Assembly (NCBI GenBank): GCA_028820845.1
Contig: JAPPII010000066.1
Location: forward strand, 1 to 42,646
Length of the DNA stretch: 42,646 nt
Source of the DNA: Candidatus Poribacteria bacterium
Lineage (GTDB): Bacteria; Poribacteria; WGA-4E; WGA-3G
Direction of reading: 5' to 3'
Part shown: piece by piece, positions 1 through 42,646 of the stretch
How positions within the stretch are numbered: position 1 is the stretch's first letter
Layout: each line of letters starts with the position of its first letter
Translations under genes and position numbers: made by a program
Notes under the pieces: model-generated
Told to the model about the DNA's origin: nothing
The model's database searches: none
What the model saw: the letters and a program-made list of their open reading frames with translations, nothing else

Positions 1-27
1 GTTCACCGCACTCTTTCAACCAATTTT

Positions 28-498
28 TCAAATCCCAAAACTACTTATTGCGAAATTGAATGCCTTCTGATGTCTCGCCATTTTCAGAATATGTTTAAAC
101 GAAATTATATCGTCCATTAGGTCGCCAGCGATGGAAAGCGACTGTACCCAATCCCGTAGTCCACTGGTGTGATGCAAGAGATGCCGAATTGTGATTGTAT
201 TTCCAAAGTTCGGGAGGTCGGGTAGGTGTGTCCGAATGTCGTCATCTATCGACAGCTTCCCTTGATGAGATAAAGTGACGATGGCAAACGCTGCAAATTG
301 CTTGGATACTGAAGCAATGTCGAAGATGGTCGTTGGAGTAATCGGGATGTCATATTCCAAGTTCGCCATCCCGTATCCATGTTTATAGATGACTTCACCG
401 TCTCTGATGACCGCCACGGCAGCACCAGGGGAATCTGATCGGTTCCATTCCGCGAACAGCTGATCAATTTTTGCCGCAAGTGTCTTGTGTGTTGTCAT
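28..498 (-). pseudogene. Serine hydrolase (beta-lactamase/class C fold), 3' part lost
   Basis: The N-terminal 140 or so residues match the beta-lactamase-related serine hydrolase family. The catalytic SxxK motif is seen as SVSK near residue 65, and the conserved segment RHLLHHTSGL lies near residue 105. In this family the motif HQKxLNF is normally followed by a segment containing the YSN catalytic tyrosine and several hundred more residues. Here the reading frame leaves homology right after NF and stops at 156 residues, so the tyrosine and C-terminal half are missing. A good SD (AAGGAGA, about 503-509) precedes the ATG at 498. The end lies only 27 bases from the window edge, so a frameshift with the rest outside the window cannot be excluded. 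A truncated relic is the most likely reading. Confidence 0.6.
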
Positions 499-547
499 TG
501 CTATCTCCTTTTGGTGAAAGGTTTGGCATCATTTTCGCATCACCTAT

Positions 548-1633
548 TTAGAGTCGATAAAACTCCCGCGCGTTTTCAGACAAGATTTTACGTGCCAGCG
601 ATTGCGGTAACTGTGCAGGGAAAGCCTCTTCTGGAGAATCATAGTGCCAGTGAGGATAGTCGCTTGAAAACATCAACATATCTTCCGAGTCAAGCTGCCC
701 GACAATCTGAAGTAATTCTGCTGCTGTCGGTGGTGCATCAATCGGTTGAAGCGTCATACGGATATGTTCTCGGATATACGCCGATGGCGGTCGTTTCACC
801 CACGGGGTCAACCCGCGCAAACCGCGCCACTCTTTATCGAATCGCCACATCAGCGACGGCATCCATGTAACCCCCGTCTCTATGAGTGCGACGCGTAAAT
901 CAGGAAACTTATCAAAAGCACCCTCCGACACAAGACTCAATACCTGTGCCTGAAACACCTGCGACATACCAACGTATTCCTCTAAATACGTTGAGGGCCA
1001 CCCTACAGATGTCGGCGGTAGTCCCGGTGCCCCACCATAATGGATGCCAACAACGAGACCATAGCGCACAGCCGCTGCGTAGATAGGGTGATAGCGTCTA
1101 TTGCCATAAGGTGCTTGTGATCGGGCAGGTAGCATAATCTGTACAAATCCCGGATGTTCACCTAAACGCTCAATTTCTCGGACGGCGAGTTCAGGATTCT
1201 GACTTGGAACAATCAAGGACCCACGTAAACGCGGTTCAGGGTCAAGCCAGTGCTCAATCTGCCAGTCATTGACTGCCGAAGCGAGTGCGGCTGCAAGGTC
1301 TTCGTTGTGTACGCTCTGCACCCGAAACCCACACGTCAGTATACCGTATTCAACCCCCCAGAAATCGAGGGCATGCTGGCGTAAAAGTGCTAAATCTGAT
1401 CCGGGACGATCTTCTATCGGATGTGTAATCTCTGGACGCGTGGAGGTCGGAACACCGTCCGGGTAGTCATTCGCATCCGGTCCAGGAAAGCCGGATTCTT
1501 CGCAATAGTCGCACCAGTAGTCGGGTAGGTACGGGTAGAGCATTTCGAGGGACGGGAGTCGGTTGTGGAGATCGCAATCGATGATAGGTATTCCAGTCTG
1601 AACGAAACTCGGTTTGGAATTCTCTGTATCCAT
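548..1633 (-). CDS. Amidohydrolase family 2 (metal-dependent TIM-barrel hydrolase/decarboxylase)
   Basis: A 361-residue protein with features of the Amidohydro_2 family (relatives of aminocarboxymuconate-semialdehyde and carboxyvanillate decarboxylases). The N-terminal IDCDLHNR carries the D-x-H metal-binding signature, HYGG lies mid-protein on a later strand, and FSSDYPHWHYD near residue 325 carries the C-terminal metal-binding Asp. The end NAREFYRL is typical of the family, and the length is full. Substrate cannot be told from sequence; members act on aromatic or cyclic carboxylates or lactones. It is the second of four minus-strand genes and follows the PLP enzyme by 33 bp, so co-transcription from 2638 or 4264 is likely. 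Confidence 0.8.
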   Translation of the reverse strand: MDTENSKPSFVQTGIPIIDCDLHNRLPSLEMLYPYLPDYWCDYCEESGFPGPDANDYPDGVPTSTRPEITHPIEDRPGSDLALLRQHALDFWGVEYGILTCGFRVQSVHNEDLAAALASAVNDWQIEHWLDPEPRLRGSLIVPSQNPELAVREIERLGEHPGFVQIMLPARSQAPYGNRRYHPIYAAAVRYGLVVGIHYGGAPGLPPTSVGWPSTYLEEYVGMSQVFQAQVLSLVSEGAFDKFPDLRVALIETGVTWMPSLMWRFDKEWRGLRGLTPWVKRPPSAYIREHIRMTLQPIDAPPTAAELLQIVGQLDSEDMLMFSSDYPHWHYDSPEEAFPAQLPQSLARKILSENAREFYRL

Positions 1634-1666
1634 ATATTTTTCCTTTTAGGTTGTATCGTTGGTTTT

Positions 1667-2638
1667 TTATCTGCCGCCATAAGTGTGCCAGAATAGGATG
1701 TGTTCGTCTTCACATTCCTGTGCTTTTATGTAGTGGACAAGTCCTGCCAACGTTTTGCCGGTGTAGGTATTCTCAAGCGTAATACCCTCTTCTTCAGCCA
1801 TCAGTGCTACCGCACGCATACCTGCTTCCGTTGGGATGGCGTATCCCTTTCCGAAATCGTCGTGCCAGAGTTCAATGCGTCGTGGATTGATGTAATCGAC
1901 ATCCACCGCACCGATGAGCCGTAAGGTCCGCTTGACCATACGGGAGATTGCCCACGAATTCGCGACGACCCGGTCGGCGACACGAATACCGACAATTTGG
2001 GTTCGCAATCCGGTAAGTCTCACACCGACTATTAAGCCCGCAATGGTGCCACAAGTCCCCACCGGCACGAAGATAAACCGCGGCTCTGGCATAATGCCTT
2101 CCTCAATCTGTGATTTCAACTCCGAAACGGCTTTCACGTAGCCAACGGAACCGAGTGGAGAAGAACCTCCCGCTGCGATAAAATAACGTTCCTCTCCGAT
2201 TCCAAGCACCGTCTTCATCTGTTCATACCCGTAACGGGCAAACATGGTATGCATGTGTTGTACCTCGTGAACCCGGTCTGCTTGCTCACAGATTGTACGG
2301 TAGTTTGTTTCAGAATACTCGGTAGGCGGTTGTTTAAAAAGCAAACATTCCACGCGGAAGCCAGATGCTTTGCCGTAAACAGTTGTCGCTCGGACGTGAT
2401 TAGAGCCTGTTGGACCGATTGTAAAGAGTGTTTTCCTTTCAGTTCCCTTCGAGTGTGCTTGTGCCGCTGCGAACATATACTCCAGTTTGCGCACTTTATT
2501 GCCACCACCCAGTAGACCGCTTAGGTCATCACGTTTTATCCAGAGCGATTCGAGCCCAAGAGATCGCTCAAGATTTGAAAGACGCTGCACAGGGGTTGGA
2601 AAATTTCCAAGCGAAAGGTATGGAATTGATTCAATCAT
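1667..2638 (-). CDS. D-cysteine desulfhydrase / ACC deaminase family PLP enzyme
   Basis: A 323-residue fold-type II PLP enzyme. WIKRDDLSG followed by GGGNKVRKLE places the Schiff-base lysine at K48, as in the ACC deaminase/D-cysteine desulfhydrase family. VPVGTCGTIAGL near residue 192 is the glycine-rich phosphate-binding loop, and the C-terminal FWHTYGG matches the usual FWHTGG end. The family removes sulfide and ammonia from D-cysteine or ammonia from 1-aminocyclopropane-1-carboxylate; motifs alone do not decide which, and D-cysteine desulfhydrase is the commoner bacterial activity. The start at 2638 has only a weak ribosome site. It lies between the amidohydrolase and the GMC oxidoreductase on the same strand. 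Confidence 0.82.
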   Translation of the reverse strand: MIESIPYLSLGNFPTPVQRLSNLERSLGLESLWIKRDDLSGLLGGGNKVRKLEYMFAAAQAHSKGTERKTLFTIGPTGSNHVRATTVYGKASGFRVECLLFKQPPTEYSETNYRTICEQADRVHEVQHMHTMFARYGYEQMKTVLGIGEERYFIAAGGSSPLGSVGYVKAVSELKSQIEEGIMPEPRFIFVPVGTCGTIAGLIVGVRLTGLRTQIVGIRVADRVVANSWAISRMVKRTLRLIGAVDVDYINPRRIELWHDDFGKGYAIPTEAGMRAVALMAEEEGITLENTYTGKTLAGLVHYIKAQECEDEHILFWHTYGGR

Positions 2639-2707
2639 TTTTTACGTAAAGGACGAAAGTAAATAGATACAAAAACGCTTTGCCTTTGCTGGTGAAGTGT
2701 CCTAACC

Positions 2708-4264
2708 TCACTCCGCAATGCCGCTCTCAATTATTTGACCTGCCACGTGTCTACCGAGTGCAGCAACAGTCAGCGTTGGTGGTATTCCAATAGAGGTCGG
2801 AAAGAGACTTGCATCGGCAACAAATAAGCCTGGTACTGCATGGGATTCTCCTGAAAGTTTAACAACGGCTTTATGCCTGTCCTCTCCCATCCGAAGTGTG
2901 CCTTGCGGGTGACTTGATGCCATCATAATATCGTTTGGTGCGATGCCGCGTTGACGAACAATTTCAAGATCCTTCTCTGTTTTGATTGGGAGGTGTTCTG
3001 TGTAGGGCATAACAATCTCTCTGGCACCTGCAGCGAAGAGTAGTGTGGCAGCATTAATTGCCCCTTCCACCAATACCCGTTTATCTGAGCGCTGCAGACG
3101 ATATGAGATATTTGGGGTGCCCTTGTGATTTATGGATACCCGTCCCGTTGTTCTATCGTGTAGGAGGACAAGAAGCGCAGCGATATGTTGGTAGTGTTCC
3201 ATCAGTTCTTGATGGCTTCTACCGAATCCCGGCAGGCTTGCTGCAACGATCATCTGGGACCCGAAAGCAGGCATGAGCAGGTAACCGCTATCTGGTGAAC
3301 GTCTCAGGTCAAGAAACTCGTCAATATAGTAACTTTGCGGGATACCAAGATGTCCATCGATCGTTTCATTGAAGACTCCACCTACAAAGATGGCAGGATG
3401 CAGATGGAGGTTTCTTCCGACCTGTCGGTTCGTATTCGGTAACCCGCTTTTTAACCAGAGTTGTGGTGAGTTGATAGCACCTGCCGCTAACACCACTGCC
3501 CTGCTTTCAACGTAAAGTGTACCTGATGGCAGCTGCGCCGAAACACCGACGGCTCTCTTATGTCTTACATGGATTTTCTCTGCTACGCAGTTACTGTACA
3601 GTCGTGCCCCCGCTGCAAGTGCCAAAGGGATATATGTAACCGCCATGCTCTGTTTGCCTGTTCTTGTCGGTTCAGTCTGAATAGATTTGGAATCAGGACA
3701 TCCAAAGAGACACCTCGCGCCACACATAACGCAAGCACCGCGATTATGCCTTTGCAATCCACCGCGCCACCTCATCCGATCACACCCGCGGCGGATAACG
3801 GCATTTAAGCGATTTACATCTGTTTCTTGCATCTGTGTAACACCGAGCGTCTGCTCCACCTGATCAAAGTAGGGCCATATCTCTCGAACGCCCCATCTGT
3901 CCAGTAGGACTTGCGGGGGACGGACCGCATAGCAGAGGTTATGTACTGTTGAACCGCCGACACCTCTCCCTTGTGAAATAACAATCGCACCGTCGCGTGT
4001 AGACCGTAGACCGCTATCCCAGAAAAGACGACGGAGCATTTCCGGTTCATAAGTGCCAAAGGTGGTTGGATCATGATGTTCTCCCGCCTCTAAAATGATT
4101 ACCGAGAGTCCCGCCTCGGCGAGTTCCTTCGCAACAACCGCACCACCAGCACCGGAGCCGATAACGCATACGTCGGCAACCTCTTTCTCCTCTATTTTCT
4201 TTTTACGCTGTGAAAAGCGAGCAGCGTTAAGGACACTGGAAATCCGGGATTGAGATTTATTCAT
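2708..4264 (-). CDS. GMC family FAD-dependent oxidoreductase
   Basis: A 518-residue flavoprotein. The Rossmann dinucleotide motif GSGAGGAVVAKELAEAG starts near residue 37, with the GMC signature GRGVGGSTVHN near residue 100. A cysteine-rich stretch (CVMCGARCLFGC, about residues 178-189) resembles that of bacterial long-chain alcohol and cholesterol oxidases. The C-terminus has SSHPQGTLRMG, supplying the catalytic His, and DASLFPTSIGIPPTLTVAALG. In the latter, the second catalytic position, often His or Asn before Pro, reads Pro. It probably oxidises an alcohol or sterol-like substrate to aldehyde or ketone with FAD. It is divergent from the PhyH gene at 4387; a heptad repeat lies directly upstream of its start. 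Confidence 0.85.
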   Translation of the reverse strand: MNKSQSRISSVLNAARFSQRKKKIEEKEVADVCVIGSGAGGAVVAKELAEAGLSVIILEAGEHHDPTTFGTYEPEMLRRLFWDSGLRSTRDGAIVISQGRGVGGSTVHNLCYAVRPPQVLLDRWGVREIWPYFDQVEQTLGVTQMQETDVNRLNAVIRRGCDRMRWRGGLQRHNRGACVMCGARCLFGCPDSKSIQTEPTRTGKQSMAVTYIPLALAAGARLYSNCVAEKIHVRHKRAVGVSAQLPSGTLYVESRAVVLAAGAINSPQLWLKSGLPNTNRQVGRNLHLHPAIFVGGVFNETIDGHLGIPQSYYIDEFLDLRRSPDSGYLLMPAFGSQMIVAASLPGFGRSHQELMEHYQHIAALLVLLHDRTTGRVSINHKGTPNISYRLQRSDKRVLVEGAINAATLLFAAGAREIVMPYTEHLPIKTEKDLEIVRQRGIAPNDIMMASSHPQGTLRMGEDRHKAVVKLSGESHAVPGLFVADASLFPTSIGIPPTLTVAALGRHVAGQIIESGIAE

Positions 4265-4275
4265 AATACTGAAAA

Positions 4276-4299
4276 CTGACGACTGACAACCGATAACTA
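4276..4299. repeat. Degenerate heptad repeat CYGAYRA, 3 units
   Basis: Three contiguous 7-bp units CTGACGA, CTGACAA and CCGATAA followed by a partial CTA. They lie between the divergent starts of the GMC gene and the PhyH gene. The same heptad family occurs twice between sdhA and sdhB. This resembles short tandemly repeated heptamers known from other bacteria. Confidence 0.65.
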
Positions 4300-4386
4300 A
4301 TTAATAGACATCATTTCATATCTATGATAGCATATCTACACGCGTCTATCAACCCACTAAGTTTCAAGCGGCAAAGGAGAGTAACC

Positions 4387-5235
4387 ATGGAATTTGTTCA
4401 GTTGACAGAGGCACACCGTCAAGAATTTGAGGAAAACGGCTATCTCATCGTGCGTTCCGCAATTGATAGCGACATGATTGATCGCTTGACAGGAACCGGG
4501 GATCGACTCATGGCGTCATTTGAATACCACGGCTATTACGCGCATCGGCGGTACGGGCTGGTGCAGGAACCCGCCTTCGCTGACCTTGCGACACAGTCAA
4601 GGGCTGTCCCATTAATCCTTCAACTGCTCGGTACAAATATCCATATTACCAACACCGCGCTTATCTACAAACATCCACAGGCACCCGAGAAACCCGACAA
4701 CCGCAATTGGCATCGGGATGTTGGTGTACATTTGGACGTTGGACATCAAGGGTGCCCGCGCGTTGGATTGAAGGTCGGCTACTGCTTAACAGATTTCAGT
4801 GTGCCGAACTCAGGGGCGACATGGTTTATCCGAAAAAGCCATAAGTTGAAAGAACCCCTGCGTATCCCTGAAGGCGAAGTGGATCCGCCGGTGTATGATG
4901 AACCACTACTCCGAGCAGGCGATGCGTTTCTGTTTGAGAGTCGTATCTACCATGCCGCAGGGCTGAATTTCAGAAAGAACATCTCTAAGGTCGTCATTTA
5001 CGGATACCACTATCGCTGGATTAAACCCGATTATTATCTCCGGTATTATAATGATACACTACAACCAGAAGCAAAGTTGGTGGAGAGTTTAGACGACCTC
5101 GGCAGACAGTTTCTTGGAGCATCCACAGATACGCAGGGTAGGCTTGACCCAAATGGTGTTCATTGGGCTGGCGCAGAATGGGCAAGGTCGCACAATCTGG
5201 ATTTGGAACAGGCTCCACAGACTGTGGCAATCTGA
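4387..5235 (+). CDS. Phytanoyl-CoA dioxygenase (PhyH) family protein
   Basis: A 282-residue Fe(II)/2-oxoglutarate dioxygenase-like protein. The metal-binding HxD is seen in NWHRDVG near residue 109 and the distal His in YHAAGLN near residue 192. An upstream in-frame ATG exists at 4324, but the ATG at 4387 is preceded by AAAGGAGAG at proper spacing and begins the usual family N-terminus (FEENGYLIVR), so 4387 is chosen. The substrate is unknown; family members hydroxylate small molecules using 2-oxoglutarate. The Gfo/Idh gene starts 22 bp downstream and is probably in the same operon. It is one of three PhyH genes in the window. Confidence 0.85.
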   Translation: MEFVQLTEAHRQEFEENGYLIVRSAIDSDMIDRLTGTGDRLMASFEYHGYYAHRRYGLVQEPAFADLATQSRAVPLILQLLGTNIHITNTALIYKHPQAPEKPDNRNWHRDVGVHLDVGHQGCPRVGLKVGYCLTDFSVPNSGATWFIRKSHKLKEPLRIPEGEVDPPVYDEPLLRAGDAFLFESRIYHAAGLNFRKNISKVVIYGYHYRWIKPDYYLRYYNDTLQPEAKLVESLDDLGRQFLGASTDTQGRLDPNGVHWAGAEWARSHNLDLEQAPQTVAI

Positions 5236-5257
5236 TACATATAACGGAGGAACGAGA

Positions 5258-6286
5258 ATGAAAGAAGTCAAAGTAGGCATCGTTGGGTGTGGTGGCATCG
5301 CCGGAGGTAAACATCTTCCCGGTCATAAGAGTGTCGAAGGTGTTTCGATTATCGCAGCATGCGATATTGACGAAGCACGCGCAAAAGCGTTCGCCAAACA
5401 GCACGACATCCCACACGTTTTCAGTGATTACGAAGAATTGGCTGCAATGGATGAATTGGATGCGGTGAGCGTTTGCACACCGAATAACTTCCATGCCGGT
5501 CCGACGATTGCCGCCTTGAACGCTGGAAAACACGTTATCTGTGAAAAGCCGATTGCCGCCAATGCCATAGACGGGCAGGCGATGGTAGACGCACAGAAAG
5601 TTAGTGGCAAAGTGCTGCAGATTGGGTTACAATCGCGATTCCGCGCTGAAGCACGCACGTTGCGAAAACTCTACGATGAAGGGTTCTTTGGCGACATCTA
5701 CTATGCCCGAGCAATGTCGGTACGACGGCGTGGAGTCCCCGCCTCACCATCGTTTCTCAGTAAAGCCATCGCAGGCGGTGGTCCGCTCATTGATATCGGC
5801 GTGCATATCCTTGATGTCTTGCTTTGGATGATTGGTTGTCCGAAACCGATTGAAGCCTTCGGCATGGCAACCAAAAAATTTGGGCATAGAAAGAATGTTA
5901 TCAACCCGTGGGGTAAATGGAATCCTGAAGAATTCGAGGTCGAGGATTTTGCAATGGGCACAATCCATTTTGAAGGCGGGTTGACAATAACCTTAGAAAC
6001 CGCATGGGCATCACATATTGAGAACATCGGCGGCACTTTTTTCATGGGGGATTTAGCCGGTGCGACATACGAACCGCTTCAGATTTACCGCGATAAAAAG
6101 GATGAGATGGTGAATTACAAGCCGAAACTTCTCACAGGTTTGCCGAGTGAATTTGAATCGTTCCACAAAGCAGTTCGGGAGGGCTTACCGTCTCCAGTGC
6201 CAGCAGAGGAGGTGCTGAACGTCGCAAAAATCTTCGATGCGATCTATGAATCCGCTCGGATAGGACGTTCCGTCCCTATTTTATAG
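5258..6286 (+). CDS. Gfo/Idh/MocA family NAD(P)-dependent oxidoreductase
   Basis: A 342-residue protein starting with the Rossmann motif VGIVGCGGIAGGKH. It has the family EKP signature (VICEKPIAAN near residue 95), whose lysine acts in catalysis, and a C-terminal alpha/beta domain with GGGPLIDIGVHILD near residue 173, which supplies the usual Asp/His pair. The start at 5258 is chosen over an upstream in-frame ATG because ACGGAGGAACGAGA precedes it and the upstream extension lies inside the PhyH gene. Substrates of this family are mostly sugars, inositols or their derivatives. The tandem arrangement with PhyH suggests a joint catabolic or modifying pathway; this is inference. Confidence 0.87.
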   Translation: MKEVKVGIVGCGGIAGGKHLPGHKSVEGVSIIAACDIDEARAKAFAKQHDIPHVFSDYEELAAMDELDAVSVCTPNNFHAGPTIAALNAGKHVICEKPIAANAIDGQAMVDAQKVSGKVLQIGLQSRFRAEARTLRKLYDEGFFGDIYYARAMSVRRRGVPASPSFLSKAIAGGGPLIDIGVHILDVLLWMIGCPKPIEAFGMATKKFGHRKNVINPWGKWNPEEFEVEDFAMGTIHFEGGLTITLETAWASHIENIGGTFFMGDLAGATYEPLQIYRDKKDEMVNYKPKLLTGLPSEFESFHKAVREGLPSPVPAEEVLNVAKIFDAIYESARIGRSVPIL

Positions 6287-6312
6287 CGTCGGTCTACTTA
6301 ACCAGACACTTG

Positions 6313-6337
6313 TAGGCGCGTTTCCAGAGCGTGCCTA
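6313..6337. terminator. Stem-loop between convergent genes; member of GTAGGCGCGT hairpin family
   Basis: The arms TAGGCGCG (6313-6320) and CGTGCCTA (6330-6337) pair with one G-U wobble around a 9-base loop. The hairpin sits at the 3' ends of the converging Gfo/Idh and queF genes and includes the queF stop codon. There is no clear T-run, so termination is only inferred. The core GTAGGCGCGT recurs at 9193 and 27625, with weaker relatives at 10760 and 30470. Confidence 0.45.
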
Positions 6338-6739
6338 TTCTTGTGTCGGTTTCTGATAACTTGCCCGCACAACCGTTTTGATACCACCGCGGATGTTGAA
6401 ATCACCCATAACTTCCGCCTTCCGTGGATGACACGCTTCCACAAAATCTTCAAGCACCTTATTCACTACATGTTCGTGAAAAATACCGATATCCCGAAAA
6501 AAAAGAAAGTACTCTTTCAACGATTTCAATTCTACACAGTCCCGGTCCGGCACGTAAGTGATGCAGAGCGTCGCGAAATCCGGCAACCCCGTTTTAGGAC
6601 ATACCGCAGTAAACTCTAAATTGGTAATCTCGATTGTGTAATCTCGGACGCTGTATTGATTTTCCCATGTTTCGATTGCGGGTGTTTTCAGTTGGCGGAT
6701 ATGGGTTTGTAAGTCATCATAGCCGGTTGACTGGCTCAT
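6335..6739 (-). CDS. queF: NADPH-dependent 7-cyano-7-deazaguanine reductase (preQ0 reductase)
   Basis: A 134-residue unimodular QueF, which reduces the nitrile preQ0 to preQ1 in queuosine tRNA modification, in the cytosol. The fold's signature is clear: EFTAVCPKTGLPDFA holds the catalytic Cys (C47) and Asp (D54), and ELKSLKEYFLFFRDIGIFHEHVVN is the conserved substrate and NADPH-binding helix region. The length suits the short (YkvM-type) class. An SD (GGAGA) precedes the ATG. No other queuosine genes are in the window. It stands 37 bp downstream of prmC on the same strand, so it may be the last gene of the rho-rpmE-prfA-prmC transcript. Confidence 0.93.
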   Translation of the reverse strand: MSQSTGYDDLQTHIRQLKTPAIETWENQYSVRDYTIEITNLEFTAVCPKTGLPDFATLCITYVPDRDCVELKSLKEYFLFFRDIGIFHEHVVNKVLEDFVEACHPRKAEVMGDFNIRGGIKTVVRASYQKPTQE

Positions 6740-6776
6740 TCTTCAAATCTCCACGTTTTTAATTGCGGGTATTGCT

Positions 6777-7673
6777 CTACACGGGGGCATGCGCTGATGA
6801 TACACTGGCGAGGGCGAGGCGATCTTTTTCCGCATAGTCTTTGAGAAGTTCGTATGTGCAATAGGCGGGTTCCGCATTGATGAGGGCGCGAACAGGGTCT
6901 GCCTGTGTGTCTCCGATCTCAAAAAGTAGCTTTCCATTCGGTGCGAGGTATTGCGGAGCTTCCGTAATTAATCGCCGAATCACAGTAAGGCCGTCGTCGC
7001 CTGCAAAGAGGGCAATCTCAGGTTCATAGTCTCGGACATCAGGACTGAGGCTACCCCGTTCTACGTTTTTAATATAGGGCGGATTGCAAACGATCCAATC
7101 GAATTGTCGCTCTTCAGGGAGGGCTATCATCTTTATCGGTTCAAACAGGTCCCCGGACATAAACGTAATCTGTGATGAGCACGCATGTGTTTCGGCGTTT
7201 TGTTGTGCGACCGCAAGGGCGGGTTCGGATATATCGGTCGCAACAATGTCCCACGCTGACGCGTGTACTGCAAGGCTCGTAGCAATAACGCCGCTACCTG
7301 TCCCGATTTCAAGCACCCGCTGCGGTGTATCCGTTTTTATTGCGAGGATTGTTTCAACGAGTTGTTCCGTCTCGGGTCTCGGAATCAAGACCCGTTCATC
7401 GACGTAAAAATCTAAAGATAGGAACTCTTTTCGATTCGTTAGATAGCTGACAGGTGTATGCTCAATTCGCCTTTGGATCAGTTTGCGAAAAGGTGTGAGG
7501 TGTTCTTGGAAGACAGGCATGTCGAAGTCAAGGTAGAGTTGTAAGCGACCTTTATTTAATAGGTGTCCGAGCAGAACTTCGGCATCTAACCTTGGCGTTG
7601 GGATACTGTGCTGTTCAAAATATCCAGCTGTCCAGTCGAGTAACTCCACCACGCGCCATATCTTATTGGGCAT
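6777..7673 (-). CDS. prmC: Release factor glutamine methyltransferase PrmC (HemK)
   Basis: A 298-residue SAM-dependent methyltransferase that methylates the glutamine of the GGQ motif in release factors 1 and 2. The SAM-binding motif EIGTGSGVIATSLA is near residue 120 and the substrate-side NPPY motif (CNPPYIKN) near residue 195. An N-terminal helical domain (DAEVLLGHLL) is present. It lies 27 bp after prfA, which encodes its substrate, the standard arrangement. An SD-like AAGGA precedes the ATG at 7673. Confidence 0.95.
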   Translation of the reverse strand: MPNKIWRVVELLDWTAGYFEQHSIPTPRLDAEVLLGHLLNKGRLQLYLDFDMPVFQEHLTPFRKLIQRRIEHTPVSYLTNRKEFLSLDFYVDERVLIPRPETEQLVETILAIKTDTPQRVLEIGTGSGVIATSLAVHASAWDIVATDISEPALAVAQQNAETHACSSQITFMSGDLFEPIKMIALPEERQFDWIVCNPPYIKNVERGSLSPDVRDYEPEIALFAGDDGLTVIRRLITEAPQYLAPNGKLLFEIGDTQADPVRALINAEPAYCTYELLKDYAEKDRLALASVSSAHAPV

Positions 7674-7700
7674 GATTTAAGATTCCTTGGTCGGCGTGGA

Positions 7701-8768
7701 TTAAGTCTCTTTCAACTTCTCTGCTTGGTCAGCCGTTGTCAACCGATCAATAAATTCCTGTATGTCCCCGTCTAAGACGGAATCTAATTGATAGGTACTG
7801 AATTGGATTCGATGATCCGTGACGCGAGATTGCGGGAAGTTGTAAGTGCGAATCTTTTCGCTCCTGTCCCCGCTTCCGACCATTGACCGACGTGTCTCCG
7901 ATCTTTCACTGTTGAGTTCAGCCTGTTTTTGTTCTTGGAGGCGGGCACGGAGAATCTTCATCGCTTTGGAGCGGTTTTTGTGCTGAGATTTTTCATCTTG
8001 GCACGTTACGACCAACCCCGTTGGGATGTGTGTAATCCGGATAGCCGAGTCGGTTGTGTTAACGCTCTGCCCACCGGGACCCGAGGAACGATAGGTGTCG
8101 ATTCGCAATTCGGTTGCTTCATCAATTTCCAAATCGAGGGCTTCTGCTTCTGGGAGGACGGCTACAGTCACAGCGGAGGTGTGGATACGACCACTCGCTT
8201 CCGTTGCCGGAATTCGTTGGACCCGGTGAATGCCACCCTCATATTTCAATTGGCTGTATGCCTCTGCGCCTTCAATTGAGAAGATGATCTCTTTAAATCC
8301 TTTTAACCCTGTCGCATTTGAATTGAGAATCTCAAGTTTCCAGTTTTGACGCTCGGCGTATCGGGTGTACATCCGAAATAACTCAGCCGCAAAAAGGCTC
8401 GCCTCTTCCCCACCAGTCCCTGCCCGGATCTCGATGATAACGTTCTTTTCATCGTTCGGATCTTTCGGAATTAGGAGCAGCTTCAGCTCCTCTGTTAATT
8501 CTTCCTTTTGCGCAGTGAGGGTTTCCAACTCTTCCTCTGCTAACCCGACTATTTCCGTATCCGTTTCCGATTCCAGCATGAGCTGCGTCTCTTCGAGTGC
8601 CGCTTCTAACTGCTGATATTTCTGATAGGCGGACACGATAGGCGAGAGTTCCGCGTGCGTTTTGGATAACTCCATTAACCGCTGTTGATTGGAAACTTGT
8701 GCTGGGTCTCCGAGTGCTCTTTCAACTTCGGCGTATTTAGTTTCGATATCCTTAAGTTTTTCAAGCAT
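7701..8768 (-). CDS. prfA: Peptide chain release factor 1
   Basis: A 355-residue class I release factor that reads UAA and UAG. The RF1-type tripeptide anticodon PAT is seen in RIPATEASGRIHT, distinguishing it from RF2 (SPF). The peptidyl-hydrolysis motif GGQ is in SSGPGGQSVNTTDSA near residue 230. The N-terminal coiled coil and full length are typical of RF1. There is no strong SD before the ATG. It is followed closely by prmC, which would modify its GGQ glutamine. Confidence 0.97.
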   Translation of the reverse strand: MLEKLKDIETKYAEVERALGDPAQVSNQQRLMELSKTHAELSPIVSAYQKYQQLEAALEETQLMLESETDTEIVGLAEEELETLTAQKEELTEELKLLLIPKDPNDEKNVIIEIRAGTGGEEASLFAAELFRMYTRYAERQNWKLEILNSNATGLKGFKEIIFSIEGAEAYSQLKYEGGIHRVQRIPATEASGRIHTSAVTVAVLPEAEALDLEIDEATELRIDTYRSSGPGGQSVNTTDSAIRITHIPTGLVVTCQDEKSQHKNRSKAMKILRARLQEQKQAELNSERSETRRSMVGSGDRSEKIRTYNFPQSRVTDHRIQFSTYQLDSVLDGDIQEFIDRLTTADQAEKLKET

Positions 8769-8876
8769 TTTATCAAACCACTGTTGTTAGCTATTGAAAG
8801 TAGAAGATATTGCCTCTATTTTTCTAAAAACTACCCCGTGTCTGTTGTTGTAAGGACACGGAGACCTTTACTTATT

Positions 8877-9092
8877 CTACTCATTATCTTCAGTTAGCCC
8901 GTAGCGTCGACGGAAACTTTCAACGCGCCCGGCAGTGTCAATAAAACGAGCTTGCTGCCCGGTGTAGAATGGATGACATTTCCCACAGATATCCACTCGC
9001 ATTGTCGACTGGATCGCGAGCGTTTTATGGGTCGCGCCACAGACGCATGTGATAACACATTCTACCATTTCGGGGTGAATTTCAGGTTTCAT
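8877..9092 (-). CDS. rpmE: 50S ribosomal protein L31 (zinc-binding type)
   Basis: A 71-residue L31. The zinc-ribbon cysteines are visible in CVCG near residues 16-19 and CGKCHPFYTG near residues 36-45, so this is the zinc-binding C+ form rather than the zinc-independent paralogue. A good SD (AAGGAAGGA) precedes the ATG. Its position between rho and prfA matches the widespread rho-rpmE-prfA-prmC order. Confidence 0.96.
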   Translation of the reverse strand: MKPEIHPEMVECVITCVCGATHKTLAIQSTMRVDICGKCHPFYTGQQARFIDTAGRVESFRRRYGLTEDNE

Positions 9093-9190
9093 AGTATCCT
9101 TCCTTAATTTTGAGAATATCCGAATTACGGGTTGCTATTCGGCTAAAAACTTCTCAGTATTCTTATTAATGCGTTTTTTGAAGTACGCAT

Positions 9191-9217
9191 CGGTAGGCGC
9201 GTAGCACACGCTTACCG
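9191..9217. repeat. Stem-loop overlapping the rho stop codon
   Basis: The arms CGGTAGGCG (9191-9199) and CGCTTACCG (9209-9217) pair over nine positions with one G-U wobble. The rho stop codon at 9212-9214 lies inside the stem. The core GTAGGCGCGT is shared with hairpins near 6313 and 27625. No T-run follows on the rho strand, so a transcript-end or stability role is possible but unproven. Confidence 0.5.
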
Positions 9218-10537
9218 TTTTAAACGAGCGTTGTTTCTCGCAGTAGCACTGCCATAACCTGCGTTATCGACCATCCCTTCGAGAAACTCGTCATTCGTAC
9301 CAGTTTTACCAAGTTGTTCAACGAGCATTTCCAGAGATTCCGCGCTGTCCATCTGGCTTGTGAATCTCCGCAGCACCCAGACTTTATTAAGCACGTCGGG
9401 GGCTAACAAGAGTTCTTCACGGCGGGTTTTTGACCGTTCGATGTTAATCGACGGGAAAATCCGTCGATCCAGTAGGGAGCGTTCCAAGTGGATTTCCATG
9501 TTCGCTGTTCCCTTGAACTCTTCATAGATCGCTTCATCTCCGCGACTTTCAGTTCCTATGAGAACTGAGGCTATAATTGTAAGACTGCCGCCCTCTTCAA
9601 ACTTTCGCGCCGCACCGCAGAATTGACGCGGCTTCACAAGTGCCATCGCATCTATGCCACCGGTCAACGTTTTGCCGCTATGCGGTGCTGTTAAATTGTA
9701 AGCACGCGCAAGGCGGGTCAGACTGTCTAAGAGGATGACGACATCTTTTCCGTACTCAGCCCATCGTTTCGCTTTCTCAACCGCCATTTCAGCGACTTGG
9801 ATGTGGCGTTCCGGGTATTCATCGAAGGTCGAGCTAATTACCTCTCCTTTGACAGACCGTGCGACATCTGTGACTTCTTCTGGACGTTCATCAATCAACA
9901 GAAAGATGAGAGAGACTTCAGGATGATTCGATTCGATACCAGCGGCGATGTTCTTCAACAACGTGGTTTTACCGCTGTAAGGTGGAGCAACGATCAATCC
10001 ACGCTGTCCTTTACCAACGGGTGCCATCAAATCCACCATACGGGTCGCGAATTCCGACGTATTGTGTTCCAGCTTCAATTGTTCCTGTGGATAAATAGGA
10101 GTGAGGTTATCGAAAAGAATTTTCTGCTTGACAGCTTCCGGTTTTTCGCCGTTGACTTTCTCAATCTGTAGCATGGCGAAATACCGTTCTGCTTTATTTT
10201 CCGTCTTCTTCGGCGGACGAATCACACCTTCAACGACGTGACCCGTCTGCAAATCAAATCGCCGGATTTGCGATGAGGATACGTAGATATCTTCATTGCT
10301 TTGCAGATAATTAGAGCGCGGTGAGCGGAGAAAACCGTAGTGTTGATCCCGGTCATCTAAGATTTCCAGAACACCACCCCCATAAAATTGGGTGTCTCCC
10401 TCAGATTTAGCCTCTATGATTTCGTTAATCAATTCCTCTTTCCGAGACCCGGTGTATTCAATCCCGAGTGTCAGTGCGAAGTCTTTGAGTTCCGAGAACT
10501 CCATTTCTTGGAGCTTGCCAATGTCCAAGCTCTCCAT
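9212..10537 (-). CDS. rho: Transcription termination factor Rho
   Basis: A 441-residue hexameric RNA helicase/ATPase that ends transcription. Residues 10-45 form the Rho N-terminal helical domain, YGFLRSPRSNYL near residue 67 is the primary RNA-binding cold-shock-like site, and the Walker B region is VVILLDSLTRLARAYN. The secondary site contains GGIDAMALVKPRQF. Two features are odd. The Walker A motif reads APPYSGKT (184-191), with Tyr where most Rho proteins have Lys or Arg. After the usual end (NDEFLEGM) there is an extra tail of about 18 residues ending in NNARLKR. The identity is not in doubt. It heads the rho-rpmE-prfA-prmC cluster. Confidence 0.96.
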   Translation of the reverse strand: MESLDIGKLQEMEFSELKDFALTLGIEYTGSRKEELINEIIEAKSEGDTQFYGGGVLEILDDRDQHYGFLRSPRSNYLQSNEDIYVSSSQIRRFDLQTGHVVEGVIRPPKKTENKAERYFAMLQIEKVNGEKPEAVKQKILFDNLTPIYPQEQLKLEHNTSEFATRMVDLMAPVGKGQRGLIVAPPYSGKTTLLKNIAAGIESNHPEVSLIFLLIDERPEEVTDVARSVKGEVISSTFDEYPERHIQVAEMAVEKAKRWAEYGKDVVILLDSLTRLARAYNLTAPHSGKTLTGGIDAMALVKPRQFCGAARKFEEGGSLTIIASVLIGTESRGDEAIYEEFKGTANMEIHLERSLLDRRIFPSINIERSKTRREELLLAPDVLNKVWVLRRFTSQMDSAESLEMLVEQLGKTGTNDEFLEGMVDNAGYGSATARNNARLKR

Positions 10538-10897
10538 AATTTCTAATACTCCTCATTGTGCCCGGTTCCAAAATAATCATTCCACCGTAGGGTTCGTCTG
10601 ACAACCTAGCGTGTTCTTTATTCCCACTTACATACGCCGTGTTTACGAAATGTCATTGTGACGTGAAGTCCGTGGCTAACGTGGGATTTGCAGAACATGT
10701 TAAAAATGGAAGCAGGGCTGATGCTATAGGATAATTAACTGTTGGTTTTTATCGCTTTCGGCACACGCTTAAAAACGCGTCTACCGGGTTTCCCTATACT
10801 TGTTTGGTAGTTCAGAGGTATAGGATTGACACAGGAAGACCAGGGTCCTCTACAGAGCAGGTAAGCTGACATGACACCTAATTTAATATATGAGAGA

Positions 10898-10923
10898 TTG
10901 CTGCGACATACGCAGCGCAGCAA
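10898..10923. promoter_or_regulatory. Stem-loop with two alternative pairings in the rho upstream gap
   Basis: TTGCTGCG (10898-10905) can pair perfectly with CGCAGCAA (10916-10923). Its inner part GCTGCG (10900-10905) can instead pair with the nearer CGCAGC (10911-10916). The two folds exclude each other. The element lies about 360 bp upstream of the rho start. A leader-RNA role is only a suggestion. Confidence 0.35.
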
Positions 10924-11290
10924 AATATCAGAATATACAGGGTATCGATGGAGTAGGTGCAGTGTTGCCCGCGGAAATGTCGCTCGTATGGCTGTTTCAC
11001 AATGCATGCGAGTAGTTAGTTTTACCTGAAAATGCAACTTCTGGATTTTTCATATTGGGAAAACAGATTGAAGCCGGCATTGCACACAATGTACCACAGC
11101 CAGTAACTCGTTTTTCCTCAAAGCACGCTTTTCTCAGCAGCTTGCGCCGTTTATGAGGTAAAATTTGTGAATTGAAACGTGCTTCGCGCTTAGGAAGTTA
11201 AGAACTTTAATTATTAATTATACCGAATTGAATTAAAAAGGTCAAGTTTTTTTTCAAAGAAAAAACATTTTTCGGAATTATTCTGCTGAA

Positions 11291-11310
11291 GCGCGGTTGA
11301 AAAACCGCGC
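11291..11310 (-). terminator. Stem-loop downstream of the TPR lipoprotein gene
   Basis: The perfect 8-bp arms GCGCGGTT (11291-11298) and AACCGCGC (11303-11310) surround a 4-base loop, 7 bp after the stop codon of the minus-strand gene. There is no immediate U-run on the minus strand; an A/T-rich stretch follows after about 10 bases. It is a plausible transcript end. Confidence 0.5.
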
Positions 11311-11317
11311 ATTTTGC

Positions 11318-13306
11318 CTATTCTTCTTCGTCCCCCTTCAACCTTTTAAGGTGACGCCGGACATTCTGGTTATACTGGTTGTTCGCCAGATAGCCCTTCC
11401 AGAGGGCGACGGCATCGTCGTTATAGCCTTGTGAGACATAGTACTCACCAAGAGCAATCAGCGCAATGTCAGAAATCGGATTTTTCTCAATTGATGCTTT
11501 GAATTCGGCGACGGCAGTTTCTGTATCATCGTTAAGAAGTGCCAATTCGCCTCTGCCGTAAGGTATCAGCGCGTGATCGGGATATTCTACCGCCAGCTCA
11601 TCAATCATCTTTTGGGCATCTTCTTCCCGATTCAGGTGATGCGTTGCGCGTGCAGCGAGGACCGTTGCATAGACAACTTGATTTTGAAGTTCTCGCTTTT
11701 CAGCATCATTTTCTGACTTACCGAGCAACCGTTTTGCTGTACGAGCGGCAGCTCTATACTTCGCACGGGCCTGGACGTAGTTGCCGTACTTATAAGTTAG
11801 GTCGCCGAGCGTTTTTGAACCGATATAGGAATCGCCCTTCTGATCAACGAGATCCTGAAATATCGCAGCAGTTTTCCGATCCTTCAGCCGATAGTGCAGG
11901 ACTTCGGCGAGGCTTTGCATCGCGTCAATGTTCTGCGTATTCGCAGCAACTGAACGTTCAAGTACCTCGCGTTCCTTTTCAGGTTCACCTAATTTTTGGT
12001 AGACCAGCGAGATTAACCAATAGATTTCAGAATTCTTACCCCGCGCCAACCCGATGACGGAATTGTAAGTTTCCAGTGCCTGCTCGTAGGATTCGGAGGT
12101 ATAGTGCGTACGTCCAGTGTTAATAACTGCTTCAATAACCCCACTATCTCGTTTTGCTGCTTGTTTCAATACCTCTTTCGCACGTTGGTGCATTCCAACT
12201 TTGCGATAGCAAATTGAGAGTCGCAGATAGGCATACGGGTCAATTTTTGCTTTTGCAGCTTCCGCCCGGGCAATCGCATCAAAGTATAACGCCCCCGCGT
12301 CCCGGTAGTTCTCGTCACCGTAGAAGAAACTCGCAATCATAAGCTCTGCGTCATAGTAACTGCCCTGTTCGTCACCGGCGATGCCCCCTTGTCCGCCGAA
12401 ATTCCGCATCACTTCTGACGCACTGACACCAAATCCAGAGTCGGCGACTATAGTCTCAACGTTCCCCATCGCACGACTTCTCTCAACGCCCCCGCGCGGT
12501 CGGTCCCGTTCGCGCGTCGCTTGCTGTCGCGCGTAAGCTCTGCCTGCTTGGGTTGCGAGTGGATCATCTGGTTCTGGGATGCTGGCGTTGAGTGCGGTCA
12601 GTTCTTGCTTTGCTTTCTCAATTTCTTCTTCAGTGCCTTCGACCTTTCCATATCTTTTAACGAGTGATTGATAAGTGCGTTTCGCTTCTTCCTCGTCTTT
12701 AAGATTTTCTTTCTGGATTTGTCCTTTGCGGGCGATGGCTATTGCCGCACGTTCACTCCTCGGATTACGATTCGCAAAATTATCGTAAATCTCTACAGCC
12801 TGCTCAAAATTCTGCGCGTCCTCGTAGCTTTTGGCTAACATCAGTTGCGCATTATGGCTCAATTCCAATTGTGGGAATTTGTTAATAATTGTATCAAATT
12901 GTGCCTGAGCCGTTTCGTAGTCTTTTTGTCGGTAATAGTGCATACCGAGATTGTAGTGTGCTTCGGCTGCTTCATCGCTTTCTGGGGCTGCAGCGATGAC
13001 CGCTTCGTAGGCTTTGATACCTTCTGCCGGTTGGCTCATCTGTTCAGTTAACAGTTCGCCTATGGCGAGTTGTGATTGGAGGGCTTCTGGTGTGCCTGGT
13101 TGAGTATCCACAACATTTTGATAGGCTTCAAGGGCACCGCGATAGTCTTTCTCTGCAGCGAGATTTTCTGCAGTGCGTAGGGCATTGCCCGTCACGCATC
13201 CGATTTGCACCCCGATTACTAAAATAACAGCAATAAGTAGATAAGACTTCATACTTTTAATAACAGCAAATTTCTGGAAGTTTGCGAGTTGTGCCAAGAA
13301 TTTCAC
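11318..13306 (-). CDS. TPR-repeat lipoprotein
   Basis: A protein of about 662 residues made almost wholly of tetratricopeptide-type helical pairs (for example DYRGALEAYQNVV, AEAHYNLGMHYYRQKDYETAQ, YEQALETYNSVIGLA). TPR arrays bind proteins, and this one is probably tethered at the envelope. A hydrophobic stretch (SYLLIAVILVIGVQIGC) ends in a cysteine that fits a lipobox, although the -3 residue is Gln rather than the usual Leu. The start is placed at a GTG (13306) because AAAGGAG lies seven bases upstream; an ATG at 13363 lacks an SD and another at 13252 also lacks one. A polar linker rich in Arg/Gly interrupts the repeats near residue 270. It is downstream of a Gfo/Idh gene by 66 bp. Confidence 0.75.
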   Translation of the reverse strand: MKFLAQLANFQKFAVIKSMKSYLLIAVILVIGVQIGCVTGNALRTAENLAAEKDYRGALEAYQNVVDTQPGTPEALQSQLAIGELLTEQMSQPAEGIKAYEAVIAAAPESDEAAEAHYNLGMHYYRQKDYETAQAQFDTIINKFPQLELSHNAQLMLAKSYEDAQNFEQAVEIYDNFANRNPRSERAAIAIARKGQIQKENLKDEEEAKRTYQSLVKRYGKVEGTEEEIEKAKQELTALNASIPEPDDPLATQAGRAYARQQATRERDRPRGGVERSRAMGNVETIVADSGFGVSASEVMRNFGGQGGIAGDEQGSYYDAELMIASFFYGDENYRDAGALYFDAIARAEAAKAKIDPYAYLRLSICYRKVGMHQRAKEVLKQAAKRDSGVIEAVINTGRTHYTSESYEQALETYNSVIGLARGKNSEIYWLISLVYQKLGEPEKEREVLERSVAANTQNIDAMQSLAEVLHYRLKDRKTAAIFQDLVDQKGDSYIGSKTLGDLTYKYGNYVQARAKYRAAARTAKRLLGKSENDAEKRELQNQVVYATVLAARATHHLNREEDAQKMIDELAVEYPDHALIPYGRGELALLNDDTETAVAEFKASIEKNPISDIALIALGEYYVSQGYNDDAVALWKGYLANNQYNQNVRRHLKRLKGDEEE

Positions 13307-13372
13307 GGTTTTTCTCCTTTTTTCATATTCGCTTAGTTTGAAGGCACCTACCTGTATCGGCATTCTTATGCA

Positions 13373-14509
13373 TTAGTGACACGATTTGGATGCACATTCA
13401 TCAATAAATGCTAAAACCTCTTGACGGGTATAACCCTCTTTTTTAATGACCGCGTCACAATTGACTCTGTTCTTCGCGTCAGGTCCTTTGCCTGCTTCGA
13501 GGATGCAATTCGTCAACCAACTGGTACGGACTCCGTTGATGCCGGAGGTATAGTTTGTGTCGTATTCGCCTTTCACCAAACCGACGAGCTGGTCAACCTT
13601 ATTCTGAGGATACCCTTCTGGACGCTGATAGGAAAGAGGTTCGGGTTCACCATCTTTGGGTATGTAGCGGATGCCGTTTTTGATTTCAATCGTACCTTCG
13701 TCTCCCTCAAGAATGAACCATTCCTCGAACCCAACGCGCGTGTTACCGAGGATAGTGATTGTGCCTTCAGCACCGTTATCCAATGTTACATCAGAGTAGG
13801 AATTAATTTCAACAAGTTTTGTGATAACATTTCCGTTGTCATCCTCGAATTTCATATCGGTTGTGCCGTAGACTTCAACCGGCAATGTCCCAGTCATCCA
13901 CAAGAATATGTCTTGGATATGACTTCCAGAATCGTTAGGTTGACCACCACCAGAGAAGCGTGGATCTCCACGCCAGCCGTGTGCCCCCCATCGTTGTGCC
14001 ATATAGACATCGAATTTCTGTAGATTTCCGATACGACCTTCCGAGATTGCGCGCCTCGCTGCCATATAGGTATCTTCGTAATGGCGTTGATACCCACCGA
14101 CGAGGTGTAACCCACTCCCTATCGCAATTTTCGTTACAGCGATTGCATCGCCGACGACATTCGCCATCGGTTTTTCGACGATGACATGACATCCGGCACG
14201 CAGCGCATATTTTGTGTGAATATCGTGCAGGGAGTGCGGCGAGAACACACCGACAATATCTAAATCTTCATGATTCAGCATTTCGACGAATTCGTGTTCG
14301 CCGAGGTAACGTTTGAAACTATTCGCTTTATAGCCGTCAACGCGTTCTTTGAGCGCGTCTTCTAAAGCGTCTAAACTCGCTTCATGGGTGTCCACAGCAG
14401 CGACAATCTCTGCATCCGGACGTGTCGCGAAACCCAGTGTGTTACCGCGTCCAGCACCTCCGGGTCCAATCACACCGACTCTTAAAATATCGTTCTTGCT
14501 GGTTTCCAT
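13373..14509 (-). CDS. Gfo/Idh/MocA family oxidoreductase
   Basis: A protein of about 378 residues with the Rossmann motif VGVIGPGGAGRGN and the catalytic signature VIVEKPMANV near residue 115. Segments GGGQPNDSGSHIQDIFLWM near residue 185 match the C-terminal domain's Asp/His region. The start is taken as the ATG at 14509; a GTG at 14518 is also possible but sits only two bases from the GGAG. The substrate is unknown, probably a sugar or sugar derivative. It lies 55 bp downstream of sdhB and upstream of the TPR lipoprotein on the same strand; read-through from sdh is possible. Confidence 0.85.
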   Translation of the reverse strand: METSKNDILRVGVIGPGGAGRGNTLGFATRPDAEIVAAVDTHEASLDALEDALKERVDGYKANSFKRYLGEHEFVEMLNHEDLDIVGVFSPHSLHDIHTKYALRAGCHVIVEKPMANVVGDAIAVTKIAIGSGLHLVGGYQRHYEDTYMAARRAISEGRIGNLQKFDVYMAQRWGAHGWRGDPRFSGGGQPNDSGSHIQDIFLWMTGTLPVEVYGTTDMKFEDDNGNVITKLVEINSYSDVTLDNGAEGTITILGNTRVGFEEWFILEGDEGTIEIKNGIRYIPKDGEPEPLSYQRPEGYPQNKVDQLVGLVKGEYDTNYTSGINGVRTSWLTNCILEAGKGPDAKNRVNCDAVIKKEGYTRQEVLAFIDECASKSCH

Positions 14510-14564
14510 GTTTCTCACATCTCCGGATTATACATTGCACTTAAGGCTTTCCAAACAGCACACT

Positions 14565-15305
14565 TTAACGACTAAAAACACGAAAAAGTTTTTTTATTGG
14601 ATCGTAGAACTGATCAACTACACGCTCTTTAAGCGGGATGATGGCGTTGTCCGTAATTGTGATATGCTCCGGGCATACCTTCGTGCAGCACTTTGTAATG
14701 TTACAATACCCAATACCATCTGAGTCCTTCAATTCTTCCAGTCGATTTTCGGTGTCAATCGGGTGCATCTCTAAGGAAGCAGCATAGACGAAGAACCGCG
14801 GTCCAATAAATTCGTCATGAAGATCGTGTTCCCGAAGAACATGGCACACATCTTGACAGAGGAAACACTCAATGCACTTCCGAAACTCTTGGACGTGGTC
14901 GATATCTTCCTGTTCCATTCGCCATGTACCATCTTCAGCGTCAGGCGGTCGCGGCGCAAAGGGTTTCATTTTCTCTTTAACCCTAAAGTTCCACGACACG
15001 TCTGTAACGAGATCTTTGATGAGCGGAAATGCCCGCATCGGTTCGACTGTAACGGGTTCCTCAAGGGGTAAGTCATTCAGGCGCGTCATACACATTAATT
15101 TCGGCTGCCCATTGACTTCGGCGGAGCAGGAACCGCATTTGCCTGCCTTACAATTCCATCGGACTGCCAGATCATTCGCTTGTTCAGCTTGGATGCGGTG
15201 GACAGCGTCTAAGACCACCATACCTTCGGAGACCTCAGTATCGTAATCGACAAATTGCGCACCCTCCGCATTGCCGCGCCAGATTCTAAAAGTTGCTTTC
15301 GCCAT
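14565..15305 (-). CDS. sdhB: Succinate dehydrogenase/fumarate reductase iron-sulfur subunit
   Basis: A 246-residue SdhB, the electron-transfer subunit at the inner membrane face. Cysteine clusters are complete: CKAGKCGSC plus a later Cys (MCMTRL) for the [2Fe-2S] centre near residues 52-73, CIECFLCQDVC near residue 145 and CNITKCCTKVCP near residue 205 for the [4Fe-4S] and [3Fe-4S] centres. The ATG at 15305 lacks an SD because a heptad repeat fills the leader. A strong SD (GGAGG, 15386-15390) instead serves a tiny ORF just upstream. The flavoprotein gene sdhA precedes it by 155 bp. Confidence 0.93.
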   Translation of the reverse strand: MAKATFRIWRGNAEGAQFVDYDTEVSEGMVVLDAVHRIQAEQANDLAVRWNCKAGKCGSCSAEVNGQPKLMCMTRLNDLPLEEPVTVEPMRAFPLIKDLVTDVSWNFRVKEKMKPFAPRPPDAEDGTWRMEQEDIDHVQEFRKCIECFLCQDVCHVLREHDLHDEFIGPRFFVYAASLEMHPIDTENRLEELKDSDGIGYCNITKCCTKVCPEHITITDNAIIPLKERVVDQFYDPIKKLFRVFSR

Positions 15306-15310
15306 AATAG

Positions 15311-15338
15311 TTGTCGGTTGTCGGTTGTCGGTTATCGG
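15311..15338. repeat. Heptad repeat TTGTCGG x3 plus TTATCGG
   Basis: Four exact-register 7-bp units directly upstream of the sdhB start codon. Read on the other strand they are CCGACAA/CCGATAA, the same family as the units at 4276 and 15429. The array takes the place where an SD for sdhB would be expected. Confidence 0.8.
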
Positions 15339-15376
15339 TTACGTCTGCTGTGACGCGAGCATCCCCTGACAAGCAT
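15332..15376 (-). CDS. Possible 14-codon leader ORF before sdhB
   Basis: The ATG at 15376 has the strongest SD in this region (AAAAAGGAGG, nine bases upstream). It opens a frame MLVRGCSRHSRRNR that stops at a TAA lying inside the heptad repeat, 26 bp before the sdhB start. It could be a leader peptide that couples translation into sdhB, or merely an accident created when repeats were inserted between the original SD and sdhB. No homology is recognised. Confidence 0.25.
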   Translation of the reverse strand: MLVRGCSRHSRRNR

Positions 15377-15428
15377 CAACTACTTCCTCCTTTTTCCGTT
15401 TAGGTTACTGTCATCAGAACCTCTTTAA

Positions 15429-15456
15429 CCGACAACCAATAACAGATAACCAATGA
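15429..15456. repeat. Degenerate heptad repeat, 4 units, inverted relative to 15311-15338
   Basis: The units CCGACAA, CCAATAA, CAGATAA and CCAATGA lie immediately after the sdhA stop. They are in inverted orientation to the array at 15311-15338 about 90 bp away, so the two arrays could pair in the sdhA-sdhB transcript. Confidence 0.65.
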
Positions 15457-15460
15457 CCAT

Positions 15461-17293
15461 CTACCCCATCTCGTCTATGATTTCCTTCAGGTCCGCCCGG
15501 AGTTCATCAACTGGATGTCGTCGGATCTCCATCGCTCCGTTGTCCGTTTTCTTGATGACAGTGTTGTATTTGCCGGCACCGGGTTCCTCTTTTTCAGGAT
15601 AATCGTCCCGTGAATGCGCGCCTATGCTTGCCCTGCGCTCTAACGCCGCAAGGGCAATCGCTTCGGAAACCGTCAGGAGACAGTCTAGATCAAGAGCAGT
15701 ATGCCATCCAGCATTATATTCACGATTGCCAATGGCGTGAACGTTCTCGGCTTTCCCACGCAAGTTTTGAATCTCTTCCAAAGCCTGTGTAAGACTCTCT
15801 TGACTTCGAGCGATGCCTACCAGATCCTGCATTTTTTCTTGCAGTTGTGCCTGGATGTCATAAGGACCCACCTTCTCTCCGCTACCATCGTCTGCAGGGT
15901 TTTCAAAAGGCTTGAGTGTATGCGCAGCGATTGTCTCAATTTCTGCTTCATCCAGTGAGACAGACGTATTTTCCATTGCAAATTGCGCTGCATATTCGCC
16001 AGCACGTTTGCCGAAAACGAGCAAGTCTGATAGTGAGTTACCACCGAGTCTATTTGCGCCGTGTAAACCGGCAGCACATTCGCCTGCAGCGAAGAGTCCG
16101 GGCACCGCTGTCATCTGTGAATTTGCATCAACACGGATACCACCCATGATGTAGTGTGTCGTTGGACCCACCTCCATCGGTTCCGACGTGATGTCAATTT
16201 CGGCGAGTTCCCTGAACTGGTGGTACATGCTCGGCAGTTTCCTACGGATGTGTTCTGGGGCGTTCGGAATTTTTTCCTTAATCCACGCTATATCCAAGAA
16301 TACACCCCCGTGTGGGCTGCCTCGTCCCTCTTGCACTTCTCGAACAATACACCGGGCAACGTGATCACGTGTGAGGAGTTCCGGCGGACGACGCGCATCA
16401 CGGTCACCTTGCGTATACAACCAGCCTTCTTCAGGAGTGTCTGCTGTCTGGTTTACATAGAGTTCGGGAATGTCGTCGAACATGAAGCGTTTGCCTTCGC
16501 TGTTTGTGAGAACACCGCCTTCACCACGCACTCCCTCTGTGACCAAGATACCTCGAACACTCGGGGGCCACACCATGCCCGTAGGATGAAACTGGACGAA
16601 CTCCATGTCTATGAGTTCTGCGCCAGCGTGGTATGCCAGAGCGTGTCCATCCCCGGTATATTCCCAACTATTACTCGTGATTTTATATGCCTTTCCGACC
16701 CCACCGGTTGCTAAAACAACAGCTTTCGCAGAAAAAACCTTGAATCGTCCCTTTTCACGCTCGTAACCAAAGGCACCCGATACCCTGTCACCCGTTTTCA
16801 AGAGCGAAATAATGGTATTCTCCATGTGTACTTCAATGCCTTGGTGGATACCGTGGTCCTGTAAGGCACGAATCATTTCCAGTCCTGTCCGGTCACCGAC
16901 GTGTGCGAGGCGTGGGTATTGATGGCCACCAAAGTTCCGCTGGAGGATGCCTCCATCTTGCGTCCGGTCGAAAAGCGCGCCCCACGCTTCAAGTTCCCGG
17001 ACGCGATCGGGTGATTCCTGTGCATGGAGTTCTGCCATTCGGGCATCGGAGAGATACTGTCCACCACGCATTGTGTCAGCAAAATGAACCCGCCAACTGT
17101 CTCTTTCATCGACGTTTGCTAAAGCAGCAGCGACACCGCCTTCTGCCATCACAGTATGTGCCTTGCCGAGTAAGGATTTACATACAAGTCCAACTTTGAG
17201 ATCATCCGTAGCGGCTTCAATGGCAGCGCGAAGTCCAGCACCACCGGCTCCGATTATTAGCACGTCATATTCGTGAGTTTCGTAAGATGCCAA
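15461..17293 (-). CDS. sdhA: Succinate dehydrogenase/fumarate reductase flavoprotein subunit
   Basis: A 610-residue SdhA that oxidises succinate to fumarate with covalent FAD. The dinucleotide motif VLIIGAGGAGLRAAIEA opens the protein. HTVMAEGG near residue 46 carries the FAD-attachment His, and FVQFHPTGMVWP near residue 235 belongs to the dicarboxylate site. GLFAAGECAAGLHGANRLGGNSL near residue 403 closes the FAD domain. The start is a TTG at 17293 with GAGGG ten bases upstream; no nearer ATG fits. The membrane anchor gene, usually adjacent, is 3.6 kb upstream at 20917. Confidence 0.95.
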   Translation of the reverse strand: MASYETHEYDVLIIGAGGAGLRAAIEAATDDLKVGLVCKSLLGKAHTVMAEGGVAAALANVDERDSWRVHFADTMRGGQYLSDARMAELHAQESPDRVRELEAWGALFDRTQDGGILQRNFGGHQYPRLAHVGDRTGLEMIRALQDHGIHQGIEVHMENTIISLLKTGDRVSGAFGYEREKGRFKVFSAKAVVLATGGVGKAYKITSNSWEYTGDGHALAYHAGAELIDMEFVQFHPTGMVWPPSVRGILVTEGVRGEGGVLTNSEGKRFMFDDIPELYVNQTADTPEEGWLYTQGDRDARRPPELLTRDHVARCIVREVQEGRGSPHGGVFLDIAWIKEKIPNAPEHIRRKLPSMYHQFRELAEIDITSEPMEVGPTTHYIMGGIRVDANSQMTAVPGLFAAGECAAGLHGANRLGGNSLSDLLVFGKRAGEYAAQFAMENTSVSLDEAEIETIAAHTLKPFENPADDGSGEKVGPYDIQAQLQEKMQDLVGIARSQESLTQALEEIQNLRGKAENVHAIGNREYNAGWHTALDLDCLLTVSEAIALAALERRASIGAHSRDDYPEKEEPGAGKYNTVIKKTDNGAMEIRRHPVDELRADLKEIIDEMG

Positions 17294-17485
17294 ATTAAAA
17301 TTCCCTCACTTTCCCCAGCATGTAATTTATATTGTTTAAAATTGCTGTCTTTCCGCGGTAGAAGTATGCATTTTTTCTTAAATTTCGCTATGCTCTACCC
17401 AACCGAAAAACTGTTTAATTCCGAGAAATAATCCAGTGTGTTAACGCTAATTCTAGTGTCCATTCTTCTAATTTCAAGTATTGTT
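17294..17485. other. Short intergenic stretch with a partial GTTGGGT-type repeat
   Basis: It contains TTTCGCTATGCTCTACCCAACC at 17383-17404, which matches the right half of the fuller repeat at 17934-17960. No gene is seen. Confidence 0.45.
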
Positions 17486-17842
17486 CTATTGAGGTGCCCC
17501 ATATTTGCTTCTCAAGTCTTCCATTACTTTCATTGCAACTTCAGCACTTGCAATTCGATCACATATTTTCAGTGTCGTATTATGTCGTGCGTTAGCCTCT
17601 TGTGCTGCCTCAGAATTAGAAAGTAGAGATTCGTTCTCTTGATCAGCAGTTATTCGTATAGATAAATCGTATGGATTCGTGCCTTGCATTTTGGAGGCAA
17701 CATCTAATGCGATATTAGCTCCGATTTCTTTGATTTCATTGATTAAGTTTTCATCGCGTAAAGATAGGAGTCGTGAAACCAAATTGTCTTGTTCAATTTT
17801 AGTTTTTATGTGATCCACTAAAATATCATCCAAAGTAACCAT
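17486..17842 (-). CDS. Small hypothetical protein, 118 residues
   Basis: I do not recognise a family. The protein is mostly helical in appearance, acidic, without a signal peptide or membrane segment, and has one central region AALDVASKMQ-like (residues 45-55) that could be a helix. An SD-like AGAGAGA lies about nine bases before the ATG at 17842. It lies between a TPR-like gene and sdhA on the same strand and is more A/T-rich than the sdh genes, as are the two genes upstream. This suggests it came with the kinase module rather than with sdh. Confidence 0.6.
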   Translation of the reverse strand: MVTLDDILVDHIKTKIEQDNLVSRLLSLRDENLINEIKEIGANIALDVASKMQGTNPYDLSIRITADQENESLLSNSEAAQEANARHNTTLKICDRIASAEVAMKVMEDLRSKYGAPQ

Positions 17843-17933
17843 AGTTTATATCTCTCTGTAGGTTTAAAGCGTGAACGGACCCGGGGGACTACCGCTATTA
17901 ACATTATGTGCGGAATTATATTTATTCAGATCC

Positions 17934-17960
17934 GTTGGGTTTTGTTTCGTTCTACCCAAC
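17934..17960. repeat. GTTGGGT...ACCCAAC interspersed hairpin
   Basis: The arms GTTGGGT (17934-17940) and ACCCAAC (17954-17960) surround the loop TTTGTTTCGTTCT, followed by CTACG. It resembles a dispersed repeat of the form GTTGGGTTTCG...ACCCAACCTAC that I know from cyanobacterial and other genomes. A partial copy is at 17383-17404. Confidence 0.55.
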
Positions 17961-18162
17961 CTACGTTTCTTAAATAGAACTTGCACAATTTAAAAAACAC
18001 GAATTTTTGGATATTGATAAATAAGTTTGGATATCAGAAATAAGATTTGATGTCGCATATATCTTTTTCTCCGATTGCCGAAAATGCTCACTGAATGTTG
18101 GAACCACAGGGGTTTGAGAAGTAAATACTAAAAATCCAGAATCAGAAGTGCAGAGTATAGGG

Positions 18163-18897
18163 TTACGATATAAGAGTTCTTAATTTCTCGAAAAGTTTTT
18201 TCTCTTTGTCAAAGGTCAGGTTGCCCTTCTTTTTAGCATGATTTGCTAGATTAGTATCACCAACTTTTTCAGCAACGTAACTTAACACGTCAAAACTTTC
18301 AGCTCGCCAAGGGGCTGATTCAACAAGAAGATTCGCTGCAGATAAAGCTTCTTTCAAACGTCCATCTCGCTGAAGAAGTAATACCAATTCTTTACCTGAG
18401 TCCCATGAATCTTCGGAAGTTTTAATAACCTCACGGAATAGATCTTCCGCCTCGTTAATGTGTCCCATCCATTCAAGCACTCGTGCTGTCATGACAGGAT
18501 ACGGATATTTTTCACCGTCCTTTTCAAGAAAGTAATCAACAACCTCTCGGATGAGTATGGGTCTGCCTGACTGGTCGTCTTTTCCTATCATGTATCGTTC
18601 GGCGTAAATTTTGTATTTGATAAAGAATAGTCTTTTTTGGAGTGTCGCGTCAAAATTTGTTGAAAACTTATCCTCACTTACGGTTTTATCTATCATTTCC
18701 AGAGCAAAGTTAAAATGCTGACCTTCACTAATCTCCTCAACCTCCTCCAAAAAAGCGAGTTGTCGGTATGTGGGGTGAATTTTTTGATCGTTCATCATTG
18801 TTTGACAAGCATCGAGAATTTTATCACCACTAAGAGCAAATCGAAGGAATTGAATTTCAGAAATTCGTAAGGAAGGGAAAAGTGGGTTTAAAACCAA
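18163..18897 (-). CDS. TPR-like helical repeat protein beside the kinase
   Basis: A protein of 244 residues. Its C-terminal 130 residues read as TPR-like helix pairs (ARVLEWMGHINEAEDLFREVI, ELVLLLQRDGRLKEALSAANLLVE, FDVLSYVAEKVGDTNLANHA). The N-terminal third is helical but unassigned. No ATG is available near the 5' end: the frame opens at TTG 18897, with an SD-like AAGGAAGG directly abutting it and an ATG-TAA pair just upstream, so the true start is uncertain and could be the double ATG near codon 34. It lies 143 bp downstream of the Ser/Thr kinase gene and may be its partner or substrate; this is inference. Confidence 0.6.
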   Translation of the reverse strand: MVLNPLFPSLRISEIQFLRFALSGDKILDACQTMMNDQKIHPTYRQLAFLEEVEEISEGQHFNFALEMIDKTVSEDKFSTNFDATLQKRLFFIKYKIYAERYMIGKDDQSGRPILIREVVDYFLEKDGEKYPYPVMTARVLEWMGHINEAEDLFREVIKTSEDSWDSGKELVLLLQRDGRLKEALSAANLLVESAPWRAESFDVLSYVAEKVGDTNLANHAKKKGNLTFDKEKKLFEKLRTLIS

Positions 18898-19040
18898 TCC
18901 TTCCTTACGTTGTGTTTACATTTCATTACCGAACTCGTCTGAAAGTCAGTATCTATCAGTATTTGCGCTTATAGCTCGAATGAATCTCACAAAACTACGA
19001 AACCCTTGCTATGACTGGATTCAGAGCCAGAATGTAAACA

Positions 19041-20648
19041 CTACCTAATGAGGCCATACTGTTTTTCTGCCAGACTCATTGCCTGAGGTAAATAGCGATT
19101 CCGCAGATGATCTCTCTGTATTCTTAAAACTGCAGCTGCCTCTTCAATGCTATGGACATCCCTACGGATTGCAAGGCGGCGCATTGCAACTGTCTGAGCT
19201 TCTTCAATTTCTCCACAATCCATTAACGAAATTGTATAGTTGCCCAGGAGATCTATATCATCTGGGAAATAAGTGAGTCCTTGTTCACATACCCTTTTAG
19301 CATCAAGGGATTTGTGGGCTAGGTTCAACGCTTGTGAATAATTTACGTAAAACACATCAGGCTTTTCTTGTAAAGGATTTAAGGTTGAATAGATTTCTAA
19401 GGCTTCATCGAGTCTGTCCTTTATGTTTTGTAGGCAGTAAGCGTAGTTGGCAGCAAAAGAATGACCGAAATGCCAGGTTGTTGAACCTGTTATTAAATTG
19501 GGAATGTAGCCGGGACGCAACAAAACTTCGGCTTCTGTATATCGGCCGAGCCCCATGAGGTTCTCTGCTTCCTCTAAATAGGGTTCGATGTCTTTTAGAT
19601 TAAGAAGAACTACCCCTTTACCTTTGACACCTGCATTTGCGATAACTTGCTTCTGAGATGCATGACCTTTTCCAAGTGGATGTCGTTTGTAACGCTCAGA
19701 AATTACGCATCTATCCAAGGCAAATTTTTGTTTCTCAGCAACCACCAACAAATCTTGTTCAAGTTCTTCGTATGTCGTGTAGCGATCTTCTGGTTCTTTA
19801 GCTAAACACCGATTTATCACGTTCTCAAGCCCGAGTGTTGTCTGGCGAAACAAACCTCCAAGTTTAGGGGGCGAAACATGGAGATGTTGGTAGGCAATTT
19901 CCTGAAAACTGGTCCCGGTAAATGGAGGGCTGCCAGTTTCTAACTCAAACATTACACAGCCCAAAGCATAAATATCTGCTCGATGATCCACCAGTGCCGC
20001 ATTTCTAATTTGTTCAGGGGCCGCATAGGTCACTGTTCCTAAGAAACTCCCTTGTTGTGTGCGATCTTTTCTATCTACGATAGATATATCTTTTCCTCTG
20101 CTTGCGACAACGAAAGCCCTTTGAAGTGGACGTGCCAATCCCCAGTCTGAAAGGTAAGCAAGCAATTCCTGGTCAAAGAGTATATTTGATGGCTTAAGGT
20201 CACGATGAATAATGCCAAGTTTCGTTTGTGCCCACTGTAGCGAACGCGTAATACGGACAATCGTTTCAAATTTCTGGGCGGGATTAAGCGTTGAAAGTGT
20301 CTTAGTGAGGTCGCCACCTTCCATCCATGTAGCCAAAATACAAGGAAACTCGTTTAGCCGGACGATGCGAATAGCCTCTACAACAGCGTCACATACGGAG
20401 GCAGATAACCACACATCTAATTCTTCGTGGAAGCGTTCAAAAGAATCTTGATCCCCAAGCAAATCGGGGCGAATACATTTAAGGGCATAAGTTTCAAGAT
20501 TGGACAGACTCTTGAGTTGAAAACATATACCCATACCTCCAGGATGACTTGCAAGAATCTCAAATTCTGAACTTTGAACATTCAGGCATGCTGCAACTTC
20601 TGGCAGATTAATCCGAGAACCGGGATTCAAATAATCAAAACGGAACAT
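19041..20648 (-). CDS. Ser/Thr protein kinase with C-terminal TPR-like region
   Basis: A protein of about 535 residues. The kinase domain spans roughly residues 25-300: a glycine loop HPGGMG, VAIK-type lysine in YALKCI, catalytic loop HRDLKPSNILF, metal-binding motif DWG in LSDWGLA (instead of DFG), and GTVTYAAPEQ, which covers the APE motif. All catalytic residues are present, so it should be active. Residues after about 350 form TPR-like helical pairs (YTEAEVLLRPGYIP, RLDEALEIYSTLNPL, SLDAKRVCEQGLTYF). No membrane segment is seen, so it is probably cytosolic. The start at 20648 follows GGAGAATAC; an ATG five codons upstream has no SD. A promoter-like site lies at 20685-20714. It sits between the sdh anchor gene and sdhA. 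Confidence 0.88.
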   Translation of the reverse strand: MFRFDYLNPGSRINLPEVAACLNVQSSEFEILASHPGGMGICFQLKSLSNLETYALKCIRPDLLGDQDSFERFHEELDVWLSASVCDAVVEAIRIVRLNEFPCILATWMEGGDLTKTLSTLNPAQKFETIVRITRSLQWAQTKLGIIHRDLKPSNILFDQELLAYLSDWGLARPLQRAFVVASRGKDISIVDRKDRTQQGSFLGTVTYAAPEQIRNAALVDHRADIYALGCVMFELETGSPPFTGTSFQEIAYQHLHVSPPKLGGLFRQTTLGLENVINRCLAKEPEDRYTTYEELEQDLLVVAEKQKFALDRCVISERYKRHPLGKGHASQKQVIANAGVKGKGVVLLNLKDIEPYLEEAENLMGLGRYTEAEVLLRPGYIPNLITGSTTWHFGHSFAANYAYCLQNIKDRLDEALEIYSTLNPLQEKPDVFYVNYSQALNLAHKSLDAKRVCEQGLTYFPDDIDLLGNYTISLMDCGEIEEAQTVAMRRLAIRRDVHSIEEAAAVLRIQRDHLRNRYLPQAMSLAEKQYGLIR

Positions 20649-20684
20649 GTATTCTCCATACATACTGATATGCTCATTTTCAGA

Positions 20685-20714
20685 ATTGTAAGTAAACAGG
20701 ACAGCTTAGGTCAA
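20685..20714 (-). promoter_or_regulatory. Sigma70-like promoter for the Ser/Thr kinase
   Basis: On the minus strand the -35 is TTGACC (20709-20714) and the -10 is TACAAT (20685-20690), with an 18-base spacer. The -10 is about 37 bases before the kinase start codon. This implies the kinase module is transcribed independently of the sdh anchor gene upstream. Confidence 0.5.
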
Positions 20715-20916
20715 GAATAAGTGTTAACGGTAAATTTAACCTGCATTTTTATTGACTTTGTGACAGCAGTAACATACACTTTTTACATGAGCCAACAGAA
20801 CTTATGCACATTGTCTCCATAAGCAAGATATATCATTAAAGCAGTCTATATTTTAGTTATTTAACCTCCTAAATTTCCCTTATCAGCGGACTTTAAGAGG
20901 AAATGTGTAAGTCATA

Positions 20917-21729
20917 TTAGAATGTAATCCAGTCCTGACCTATCGCCGGTGCTATAAAACGGACGTATACATCGGAAAAACCGACCCAACAGAGACTCAT
21001 CCATGCCCAGAGCATGTGTCGCTCGTTTAAACAGCTAACACAATTATACGCTCGCCGACGGATTGGTGCTTTCGAGAGTAGATCAATGACCCCACCGACC
21101 AAGTGACGCAAAGAGTGGCATCCGAAGGTGTACCCGCCTAAAAGGACGACATTCACTGCCAAGATGATGGTGCCTACGCCGATACCGAAAATTTTTCCAC
21201 CGTTCCCGTCGTCAAACCAGAGGGCTTTCCATACGTCGTAAGCAAGGATCCCCACAAAGATGATTGCAATGTAAAGGAAGTATCGGTGGATGTTCTGTAT
21301 AATCAATGGAAATGAATGTTCACCCCGATAGCCTTTACGCGGTTCTGACACTGTGCAAGAGGGCGGATCCGCCCAAAATGCCTTGTAATACGCACCCCGG
21401 TAGTAGTAACAGGTAAAACGAAACCCAAGCGGTGCCCACAAAATGAGGATAGCCGGTGTAATAAGACTTGGCATCCAGTCTGGCATCATGCCAAGCCAAC
21501 TGTGATCAACGCTATGGGCAACTTTTTCTGTGCCGAAAAGCAGCGGTGAGTAGAAAGGCGATAGATAGGGGCCGTGAAAAAAGTGAGTCCCTTCAAAAAC
21601 TCGAAAGGTTGCGTAGACGATGAATGCTCCCAATCCAACAAATACGGCTAACGGTTGCAGCCACCATGTATCTTTACGTTGGGTTTGGAAAGCGCGACTG
21701 TCCGTCAACGTGAGTTCTGGGTGTGTCAT
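20917..21729 (-). CDS. Succinate dehydrogenase membrane anchor subunit (SdhC-like, 5 TM)
   Basis: A 270-residue integral membrane protein with about five membrane spans (near residues 25-48, 88-110, 145-170, 183-205 and 242-262). Segments FRFTCYYYRGAYYKAFWADPP, FPLIIQNIHRYFLY and GCHSLRHLVGG match the single large anchor subunit encoded next to sdhA/sdhB in actinobacteria and other phyla; conserved His residues could bind haem and the site could reduce quinone. CVSCLNERHMLWAWMS near the C-terminus is also typical. No SD is obvious before the ATG. Normally adjacent to sdhA, here it is separated from it by three genes. The family assignment is from memory of conserved segments. Confidence 0.75.
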   Translation of the reverse strand: MTHPELTLTDSRAFQTQRKDTWWLQPLAVFVGLGAFIVYATFRVFEGTHFFHGPYLSPFYSPLLFGTEKVAHSVDHSWLGMMPDWMPSLITPAILILWAPLGFRFTCYYYRGAYYKAFWADPPSCTVSEPRKGYRGEHSFPLIIQNIHRYFLYIAIIFVGILAYDVWKALWFDDGNGGKIFGIGVGTIILAVNVVLLGGYTFGCHSLRHLVGGVIDLLSKAPIRRRAYNCVSCLNERHMLWAWMSLCWVGFSDVYVRFIAPAIGQDWITF

Positions 21730-21907
21730 AGACGATTTTTCCTTATCTTCAATGGAAATTAAAAAACGAGTCTGGAGATTTTTATAATCAAACAGGTTTG
21801 GTTATTCTGTAATATTTTTTCTGATTTTACAAAGCACAGAAACCTTAACGCTTCAAATGGACCAGGGCGAAGGATATTCACAGCGTGAAAGTCTTTACCT
21901 GAATGAT

Positions 21908-22600
21908 TCAGTCCTTTTTATTCGCTTCGGCTCCGAGATGGGATGGGGGCAGATATTTCCAACCAAGTGCTTTAAATTTTTTTTGTTCCGCCTTCAGATA
22001 ATCGTGGAGTTCTTGCGCAGATTTAAATTGAGCAGCAAATTCTTCTTTCATGCGATAGCATTCTTCCAAGACAGGATCCATACGTATATCCGGTTTTTCC
22101 TTCATCTGAATCACCTCAATGAGTTCTATAGGTGTGCAGAGGGTTGTCGGTTGGAAGCCAGCGACGTGACAAACTTCGTTTATCAAATTCCGCTTGGTTT
22201 CATTCACAATATGCTTGTAATTCCAGGAAACCAAGTATTCAATGTTATTCACCGCGGCAAGGGCAATATGTTGTGCATCCGGGCGCGAACGTTGTGGTAC
22301 AGCACCAGCGTCTATCAGGTTTTCCTCAAGTATAATAGCATCCAATGACACATCTAATACTGGTAGATCCGCCAACACTTCAAGCCTCCGCTGGGCTGCT
22401 ATTACATCACCGCGACTGACCTCGTTGAGGACTATATCTGAAATCACAAATTCAAAATTCTCTGCGTATTCTGTCCACAGTTGTTGAGTTGCTTGCTGCC
22501 GGGAGGCTAACGTCGTATCATGGCTGGGACGGGCGACTAAGTAACTGACTACAGTTGTTTCGACATAGACTTTCGGTTTCGGTACACTATATTGTATCAT
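21908..22600 (-). CDS. PIN-domain toxin fused to an antitoxin-like C-terminal tail
   Basis: A 230-residue protein. Residues 8-162 form a PIN nuclease domain of the YVETTVVSYL type, with acidic residues in VYVETT, IVLNEV and RPDAQHIALA and the usual LVSWNYKHI. Such toxins normally end at CTPxEL. Here the frame reads on (CTPIELIEVIQ) into a 65-residue tail, MKEKPDIRMDPVLEEC through KALGWKYLPP, which resembles the small separate antitoxin encoded beside these toxins. An internal SD (GAGGTGA, 22111-22117) and ATG (22103-22105) lie exactly at the joint, so the tail may also be made alone. A 15-bp palindrome overlaps the start codon at 22600. Confidence 0.75.
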   Translation of the reverse strand: MIQYSVPKPKVYVETTVVSYLVARPSHDTTLASRQQATQQLWTEYAENFEFVISDIVLNEVSRGDVIAAQRRLEVLADLPVLDVSLDAIILEENLIDAGAVPQRSRPDAQHIALAAVNNIEYLVSWNYKHIVNETKRNLINEVCHVAGFQPTTLCTPIELIEVIQMKEKPDIRMDPVLEECYRMKEEFAAQFKSAQELHDYLKAEQKKFKALGWKYLPPSHLGAEANKKD

Positions 22601-22619
22601 ACAATAAGACTTTTGTCAA
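22591..22619 (-). promoter_or_regulatory. Palindrome and promoter-like site at the PIN toxin start
   Basis: ATTGTAT-C-ATACAAT (22591-22605) is a perfect palindrome covering the start codon. On the minus strand TTGACA (22614-22619) and TACAAT (22591-22596) are spaced 17 bases, a near-consensus promoter. If used, transcription would begin near 22584, just inside the frame, so either translation starts from another promoter or this site serves the downstream antitoxin start. The palindrome could be an autoregulatory operator. Confidence 0.45.
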
Positions 22620-22678
22620 ATTAACAAGAAGATTGATAAGCACAAATAAACGGTTTATCATAATCTTCAGCGTCAAAA

Positions 22679-23056
22679 CTCCGTCCTTTAGGTAGGAGAT
22701 GTAGACGTTGTTTTCCTTGAAACAAGTGATTGAATCTGCTATAATACGCATTGTAATCGGCATAGGTTGTAGTTGATGCTATGGTAGATACGCTAAACAA
22801 GTGAGACAACTACGTAAAAGCCTTACAACTCTATACTTGTAAAAAATCTGCTTGACATACACAGTAGGGAAAGACAGGTCATGCTGAATCCCATTTGAAA
22901 ATGTGTATCAAACTTTTCGTAAGGACACGTTTGTGTCGCAGTCGGGATAGCGTCTGTTGCAGTAGGCTACGTAAGTCTTTGACTGGAAGCAGTGGTCGTT
23001 GATAGCACGAATGCTTCTGTAAAACTTTTGCAGAAGCCTCGCCCTTTAGGACGGGG
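22679..23056 (+). mobile_element. Possible non-autonomous IS200/IS605-type relic
   Basis: A stretch without genes, bounded by two imperfect hairpins of the same design. The first has CTCC/GGAG arms and the second CCTCG/CGGGG arms; both carry a mismatch zone and a CC-TTTA-GG cap (22679-22698 and 23037-23056). The second is preceded by GCAGAAG, as at IS200/IS605 right ends, where tnpB-associated RNAs finish. A plus-strand promoter-like site lies just inside the first hairpin. No tnpA or tnpB reading frame is left. The right hairpin ends 4 bp from the stop codon of the neighbouring SDR gene. The assignment is by pattern only. Confidence 0.4.
22717..22745 (+). promoter_or_regulatory. Orphan sigma70-like promoter inside the relic
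   Basis: TTGAAA (22717-22722) and TATAAT (22740-22745) are 17 bases apart on the plus strand. No plus-strand gene follows; a transcript would run about 300 bases to the hairpin at 23037-23056. It could drive a guide-like RNA left from an IS200/IS605 element, or antisense RNA to the SDR gene's 3' end. Confidence 0.45.
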
Positions 23057-23060
23057 TCTA

Positions 23061-23801
23061 TCACAGGACTAATGTATGCGTCAATGGTTCCCAACCCAGC
23101 AGACGTTTTGCTTTCGAGAGATTAATCTCCCTCTGTTCATGGTCGCCAGCAATGAAAAACGCATCAAAGCCTTCGTGTTCAACCGAAATAGCGGCGAGAT
23201 AGGCGCGCGCCAGGTCTTCTTCATCCGTCCACCAGATATGCACTGAGGAATCTTTCGGTTGGGGGTAACGCTCAAGCCACTGCTCGCGTGTAGAGGGTCC
23301 TGTAATCCGTAGCGCAATCAGTGACATACCGTGTTCACGCGCAAAGTATTCGCAGACCTGCTCCCCAAATCCCTTCGTGAGTCCATAGACCCCCGGATTA
23401 TCACGCGGCACAACATCTTCATAAGGGAAATTGTTGCGTGTCCGTTCATGGACAGTAAAGGTGCTTGTGTAGACTGCATGCCGAATGCCCATTTCTTTCG
23501 CAGCGTGTAGTACGATATGCAGCCCCTTTGCGTTCACCTCATAGTTTGCGACAATATCACTGAAATCGGCGACAGAGGACCGATCGCTCGTCGGTTGTAG
23601 CATTACCATATAGACAAACGTGTCTATCCCTTCCAGTGCCTTCTGAACAACGTCGGGGTCGGTAACAGAGCCTTGGATATATTCTACAGAGTTGTCTTTT
23701 GGCGGATTAAGGTCAAGCACTCGAAAATTGTGATCACTTTTCATGTAAGGGAGTGTCATCGTTCCAACATGTCCGGAACCGCCTATCAGTAAGACGTTCA
23801 T
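23061..23801 (-). CDS. NAD-dependent epimerase/dehydratase (extended SDR)
   Basis: A 246-residue protein. The Rossmann motif GGSGHVGTMT opens it, and the catalytic YxxxK is seen as YGLTK near residue 140, with the upstream Ser/Thr in YTSTFTVH. The segment WWTDEEDLARAYLAAI and the end AKRLLGWEPLTH are typical of NAD-dependent nucleotide-sugar epimerase/dehydratase relatives. After GWEPLTH only four residues remain, and the stop lies 4 bp from an IS200/IS605-like end, so the last residues may have been replaced by the insertion. A good SD (AGGAGA) precedes the ATG. Substrate unknown. Confidence 0.82.
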   Translation of the reverse strand: MNVLLIGGSGHVGTMTLPYMKSDHNFRVLDLNPPKDNSVEYIQGSVTDPDVVQKALEGIDTFVYMVMLQPTSDRSSVADFSDIVANYEVNAKGLHIVLHAAKEMGIRHAVYTSTFTVHERTRNNFPYEDVVPRDNPGVYGLTKGFGEQVCEYFAREHGMSLIALRITGPSTREQWLERYPQPKDSSVHIWWTDEEDLARAYLAAISVEHEGFDAFFIAGDHEQREINLSKAKRLLGWEPLTHTLVL

Positions 23802-23820
23802 GCTTAGTCTCCTATTTTGA

Positions 23821-23907
23821 ACGTGCGATAAATCGCACTACTACAAGCGGATCCGTTCGTAGTAGGGCAATTCATTGCCCGTCAACTACCGAAATATTTA
23901 TTGAAAC
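23821..23907 (-). repeat. Three-hairpin repeat, copy A
   Basis: It contains GTGCGAT/ATCGCAC (23823-23838), CTACTAC...GTAGTAG (23838-23865) with a GGATCC centre, and GGGCAAT/ATTGCCC (23865-23880), each sharing its boundary base with the next, followed by an A/T-rich TACCGAAATATTTATTGA. Copy B at 27647-27730 is the same element in inverted orientation. It lies between the SDR and PhyH genes. Confidence 0.85.
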
Positions 23908-23939
23908 CTTATAAAGATTATGCTACAGAAACTTTAGTA

Positions 23940-24800
23940 CTACTCTTGATACGCATACGCCCGGTGCTGAATCCGCAAATCAAAATCGTCCTTTGGATCC
24001 CACGTCGGCATGTCTGATGGCACTTCGTAAGCAAACTGCTCTGTATCCGAAGGGTAGGGATTCGTACGGCGTTCGTGAAGGGCGCGTTGATAGAGTTTAC
24101 AGCGTTGCGTCAGGAATTCCGATTGCCACCACTTATACGTCTCATTCCATCGCGGGGTACGCTGATCAAAATAAATAACCCGGCGGAGGGTCTCGCTTGT
24201 GTTGATTTTACTACCGTGCAAGACCTTCGTATGATGGAGCAGAATATCGCCGGGTTCGACCTCTGCTGGCACTGCATCCGCACGTTCAAAATTGACTTCA
24301 CCTTTATCAATAATCTCTTGTGCCTCTTCAATCCCCCAGAGATGGCTCTTCGGGATGACCCAGACACATCCGTTATCAACAGTGGACGCATCTATGTAGA
24401 TATCGATGTTGAAAATCGGATGATTCTCGCGAATTGCATTGCCATCCCTATGCCACCGCACAGAGGAGCCGTGTTTCGGCAGTTTGAAAACCAGGGATTC
24501 ATAGCACGGTATAAAATCCGGTCCAACGATCCGATGGAGCAGATCCCCGATGAAAGGATGTGCTAACAATCGCAGGGAGAATTCGTTCGGATGCGAGTGC
24601 AAATAGGTTAAGTAATACGGAATACCTTCCGGTCCACGGTGGCACCATGGGTCTGCCGGTCCACCCGCCAAAATCTCGTCAATGAGCCTTTGACTTTCGT
24701 GTTGTATAACGGCAAGTTCATCGGGTTGGATGACACCTTTCAAGATAAGATAGCCGTTATCGTTGAAGAATTGAATTTCGTTATCAGTAATTTTTTCCAT
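23940..24800 (-). CDS. Phytanoyl-CoA dioxygenase (PhyH) family protein
   Basis: A 286-residue Fe(II)/2-oxoglutarate dioxygenase-like protein. The metal ligands are visible in VRWHRDGNA (HxD, near residue 116) and VLHGSKIN (distal His near residue 199), and RRVIYFDQR supplies a likely 2-oxoglutarate-binding Arg. The N-terminus FFNDNGYLILKGVI is typical. AGGAGG lies a rather long 15 bases before the ATG. The substrate is unknown. It starts 28 bp downstream of the kinase-like gene, so the two are probably co-transcribed. Confidence 0.85.
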   Translation of the reverse strand: MEKITDNEIQFFNDNGYLILKGVIQPDELAVIQHESQRLIDEILAGGPADPWCHRGPEGIPYYLTYLHSHPNEFSLRLLAHPFIGDLLHRIVGPDFIPCYESLVFKLPKHGSSVRWHRDGNAIRENHPIFNIDIYIDASTVDNGCVWVIPKSHLWGIEEAQEIIDKGEVNFERADAVPAEVEPGDILLHHTKVLHGSKINTSETLRRVIYFDQRTPRWNETYKWWQSEFLTQRCKLYQRALHERRTNPYPSDTEQFAYEVPSDMPTWDPKDDFDLRIQHRAYAYQE

Positions 24801-24828
24801 TTTTTATCTATGTGCCTCCTGAATCCAA

Positions 24829-25659
24829 TCAAGCCGTCGGAATCGGACTATCAGCAATCGCGGTGTGCCACGCCGAGACGAATGCTTTCACAGATTGGTA
24901 TCGCAACGCTTTATCTGTGTTTGTCGCCTTTTTCGCGACCTGCCACATAGCCTCGTTCCCTTTCCAGTCATTCTGGGAATCGCTACTATTCGCAAGCAGC
25001 ACAAACGCCGTCCGACCTAACATAAAAACATTTGTTCTTTCGTCAATTCGCTCGCCTTTCTGAAACTCCTCTGGTGCCATAAAACGGCTTGAACCGTACA
25101 AGCGTCCCCGGTCATTTACGAAAGGTGCTGGATGGTAGTGATCGAAGTCGTACAGATGTATCTGTTTTTTCCCAAAGTCATAAATAATGCAGCCATCATA
25201 AAAATCTTCAGCGATGAAACCTCTCTTTTCAATAAGGAGGTGAACATCATAAATGACATTAAGTGCTGCGATAATCTCATCCGCTGGCAGTGCGCAAAAC
25301 CTATCACGTGGATGGATTTCCCCGTCACGCAGTTCTCTTTCAGGACGCAAACCTTCGCCATCTACCCAGTTGTAGACCAGCGTGAACCCGTCGGGAGTGG
25401 TGAAAGTGTTGTGCAATTCAGGGAGTGCCTCGTGCTGGACAGCGGCGTGGAAACGAACGGCTTGCTTGAGCCATGTAAGGGTTTGAGGTGTATTACCGTG
25501 TTTAACGAACCAACGTTGGTTATCCACCGCTGCTTGGAACGATTGACATCTTGAGTCATGCTCTGGAAACCGAAACTTAACTTCACCAATCTGCTTTAAA
25601 TAGTCATGGATATTTGTGTCAATCTCCGCAATATCCAGAAGTGGATGTTGGGTGGGCAT
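24829..25659 (-). CDS. Protein-kinase-like protein with altered catalytic motifs
   Basis: A 276-residue protein with a kinase-like fold. FVKHG is the likely ATP lysine, AEDFYDGCIIYDF aligns position by position with HRDLKPSNILF (catalytic Asp kept, the metal-binding Asn changed to Cys), LYDFDHY takes the DFG position, and GSSRFMAPEEF gives the activation segment and APE. The later helix NVFMLGRTAFVLL matches the kinase C-lobe. I recall similar kinase-like proteins in Bacillus relatives with the same FYDG pattern, so the changes are a family trait, not decay. It may be a divergent kinase, small-molecule phosphotransferase or pseudokinase. The SD GAGG precedes the ATG. Confidence 0.7.
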   Translation of the reverse strand: MPTQHPLLDIAEIDTNIHDYLKQIGEVKFRFPEHDSRCQSFQAAVDNQRWFVKHGNTPQTLTWLKQAVRFHAAVQHEALPELHNTFTTPDGFTLVYNWVDGEGLRPERELRDGEIHPRDRFCALPADEIIAALNVIYDVHLLIEKRGFIAEDFYDGCIIYDFGKKQIHLYDFDHYHPAPFVNDRGRLYGSSRFMAPEEFQKGERIDERTNVFMLGRTAFVLLANSSDSQNDWKGNEAMWQVAKKATNTDKALRYQSVKAFVSAWHTAIADSPIPTA

Positions 25660-25736
25660 TCAGTTGTCCTCAGGTATGGCAAAACGACTTCTTAATCATT
25701 TTGCAAGGTAAAAATAGCGGATACTAAAATATCTGC

Positions 25737-25765
25737 TTGCATGCTTTATCAAAATAGTATATCAT
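25737..25765 (+). promoter_or_regulatory. Promoter-like site for the HIT-rhaI operon
   Basis: TTGCAT (25737-25742) and TATCAT (25760-25765) are separated by 17 bases in an A/T-rich stretch. The likely transcript start is about 85 bases before the chosen HIT start. Confidence 0.4.
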
Positions 25766-25857
25766 ATATCTGGACAAAATTTAACCTCATTTTCAAGAAA
25801 ACCCAAAATTCGCCTTTATGTAACATAGCGTGCTATAGCAGATACAGGACCCCTTTT

Positions 25858-26373
25858 ATGCGACATAACCTCTTCGTTCCGAACAAAATGCCTTATGCCA
25901 AAGGAAAAAACCGCCCGAATGTACCGTGTATCCTATGTGCCATCGTCGAAAAAAATGAAAAAGTTCAACGGCTTGAGGTACATCGAACTGATCGCTTTAC
26001 AATTTCGCTGAATCTCTACCCTTACAGTCCAGGGCATCTCTTAATCTTTCCGAATCGGCATATTCTGGATGTCCGAGAATTAAGCCAAGAAGAGGTCCAA
26101 GAGCTTCACGAACTCCAATGCCTCTGTTTTGAGGTGTTGACGTGTGCCTATCAGCCACGGGGCTACAACGTAGGTTATAATATGGGAGATGCCTCCGGTG
26201 CCAGCATCGCGCATTTGCATCTACACGTTGTCCCTCGATATCCGCGTGAATTAGGGTTCATGGATGTTATAAGCGGTGCCCGTATTATCATTGAAGATCC
26301 GAACGCGACGCAGGAAAAACTCGTAGAAATATTTCAGGAACTGACAACTATTCAAGAAAGGAAACCAGAATGA
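25858..26373 (+). CDS. HIT (histidine triad) family hydrolase
   Basis: A 171-residue protein, related to diadenosine polyphosphate-type HIT enzymes. The triad HLHLHVV is near residue 122, with the nucleotide-binding [17 protein letters not shown] near residue 53. Two cysteines (CILC) in the N-terminus belong to a zinc-binding pair with a later His, as in Ap4A phosphorylase-like members. The start at 25858 is inferred from the family N-terminus (M-R-H-x(3)-P-x-K-M); an upstream in-frame ATG at 25741 gives an unlikely extension overlapping the promoter. The stop overlaps the rhaI start by 4 bp, so translation is coupled. Confidence 0.83.
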
Positions 26374-27584
26374 GCAATCTCGCTTATGATTTGTTAGCCG
26401 AAACTTTAGAGAAACAGGGAATACAGGTCGAGGCAGTCAAAGCCCAACTCAAACAACAACACATTGAAACCCCCTCATGGGGTTATGGTAATTCCGGCAC
26501 CCGATTCGGTGTGTTTGAACAACCCGGTGCAGCCCGAAACGCTGCGGAACGTCTGGAAGATGCTGCCACCGTCCACCGTTTCACCGGTATCGCCCCTACT
26601 GTCGCACTCCACATTCCGTGGGATAAAACAGATGATTGGGGGGCATTGAAGCAATACGCCGCTGAAGTCGGTATCGGTATCGGTGCGATTAACCCAAACG
26701 TCTTCCAAGATCAAGCGTATAAACTCGGAAGTGTCTGCAACCCGGATGCCGTTGTCCGCCAACTTGCAACCGATCACATGCTTGAGTGTGTTGAGATCAT
26801 GGAAAAAACTGGGTCTGATCTGCTCAGTTTGTGGTTCGCAGATGGCACGAACTTCCCAGGTCAGTCAAACTTCAGGAAACGCAAAGGCTGGATGCAGGCC
26901 GCTTTAGCCGAGGTCTACGATGCACTTCCAGAAAACACTCGGATGCTCATCGAATATAAATTCTTTGAACCCGCATTCTACCACACCGACCTCCCTGATT
27001 GGGGGACCGCCTACCTCATGGCGACCAAACTCGGTGAGAAAGCGCAAGTCCTCATCGACTTAGGACACCACCCACAAGGCACAAATATTGAGTTTATTGT
27101 CGCTTACTTAATAGACGAGGGAAAACTCGGTGGATTCCACTTCAACTGTCGGAAGTACGCAGACGACGACCTGACCGTCGGCTCTATCAATCCACAGGAA
27201 CTCTTCCTGATTTACACCGAACTCGTTGCCGCAGAACTCGATCCGGAGACGGAAACCGACATCGCCTATATGATTGATCAGAGCCATAATCTGAAACCGA
27301 AGGTCGAGGCGAGCATACAATCCGTCTGCAATCTGCAGAAGGCGTACGCAAAGGCACTTCTTGTTGACAGAGACGCTCTCGCAGCGGCTCAGGACGATGC
27401 AGACCTTGTTGAAGCGGAATCTATCCTCCAACGTGCCTATGAACTGGATGTGAACCCGCTACTGGAGCAGGTCCGCTTGGAGGTGGGACGCGATCCACAC
27501 CCGTTGGCAGCTTACCGGAAAAGCGGTTATTATGAGAAAATTAGTGCTGCTCGCGTCGGGGGCGAAAGCCAGGGCTGGGCATAG
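26370..27584 (+). CDS. rhaI: L-rhamnose isomerase (xylose-isomerase-like TIM barrel, RhaI type)
   Basis: A 404-residue metal-dependent sugar isomerase of the Pseudomonas/Rhizobium L-rhamnose isomerase type, converting L-rhamnose to L-rhamnulose and often accepting other aldoses. Metal and catalytic residues can be read in order: Glu in LIEYKFFEP, Asp and His in [14 protein letters not shown], His in GGFHFN, Asp pair in [11 protein letters not shown] and Asp in [11 protein letters not shown]. The length is normal. It overlaps the HIT gene by 4 bp (ATGA) with an AAAGGAAA ribosome site inside the HIT gene. No rhamnulose kinase or aldolase is in the window. Confidence 0.88.
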
Positions 27585-27601
27585 GTGTCCTTGACAGCAC
27601 T

Positions 27602-27631
27602 AACGACTTGTAGGCGAACGACTTGTAGGCG
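27602..27631. repeat. Tandem 15-bp repeat AACGACTTGTAGGCG x2
   Basis: Two adjacent exact copies at 27602-27616 and 27617-27631, after the rhaI stop. The second runs into GTAGGCGCGTTTTC, the core also present at 6312 and 9193. Confidence 0.75.
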
Positions 27632-27646
27632 CGTTTTCATGAGGTC

Positions 27647-27730
27647 TCAATAAATATTTCGGTAATCGACGGGCAATGAATTGCCCTACTACAAACGAGT
27701 TTGTTCGTAGTAGTGCGATTCATCGCACGT
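27647..27730 (+). repeat. Three-hairpin repeat, copy B
   Basis: It contains GGGCAAT/ATTGCCC (27671-27686), CTACTAC...GTAGTAG (27686-27713) and GTGCGAT/ATCGCAC (27713-27728), preceded by TCAATAAATATTTCGGTA. It is nearly identical to copy A (23821-23907) on the opposite strand. Differences lie mainly in loops and the central stem. Confidence 0.85.
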
Positions 27731-27796
27731 TTTCTGACTCCAAGTGTATCCAACTTTTTACTACATCAAGCCCCGTCAGCAAAATTGATAAGAAAT

Positions 27797-28738
27797 ATGA
27801 CCAAAATTAAAATCGGAATTATCGGTTCAGGGGGGATGGCACGCCACCATCTCACGCGATTCGCCGCTATGGAAGCCGCCGACCTTGTGGCAATCGCTTC
27901 CAGAAACGAACAGACAGGCACGCAACTCGCCACAGCGCATAAGGCAGCCTTCATTCCCGAATGGAGGCATCTTATTGAACGCGAAAATATAGATGGGATC
28001 GTTATCTGCACGCACAACGACAGCCACGGTGAGATTGCCCTCGCGGCGTTACAAGCAGACAAACACGTCTTTGTAGAATATCCGCTTACCAGTGATGTCA
28101 GTGAGGGAGAAGCGGCGTTGAAACTTGCCGAGAAGCGCGGGCGTGTGCTACGGGTCTCGCATCCAGAGGCGGTCTCCAACACCCACAAAGCACTCAAGGA
28201 GAAAATAAGTGAACTCGGCGACTTACTTCTCACTTCCTTTGTACGCCTCACACCCGGTCGCGGTGCCCGTCCTGAAATTCTCTTCAACTTACCCGTATCA
28301 GGAACGCCTGCCCACTTCTTCATCTATCATATCTATCCGATTGTAGATTTCTTTGGGGGTGCTGCGTCTGTCAAGAAGAGTGCTGTCTACGAAGGGTTAA
28401 GGGAGGATGGGCGATACGATAGGTTTGTCAACACACTTACTGTTGAGTTCAAACGTGGCGGTATTGGACAATGGACATGGGCAGGCGGGGTCGCTATTAA
28501 CGCTGCCGAAGAGCACGAGCGATACGTTCTCACCGAAGGCACAATCAGCGATGCGGGTGGCGAATGGCACTGCACGTCCCCTGCTGGTGTGACACCGCTC
28601 TCAATACCAGATTCACCACAACCGACACTACAAGAGTTGTGGTTCTCCGAAATCCGGGATGCTGCACATCAACCGCCTTGTTTGGCGGACGCAGCAGTGG
28701 CACTTGAGGCGATCCGCATCAGCCTTGCGTCTGGGTAA
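27797..28738 (+). CDS. Gfo/Idh/MocA-like oxidoreductase lacking the EKP lysine
   Basis: A 313-residue protein beginning with the Rossmann motif IGIIGSGGMARHH. The position of the EKP motif reads VFVEYPLTSD near residue 94, so the catalytic lysine is replaced by Tyr. The C-terminal domain includes PAHFFIYHIYPIVDFFGG near residue 173 in place of the usual DxGxH. It may bind NAD(P) but have altered or no dehydrogenase chemistry. The start at 27797 has only a weak SD; an upstream in-frame start at 27701 would read through repeat copy B and is rejected. It converges with the alpha/beta hydrolase gene with a single base between the stops. Confidence 0.75.
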   Translation: MTKIKIGIIGSGGMARHHLTRFAAMEAADLVAIASRNEQTGTQLATAHKAAFIPEWRHLIERENIDGIVICTHNDSHGEIALAALQADKHVFVEYPLTSDVSEGEAALKLAEKRGRVLRVSHPEAVSNTHKALKEKISELGDLLLTSFVRLTPGRGARPEILFNLPVSGTPAHFFIYHIYPIVDFFGGAASVKKSAVYEGLREDGRYDRFVNTLTVEFKRGGIGQWTWAGGVAINAAEEHERYVLTEGTISDAGGEWHCTSPAGVTPLSIPDSPQPTLQELWFSEIRDAAHQPPCLADAAVALEAIRISLASG

Positions 28739-28739
28739 G

Positions 28740-29516
28740 CTATGCCAAGGTCCGTTGAAACCACTCAACCGACTTGGCGATAACCGCTTGCTCCGATGCA
28801 ACAGTGTTAAAAGTGTGGTCCCCCTGATCAATGATTTCAAGTTCCGTCGGTGCCTCACGCCCACGCATCAATTCGTAGTACCGTTTCCCGTGAGAGACCG
28901 GCACGACATCATCAGCACTCCCGTGGATGACGAGGAGCGCGCCCCTAAACGCCTGAAGGGTGGCAGAAGGCGATATTTTGGGAAGTTCCTCGTAGAACGC
29001 CTTCCCGACGATGTTTGGGTTTAAGAGTGCTATCTCCTCTGGGGTGGGAGTGTTTTTGGCTCTCTCCAAAATTTCATTCTTTCGATCTGGCGGATCGTCC
29101 GAGAGCGGTGCCCACATCACCGTTGACTTCACGCGGGCATCTTGACCAGAGACAAACGCTGCAACACATCCACCCATACTCAATCCGAGAATGCCAATTC
29201 GTTCAGCGTCTACACCCGGCATAGCAGTGAGTACATCAATTGACTTGATGGCATCCGAAACCTCACCACCGATAGTCATCTCTGAAAAATCGCCTTCGCT
29301 GTCCCCGGAACCCCGAAAGTCGAAACGTAGCACGTAAAATCCGATAGCCGCAAGTTCCCGTGCCGTCTTAACAAATATTCTATGCGGTTCAACCTTCGTG
29401 CCGGTGAAGCCGTGGAAGAAAGCAACTGCTGGACACGGCGCGTCACAACCTGTTGGTGAATGCAGTATCCCGTTTATCTGTTGGTCTTGATTGTAAAATA
29501 CGATCGGTCTTTCCAT
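28740..29516 (-). CDS. Alpha/beta hydrolase (dienelactone hydrolase/esterase-like)
   Basis: A 258-residue hydrolase. The oxyanion-hole segment FFHGFTGT is near residue 33, RFDFRGSGDSEG near residue 64, the nucleophile elbow GLSMGG puts the serine at S113, VIHGSADDVVP near residue 197 holds the acid, and GDHTF near residue 232 the His. The triad is complete, with no signal peptide, so it is a cytosolic esterase or peptidase-like enzyme of unknown substrate. A strong SD (AAAAGGAG) precedes the ATG. It is divergent from comF. Confidence 0.83.
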   Translation of the reverse strand: MERPIVFYNQDQQINGILHSPTGCDAPCPAVAFFHGFTGTKVEPHRIFVKTARELAAIGFYVLRFDFRGSGDSEGDFSEMTIGGEVSDAIKSIDVLTAMPGVDAERIGILGLSMGGCVAAFVSGQDARVKSTVMWAPLSDDPPDRKNEILERAKNTPTPEEIALLNPNIVGKAFYEELPKISPSATLQAFRGALLVIHGSADDVVPVSHGKRYYELMRGREAPTELEIIDQGDHTFNTVASEQAVIAKSVEWFQRTLA

Positions 29517-29532
29517 TTTTGCTCCTTTTACC

Positions 29533-29561
29533 TTGACATTAAAACTTATTTATGGTAAACT
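29533..29561 (+). promoter_or_regulatory. Promoter for comF
   Basis: TTGACA (29533-29538) and TAAACT (29556-29561) are 17 bases apart. The -10 lies within one copy of a direct repeat TATGGTAAAC (29551-29560); the second copy is at 29588-29597 just before the comF start, a possible operator pair. Confidence 0.55.
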
Positions 29562-29601
29562 TATCATATAATAACTTTTTATTTTCGTATGGTAAACGTT
29601 T

Positions 29602-30354
29602 ATGGCGTTGAAATCAATCGGCTTGCAGATACCAAATCTATTGCGGGACTTATGTGAAACAGGAATCGTTTTCCTGTATCCTGCGAAATGCCGCGTTTGT
29701 GAGGCATTTCTTGAGGTTACGTCCATCCCTTATATCTGTGCCGACTGCTGGCACGATGTTCAATTCCTTGAACCGCCTTGGTGCGATATATGCGGCACAC
29801 CCGATGTGAGAGGACTCTGTGATGAATGCGCCACTGCCCCACCGCGCTATGGCAAATTAAGGTCTATTGCATTCTACCAGACAACACTCCAAGACGCAAT
29901 ACATCTTTTTAAATTTGAAAAAAAGCAGGTATTTGCGGAACACCTGATTCATCTGATAAACGCACATATACCTATTGACTGTTGTATTGCAGACTATGAC
30001 TTTATTCTACCTGTGCCGATTCATAAGAAACGGCTCCGAGAACGCGGCTTCAATCAGGCAACGCTACTTGCTAAAGGCATTGCGCAAACGGAAGGCGTGC
30101 CGATTCTCACAGACACATTAGTTCGACACCGCCATACAGTCGCGCAAAGCAGTTTGGGTATGGAGGCTCGCCAACACAATATTACGGGTGCTTTTGAAGT
30201 CCCGAACCCAGAGGTTATTCGGGACAAACGCATCTTAATCGTCGACGATGTTTTCACAACGGGTGCCACCATTCGTGAAGCCGTCAACGAGTTATGGAAA
30301 GCCGATCCCGCTGAGGTCGATGTGCTAACATTGGCGAGGACTTTAAATGCGTGA
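29602..30354 (+). CDS. comF: ComF family phosphoribosyltransferase-like protein
   Basis: A 250-residue ComF/GntX-type protein. The N-terminal zinc-binding part has CRVCEAFL, CADCW, CDICG and CDEC cysteine pairs (residues 31-77). The C-terminal half is a type I phosphoribosyltransferase fold with PVPIHKKRLRERGFNQ and the PRPP loop VDDVFTTGAT near residue 212. ComF proteins take part in natural DNA uptake in some bacteria, but the family is also found in non-competent species. No other competence gene is near. A terminator-like hairpin follows. Confidence 0.9.
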   Translation: MALKSIGLQIPNLLRDLCETGIVFLYPAKCRVCEAFLEVTSIPYICADCWHDVQFLEPPWCDICGTPDVRGLCDECATAPPRYGKLRSIAFYQTTLQDAIHLFKFEKKQVFAEHLIHLINAHIPIDCCIADYDFILPVPIHKKRLRERGFNQATLLAKGIAQTEGVPILTDTLVRHRHTVAQSSLGMEARQHNITGAFEVPNPEVIRDKRILIVDDVFTTGATIREAVNELWKADPAEVDVLTLARTLNA

Positions 30355-30395
30355 TTTACACAGATAAGTCTGTGGTGACGCTGTTGGCATTGCCG

Positions 30396-30423
30396 GTTTC
30401 ATGGCAAAATCATGAAACTTTTT
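30396..30423 (+). terminator. Rho-independent-type terminator after comF
   Basis: A perfect 8-bp inverted repeat GTTTCATG (30396-30403) / CATGAAAC (30411-30418) with a 7-base loop, followed directly by TTTTT (30419-30423). It lies about 40 bp after the comF stop and before the smc leader. Confidence 0.6.
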
Positions 30424-30578
30424 CATTATGTATTACGTTTTATACGATGTTCACGTTGCAGTGAGGTTTGTAGACACGCTTTTACCTTAAAGCACACACT
30501 TTATGCCTAAAAGTTGTGCCTTAGAAACTACTTATCACTGGAATAATCCCTTAAACCTATAGTTCGGAGGTTAAACCT

Positions 30579-33500
30579 TTGCACTTAAATAGCATCAAAA
30601 TTCGCGGTTTCAAGAGTTTCGCCGAAGAAGTTGAATTGGTCCTCGAACCCGGTATCACGACCATTGTCGGACCCAACGGTTGTGGAAAGAGCAACGTTTC
30701 CGATGCAATTCGGTGGGTACTTGGGGAACAGAGTGCTCGCTCTCTTCGGTGTGCTTCTATGCGTGACCTACTTTTCAACGGCGGTGCCAACTTCGCACCG
30801 GCACAGCGGACAGAGGTAGCATTATGTTTTTCAAATAATGGTTCAGGAAACGCGGATACCTTACCCCAGGATGCTCCTGCTAAAGTCGCCTTCGCATCTC
30901 CAGAAATTGAGGTCTCTCGACATCTCACCCGCGAGGGTGAAAGCCGCTATCTCATCAATCAAAATCCTTGTCGCCTCCGCGACATCAGCGAACTCTTCAT
31001 GGATACTGGCATTGGTGTTGATGCGTATTCCGTCATGGAGCAGAGCAAGATTGACTTGATTCTGAACGTCCGCCCCGAAGATCGCCGATTTCTATTCGAT
31101 GAGGTCGCTGGCATTACGAAATATAAACACCGAAAAAAGACCGCACTCCGAAAACTCGAACAGACCGAACAAAATCTCGTTCGTATCAACGATGTCATTC
31201 AGGAATTGCAACGCGAGACGGAATCACTCAAGGAACAGGCTGAGCAGGCGCGGCATTACAACGCACAACAAGCGCAGTTGAAGCAATTTGAATTAGACCT
31301 CGCGCATAGGGAATATGATAAACTCCGCACGGATTATCTCCAGGCACAAACCGACTTAGATGAGATTTTAAGTGCCACCACCGATGCCTCTGAACAGCTG
31401 AAAGCCGCTGAGGAGCATATTGAGAACGCCACACATCGACAGTCCGAATTAGATATAGCCATACGGACAGGACAGACCGGGCTTCGCGAGATTGAAACGA
31501 AAATTGAACAGATTGAGCGTCAGATTGTCCTTCACAAAGAGAGGCAGCTCAATATCCAACAGCAACGACAACGGGCACTCCAGGCTCTTGAGACTTTAAA
31601 GGCACAGCACACGGGCGTTCTCAACCAGCAAAAACAGCGAACCCAAGAACATCAAAAACTCGAAGCGTCTTTCAAGATAGAGGAGAGTCGCTTGGCAGCA
31701 CGTCAGCAGCTGCTGAGGCAGCTGGCTGAACGTATCAATGCTTCTAAGGAATCTGTACGGGAAGCACAAACCGTTTTAGGTGAGGCGACAACTGAATTAG
31801 CGATGTGTGAACGCAAACGCTTGACGATCGAACATGAGTTGACCAGTAGAGAGGGCAACCTCAACCGCCTCAAAGAAAACGCTGACGTGTTGACAGCTGA
31901 ACTCAAGACCGCTACTGACACCCACACTGAAGTTCAGCGGGCTGAAACACAATTAAAGGCGGAACTCGTTCAGATTGAGACCAAGCGGGATCAGGTCGAG
32001 ATGGAGCTCGGCGAAAATCAGGACGCACTCCGTAAAGTTGAGGCTGAAATCAGCGGTTTACAGAATACACTCGGGAGTAGCGTCTCTCGATTGAAATCGC
32101 TCCAAGAATTGCAGTCCGCTTATGAAGGCTATTACATCGGCGTTCGGGCGATAATGCAAGCGAAAAACCACTATCCCGATCAATTTCGTGGGGTCTGTGG
32201 TGTTGTTGCCGAACTGCTCACGATGGACACCGAGTATGAAGTCGCCATAGAGGTCGCTCTGGGGAGTGCTGTCCAGAATGTTATCACTGAGACTGCTGAA
32301 GATGCCCAAAAAGGGGTCGCTTTCCTTAAGAAACATCGAGCCGGTAGGGTGACATTCCTCCCACTCGATATTTTGCGCAGACGCAGATTTCAGGATGATA
32401 AACTGCTTAATCAACCCGGTGTTATCGGTATTGCCGAAGAATTAATTGATTACGACCGTAAATATGAAGTTGCTATGCAGCATCTATTGGGGAATACCCT
32501 CGTTATCGAAGATTTAGATGCTGCGATCGCACTCACCCGTCGATTCCGTCCAACCGCACGTCTCGTCACCTTAGATGGGGAACTCATTAATACTTCAGGT
32601 GCCATCACCGGTGGTCACACAAATCAGCAAAAAGGTGGCCTACTGAGTCGCGCGCGTGAACTTGAGGAACTCGAAGACAAGATTGGGCGGTTGACCCAGA
32701 CAAACAATAGGAAAACTCAGACGCGTAAAGCTTATGCGGCAAAAATAGCGAACTTGCAAAAAACTCGGCAGACACTCATTGCTCGGTGGCAAGATAAACG
32801 CGTTGAAAAAGCATCCTTAACTAAGGATATGGAGCAAGCGAATCTGCAGGTTACCCGGCTTAAGCAACAACTCTCAGAAGTCGAATCTGAAAACCGGATG
32901 TTGAGCCAAGCGATGGCAGTTTCACGCGAAGAACAAGAGACGCTTGCGGCTGACATCGCAAAACTCACCCAAAAGACCAAGCGGACGCAACGCTGGATTG
33001 AGCGCATGTCCGAGCAGATTGAGAGTGAGGACCGGAAACGCGCTGAAGTCGCGGATACCTGTCAGGAGATGGAAGTCTTCTTGGCGGGACAGCGTCAGCG
33101 GTTGCAAGGCTTGGCATCTGAAATTCAGTCGCTTGACGAGACGCAACAGCGGACAACAAAGGAGATGGCGGAACAGCAAGCACTTATCGACTCCGATGAA
33201 CAGACCCGGATTGATCTCAGCGAACAGGTTGCCACAGCGCAACGCGAATTCCTCCGTTTGGAGGGAGATCGTGCTGAGGCTGAAGCGCACGTTGAGCAAC
33301 TTACTGAAGAGCGCGAAACCCTTCTCCAAGAGGTAACCCTCCTGCAAAAGGAGATGCGCGCAACCCGCAGAAAGTTTGAGCAACAGAACCGCGCACGCCA
33401 TAAACTTGAAGTCACAACCACACAATTGGAGATGCGCATAAAGTCTGTCTCAACCCGCATCCACGATAAATATCAGGTCTCCATTGATTCACTACCCCCA

Positions 33501-34175
33501 CTAATGAATGATGAACAGGCGATGGACGAAATTGATCTCTTGGATAACATTGAAAAGTTGAAAGCAGAACTCACAGCAATGGGTGCCGTGAATCTCAAGG
33601 CGATTGAGGCGTATGAGGAACACAAGAAACGTCACGATTTTCTTGACGCGCAACGCGAGGATCTCCAGCAGTCCATTCAATCCACCTATCAGGCAATTCA
33701 GAAGATTAACCAGACCTCAAGAGAGGTATTTCTTGAGACCTTTGAGAAGGTACAGACCAACTTCCAAGAGGTGTTTACACAACTCTTCGGCGGTGGTGAA
33801 ACCGAGTTGTTGCTAACGGATCCGTCCAATGTGCTTGATTCAGGCATTGATATTATTGCGCGTCCACCGGGCAAACGTCCACAGAGCATCACGCAGCTTT
33901 CGGGTGGAGAACGTTCACTCGTCGCAATTGGATTGCTCTTTGCCGTCTTCAAAATCAAGCCGAGTCCTTTCTGTGTGCTTGATGAAGTGGATGCTGCCCT
34001 TGACGAAGCAAATGTACTCCGATTTGCCAATCTCATTCGAGCCTACACTGAGAATACACAGTTTGTGATTATCACGCACAACCGTCGCACGATGGAAATC
34101 GCTGATGCGATGTACGGCGTGACGATGGAGCAAGCCGGTATCTCAAAGATTGTCTCTGCCAAGTTTGCCGAGTAA
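30579..34175 (+). CDS. smc: Chromosome segregation protein SMC
   Basis: A 1198-residue SMC ATPase that condenses and segregates chromosomes as a dimer. The N-terminal head has FKSFAEEV and Walker A GPNGCGKSN near residue 32. Long coiled coils flank a hinge at roughly residues 510-690 (YEGYYIGVRAIM through GAITGGH). The C-terminal head has signature LSGGERSL near residue 1108 and Walker B VLDEVDAALDEAN. The length is typical. The start is a TTG at 30579, supported by GGAGG eight bases upstream and the exact family N-terminus MHLNSIKIRGFKSF. The kleisin partners scpA and scpB are not in the window. Confidence 0.97.
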   Translation: MHLNSIKIRGFKSFAEEVELVLEPGITTIVGPNGCGKSNVSDAIRWVLGEQSARSLRCASMRDLLFNGGANFAPAQRTEVALCFSNNGSGNADTLPQDAPAKVAFASPEIEVSRHLTREGESRYLINQNPCRLRDISELFMDTGIGVDAYSVMEQSKIDLILNVRPEDRRFLFDEVAGITKYKHRKKTALRKLEQTEQNLVRINDVIQELQRETESLKEQAEQARHYNAQQAQLKQFELDLAHREYDKLRTDYLQAQTDLDEILSATTDASEQLKAAEEHIENATHRQSELDIAIRTGQTGLREIETKIEQIERQIVLHKERQLNIQQQRQRALQALETLKAQHTGVLNQQKQRTQEHQKLEASFKIEESRLAARQQLLRQLAERINASKESVREAQTVLGEATTELAMCERKRLTIEHELTSREGNLNRLKENADVLTAELKTATDTHTEVQRAETQLKAELVQIETKRDQVEMELGENQDALRKVEAEISGLQNTLGSSVSRLKSLQELQSAYEGYYIGVRAIMQAKNHYPDQFRGVCGVVAELLTMDTEYEVAIEVALGSAVQNVITETAEDAQKGVAFLKKHRAGRVTFLPLDILRRRRFQDDKLLNQPGVIGIAEELIDYDRKYEVAMQHLLGNTLVIEDLDAAIALTRRFRPTARLVTLDGELINTSGAITGGHTNQQKGGLLSRARELEELEDKIGRLTQTNNRKTQTRKAYAAKIANLQKTRQTLIARWQDKRVEKASLTKDMEQANLQVTRLKQQLSEVESENRMLSQAMAVSREEQETLAADIAKLTQKTKRTQRWIERMSEQIESEDRKRAEVADTCQEMEVFLAGQRQRLQGLASEIQSLDETQQRTTKEMAEQQALIDSDEQTRIDLSEQVATAQREFLRLEGDRAEAEAHVEQLTEERETLLQEVTLLQKEMRATRRKFEQQNRARHKLEVTTTQLEMRIKSVSTRIHDKYQVSIDSLPPLMNDEQAMDEIDLLDNIEKLKAELTAMGAVNLKAIEAYEEHKKRHDFLDAQREDLQQSIQSTYQAIQKINQTSREVFLETFEKVQTNFQEVFTQLFGGGETELLLTDPSNVLDSGIDIIARPPGKRPQSITQLSGGERSLVAIGLLFAVFKIKPSPFCVLDEVDAALDEANVLRFANLIRAYTENTQFVIITHNRRTMEIADAMYGVTMEQAGISKIVSAKFAE

Positions 34176-34187
34176 TCGCTCTACATC

Positions 34188-34202
34188 GGGGTTACAAACC
34201 CC
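34188..34202. repeat. GGGGTT/AACCCC hairpin after smc
   Basis: The arms GGGGTT (34188-34193) and AACCCC (34197-34202) flank ACA, inside CTACATC...CTCCTACAGG. No T-run follows. It could be a weak transcript end or a dispersed repeat unit. Confidence 0.4.
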
Positions 34203-34213
34203 TCCTACAGGGT

Positions 34214-35182
34214 ATGGACAAACTGAATCGGAATCACCTCACAATTCTGCCGCTTTCTAAACGCCGACACAAAATGACGGTGGCAGATGTCTATGCCCTG
34301 GATGCTGAGACCCCACCCCCTGATAATCCGAGACTCTCTGTTGTTGCTGATCGAATTGCGAAGGCACACCGCGATGGAAGGCAAGTCATCTGGATGATGG
34401 GGGCGCATGTTATGCGGCGCGGCAACTCCCGATTCATCATCGACTTGATGGAACGCGGTATCCTCACACACCTTGCTACCAACGGCGCGTGTGCCATTCA
34501 CGATTTTGAACTCGCACACATCGGTGCTACGCTTGAGGATGTCGAAGACTACATCTATGACGGTAAATTCGGCAATTGGGAGGAGACCGGACGCTACCTG
34601 AACGAAGCGATTGTTCGTGGGTATCAAGATAAAATCGGGTTTGGGGAAGCAATCGGTAGGTTAATCGAGGAAGGCGAGATGGACATCGCTTTTCCGTACC
34701 GCGATGTGAGTATGTTCGCCGCTGCCTATCGACTCGGTGTACCTTTCACCGTTCACAAAGGCATCGGGTTTGACATTATTGATCAACACCCTGCTGCCGA
34801 TTACGCCGCAATGGGATGGACAACGGGTGAGGATTTTCTCCGTTTTGCCCAAAGCGTGTCGCAATTGGAAGATGGCGTTTTTCTTAATTTAGGCTCCGCT
34901 GTCATGGGACCCGAAGTCTATCTCAAAAGCCTCTCCATGGCACGAAACATCGCCTTTCAACGCCGTGAGGAGATTCGGCATTTCACGACCGCAAACTTCG
35001 ATATTATCGACTTCCCCGACTTCCGAGATGAAGGGTCGCCTACCGATGCGCATTACTACCACCGTCCCAAAAAGACCATTCTCATCCGCACTGTCAAAGA
35101 TGGGGGTGAGGGTTACCACATCTCCGGCGATTTCTCAGTGACCGTCCCACAGTTATACCGTCTGGTGATCGCGTCTCTGTAG
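34214..35182 (+). CDS. Deoxyhypusine-synthase-like family protein
   Basis: A 322-residue protein whose core resembles deoxyhypusine synthase: GAHVMRRGNSRFIIDLMERG, THLATNGACAIHDFELAHIG and LGSAVMGPEVYLKSLSMARN correspond to its NAD and substrate-binding segments. True deoxyhypusine synthase acts on eIF5A, which bacteria lack, and the lysine motif (WGK) of the eukaryotic enzyme is not seen here. This is thus a bacterial relative of unknown reaction, perhaps NAD- and amine-dependent. The start at 34214 has only AGGG close by; an ATG at 34274 is an alternative. It follows smc by 38 bp across a hairpin. Confidence 0.65.
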   Translation: MDKLNRNHLTILPLSKRRHKMTVADVYALDAETPPPDNPRLSVVADRIAKAHRDGRQVIWMMGAHVMRRGNSRFIIDLMERGILTHLATNGACAIHDFELAHIGATLEDVEDYIYDGKFGNWEETGRYLNEAIVRGYQDKIGFGEAIGRLIEEGEMDIAFPYRDVSMFAAAYRLGVPFTVHKGIGFDIIDQHPAADYAAMGWTTGEDFLRFAQSVSQLEDGVFLNLGSAVMGPEVYLKSLSMARNIAFQRREEIRHFTTANFDIIDFPDFRDEGSPTDAHYYHRPKKTILIRTVKDGGEGYHISGDFSVTVPQLYRLVIASL

Positions 35183-35292
35183 AGAGTCGTGTTTGTTAGA
35201 TGGTTGCTACCCCATTTAAAAAGACAATTCTCTTGTGGCATTTTGGAATAAACTTTCCAGAGATTTCAATCTTAATTCTCGCGTGAAAAAAC

Positions 35293-35320
35293 TTGACACA
35301 TTTTTCTAAACATTTAAAAT
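35293..35320 (+). promoter_or_regulatory. Promoter for the LamG protein
   Basis: TTGACA (35293-35298) and TAAAAT (35315-35320) are 16 bases apart, about 75 bases before the ATG at 35400. Confidence 0.5.
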
Positions 35321-35399
35321 TATAAGAAATGTTTGGGTTCTAAACGCGTACTTTCAAATAGGTTACTAAGGAAATCAGAATCTAAGGAGAAAATGAGCC

Positions 35400-36176
35400 A
35401 TGAAAACGAAATTGTCCCTCTTTGTTCTGCTTTTAGTCGGTTTCGTAATTCCTATCACGGTGATTCAGTCCGCAGGAGCTGAGGACCCAAGAGTAAAAAT
35501 GGGACTTGTCGCACTTTGGACCTTTGACAAAAACACCGTTCAAGGGAAAGACGTTGAAGATGTTTTCGGGAAAAATAGCGGAACCATTACTGGTAAACCC
35601 GCCCAAATCGACGGGTTTAGCAGTGAAGCTCTCAATTTTGACGGTGTTGTTGATTTGGTACGAATGGGTGAGGACATCTTCTTCCCTTCTGTGACGATGG
35701 AGGCGGTTATTAAGCCCACCCTTGGTACACGAAATCCGATCTATGACAAATACAACTACGGCATTCAACTGCTTGATAACAATAATGTTGGCATCTGGAT
35801 TCGAGCGGACACGGCAAACGCCGCAAAACATTGGCCCTCCGCTTATACACCGTTTCCTACGGATGGCGAGTGGCATCACGTCGTTGGGGTTGTTGAGAAC
35901 AAAAAGTCTGTCCGAATCTACCTCGATGGTGAATTAAAAAAGATGACTCCAGCACCTGATCAAATCAGTATCGCCTATGGTGCAGCACACAAGCCGACCA
36001 TCGCCTACACACAACACTTGGGCGGTATCTGGTACGCCGGTGGCATTGACGAAGTTGCCATTTTTGAAGGCGCGTTAAGTGATGCCGATGTGAGAAAATT
36101 GCATACACTGGCGTTGGCAATTGAACCGACGGGAAAACTGGCGATAGCTTGGGGTGAACTCAAGACTAAAAATTAA
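35400..36176 (+). CDS. Secreted LamG/concanavalin A-like domain protein
   Basis: A 258-residue exported protein. A signal peptide is clear at residues 1-27 (KTKLSLFVLLLVGFVIPITV, ending near SAGA). The rest is one LamG-type jelly-roll domain: LVALWTFDKN at the front, AQIDGFSSEALNFDG, TMEAVIKP, GEWHHVVGVVENKKSVRIYLDGEL and GGIDEVAIFEGALSDADV at the end, all standard for Laminin_G_3. It probably binds carbohydrate or matrix outside the cell. A stronger-spaced SD (AAGGAG) serves the ATG at 35400; an out-of-frame ATG lies 7 bases before it. No enzyme domain is attached. Confidence 0.85.
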   Translation: MKTKLSLFVLLLVGFVIPITVIQSAGAEDPRVKMGLVALWTFDKNTVQGKDVEDVFGKNSGTITGKPAQIDGFSSEALNFDGVVDLVRMGEDIFFPSVTMEAVIKPTLGTRNPIYDKYNYGIQLLDNNNVGIWIRADTANAAKHWPSAYTPFPTDGEWHHVVGVVENKKSVRIYLDGELKKMTPAPDQISIAYGAAHKPTIAYTQHLGGIWYAGGIDEVAIFEGALSDADVRKLHTLALAIEPTGKLAIAWGELKTKN

Positions 36177-36275
36177 GGTGCCACAGAGAAAGTGAATCGC
36201 AAGTTTCCTTGAGGAAGGACGCACTTAAGGAGTCATTACTTACGTTGTAAATAAATTGCCTTTCTCCCATCTATG

Positions 36276-36530
36276 CTAATAAACGCTGCTTCGATGGCCG
36301 ACTTCGAGAACAGTGATCTCTCTTGTTTGCCGATTGAAGGTATAGATTACTCGGTAATCATTGACACGTAAACTGAACTTTCCTCTATGTCGTCCTCGGA
36401 GAGCTCTGTGGCGATGTTTATCTCAGTTTTCGCATAATACTTTTAGCCTGTCAAGAATTTGCTGTTCAATCGTCGCATCTAAACGGGCAAAGTCACCTTC
36501 CGCTTTTGGCATAATTTCCAGACGATACAT
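36276..36530 (-). pseudogene. RelE/ParE-type toxin with in-frame TGA
   Basis: Read as 84 codons from the ATG at 36530, the frame gives MYRLEIMPKAEGDFARLD, then after a TGA at codon 36 (36423-36425) continues in the same frame as HRALRGRHRGKFSLRVNDYRV, IYTF and EVGHRSSVY to a TAG. This is the whole fold of a RelE/ParE mRNA interferase or gyrase toxin. Relatives have an aromatic residue where the TGA falls, consistent with TGG to TGA. The ATG overlaps the stop of the upstream gene (TAATG), so the pair is translationally coupled. It is either inactivated toxin or, less likely, read through. Confidence 0.8.
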
Positions 36531-37225
36531 TACCACTTCAGCCCTAATTCTTTTGCAACTCCCTTGATCGGGATTAATTCAGCGGTTCCTGCTTCAACCT
36601 CTGCAACGCTTCGCTCCAACCTTTCAGCTACCTCTGGGCGCAACTCCAACCCTTCATCGGGGTCATAGTCATAATCTTCAAGAAACTGTTCTAACTCCAG
36701 ATAATAGACGAAAAAATCAAGGAATTCTGATTTCAATTGTTCCGCTGCGGCAGCCGTTGGTGCCACCTTCTGCAACTTAACAATCCGCTCCCGTGCAGCA
36801 AAAAGTCCCCAATTCGCAAAGGTCTCCATCAACGCACGGAACCCCTCATCGGATAACGCCGATACCTGTATTTCTGGTTGCGGATCGGTGAGTAAAGGCT
36901 TGTCGCTCATCCGTCGCGCGATACGTCCTATAGGCGAGGTTTTGCGTGCGGCTTCCACAACTGCCACGCGTCGCTGTAGGGGAGCAAATCTATCAGAGGC
37001 ACGCAGTATTGAAAGCAGGTCTTCTTCACGTTCCTCTAACTCAAATGCCAGCCCGCAATAGCCTTCATAAAATTCACGGAACTCAGCTTCCAGTGCATCC
37101 CGATCCGCGTTCTCAGCAAGCAAAGACACAAGTCGTTCCCGCGCCTCAAAGAGCGCACGGTCTACCATTGGTGTCAGCCAAGTGCTAAATTGCGCGTGGC
37201 TCATACCTGTTATATCGTGTTTCAT
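36530..37225 (-). CDS. Two-domain antitoxin-like protein (duplicated helical unit)
   Basis: A 231-residue protein that I cannot assign to a named family. The sequence shows two related halves: ALFEARERLVSLL... through SPIGRIARRM and GLFAARERIVKLQ... through IPIKGVAKELG, about 95 residues each, suggesting an internal duplication. The C-terminus (ELRPEVAERLERSVAEVEAG through KELGLKW) resembles RelB-type antitoxin tails, and the next gene, overlapping by TAATG, is a RelE-like toxin, so an antitoxin role is inferred. A strong SD (AGAAGGAGA) precedes the ATG. recG ends 12 bp upstream. Confidence 0.6.
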   Translation of the reverse strand: MKHDITGMSHAQFSTWLTPMVDRALFEARERLVSLLAENADRDALEAEFREFYEGYCGLAFELEEREEDLLSILRASDRFAPLQRRVAVVEAARKTSPIGRIARRMSDKPLLTDPQPEIQVSALSDEGFRALMETFANWGLFAARERIVKLQKVAPTAAAAEQLKSEFLDFFVYYLELEQFLEDYDYDPDEGLELRPEVAERLERSVAEVEAGTAELIPIKGVAKELGLKW

Positions 37226-37237
37226 TGGATTCTCCTT

Positions 37238-39982
37238 CTAACCGACCGATGCAATCTCCAAGTTGTCTTTCCAATGTTTCTGTAGCATCCGCTTCAGTAA
37301 TTGGTGCTGCTGCGCGTCCAGTCGTGGATCCGCTTTGATTAATGATTCTGCCTCTTTTTTTGCGGCTTCCAAAAGTGAGGCGTCCTGGATAATATTCGCA
37401 ATCTTGAAATTCGGAATACCCGATTGGCGGGTGCCGAAGAACTCACCCGGTCCGCGGATATTCAAGTCTGCCTCCGCAATCTGAAAGCCGTTGTTCGTCC
37501 GAATCATCGCTTGAATCCGCTGATAGGAATCATCGCCTCTCGGCGAAGCGACAAGATAACACGCCGATTGATGCTTACCACGTCCAACGCGCCCGCGCAG
37601 TTGATGCAACTGTGAGAGTCCAAACCGCTCGGCATTCTCAATCGCCATCAACGTCGCGTTCGGCACATCAATACCCACCTCGATTACCGTTGTTGAGACG
37701 AGGATATCGATGTGTCTGTCCTTGAATCTTGCCATGACCTCCTGTTTCTCAATGGATTTCATCTGTCCATGCAGCAAACCCACACGTAAGTCTGGAAACA
37801 CGTCGTTCTGGAGATGCGATGCCATTTCTGTTGCGGCTTTGAGTTCTTCCAGTTTTTCCGACTCTTCAACGAGCGGGTAAACAACATAAGCTTGCCTGCC
37901 ACGCTGGATCTCTTTCCGAAGCGTCGTATATAACTTTTCCCGATCATTCTCCTTTATCCAACGCGTCCGAATCTGCTGTCTACCGGGTGGCATTTCATCG
38001 ATGACAGATACATTTAAATCCCCGTAGAGCGTCAAGGCGAGTGTTCTCGGAATTGGTGTCGCTGTCATGACGAGGACATCGGGCGCCGGGGCAGCTGTAT
38101 CAAGATGCTTCTGTGCTTCAGTCGCAGATTGCGCTTTGTTACGGAGCGTTGCGCGTTGCATCACACCGAATCGGTGTTGTTCGTCGATGATAACGAGTCC
38201 AAGTTTATGGAAATCTACGCCTTCTTGTATCAAAGCCTGTGTCCCGACGATGAGGTCTGCAGTGCCGTTAGCAATCGCCGCCAGTGCTTCTTCACGCTCC
38301 GCTTTGGGGAGGTCGCTTTTCAGAAGTACAACGTTTATTTTTCGTTTATCCTGTTGCTCTGTTTCTATGGACACATCGCGATGCATATCCTTGAACATAT
38401 CAGAGAGGTTGTAATAGTGCTGCTCGGCGAGGATTTCAGTCGGCACCATCAGGGCACCTTGGTACCCATTTTCGATAGCACACAGGAGTGCCATCGCTGC
38501 GACAACAGTTTTCCCCGAGCCGACATCCCCTTGGATGAGTCGATTCATCACCTTTTTTTGCTGCATATCGTTCAGGATTTCTCTGAAAACCCGTTTTTGG
38601 GCACCCGTCAACTCGTAAGGCAGCGAAGCCGTGAAATCCGATAATAGAGAGGGCGAGGTGTTTCCCGAATCCATTCCAACCCGAAATGCAATACCCGCTT
38701 CCAAGGTCTTTCGCTCTTTTTTCATCTCCATTCCGGCACTCAGAAGGAAAAATTCTTCAAAAGCCAACCGTTTTTGTGCAGCTTCTTGGTGTGCCTCTGA
38801 TGTTGGAAAATGGATCTCGTTGATGGCGAGTTGTCGGTCGATTAAACCTTGTCGTTTGCGGAGTTCGAGCGGTAGGATTTCAGGAATCTCTTGCCCGTAT
38901 GCGTCAAGAGCCGTCCGCATCCATGTACGCAACATTTTTGCCGTCAGTTTCGCCGTGAGTGCATATTTCGGCACAATCCGTTTCGTGTGAATCAGGTTGT
39001 CTTCCTCGAATAATTCAAACTCGTAGTCAGTCGCTTGGATTTCGTTATAACGGCGCGAGAACTTACCACTGACGACCACTTCAGTATCCACGGGCAGTAG
39101 GGACTTCATAATACCGATACGCCGACCGAAATTAACGAGGACGGCTACCCCGGTCCCATCGTAAATTGAGATCTTACCGATGCGTTTGCCCTTCGCTGTC
39201 GGAGACGACGTGTGGTTAACGACCTTACCGTGAATCGTCTCCGGTTCGTCATCTTCAGTTCTTCCGACCCTATAAATCTCCACTGTCTTGGAACGGTCGA
39301 TGTAGTCACGGGGGTAGTATGCCAGCAGTTCGCCAACGGTTTGGAGGTTAAGTTCTGACAGAAGCATTGCCGCACGGCGGGGGCCGATCCCTTTGAGATA
39401 CTGCAGCGATTCGGATAAGAAATCGAGCAAGCTCAGATCTGTTGAAACGGGAATATCTGAGATTGGGACGGATGCCGTCGGTTTTTCTGTAGCGGTGTTT
39501 TGGGTTTGTGTGGGAGGAACCTCTGCGTCTTGGAAGAGTGGTAGTGTCTCTTTGCGTGCCCTCTGCGTTGTGCGTTCCGTTGTTGGTTCCTGCTTGGGAG
39601 ACGCGCTGTCCGATCGGTTCACTTTCTCTTGAAAGAGCGGCAGCGACGCTGTTTGTGCCTTTTTTCTCCTTGTGGGATGGGTTTCTAACCTCGAATGGGT
39701 TTGTTGCTTGTGTCCGAGTGCCGTGTCAATACGTTTTGTTGCTTCTTCAAGCGTGCGTTGTCGTTCAATTGGCGAAGCACTTGTGTAATTTTTAAAGAGG
39801 TCGGCTAAGTTATGCAGGACCTCTTTTTCAGTTACTGCTAAGTCAAGGGCATCTCCATTTTTTACCCACAACTGGACATAACTTCCTAACCCGTTGACAA
39901 CGACATCGTCTTGGCACCCTTTTCGGCGTTCTTGTTGGAAGGGACGGCGGATGGTGTTAAGAATTGTTGTGAAATTATTCAT
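37238..39982 (-). CDS. recG: ATP-dependent DNA helicase RecG with long N-terminal extension
   Basis: A 914-residue RecG, which reverses stalled forks and branch-migrates Holliday junctions. The wedge (OB) domain lies around residues 190-330 (LKGIGPRRAAML, YYPRDYIDRS, IHGKV). Helicase motifs follow: Walker A GDVGSGKTVVAA near residue 505, DEQHRFG, ATPIPRTLAL, TTVIEVGIDVPNA and QLRGRVGRG. The usual length is about 690. The extra roughly 190 N-terminal residues comprise a helical part (1-90) and a disordered polar part holding two LPLF motifs (114-117 and 147-150), similar to beta-clamp-binding peptides. No SD is obvious before the ATG at 39982. Confidence 0.95.
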   Translation of the reverse strand: MNNFTTILNTIRRPFQQERRKGCQDDVVVNGLGSYVQLWVKNGDALDLAVTEKEVLHNLADLFKNYTSASPIERQRTLEEATKRIDTALGHKQQTHSRLETHPTRRKKAQTASLPLFQEKVNRSDSASPKQEPTTERTTQRARKETLPLFQDAEVPPTQTQNTATEKPTASVPISDIPVSTDLSLLDFLSESLQYLKGIGPRRAAMLLSELNLQTVGELLAYYPRDYIDRSKTVEIYRVGRTEDDEPETIHGKVVNHTSSPTAKGKRIGKISIYDGTGVAVLVNFGRRIGIMKSLLPVDTEVVVSGKFSRRYNEIQATDYEFELFEEDNLIHTKRIVPKYALTAKLTAKMLRTWMRTALDAYGQEIPEILPLELRKRQGLIDRQLAINEIHFPTSEAHQEAAQKRLAFEEFFLLSAGMEMKKERKTLEAGIAFRVGMDSGNTSPSLLSDFTASLPYELTGAQKRVFREILNDMQQKKVMNRLIQGDVGSGKTVVAAMALLCAIENGYQGALMVPTEILAEQHYYNLSDMFKDMHRDVSIETEQQDKRKINVVLLKSDLPKAEREEALAAIANGTADLIVGTQALIQEGVDFHKLGLVIIDEQHRFGVMQRATLRNKAQSATEAQKHLDTAAPAPDVLVMTATPIPRTLALTLYGDLNVSVIDEMPPGRQQIRTRWIKENDREKLYTTLRKEIQRGRQAYVVYPLVEESEKLEELKAATEMASHLQNDVFPDLRVGLLHGQMKSIEKQEVMARFKDRHIDILVSTTVIEVGIDVPNATLMAIENAERFGLSQLHQLRGRVGRGKHQSACYLVASPRGDDSYQRIQAMIRTNNGFQIAEADLNIRGPGEFFGTRQSGIPNFKIANIIQDASLLEAAKKEAESLIKADPRLDAQQHQLLKRMLQKHWKDNLEIASVG

Positions 39983-40036
39983 ATCATATTAGACGCAAAT
40001 TCAGCAAAAACGTTGAACGTTTGTAGCAAAATAGGG

Positions 40037-40065
40037 TTGACGCAACATCGTAAATCGCCTATAAT
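40037..40065 (+). promoter_or_regulatory. Strong sigma70-like promoter for the third PhyH gene
   Basis: TTGACG (40037-40042) and TATAAT (40060-40065) are 17 bases apart. The leader is about 62 bases to the ATG at 40135. It is divergent from recG. Confidence 0.6.
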
Positions 40066-40134
40066 CTTCTTCAGTTGACGGACTCGCGATATTTGGCATG
40101 TAATTCTTTCCAGTTCATGAAAAGGAGCGACACT

Positions 40135-40971
40135 ATGCTATCTCCATATTTGACGGATGTCCAACAGAAAGAGTGGCAGAAAGAGGGGTTTCTGATTATT
40201 AAAAACGTCCTCTCGCCTGAAGAGATTCAAACGCTTTTAGGAGCTGTAGATTCTGTGATTGAAACCTACGTCCAAGAGACCCCGAGCTTACAAGGCAATA
40301 ATCGGTTCGGAAAAGGGGCTTATACAATCATCCGCGCAATTGAGCGGACGGATGCGCTTGACCCACTCACTGACCATCCACGCACCTTCGGTACGATCCT
40401 CTCGTTGATGGGGCCCTATCTTCAGATTATGGGAACGCAGATCTACGTCCGACACCCAGATGTAGATGCTTTGATGGGGTTTCATACAGATGCTGGACCC
40501 TCGCTCCAACGGATTCATCCGCATGAAGACAGTTTACCCCTGCAATTTAAAATCCAGTTTTTCTTAACCGATTTGACTGAACCCAACCAAGGAAATTTTA
40601 TGTGTGTACCCGGTAGCCATAAGGTCCCGTTCCCTGAAAGTAGGTTTGAGAAAGGCGAATATCCTGAAGGGGCTATTCAAGTCCTTGCAGAAGCAGGAGA
40701 TGCCGTCATCTTTCCTTGGGCTATGTGGCACGGGGTCGGACCGAATCGGACGGAACGTATCCGCAAAAGCGTCACCTTCCGTTATGGACAGATGTGGAGC
40801 CGTCCTTACGATTACGATAAACTGCCCGCCGATGTACTCACACGAATGACACCACGCCGCCGCAGATTGTTTGGCGATATGGGTGAGGACCATCATCCAA
40901 CCGATTACTTCAAACCCCACGATCAACTTGAAATGATTTACGGGGACGACTGGCATGTACCGCTCCCGTGA
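40135..40971 (+). CDS. Phytanoyl-CoA dioxygenase (PhyH) family protein
   Basis: A 278-residue member of the Fe(II)/2-oxoglutarate PhyH family. The metal-binding HxD is in MGFHTDAGPS near residue 122 and the distal His in MWHGVGPN near residue 200; RIRKSVTFRYG holds the likely co-substrate Arg. The family N-terminus QKEGFLIIKNVL is at residues 15-27. The start at 40135 follows AAAAGGAGC at good spacing, while the upstream TTG at 40075 lies almost at the expected transcript start. Preceded by its own promoter and flanked by opposite-strand genes, it is monocistronic. Confidence 0.85.
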   Translation: MLSPYLTDVQQKEWQKEGFLIIKNVLSPEEIQTLLGAVDSVIETYVQETPSLQGNNRFGKGAYTIIRAIERTDALDPLTDHPRTFGTILSLMGPYLQIMGTQIYVRHPDVDALMGFHTDAGPSLQRIHPHEDSLPLQFKIQFFLTDLTEPNQGNFMCVPGSHKVPFPESRFEKGEYPEGAIQVLAEAGDAVIFPWAMWHGVGPNRTERIRKSVTFRYGQMWSRPYDYDKLPADVLTRMTPRRRRLFGDMGEDHHPTDYFKPHDQLEMIYGDDWHVPLP

Positions 40972-41033
40972 GGGCACCTCTTGTGAGTGTGTTCGGAAAC
41001 TCACTATGATAGTGGTTGAATACTGAGACTGGC

Positions 41034-42644
41034 CTAATGCACTCGGATGATGCGGCGTCCTGTGAAAGTTTGACCAAACATATCAGTTGTACGGACGTAG
41101 ATAACATGCGTTCCTTTTCGGACATTCACTGGGAGTTTCGTTTGCCAGATATGCGTTGATTTTACAATTCCGCTAAGTGCTTGCCCCCTTTGTGGCAGTT
41201 CACCCTCTTCCTTTAACTGAGACTTCAGGGTTTCTCGAAGCGCGGTATGCAATCTCCGCTCAAGGTGGTTCGTATCGTCCCGTGCCTTGAGTGCTTTATA
41301 GTAGGGATCTTCCTGAGGCGTATAGGTCATTGGTCTCCATTCCCCAACTTCGCCCAAACGAATTTCAACTGTTGAGCGTTTGGTGCCGCCAAAAACGTTA
41401 ACGATGACATCTGTTTCGCCAGTTTCTGTTGACGCAACTTCCCAGGGTGCCCAGATATTCATCTGATAATCCACTGGACGACGGGCGGCTTTAAATCGAA
41501 TTGAATACTGATTTCCACTGAATGTGAAGATGCCGTATCCGTTAGGTGCACCATCTCGCATGGTTGTGTGTGGAATCCCGATTTCATCAAGCGTGCCCCG
41601 CCACCAAGACCCTGATGTGGTTGCATGATTGTGGTGATGATGTGAATCGTTTCCGTGCCAACCGTGCTCCGGTCCGACGAAGTCATCCCGTTGGAAGTGC
41701 GTGTGTGCTGACAGGGATAACGTATAGGGTCGATCGCCGAGCAGATTCATCAATTGCTTCACATCACGCATCTCGGTCAACGGGATATGTAGGGATACAA
41801 CAACAAGCTGATCTTTCGGCACAAAAGCAAGGTCGTTTCGCACGAATGTCAACTGCTGTTCTCCCACCTCACTCAAGTAGCGAGGGTTGTCTTCTTCATC
41901 GCGGTGAAAATACACATTGTCGATGTTGATGAAATGGATAGGTCCCCAGTCAAACGAATAGCACGCGGGCCCATAAACACGTTCAAATGTCTCATCGGCG
42001 TACCGATCATCCGTAGCAAGAAAGTTCATATCGTGATTACCGTGGACGTTGTACCACGGTATCCCAACGGTAGCCATCACTTCGTTAAGTGGGTGAAATA
42101 AATCTAAATCGTCGCCTACCAAATCACCAAGACTGATTCCGAACACCGCATCGATTCCAATAACTTCCTCAATCACATCATGTGCTAACCACTCAATCTC
42201 TTGCATATTATAGGGCTGTGTATCCCCGAAAACGAGTACCTTGAAGGTATCCGCTTCAGACTGTTCAGTGAGCGGAAAATCAACTGATTCTGGTAGTGGA
42301 CCCGTCGGTGCAATGCCGGCATACTTCAGTCCTTTGGGTGAACCGTGCGGTTTGTGAATGTAATAAAATTTTGGGAGACGATTTGCATCAACCGGTGTCA
42401 TAAACCCACGGGGCTTAATCACAAAAAGGATGGTGTCATCACTGACTGAAAGCGAGTATTGCCCGTTAGCATCGGTTTGGACAACATCCTGTCCATTGGA
42501 GACGCGAACCCCAGGCAGCCCCTTCTCGTTATCATCCTTCACTTGGTTTCTATTTGTATCCAGAAATACAGTACCCGTTGCGGTTAAATTTGCTGCTACA
42601 CTGTTTCCAATTGCGTAAAAAATCAAAATGGCGATTAAAGCCAC
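41034..42644 (-). CDS. Calcineurin-like phosphoesterase with N-terminal Ig-like domain (5' end at window edge)
   Basis: At least 536 residues. A hydrophobic N-terminal stretch (ALIAILIFYAIGNSVAA) looks like the tail of a signal peptide. Next is a carboxypeptidase-regulatory-like beta domain (GTVFLDTNRNQVKDDNEKG, DANGQYSLSV), then the metallophosphoesterase domain with GDTQPYN, GDLVGDD, GNHD and SAHTHFQ metal ligands, and a C-terminal domain ending in FGQTFTGRRIIRV. This order matches exported calcineurin-like phosphoesterases with Metallophos_N and Metallophos_C domains. A GTG at 42644 is the only visible start, but the frame is cut by the window edge so the true start may lie outside. The His-rich loop HGNDSHHHHNH near residue 331 is striking. 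Confidence 0.85.
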   Translation of the reverse strand: MALIAILIFYAIGNSVAANLTATGTVFLDTNRNQVKDDNEKGLPGVRVSNGQDVVQTDANGQYSLSVSDDTILFVIKPRGFMTPVDANRLPKFYYIHKPHGSPKGLKYAGIAPTGPLPESVDFPLTEQSEADTFKVLVFGDTQPYNMQEIEWLAHDVIEEVIGIDAVFGISLGDLVGDDLDLFHPLNEVMATVGIPWYNVHGNHDMNFLATDDRYADETFERVYGPACYSFDWGPIHFINIDNVYFHRDEEDNPRYLSEVGEQQLTFVRNDLAFVPKDQLVVVSLHIPLTEMRDVKQLMNLLGDRPYTLSLSAHTHFQRDDFVGPEHGWHGNDSHHHHNHATTSGSWWRGTLDEIGIPHTTMRDGAPNGYGIFTFSGNQYSIRFKAARRPVDYQMNIWAPWEVASTETGETDVIVNVFGGTKRSTVEIRLGEVGEWRPMTYTPQEDPYYKALKARDDTNHLERRLHTALRETLKSQLKEEGELPQRGQALSGIVKSTHIWQTKLPVNVRKGTHVIYVRTTDMFGQTFTGRRIIRVH

Positions 42645-42646
42645 AA

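Follow-up and report, generated by a model that had tools for sequence, protein, structure and literature searches.

Two similar sequences stand in opposite orientation around a block of PhyH, kinase-like, HIT and sugar-isomerase-like genes in a 42,646-nt stretch of DNA from a Candidatus Poribacteria bacterium (hereafter, the window), which raises the question of whether they bound a cassette that can flip or move, or are members of a scattered family of palindromes. The pair itself is as originally predicted: positions 23820-23915 and 27636-27731 form an inverted repeat of 96 nt that is 86% complementary, by far the longest in the window (the next-longest inverted pair spans 34 nt at 74%). 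We conclude, with a probability of roughly 0.93, that the two elements are REP (repetitive extragenic palindrome) pairs of the BIME/REPIN type, which are part of a dispersed family with a single cognate REP-associated tyrosine transposase (RAYT) and were inserted independently. What we observe is a high copy number, a RAYT gene with REP arrays on both sides and conserved catalytic residues, covariation in the REP stems, and empty sites in relatives.

Both elements consist of a unit A (GTAGTAGGGCAATTCATTGCCCGT) and a unit B (GTAGTAGTGCGATTYATCGCACGT) in opposite orientations, with the GTAG tags facing inward. At site 1, unit B (GTAGTAGTGCGATTTATCGCACGT on the minus strand) occupies positions 23821-23844, followed by a 14-nt spacer between the tags (23845-23858) and by unit A on the plus strand (23859-23882). 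At site 2, unit A is on the minus strand (27669-27692), followed by a 14-nt spacer (27693-27706) and by unit B on the plus strand (GTAGTAGTGCGATTCATCGCACGT, 27707-27730). Adjoining unit A at each site is the A-side half of a larger palindrome, which we call the carrier (23883-23916 on the plus strand and 27635-27668 on the minus strand); these halves match the consensus read from other copies at 27 and 25 of 34 nt, respectively, compared with at most 21 of 34 nt for unrelated stretches of the window. The two copies differ at 13 positions, which had been predicted to fall mostly in loops and in the middle stem. One is in the unit B hairpin loop and seven are in the central spacer, in agreement with the first part of that statement, but there are none in the GTAGTAG tags or in the A and B stems, and the remaining five are in the 33-nt A-side flank. 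Both sites lie directly downstream of a gene end, in intergenic gaps between co-directional genes, and an Rfam scan of the window yielded no family reaching its gathering score.

Folded as single-stranded DNA, the 62-nt cores of the two sites are each more stable than all of 200 shuffled sequences (z = -3.9 and -4.5). The minimum-energy fold of the first core consists of three hairpins, as the original prediction had it for both copies, but, since base pairing is also possible between arms A and B, that of the second is a single long stem. Likewise, the supposed middle hairpin (CTACTAC/GTAGTAG) is not a unit of its own, but rather the pairing of two identical, inverted REP tags. Units A and B each consist of a GTAGTA foot and a stable hairpin. 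Among 24 distinct units, which were hand-picked (not sampled at random) from lists made with a palindrome-like pattern that lets each side vary independently, 97.0% of cells are paired, five of seven base pairs are changed on both sides, and there are 28 double-changed cells, compared with 8.7 in shuffles. This covariation spans genomes and phyla, and it supports the earlier suggestion of selection on structure. The compensatory changes occur only between A and B and relative to copies in other genomes, with none between the two window copies.

The 5.69 Mb host genome contains 190 matches to the units at up to three mismatches (99 forward and 91 reverse), while the reversed pattern, used as a control, gives 0, and the family is thus high-copy and dispersed. 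The original prediction was to be abandoned if the element proved absent elsewhere and a single local duplication explained both copies; the genome-wide count disposes of the former, and the latter is ruled out because the site-1 copy resembles copies from other contigs (92% over 85-88 nt) more than it resembles its site-2 partner (86%). The units are extragenic, with only 10 of 67 inside a mechanical ORF of at least 150 aa, versus 2825 of 3605 random 24-mers (78%), and the window's single such case arises only from the extension of the following ORF to a TTG start at its 5' end. The 74 clusters that we examined comprise 23 GTAG-inside pairs, 27 GTAG-outside pairs, 20 single REPs and four arrays, and represent fetched places (the best BLAST matches and many of the first 100 zero-mismatch units, leaving out clusters that had N in their flanks or lay too close to an end) rather than all 190 matches. 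The GTAG-inside and GTAG-outside pairs each consist of two inverted REPs separated by a linker, the arrangement of a BIME or REP dimer.

One gene in the host genome scores above the RAYT family cut-off. It lies on a different contig from the window (C92) and encodes a protein of 200 aa (P0001) that reaches 90 bits against NF047646 REP_Tyr_transpos (cut-off 80); 4er8, TnpA-REP, is the sole PDB entry that it matches at E ≤ 1. Tandem B units lie on its 5' side and tandem A units on its 3' side, which is the layout of a REPtron. Residues H85, H87, W125, R134, Y145 and N149 are invariant across 12 aligned RAYT rows; H85 and H87 form the HUH motif, and Y145 is presumably the catalytic tyrosine, based on alignment to 4er8. 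Seven other Poribacteria RAYT loci (L048-L053 and L055) have between 3 and 18 such units no more than about 1.5 kb away, and at three RAYT loci (L054, L056 and L057) no unit with this pattern is found. Within the genus, the median unit count is 121.5 in the six genomes with a full RAYT versus 41 in the 31 without (Mann-Whitney, one-sided p = 0.0105). The link is loose, because some genomes without a full RAYT are unit-rich (G008, 111; G010, 90; G025, 82; G027, 81) and two with one are unit-poor (G033, 35; G028, 45); some of the absent RAYTs may be assembly gaps. The RAYT is related to the Y1 transposase family of IS200/IS605 transposons, but it lies over NF047646 and under NF033573, and two IS200-type genes in the host genome (L031 and L032), for which the reverse is true, were set aside as candidate mobilisers.

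The host RAYT, a single-copy, domesticated relative of HUH/Y1 transposases, is most likely what spreads the REPs. It would bind the folded REP through the GTAG tag and hairpin while the DNA is single-stranded, cleave near the REP through a 5'-phosphotyrosine, and join the cut strand to new sites, such that REP pairs spread in intergenic DNA. The two window copies would then be independent, species-level insertions, which flank the PhyH-to-isomerase genes by chance.

The original prediction had also proposed that the repeats bound a 3.7-kb cassette, whose genes recombination between the copies could flip or move. The copies do stand in inverted orientation and are similar enough (86% over 96 nt) to recombine in principle, but the flanking and cassette genes lie on one strand in 21 of 21 same-genus genomes (those with a flanking gene and the cassette genes on one contig, among the matches listed), and a genome of ~99% identity that has both pairs shows no inversion. 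Moreover, the repeat is absent at site 1 in 20 of 20 relatives and at site 2 in 19 of 20 (20 per site, in partly different sets drawn from 33 other same-genus genomes and chosen for having listed matches to the neighbours on either side), and in relatives without the repeats the gene order and orientation within the block are unchanged. With the nearest copies of the site-1 element also lying elsewhere, we give this reading hardly any credence: the enclosed genes do not form a cassette that moves or flips. The same prediction's mention of a mobile palindromic unit is borne out by the 190 matches, by the RAYT flanked with the same units and by the empty sites. These empty sites also bear on the view that the elements serve as ordinary terminators of transcription or stabilise mRNA, and are not mobile DNA. 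Their position just downstream of gene ends fits such a role, and REP hairpins elsewhere are known to act on transcripts (PMC8266576), but the hairpins are missing from orthologous gene ends in relatives, and many copies stand in tandem arrays or in opposite orientations. We consider this view very improbable, although the hairpins may have a secondary effect on transcripts.

A further alternative is that the elements are MITE fragments, in which a DDE transposase acting on the carrier ends moved the REP pair as passive cargo. The carrier palindrome has arms of ~30 bp (ATGAAGTTTAAG...CGGTAATT) that are found 37 times in the genome, and the composite of REP pair and carrier recurs elsewhere in G012. 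Of the 23 GTAG-inside pairs, 11 are flanked by palindromes that exceed the 99th percentile of 3667 random places, and both window copies keep the A-side half. However, the B-side arm is missing from both, which are therefore not intact carriers. The same threshold is passed by six of 27 GTAG-outside pairs but by 0 of 20 single REPs and 0 of four arrays, and REP units also adjoin the RAYT and occur inside another carrier; REPs without this carrier must therefore spread independently of it. We regard passive carriage as unlikely, and do not accept the carrier as the sole vehicle, because single REPs and arrays lack it and so few GTAG-outside pairs pass.

We tentatively suggest, as a possibility that we rate below even odds, that pre-existing palindromes are preferred targets of REP pairs, which would insert at the palindrome's centre (hairpin tip). 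Other carrier copies hold GTAGGTGCGG-type hairpins or a GGATGCCC-type pair at the same central junction, which is thus shared by three unrelated hairpin families, including the A/B REP pair, and the carrier is often set, as judged by eye, within an outer GTAGCACAAACT/AGTTTGTGCTAC palindrome. In eight regions of Anabaena azotica, inspected by eye, only short GTTC/GAAC pairing is clear, and so the nesting idea is unsupported in this cyanobacterium. If the idea is true, single-strand transposases would target the exposed loops of extruded hairpins, and would stack nested palindromes layer by layer.

REPs and REPINs are reportedly the subject of a 2011 study by Bertels and Rainey. The Poribacteria units have in common with GTAG-tagged REPs, BIMEs and REPINs a 20-40-nt palindrome, a GTAG foot, high copy number, intergenic location, inverted heterodimers and tandem arrays, and the GTAG-inside pairs are the “tail-tail heterodimers” of Di Nocera et al. 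2013 (PMC3733652). They differ in that the tag is GTAGTAG, preceded by GTTY in the copies examined, and in that window-type pairs join two units of different stems, with the GTAGs inward and 14 or 17 nt between them. The unusual feature is that a larger palindrome encloses about half of such pairs; similar nesting is reported for A. variabilis GTAG-15 dimers (PMC3733652). The stems are short, perfect and without a bulge, unlike those of E. coli REPs. With E. coli TnpA-REP (4er8) and its REPtron, the system shares an HUH motif, a predicted catalytic tyrosine, equivalents of W94 and R104, REP arrays on either side of a single gene, and more than one REP subfamily per RAYT (PMC8266576). The Poribacteria RAYT is only 46-53% identical to the aligned verrucomicrobial, cyanobacterial and Parabeggiatoa RAYTs. 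At the positions that we take to be E100 and H101 of TnpA-REP, it appears to have D and R instead. These residues are described for RAYT subclasses 2.5 and 2.7 (PMC6006769).

These results extend REP/RAYT systems to the sponge-symbiont lineage Poribacteria, for which our literature search found no paper describing REPs or RAYTs. Members of the same RAYT clade in Poribacteria, Planctomycetota, Verrucomicrobia and one cyanobacterium are accompanied by GTAG hairpins whose stems differ. The differing stems across phyla constitute a natural series for how a RAYT reads the stem, and with the nested palindromes one can test concretely where REPs insert.

The window elements at 23821-23907 (site 1) and 27647-27730 (site 2) are part of a REP/RAYT system, an already known kind, comprising repetitive extragenic palindromes (REPs) and a REP-associated tyrosine transposase (RAYT). 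They lie within the window's longest inverted repeat (23820-23915 versus 27636-27731; 96 nt, 86%). Each copy contains one 24-nt unit B (GTAGTAGTGCGATTYATCGCACGT) and, on the opposite strand, one 24-nt unit A (GTAGTAGGGCAATTCATTGCCCGT), whose GTAGTAG ends face each other across a 14-nt spacer, so that of the three consecutive hairpins originally described, the outer two are B and A, and the middle one is the pairing of the two REP tags. The copies differ at 13 positions (seven in the spacer, one in the B loop and five in the A-side flank), with none in stems or tags. Folded as single-stranded DNA, both cores are more stable than 200 shuffles.

The element recurs throughout the 5.69-Mb assembly (125 contigs, the window being contig C66), where the joint A/B pattern has 190 matches and its reversed control none (≤3 mismatches). 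The site-1 copy is closer to copies on contigs C22 and C114 (92%) than to its window partner (86%), which rules out one local duplication as the source of the pair. Among units with enough context, 10 of 67 fall inside ORFs of 150 aa or longer, versus 2825 of 3605 random 24-mers. Selection on structure, hinted at in the original prediction, is borne out by strong stem covariation, across genomes and phyla, among 24 distinct units, hand-picked from the listed matches rather than drawn at random: standard pairs fill 97.0% of pair cells, both partners vary in five of seven pairs, and double changes affect 28 cells versus 8.7 in shuffles, while slid controls reduce pairing to 27-49%.

Of 74 clusters examined, a selection from the genome's REP places, 23 are GTAG-inside and 27 GTAG-outside pairs, 20 are single units and four are arrays. 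Many GTAG-inside pairs lie at the center of a larger palindrome, the carrier, with arms ATGAAGTTTAAGAA..CGGTAATT / AATTACCG..TTCTTAAACTTCAT; genome-wide, its arm pattern has 37 matches. Compared with 3667 random places, flank complementarity is above the 99th percentile in 11/23 GTAG-inside and 6/27 GTAG-outside pairs, and in no single unit (0/20) or array (0/4). The window copies retain the A-side arm only (27/34 and 25/34 nt; best unrelated place in the window, 21 of 34). At the same central junction, other carrier copies have a different core, either a hairpin of the GTAGGTGCGG type (L150, L153, L155, L156) or a pair of the GGATGCCC type (L147, L148). In the sister species G012, the A/B pair is found within the same carrier at other places. 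Nesting has precedent in Di Nocera et al. (PMC3733652), who report REP dimers nested within palindromes of A. variabilis, T. roseum and H. neapolitanus; one carrier with three unrelated cores is the less usual feature. A second, MITE-like carrier (~165 bp; terminal inverted repeats TAGTGTTCTGTCA.. / ..TGACAGAACACTA, also CTAGTAGTCTGTCA) is present in many similar copies (L036 4028-4080, L037, L038, L039, L040, L149, L187, L198-L206) and contains a GTAG-outside A/B pair whose units are 5 nt apart.

PF01797 profile matches reveal four Y1 transposase genes in the genome. One of them, encoding a 200-aa protein on contig C92, scores 90 bits against the NCBIfam REP-associated tyrosine transposase cut-off of 80, and its sole PDB match is 4er8, TnpA-REP. 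A 12-row RAYT alignment (10 distinct proteins; L208 and L209 duplicate L048 and L049) shows no variation at the two histidines, the tyrosine or N149. Four tandem B units lie upstream of the gene and tandem A units downstream; a near-identical record (95.5-99.4% over the locus) has two B units, so the B array changes rapidly. The gene and arrays sit inside a CRISPR-Cas locus (L035 2074-11834 and 12300-14000), with Pfam matches to Cas6, Cas2, reverse transcriptase and Cas1, REPs in the intervening gaps, and a candidate CRISPR-like repeat array downstream. A second RAYT, P0002 on contig C30 (L033 1065-1914; 124.8 bits in the RAYT profile search), has another repeat upstream; its partner may be the hairpins of the GTAGGTGCGGTTTNTAACCGCACC type, of which the genome has many.

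By record titles in the searched collection, the nearest relatives of the C92 RAYT are from Candidatus Poribacteria. All 37 genomes of the genus, including this one, contain A/B matches (8 to 221). A full-length RAYT (≥76% identity) is present in six of them, whose median unit count is 121.5, compared with 41 for the remaining 31 genomes (p = 0.0105). There are clear exceptions: high counts without a full RAYT (G008, G010, G025 and G027, 81-111 units) and low counts with one (G033, 35; G028, 45). In more distant bacteria, the hairpins next to the RAYT share this kind of tag but differ in their stems: GTAGTAGGACGCTTGAGCGTCCGT (a planctomycete record), GTAGTAGCGCGATTCATCGCGCGT (a Verrucomicrobia record) and GTAGTRAGGRCTTYAGYCCTYA (Anabaena azotica, L231; 176 pattern matches). 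The genome SB0670_bin_34 has a second full-length RAYT of the same type (79% identical; L212) on another contig, unusual for a normally single-copy gene; this second copy may reflect a binning mix.

The genes around both sites recur throughout the genus, with profile matches to the NAD-dependent epimerase family, PhyH, HIT and GFO/IDH/MocA, and matches under the cut-off to protein kinase (27.1 bits, Pfam) and a xylose-isomerase-like TIM barrel (27.0 bits). Empty sites are the rule: the REP is absent from site 1 in 20/20 relatives examined and from site 2 in 19/20. The exception, G033, has a decayed pair at site 2 in the other orientation, which we read as an independent event. At the site-1 gap, G012, G023, G015 and G016 (L107, L108, L111, L117) carry another small palindrome, GCTACGGCACAGCGGTGTGTGCC or close, indicating that the spot turns over palindromic elements. 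An intact GTAGGCGCGGTTTCTAACCGCGCC hairpin occupies the site-2 gap in relatives (L130, L132 and L141), and window 27610-27633 (GTAGGCG...GTAGGCGCG) resembles the stump of a different REP. The suggested inversion of the cassette finds no counterpart: among matches listed, flanking and cassette genes are same-strand in all 21 relatives with them on one contig, and SB0670_bin_34 (98-99.6% identical here) has both copies, which match each other at 86.5% across 96 nt, and the window's gene orientation. The copies could therefore recombine in principle, but no such event is seen in the genomes compared. The cassette between them is incidental. SB0670_bin_34 also has a ~78-bp non-REP insertion between the PhyH and kinase-like genes (L288 ~1813-1892, opposite window ~24820).

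The protein family and the literature (PMC8266576) support a mechanism in which the RAYT would recognize GTAG plus hairpin on a single strand and cleave through its tyrosine, REPs being dispersed by a domesticated transposase. From adjacency, the copy-number trend and covariation, we infer that the C92 RAYT moves these A/B units; with the genome-wide matches and empty sites, this favors the mobile palindromic unit first proposed. Our literature search found no paper describing REPs or RAYTs in Poribacteria and, as far as such searches show, the REP/RAYT system is newly placed in this group.

Follow-up and report, generated by a model that had tools for sequence, protein, structure and literature searches.

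The described proteins closest to the gene pair analysed here are the RelE/StbE toxins (TIGR02385, PF05016), among them the solved RelE of Thermus thermophilus (2khe), and the putative addiction module components with an Unstab_antitox domain (PF09720, TIGR02574). The toxin frame resembles the former in sequence and predicted fold; its upstream partner resembles the latter in its place directly upstream of a RelE-type toxin and probably in its C-terminal tail. A third likeness is to bacterial selenoproteins converted from Cys to Sec, in which TGA likewise falls on a conserved cysteine in a Sec-decoding genome (PMC1794560). In sponge symbionts, toxin-antitoxin systems are reported to be enriched, and most symbiont bins, from various phyla, to contain SelA and SelB (PMC5649159).

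The window (the whole stretch of 42,646 nucleotides that was analysed) comes from a MAG of Candidatus Poribacteria, a sponge symbiont bacterium. On its minus strand lies a recG-like gene, followed just downstream by an antitoxin ORF and then by a RelE-like frame containing one in-frame TGA. Our analysis indicates that this toxin is, very probably, a RelE pseudogenised by one nonsense mutation, a case of ordinary gene decay in a toxin-antitoxin pair.

The toxin frame and its stop codon

The RelE-type frame (36276-36530, minus strand) is open on either side of a single TGA at codon 36 (36423-36425). Translated, it reads MYRLEIMPKAEGDFARLDATIEQQILDRLKVLCEN up to this TGA and DKHRHRALRGRHRGKFSLRVNDYRVIYTFNRQTREITVLEVGHRSSVY from there to the natural TAG. 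With X put at the stop position, the frame passes the curated sequence cut-offs of both RelE/StbE models: Pfam ParE_toxin PF05016 (4.8e-11, 43.5 bits, cut-off 23) and TIGR02385 RelE_StbE (3.4e-7, 30.7 bits, cut-off 27.9). A profile match to the PDB was obtained at 1.5e-11, and the AF2 model of an intact ortholog (L060) has a RelE fold that matches solved RelE structures (Foldseek E 2.9e-7, TM about 0.8). A sequence-only reading of this DNA had described the toxin as intact on both sides of codon 36 and coupled to the upstream gene by TAATG; both statements hold, the antitoxin TAA (36530-36532) and the toxin ATG overlapping by one base.

If the TGA acts as a stop, codons 1-35 (36426-36530) are the sole translated part, and the remainder from codon 37 to the TAG (36276-36422), where the beta sheet and conserved basic residues lie, is left untranslated. 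In the structure model, residue 36 sits in the loop after helix 2 and the strands of the main beta sheet run from residue 52 on; judged by this model, a RelE fold would be impossible for the 35-amino-acid product. TGA terminates six of the 25 long genes in the window and is therefore a normal stop here, and a different genetic code is ruled out.

All orthologs in which a toxin was found have a Cys codon, TGC or TGT, at position 36. The sequence-only reading had looked to related genomes for TGG at this codon, but tryptophan occurs in just one paralog, in the same genome as the window, where the paralogs carry TGG, GGT or TGC. Since the orthologs have TGC or TGT, TGG was not the ancestral codon, and tryptophan is ruled out as the ancestral residue.

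The records are MAGs, and the TGA might on that account be an artefact of sequencing or assembly, or an allele carried by a minority. An independent MAG of the same species (L056, the same record as G098) carries the identical TGA while differing from the window at 11 positions in 4741 bp; the stop is unlikely to be an error because this second, distinct MAG has it too, and we regard that explanation as largely refuted and scarcely credible. Beyond the stop the two sequences are identical, the MAGs being only 0.23% apart, and since each has TGA as its codon 36, neither encodes a full-length expressible toxin. The one-base change had been read as either inactivation or a population polymorphism: inactivation is the best-supported outcome, and no polymorphism was seen at the TGA in the two same-species MAGs compared.

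Selenocysteine, leaky read-through and decay

Selenocysteine was tested explicitly because the TGA sits on a conserved Cys and the genome decodes Sec. Selenoproteins are classically recognised by a TGA that aligns with a conserved Cys, and the toxin UGA does align with Cys in its homologs. The window's own genome encodes SelB with an adjacent tRNA-Sec (C124), machinery for Sec was found throughout the genus sample, and the Poribacteria lineage of the window is, as its sequences indicate, a selenocysteine-decoding one. Under this alternative, codon 36 would be read as selenocysteine, giving CxxU for CxxC and a live, selenium-dependent pair; besides the conserved Cys, SelB and tRNA-Sec, it draws on two genuine UGA genes of the genome, selD and formate dehydrogenase. 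These two, selD and a molybdopterin-type formate-dehydrogenase-like gene (C123, L086 and L089), each contain one in-frame TGA with a qualifying SECIS stem after it.

The bacterial SECIS model comprises an apical loop of 3-9 nt with G in the first two positions, an upper stem of 4-16 bp, a spacing of 16-37 nt and an energy of -7.5 kcal/mol or less (PMC13188914). No qualifying bSECIS was found downstream of the toxin TGA, where no stem of at least 4 bp carries a loop of 3-9 nt, whereas the same scan returned two candidates for selD and four for fdh, one of the fdh candidates being a 7-bp stem with a GGUCU loop. The best looser hairpin after the toxin TGA, weak as it is, lies at the right distance, has G first in its loop and is stronger than those of the Cys orthologs, but its 14-nt loop, 3-bp upper stem and energy of -6.8 kcal/mol fall outside the published limits that selD and fdh pass. 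Only one of 60 shuffles produced a hairpin as good; random TGA sites in the window, however, equal it in 17% of cases, and the shuffle result is therefore uninformative.

Further points tell against selenocysteine. Despite genus-wide machinery, the related genomes searched contain no other family toxin, ortholog or paralog, with TGA as codon 36; residue 36 is predicted to lie in a loop, and we know of no redox function in RelE toxins; and constraint on the toxin is relaxed. Among the single-base changes that could create a stop in such a toxin, about 4-6% would by chance convert a Cys codon to TGA, and 2-3% would do so at codon 36; this is uncommon but too weak to carry the selenocysteine reading. 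With no qualifying SECIS after the toxin TGA and qualifying ones in the selD and fdh controls, we have mostly rejected it: that codon 36 is decoded as selenocysteine appears very unlikely, and a newly evolved Sec-containing RelE toxin in one Poribacteria species, with a non-canonical SECIS and selenium-dependent production, is similarly hard to credit. The sequence-only reading had itself placed read-through behind inactivation; in the form of selenocysteine insertion, read-through has largely failed the test.

UGA is in general the leakiest stop. Leaky read-through by near-cognate decoding would leave a trace of full-length toxin and tune its dose, and the intactness of the remaining frame speaks for it; given the relaxed constraint, the private changes at invariant toxin sites and a TGA at codon 36 that is conserved in no other lineage, we think it highly improbable.

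Other evidence supports decay. By a simple three-point estimate over 85 toxin codons, dN/dS of the toxin is about 0.23-0.33 on the window branch and 0.03-0.09 on its sister branches; for the antitoxin, the window branch gives 0.07-0.08. At sites that do not vary among the other orthologs, the window toxin carries six private replacements, where any relative has at most three, and four of the six fall after the stop, so that purifying selection beyond the UGA is not undiminished. The dN/dS values and private changes support decay, short of proof. Toxin loss recurs in the family: L057, the nearest sister species, has an intact antitoxin (87% identical) but keeps only about ten codons of the toxin, the rest being deleted; other toxins are broken by TGA at codon 22 (G030), TGA at Arg61 (G006) and TAG at codon 38 (G037); and the window's own genome has two paralogous antitoxins with no toxin behind them. 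Against a pseudogene stand the absence of further frame damage past the stop, the identity of the two MAGs over that part, the exact placement of the stop on a conserved Cys, and the decoding of UGA as selenocysteine elsewhere in the species.

We propose that this Poribacteria sponge symbiont originally had a RelE-class toxin-antitoxin pair of type II, and that the toxin was lost by a single nonsense mutation from Cys36 (TGC or TGT) to TGA. In intact relatives, family and fold suggest that the toxin acts as a RelE-type mRNA interferase and that the upstream protein neutralises it via an Unstab_antitox-like C-terminal tail. The window species would make only the 35-residue N-terminal peptide, which would lack the beta sheet, and hence no toxin. 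Its antitoxin is still kept under purifying selection after the loss. One possible reason is protection against paralogous toxins, since the genome has three intact pairs elsewhere; alternatively, the duplicated helical module may have another role.

The large antitoxin and its relatives

The antitoxin coding sequence (36533-37225, minus strand, 231 amino acids) is an intact ORF, unusually large for an antitoxin and made up of two similar halves, as had been noticed from the sequence. Repeat unit 1 (residues 1-118, 36872-37225) and repeat unit 2 with the tail (residues 119-231, 36533-36871) align with each other by hhalign at a probability of 94% (E 1.3e-7, score 45.7), the maximum score among 50 column-shuffled controls being 21.5. 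The AlphaFold2 model, confident at a mean pLDDT of 86, is all-helical: each half shows the same pattern of three helices (residues 10-21, 24-37 and 42-64; 126-137, 140-152 and 158-182), and two more are predicted in the tail (197-211 and 220-227). In the PDB, no Foldseek match had an E under 2, and Z from VIA-align 2 reached at most 5.2, a value usual for generic helical bundles; these results do not establish a new fold.

The putative Unstab_antitox-type tail spans approximately residues 182-223 (36557-36682). PF09720 was detected in 19 of 23 antitoxin homologs (best E 1.2e-5; residues 182-223 in L060), and the tail is likely to be the toxin-binding part. The antitoxin can be described as a tandemly duplicated helical module followed by a probable Unstab_antitox-type tail. 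Within the tail, the motif IPIEEVAKELG reads IPIKGVAKELG in the window and IPIKEVAKELG in the second MAG: the conserved EEV (window 36557-36565) is KGV in one and KEV in the other, so that Glu221 is missing from both MAGs and Glu222 from the window. This change suggests that drift after toxin loss has begun.

About 25 genomes of the genus have antitoxin orthologs, at 70-87% identity, and the position directly upstream of a RelE/ParE toxin was confirmed. Two outcomes would have refuted the sequence-only reading: relatives that all lack a toxin downstream of this protein, or halves that fail to align significantly. Neither was observed, as most orthologs keep the toxin directly behind and the halves do align. 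The window's own genome holds five more distant antitoxin copies. By profile search the large form is present in 49 of 85 phylum genomes, all from one Poribacteria family. No plasmid relatives were found, PADLOC returned nothing significant, and a limited literature search found no description of the large form.

Several side observations concern the relatives. One paralogous antitoxin without a toxin (L002, C124:135699-136373 of the same genome) lies directly upstream of a frame starting MHLPLKEYQERTLETLTEYYQ, which has a GGGKT motif (helicase/ATPase-like). Toxins at the same locus fall into two types (L008, L012-L014, L017, L020, L021 and L023 versus L009, L010 and L015), which differ in residues 1-32 (MYTLxFRARARSN and MYRLEIMPKAEAD) and closely resemble each other from residue 33 on. 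Because they differ over the first stretch yet nearly match thereafter, the pattern suggests recombination between paralogs. In two further loci (L098 in G037, L099 in G040) the whole antitoxin-toxin pair is present in adjacent tandem copies, and in L098 one of the toxins is apparently broken off.

Meaning and comparison with known systems

The large antitoxin is modestly new, joining a duplicated helical module to a putative neutralising tail of standard type and occurring in several copies per genome; within the phylum it is confined to one Poribacteria family, and selection acts on it even where the toxin is gone. Intact pair, stop-coded toxin and deleted toxin form a small natural series that bears on why antitoxins outlive toxins. 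The locus also cautions that, where a genome decodes Sec, searches for selenoproteins can be misled by a TGA lying on a conserved Cys. If the selenocysteine reading were nevertheless true, toxin production would be tied to selenium supply.

Set against Cys-to-Sec converted selenoproteins (PMC1794560), the window toxin has no qualifying SECIS, no known redox role and relaxed constraint. Compared with RelE/StbE toxins, it ends at codon 36, where its orthologs hold a conserved Cys. PF09720/TIGR02574 proteins differ from the window family in that the latter places about 180 residues of tandem helical module before the tail; the two homologs scored singly (L060 and L063) fell below the curated PF09720 cut-off, and the window copy itself has no Pfam match. 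Also close is a pair from a different Poribacteria family of the order (L093, G071), consisting of a small antitoxin and RelE, alike in its tail (DPDYGLELKPEVEEALR...IPVEEVAKELGLEW) and in the arrangement of its toxin, but with an antitoxin of about 70 amino acids that is without the repeated module. Because an antitoxin of that size with the same tail exists in another family, the module of the window antitoxin looks like either an addition to, or a loss from, the standard small-antitoxin design.
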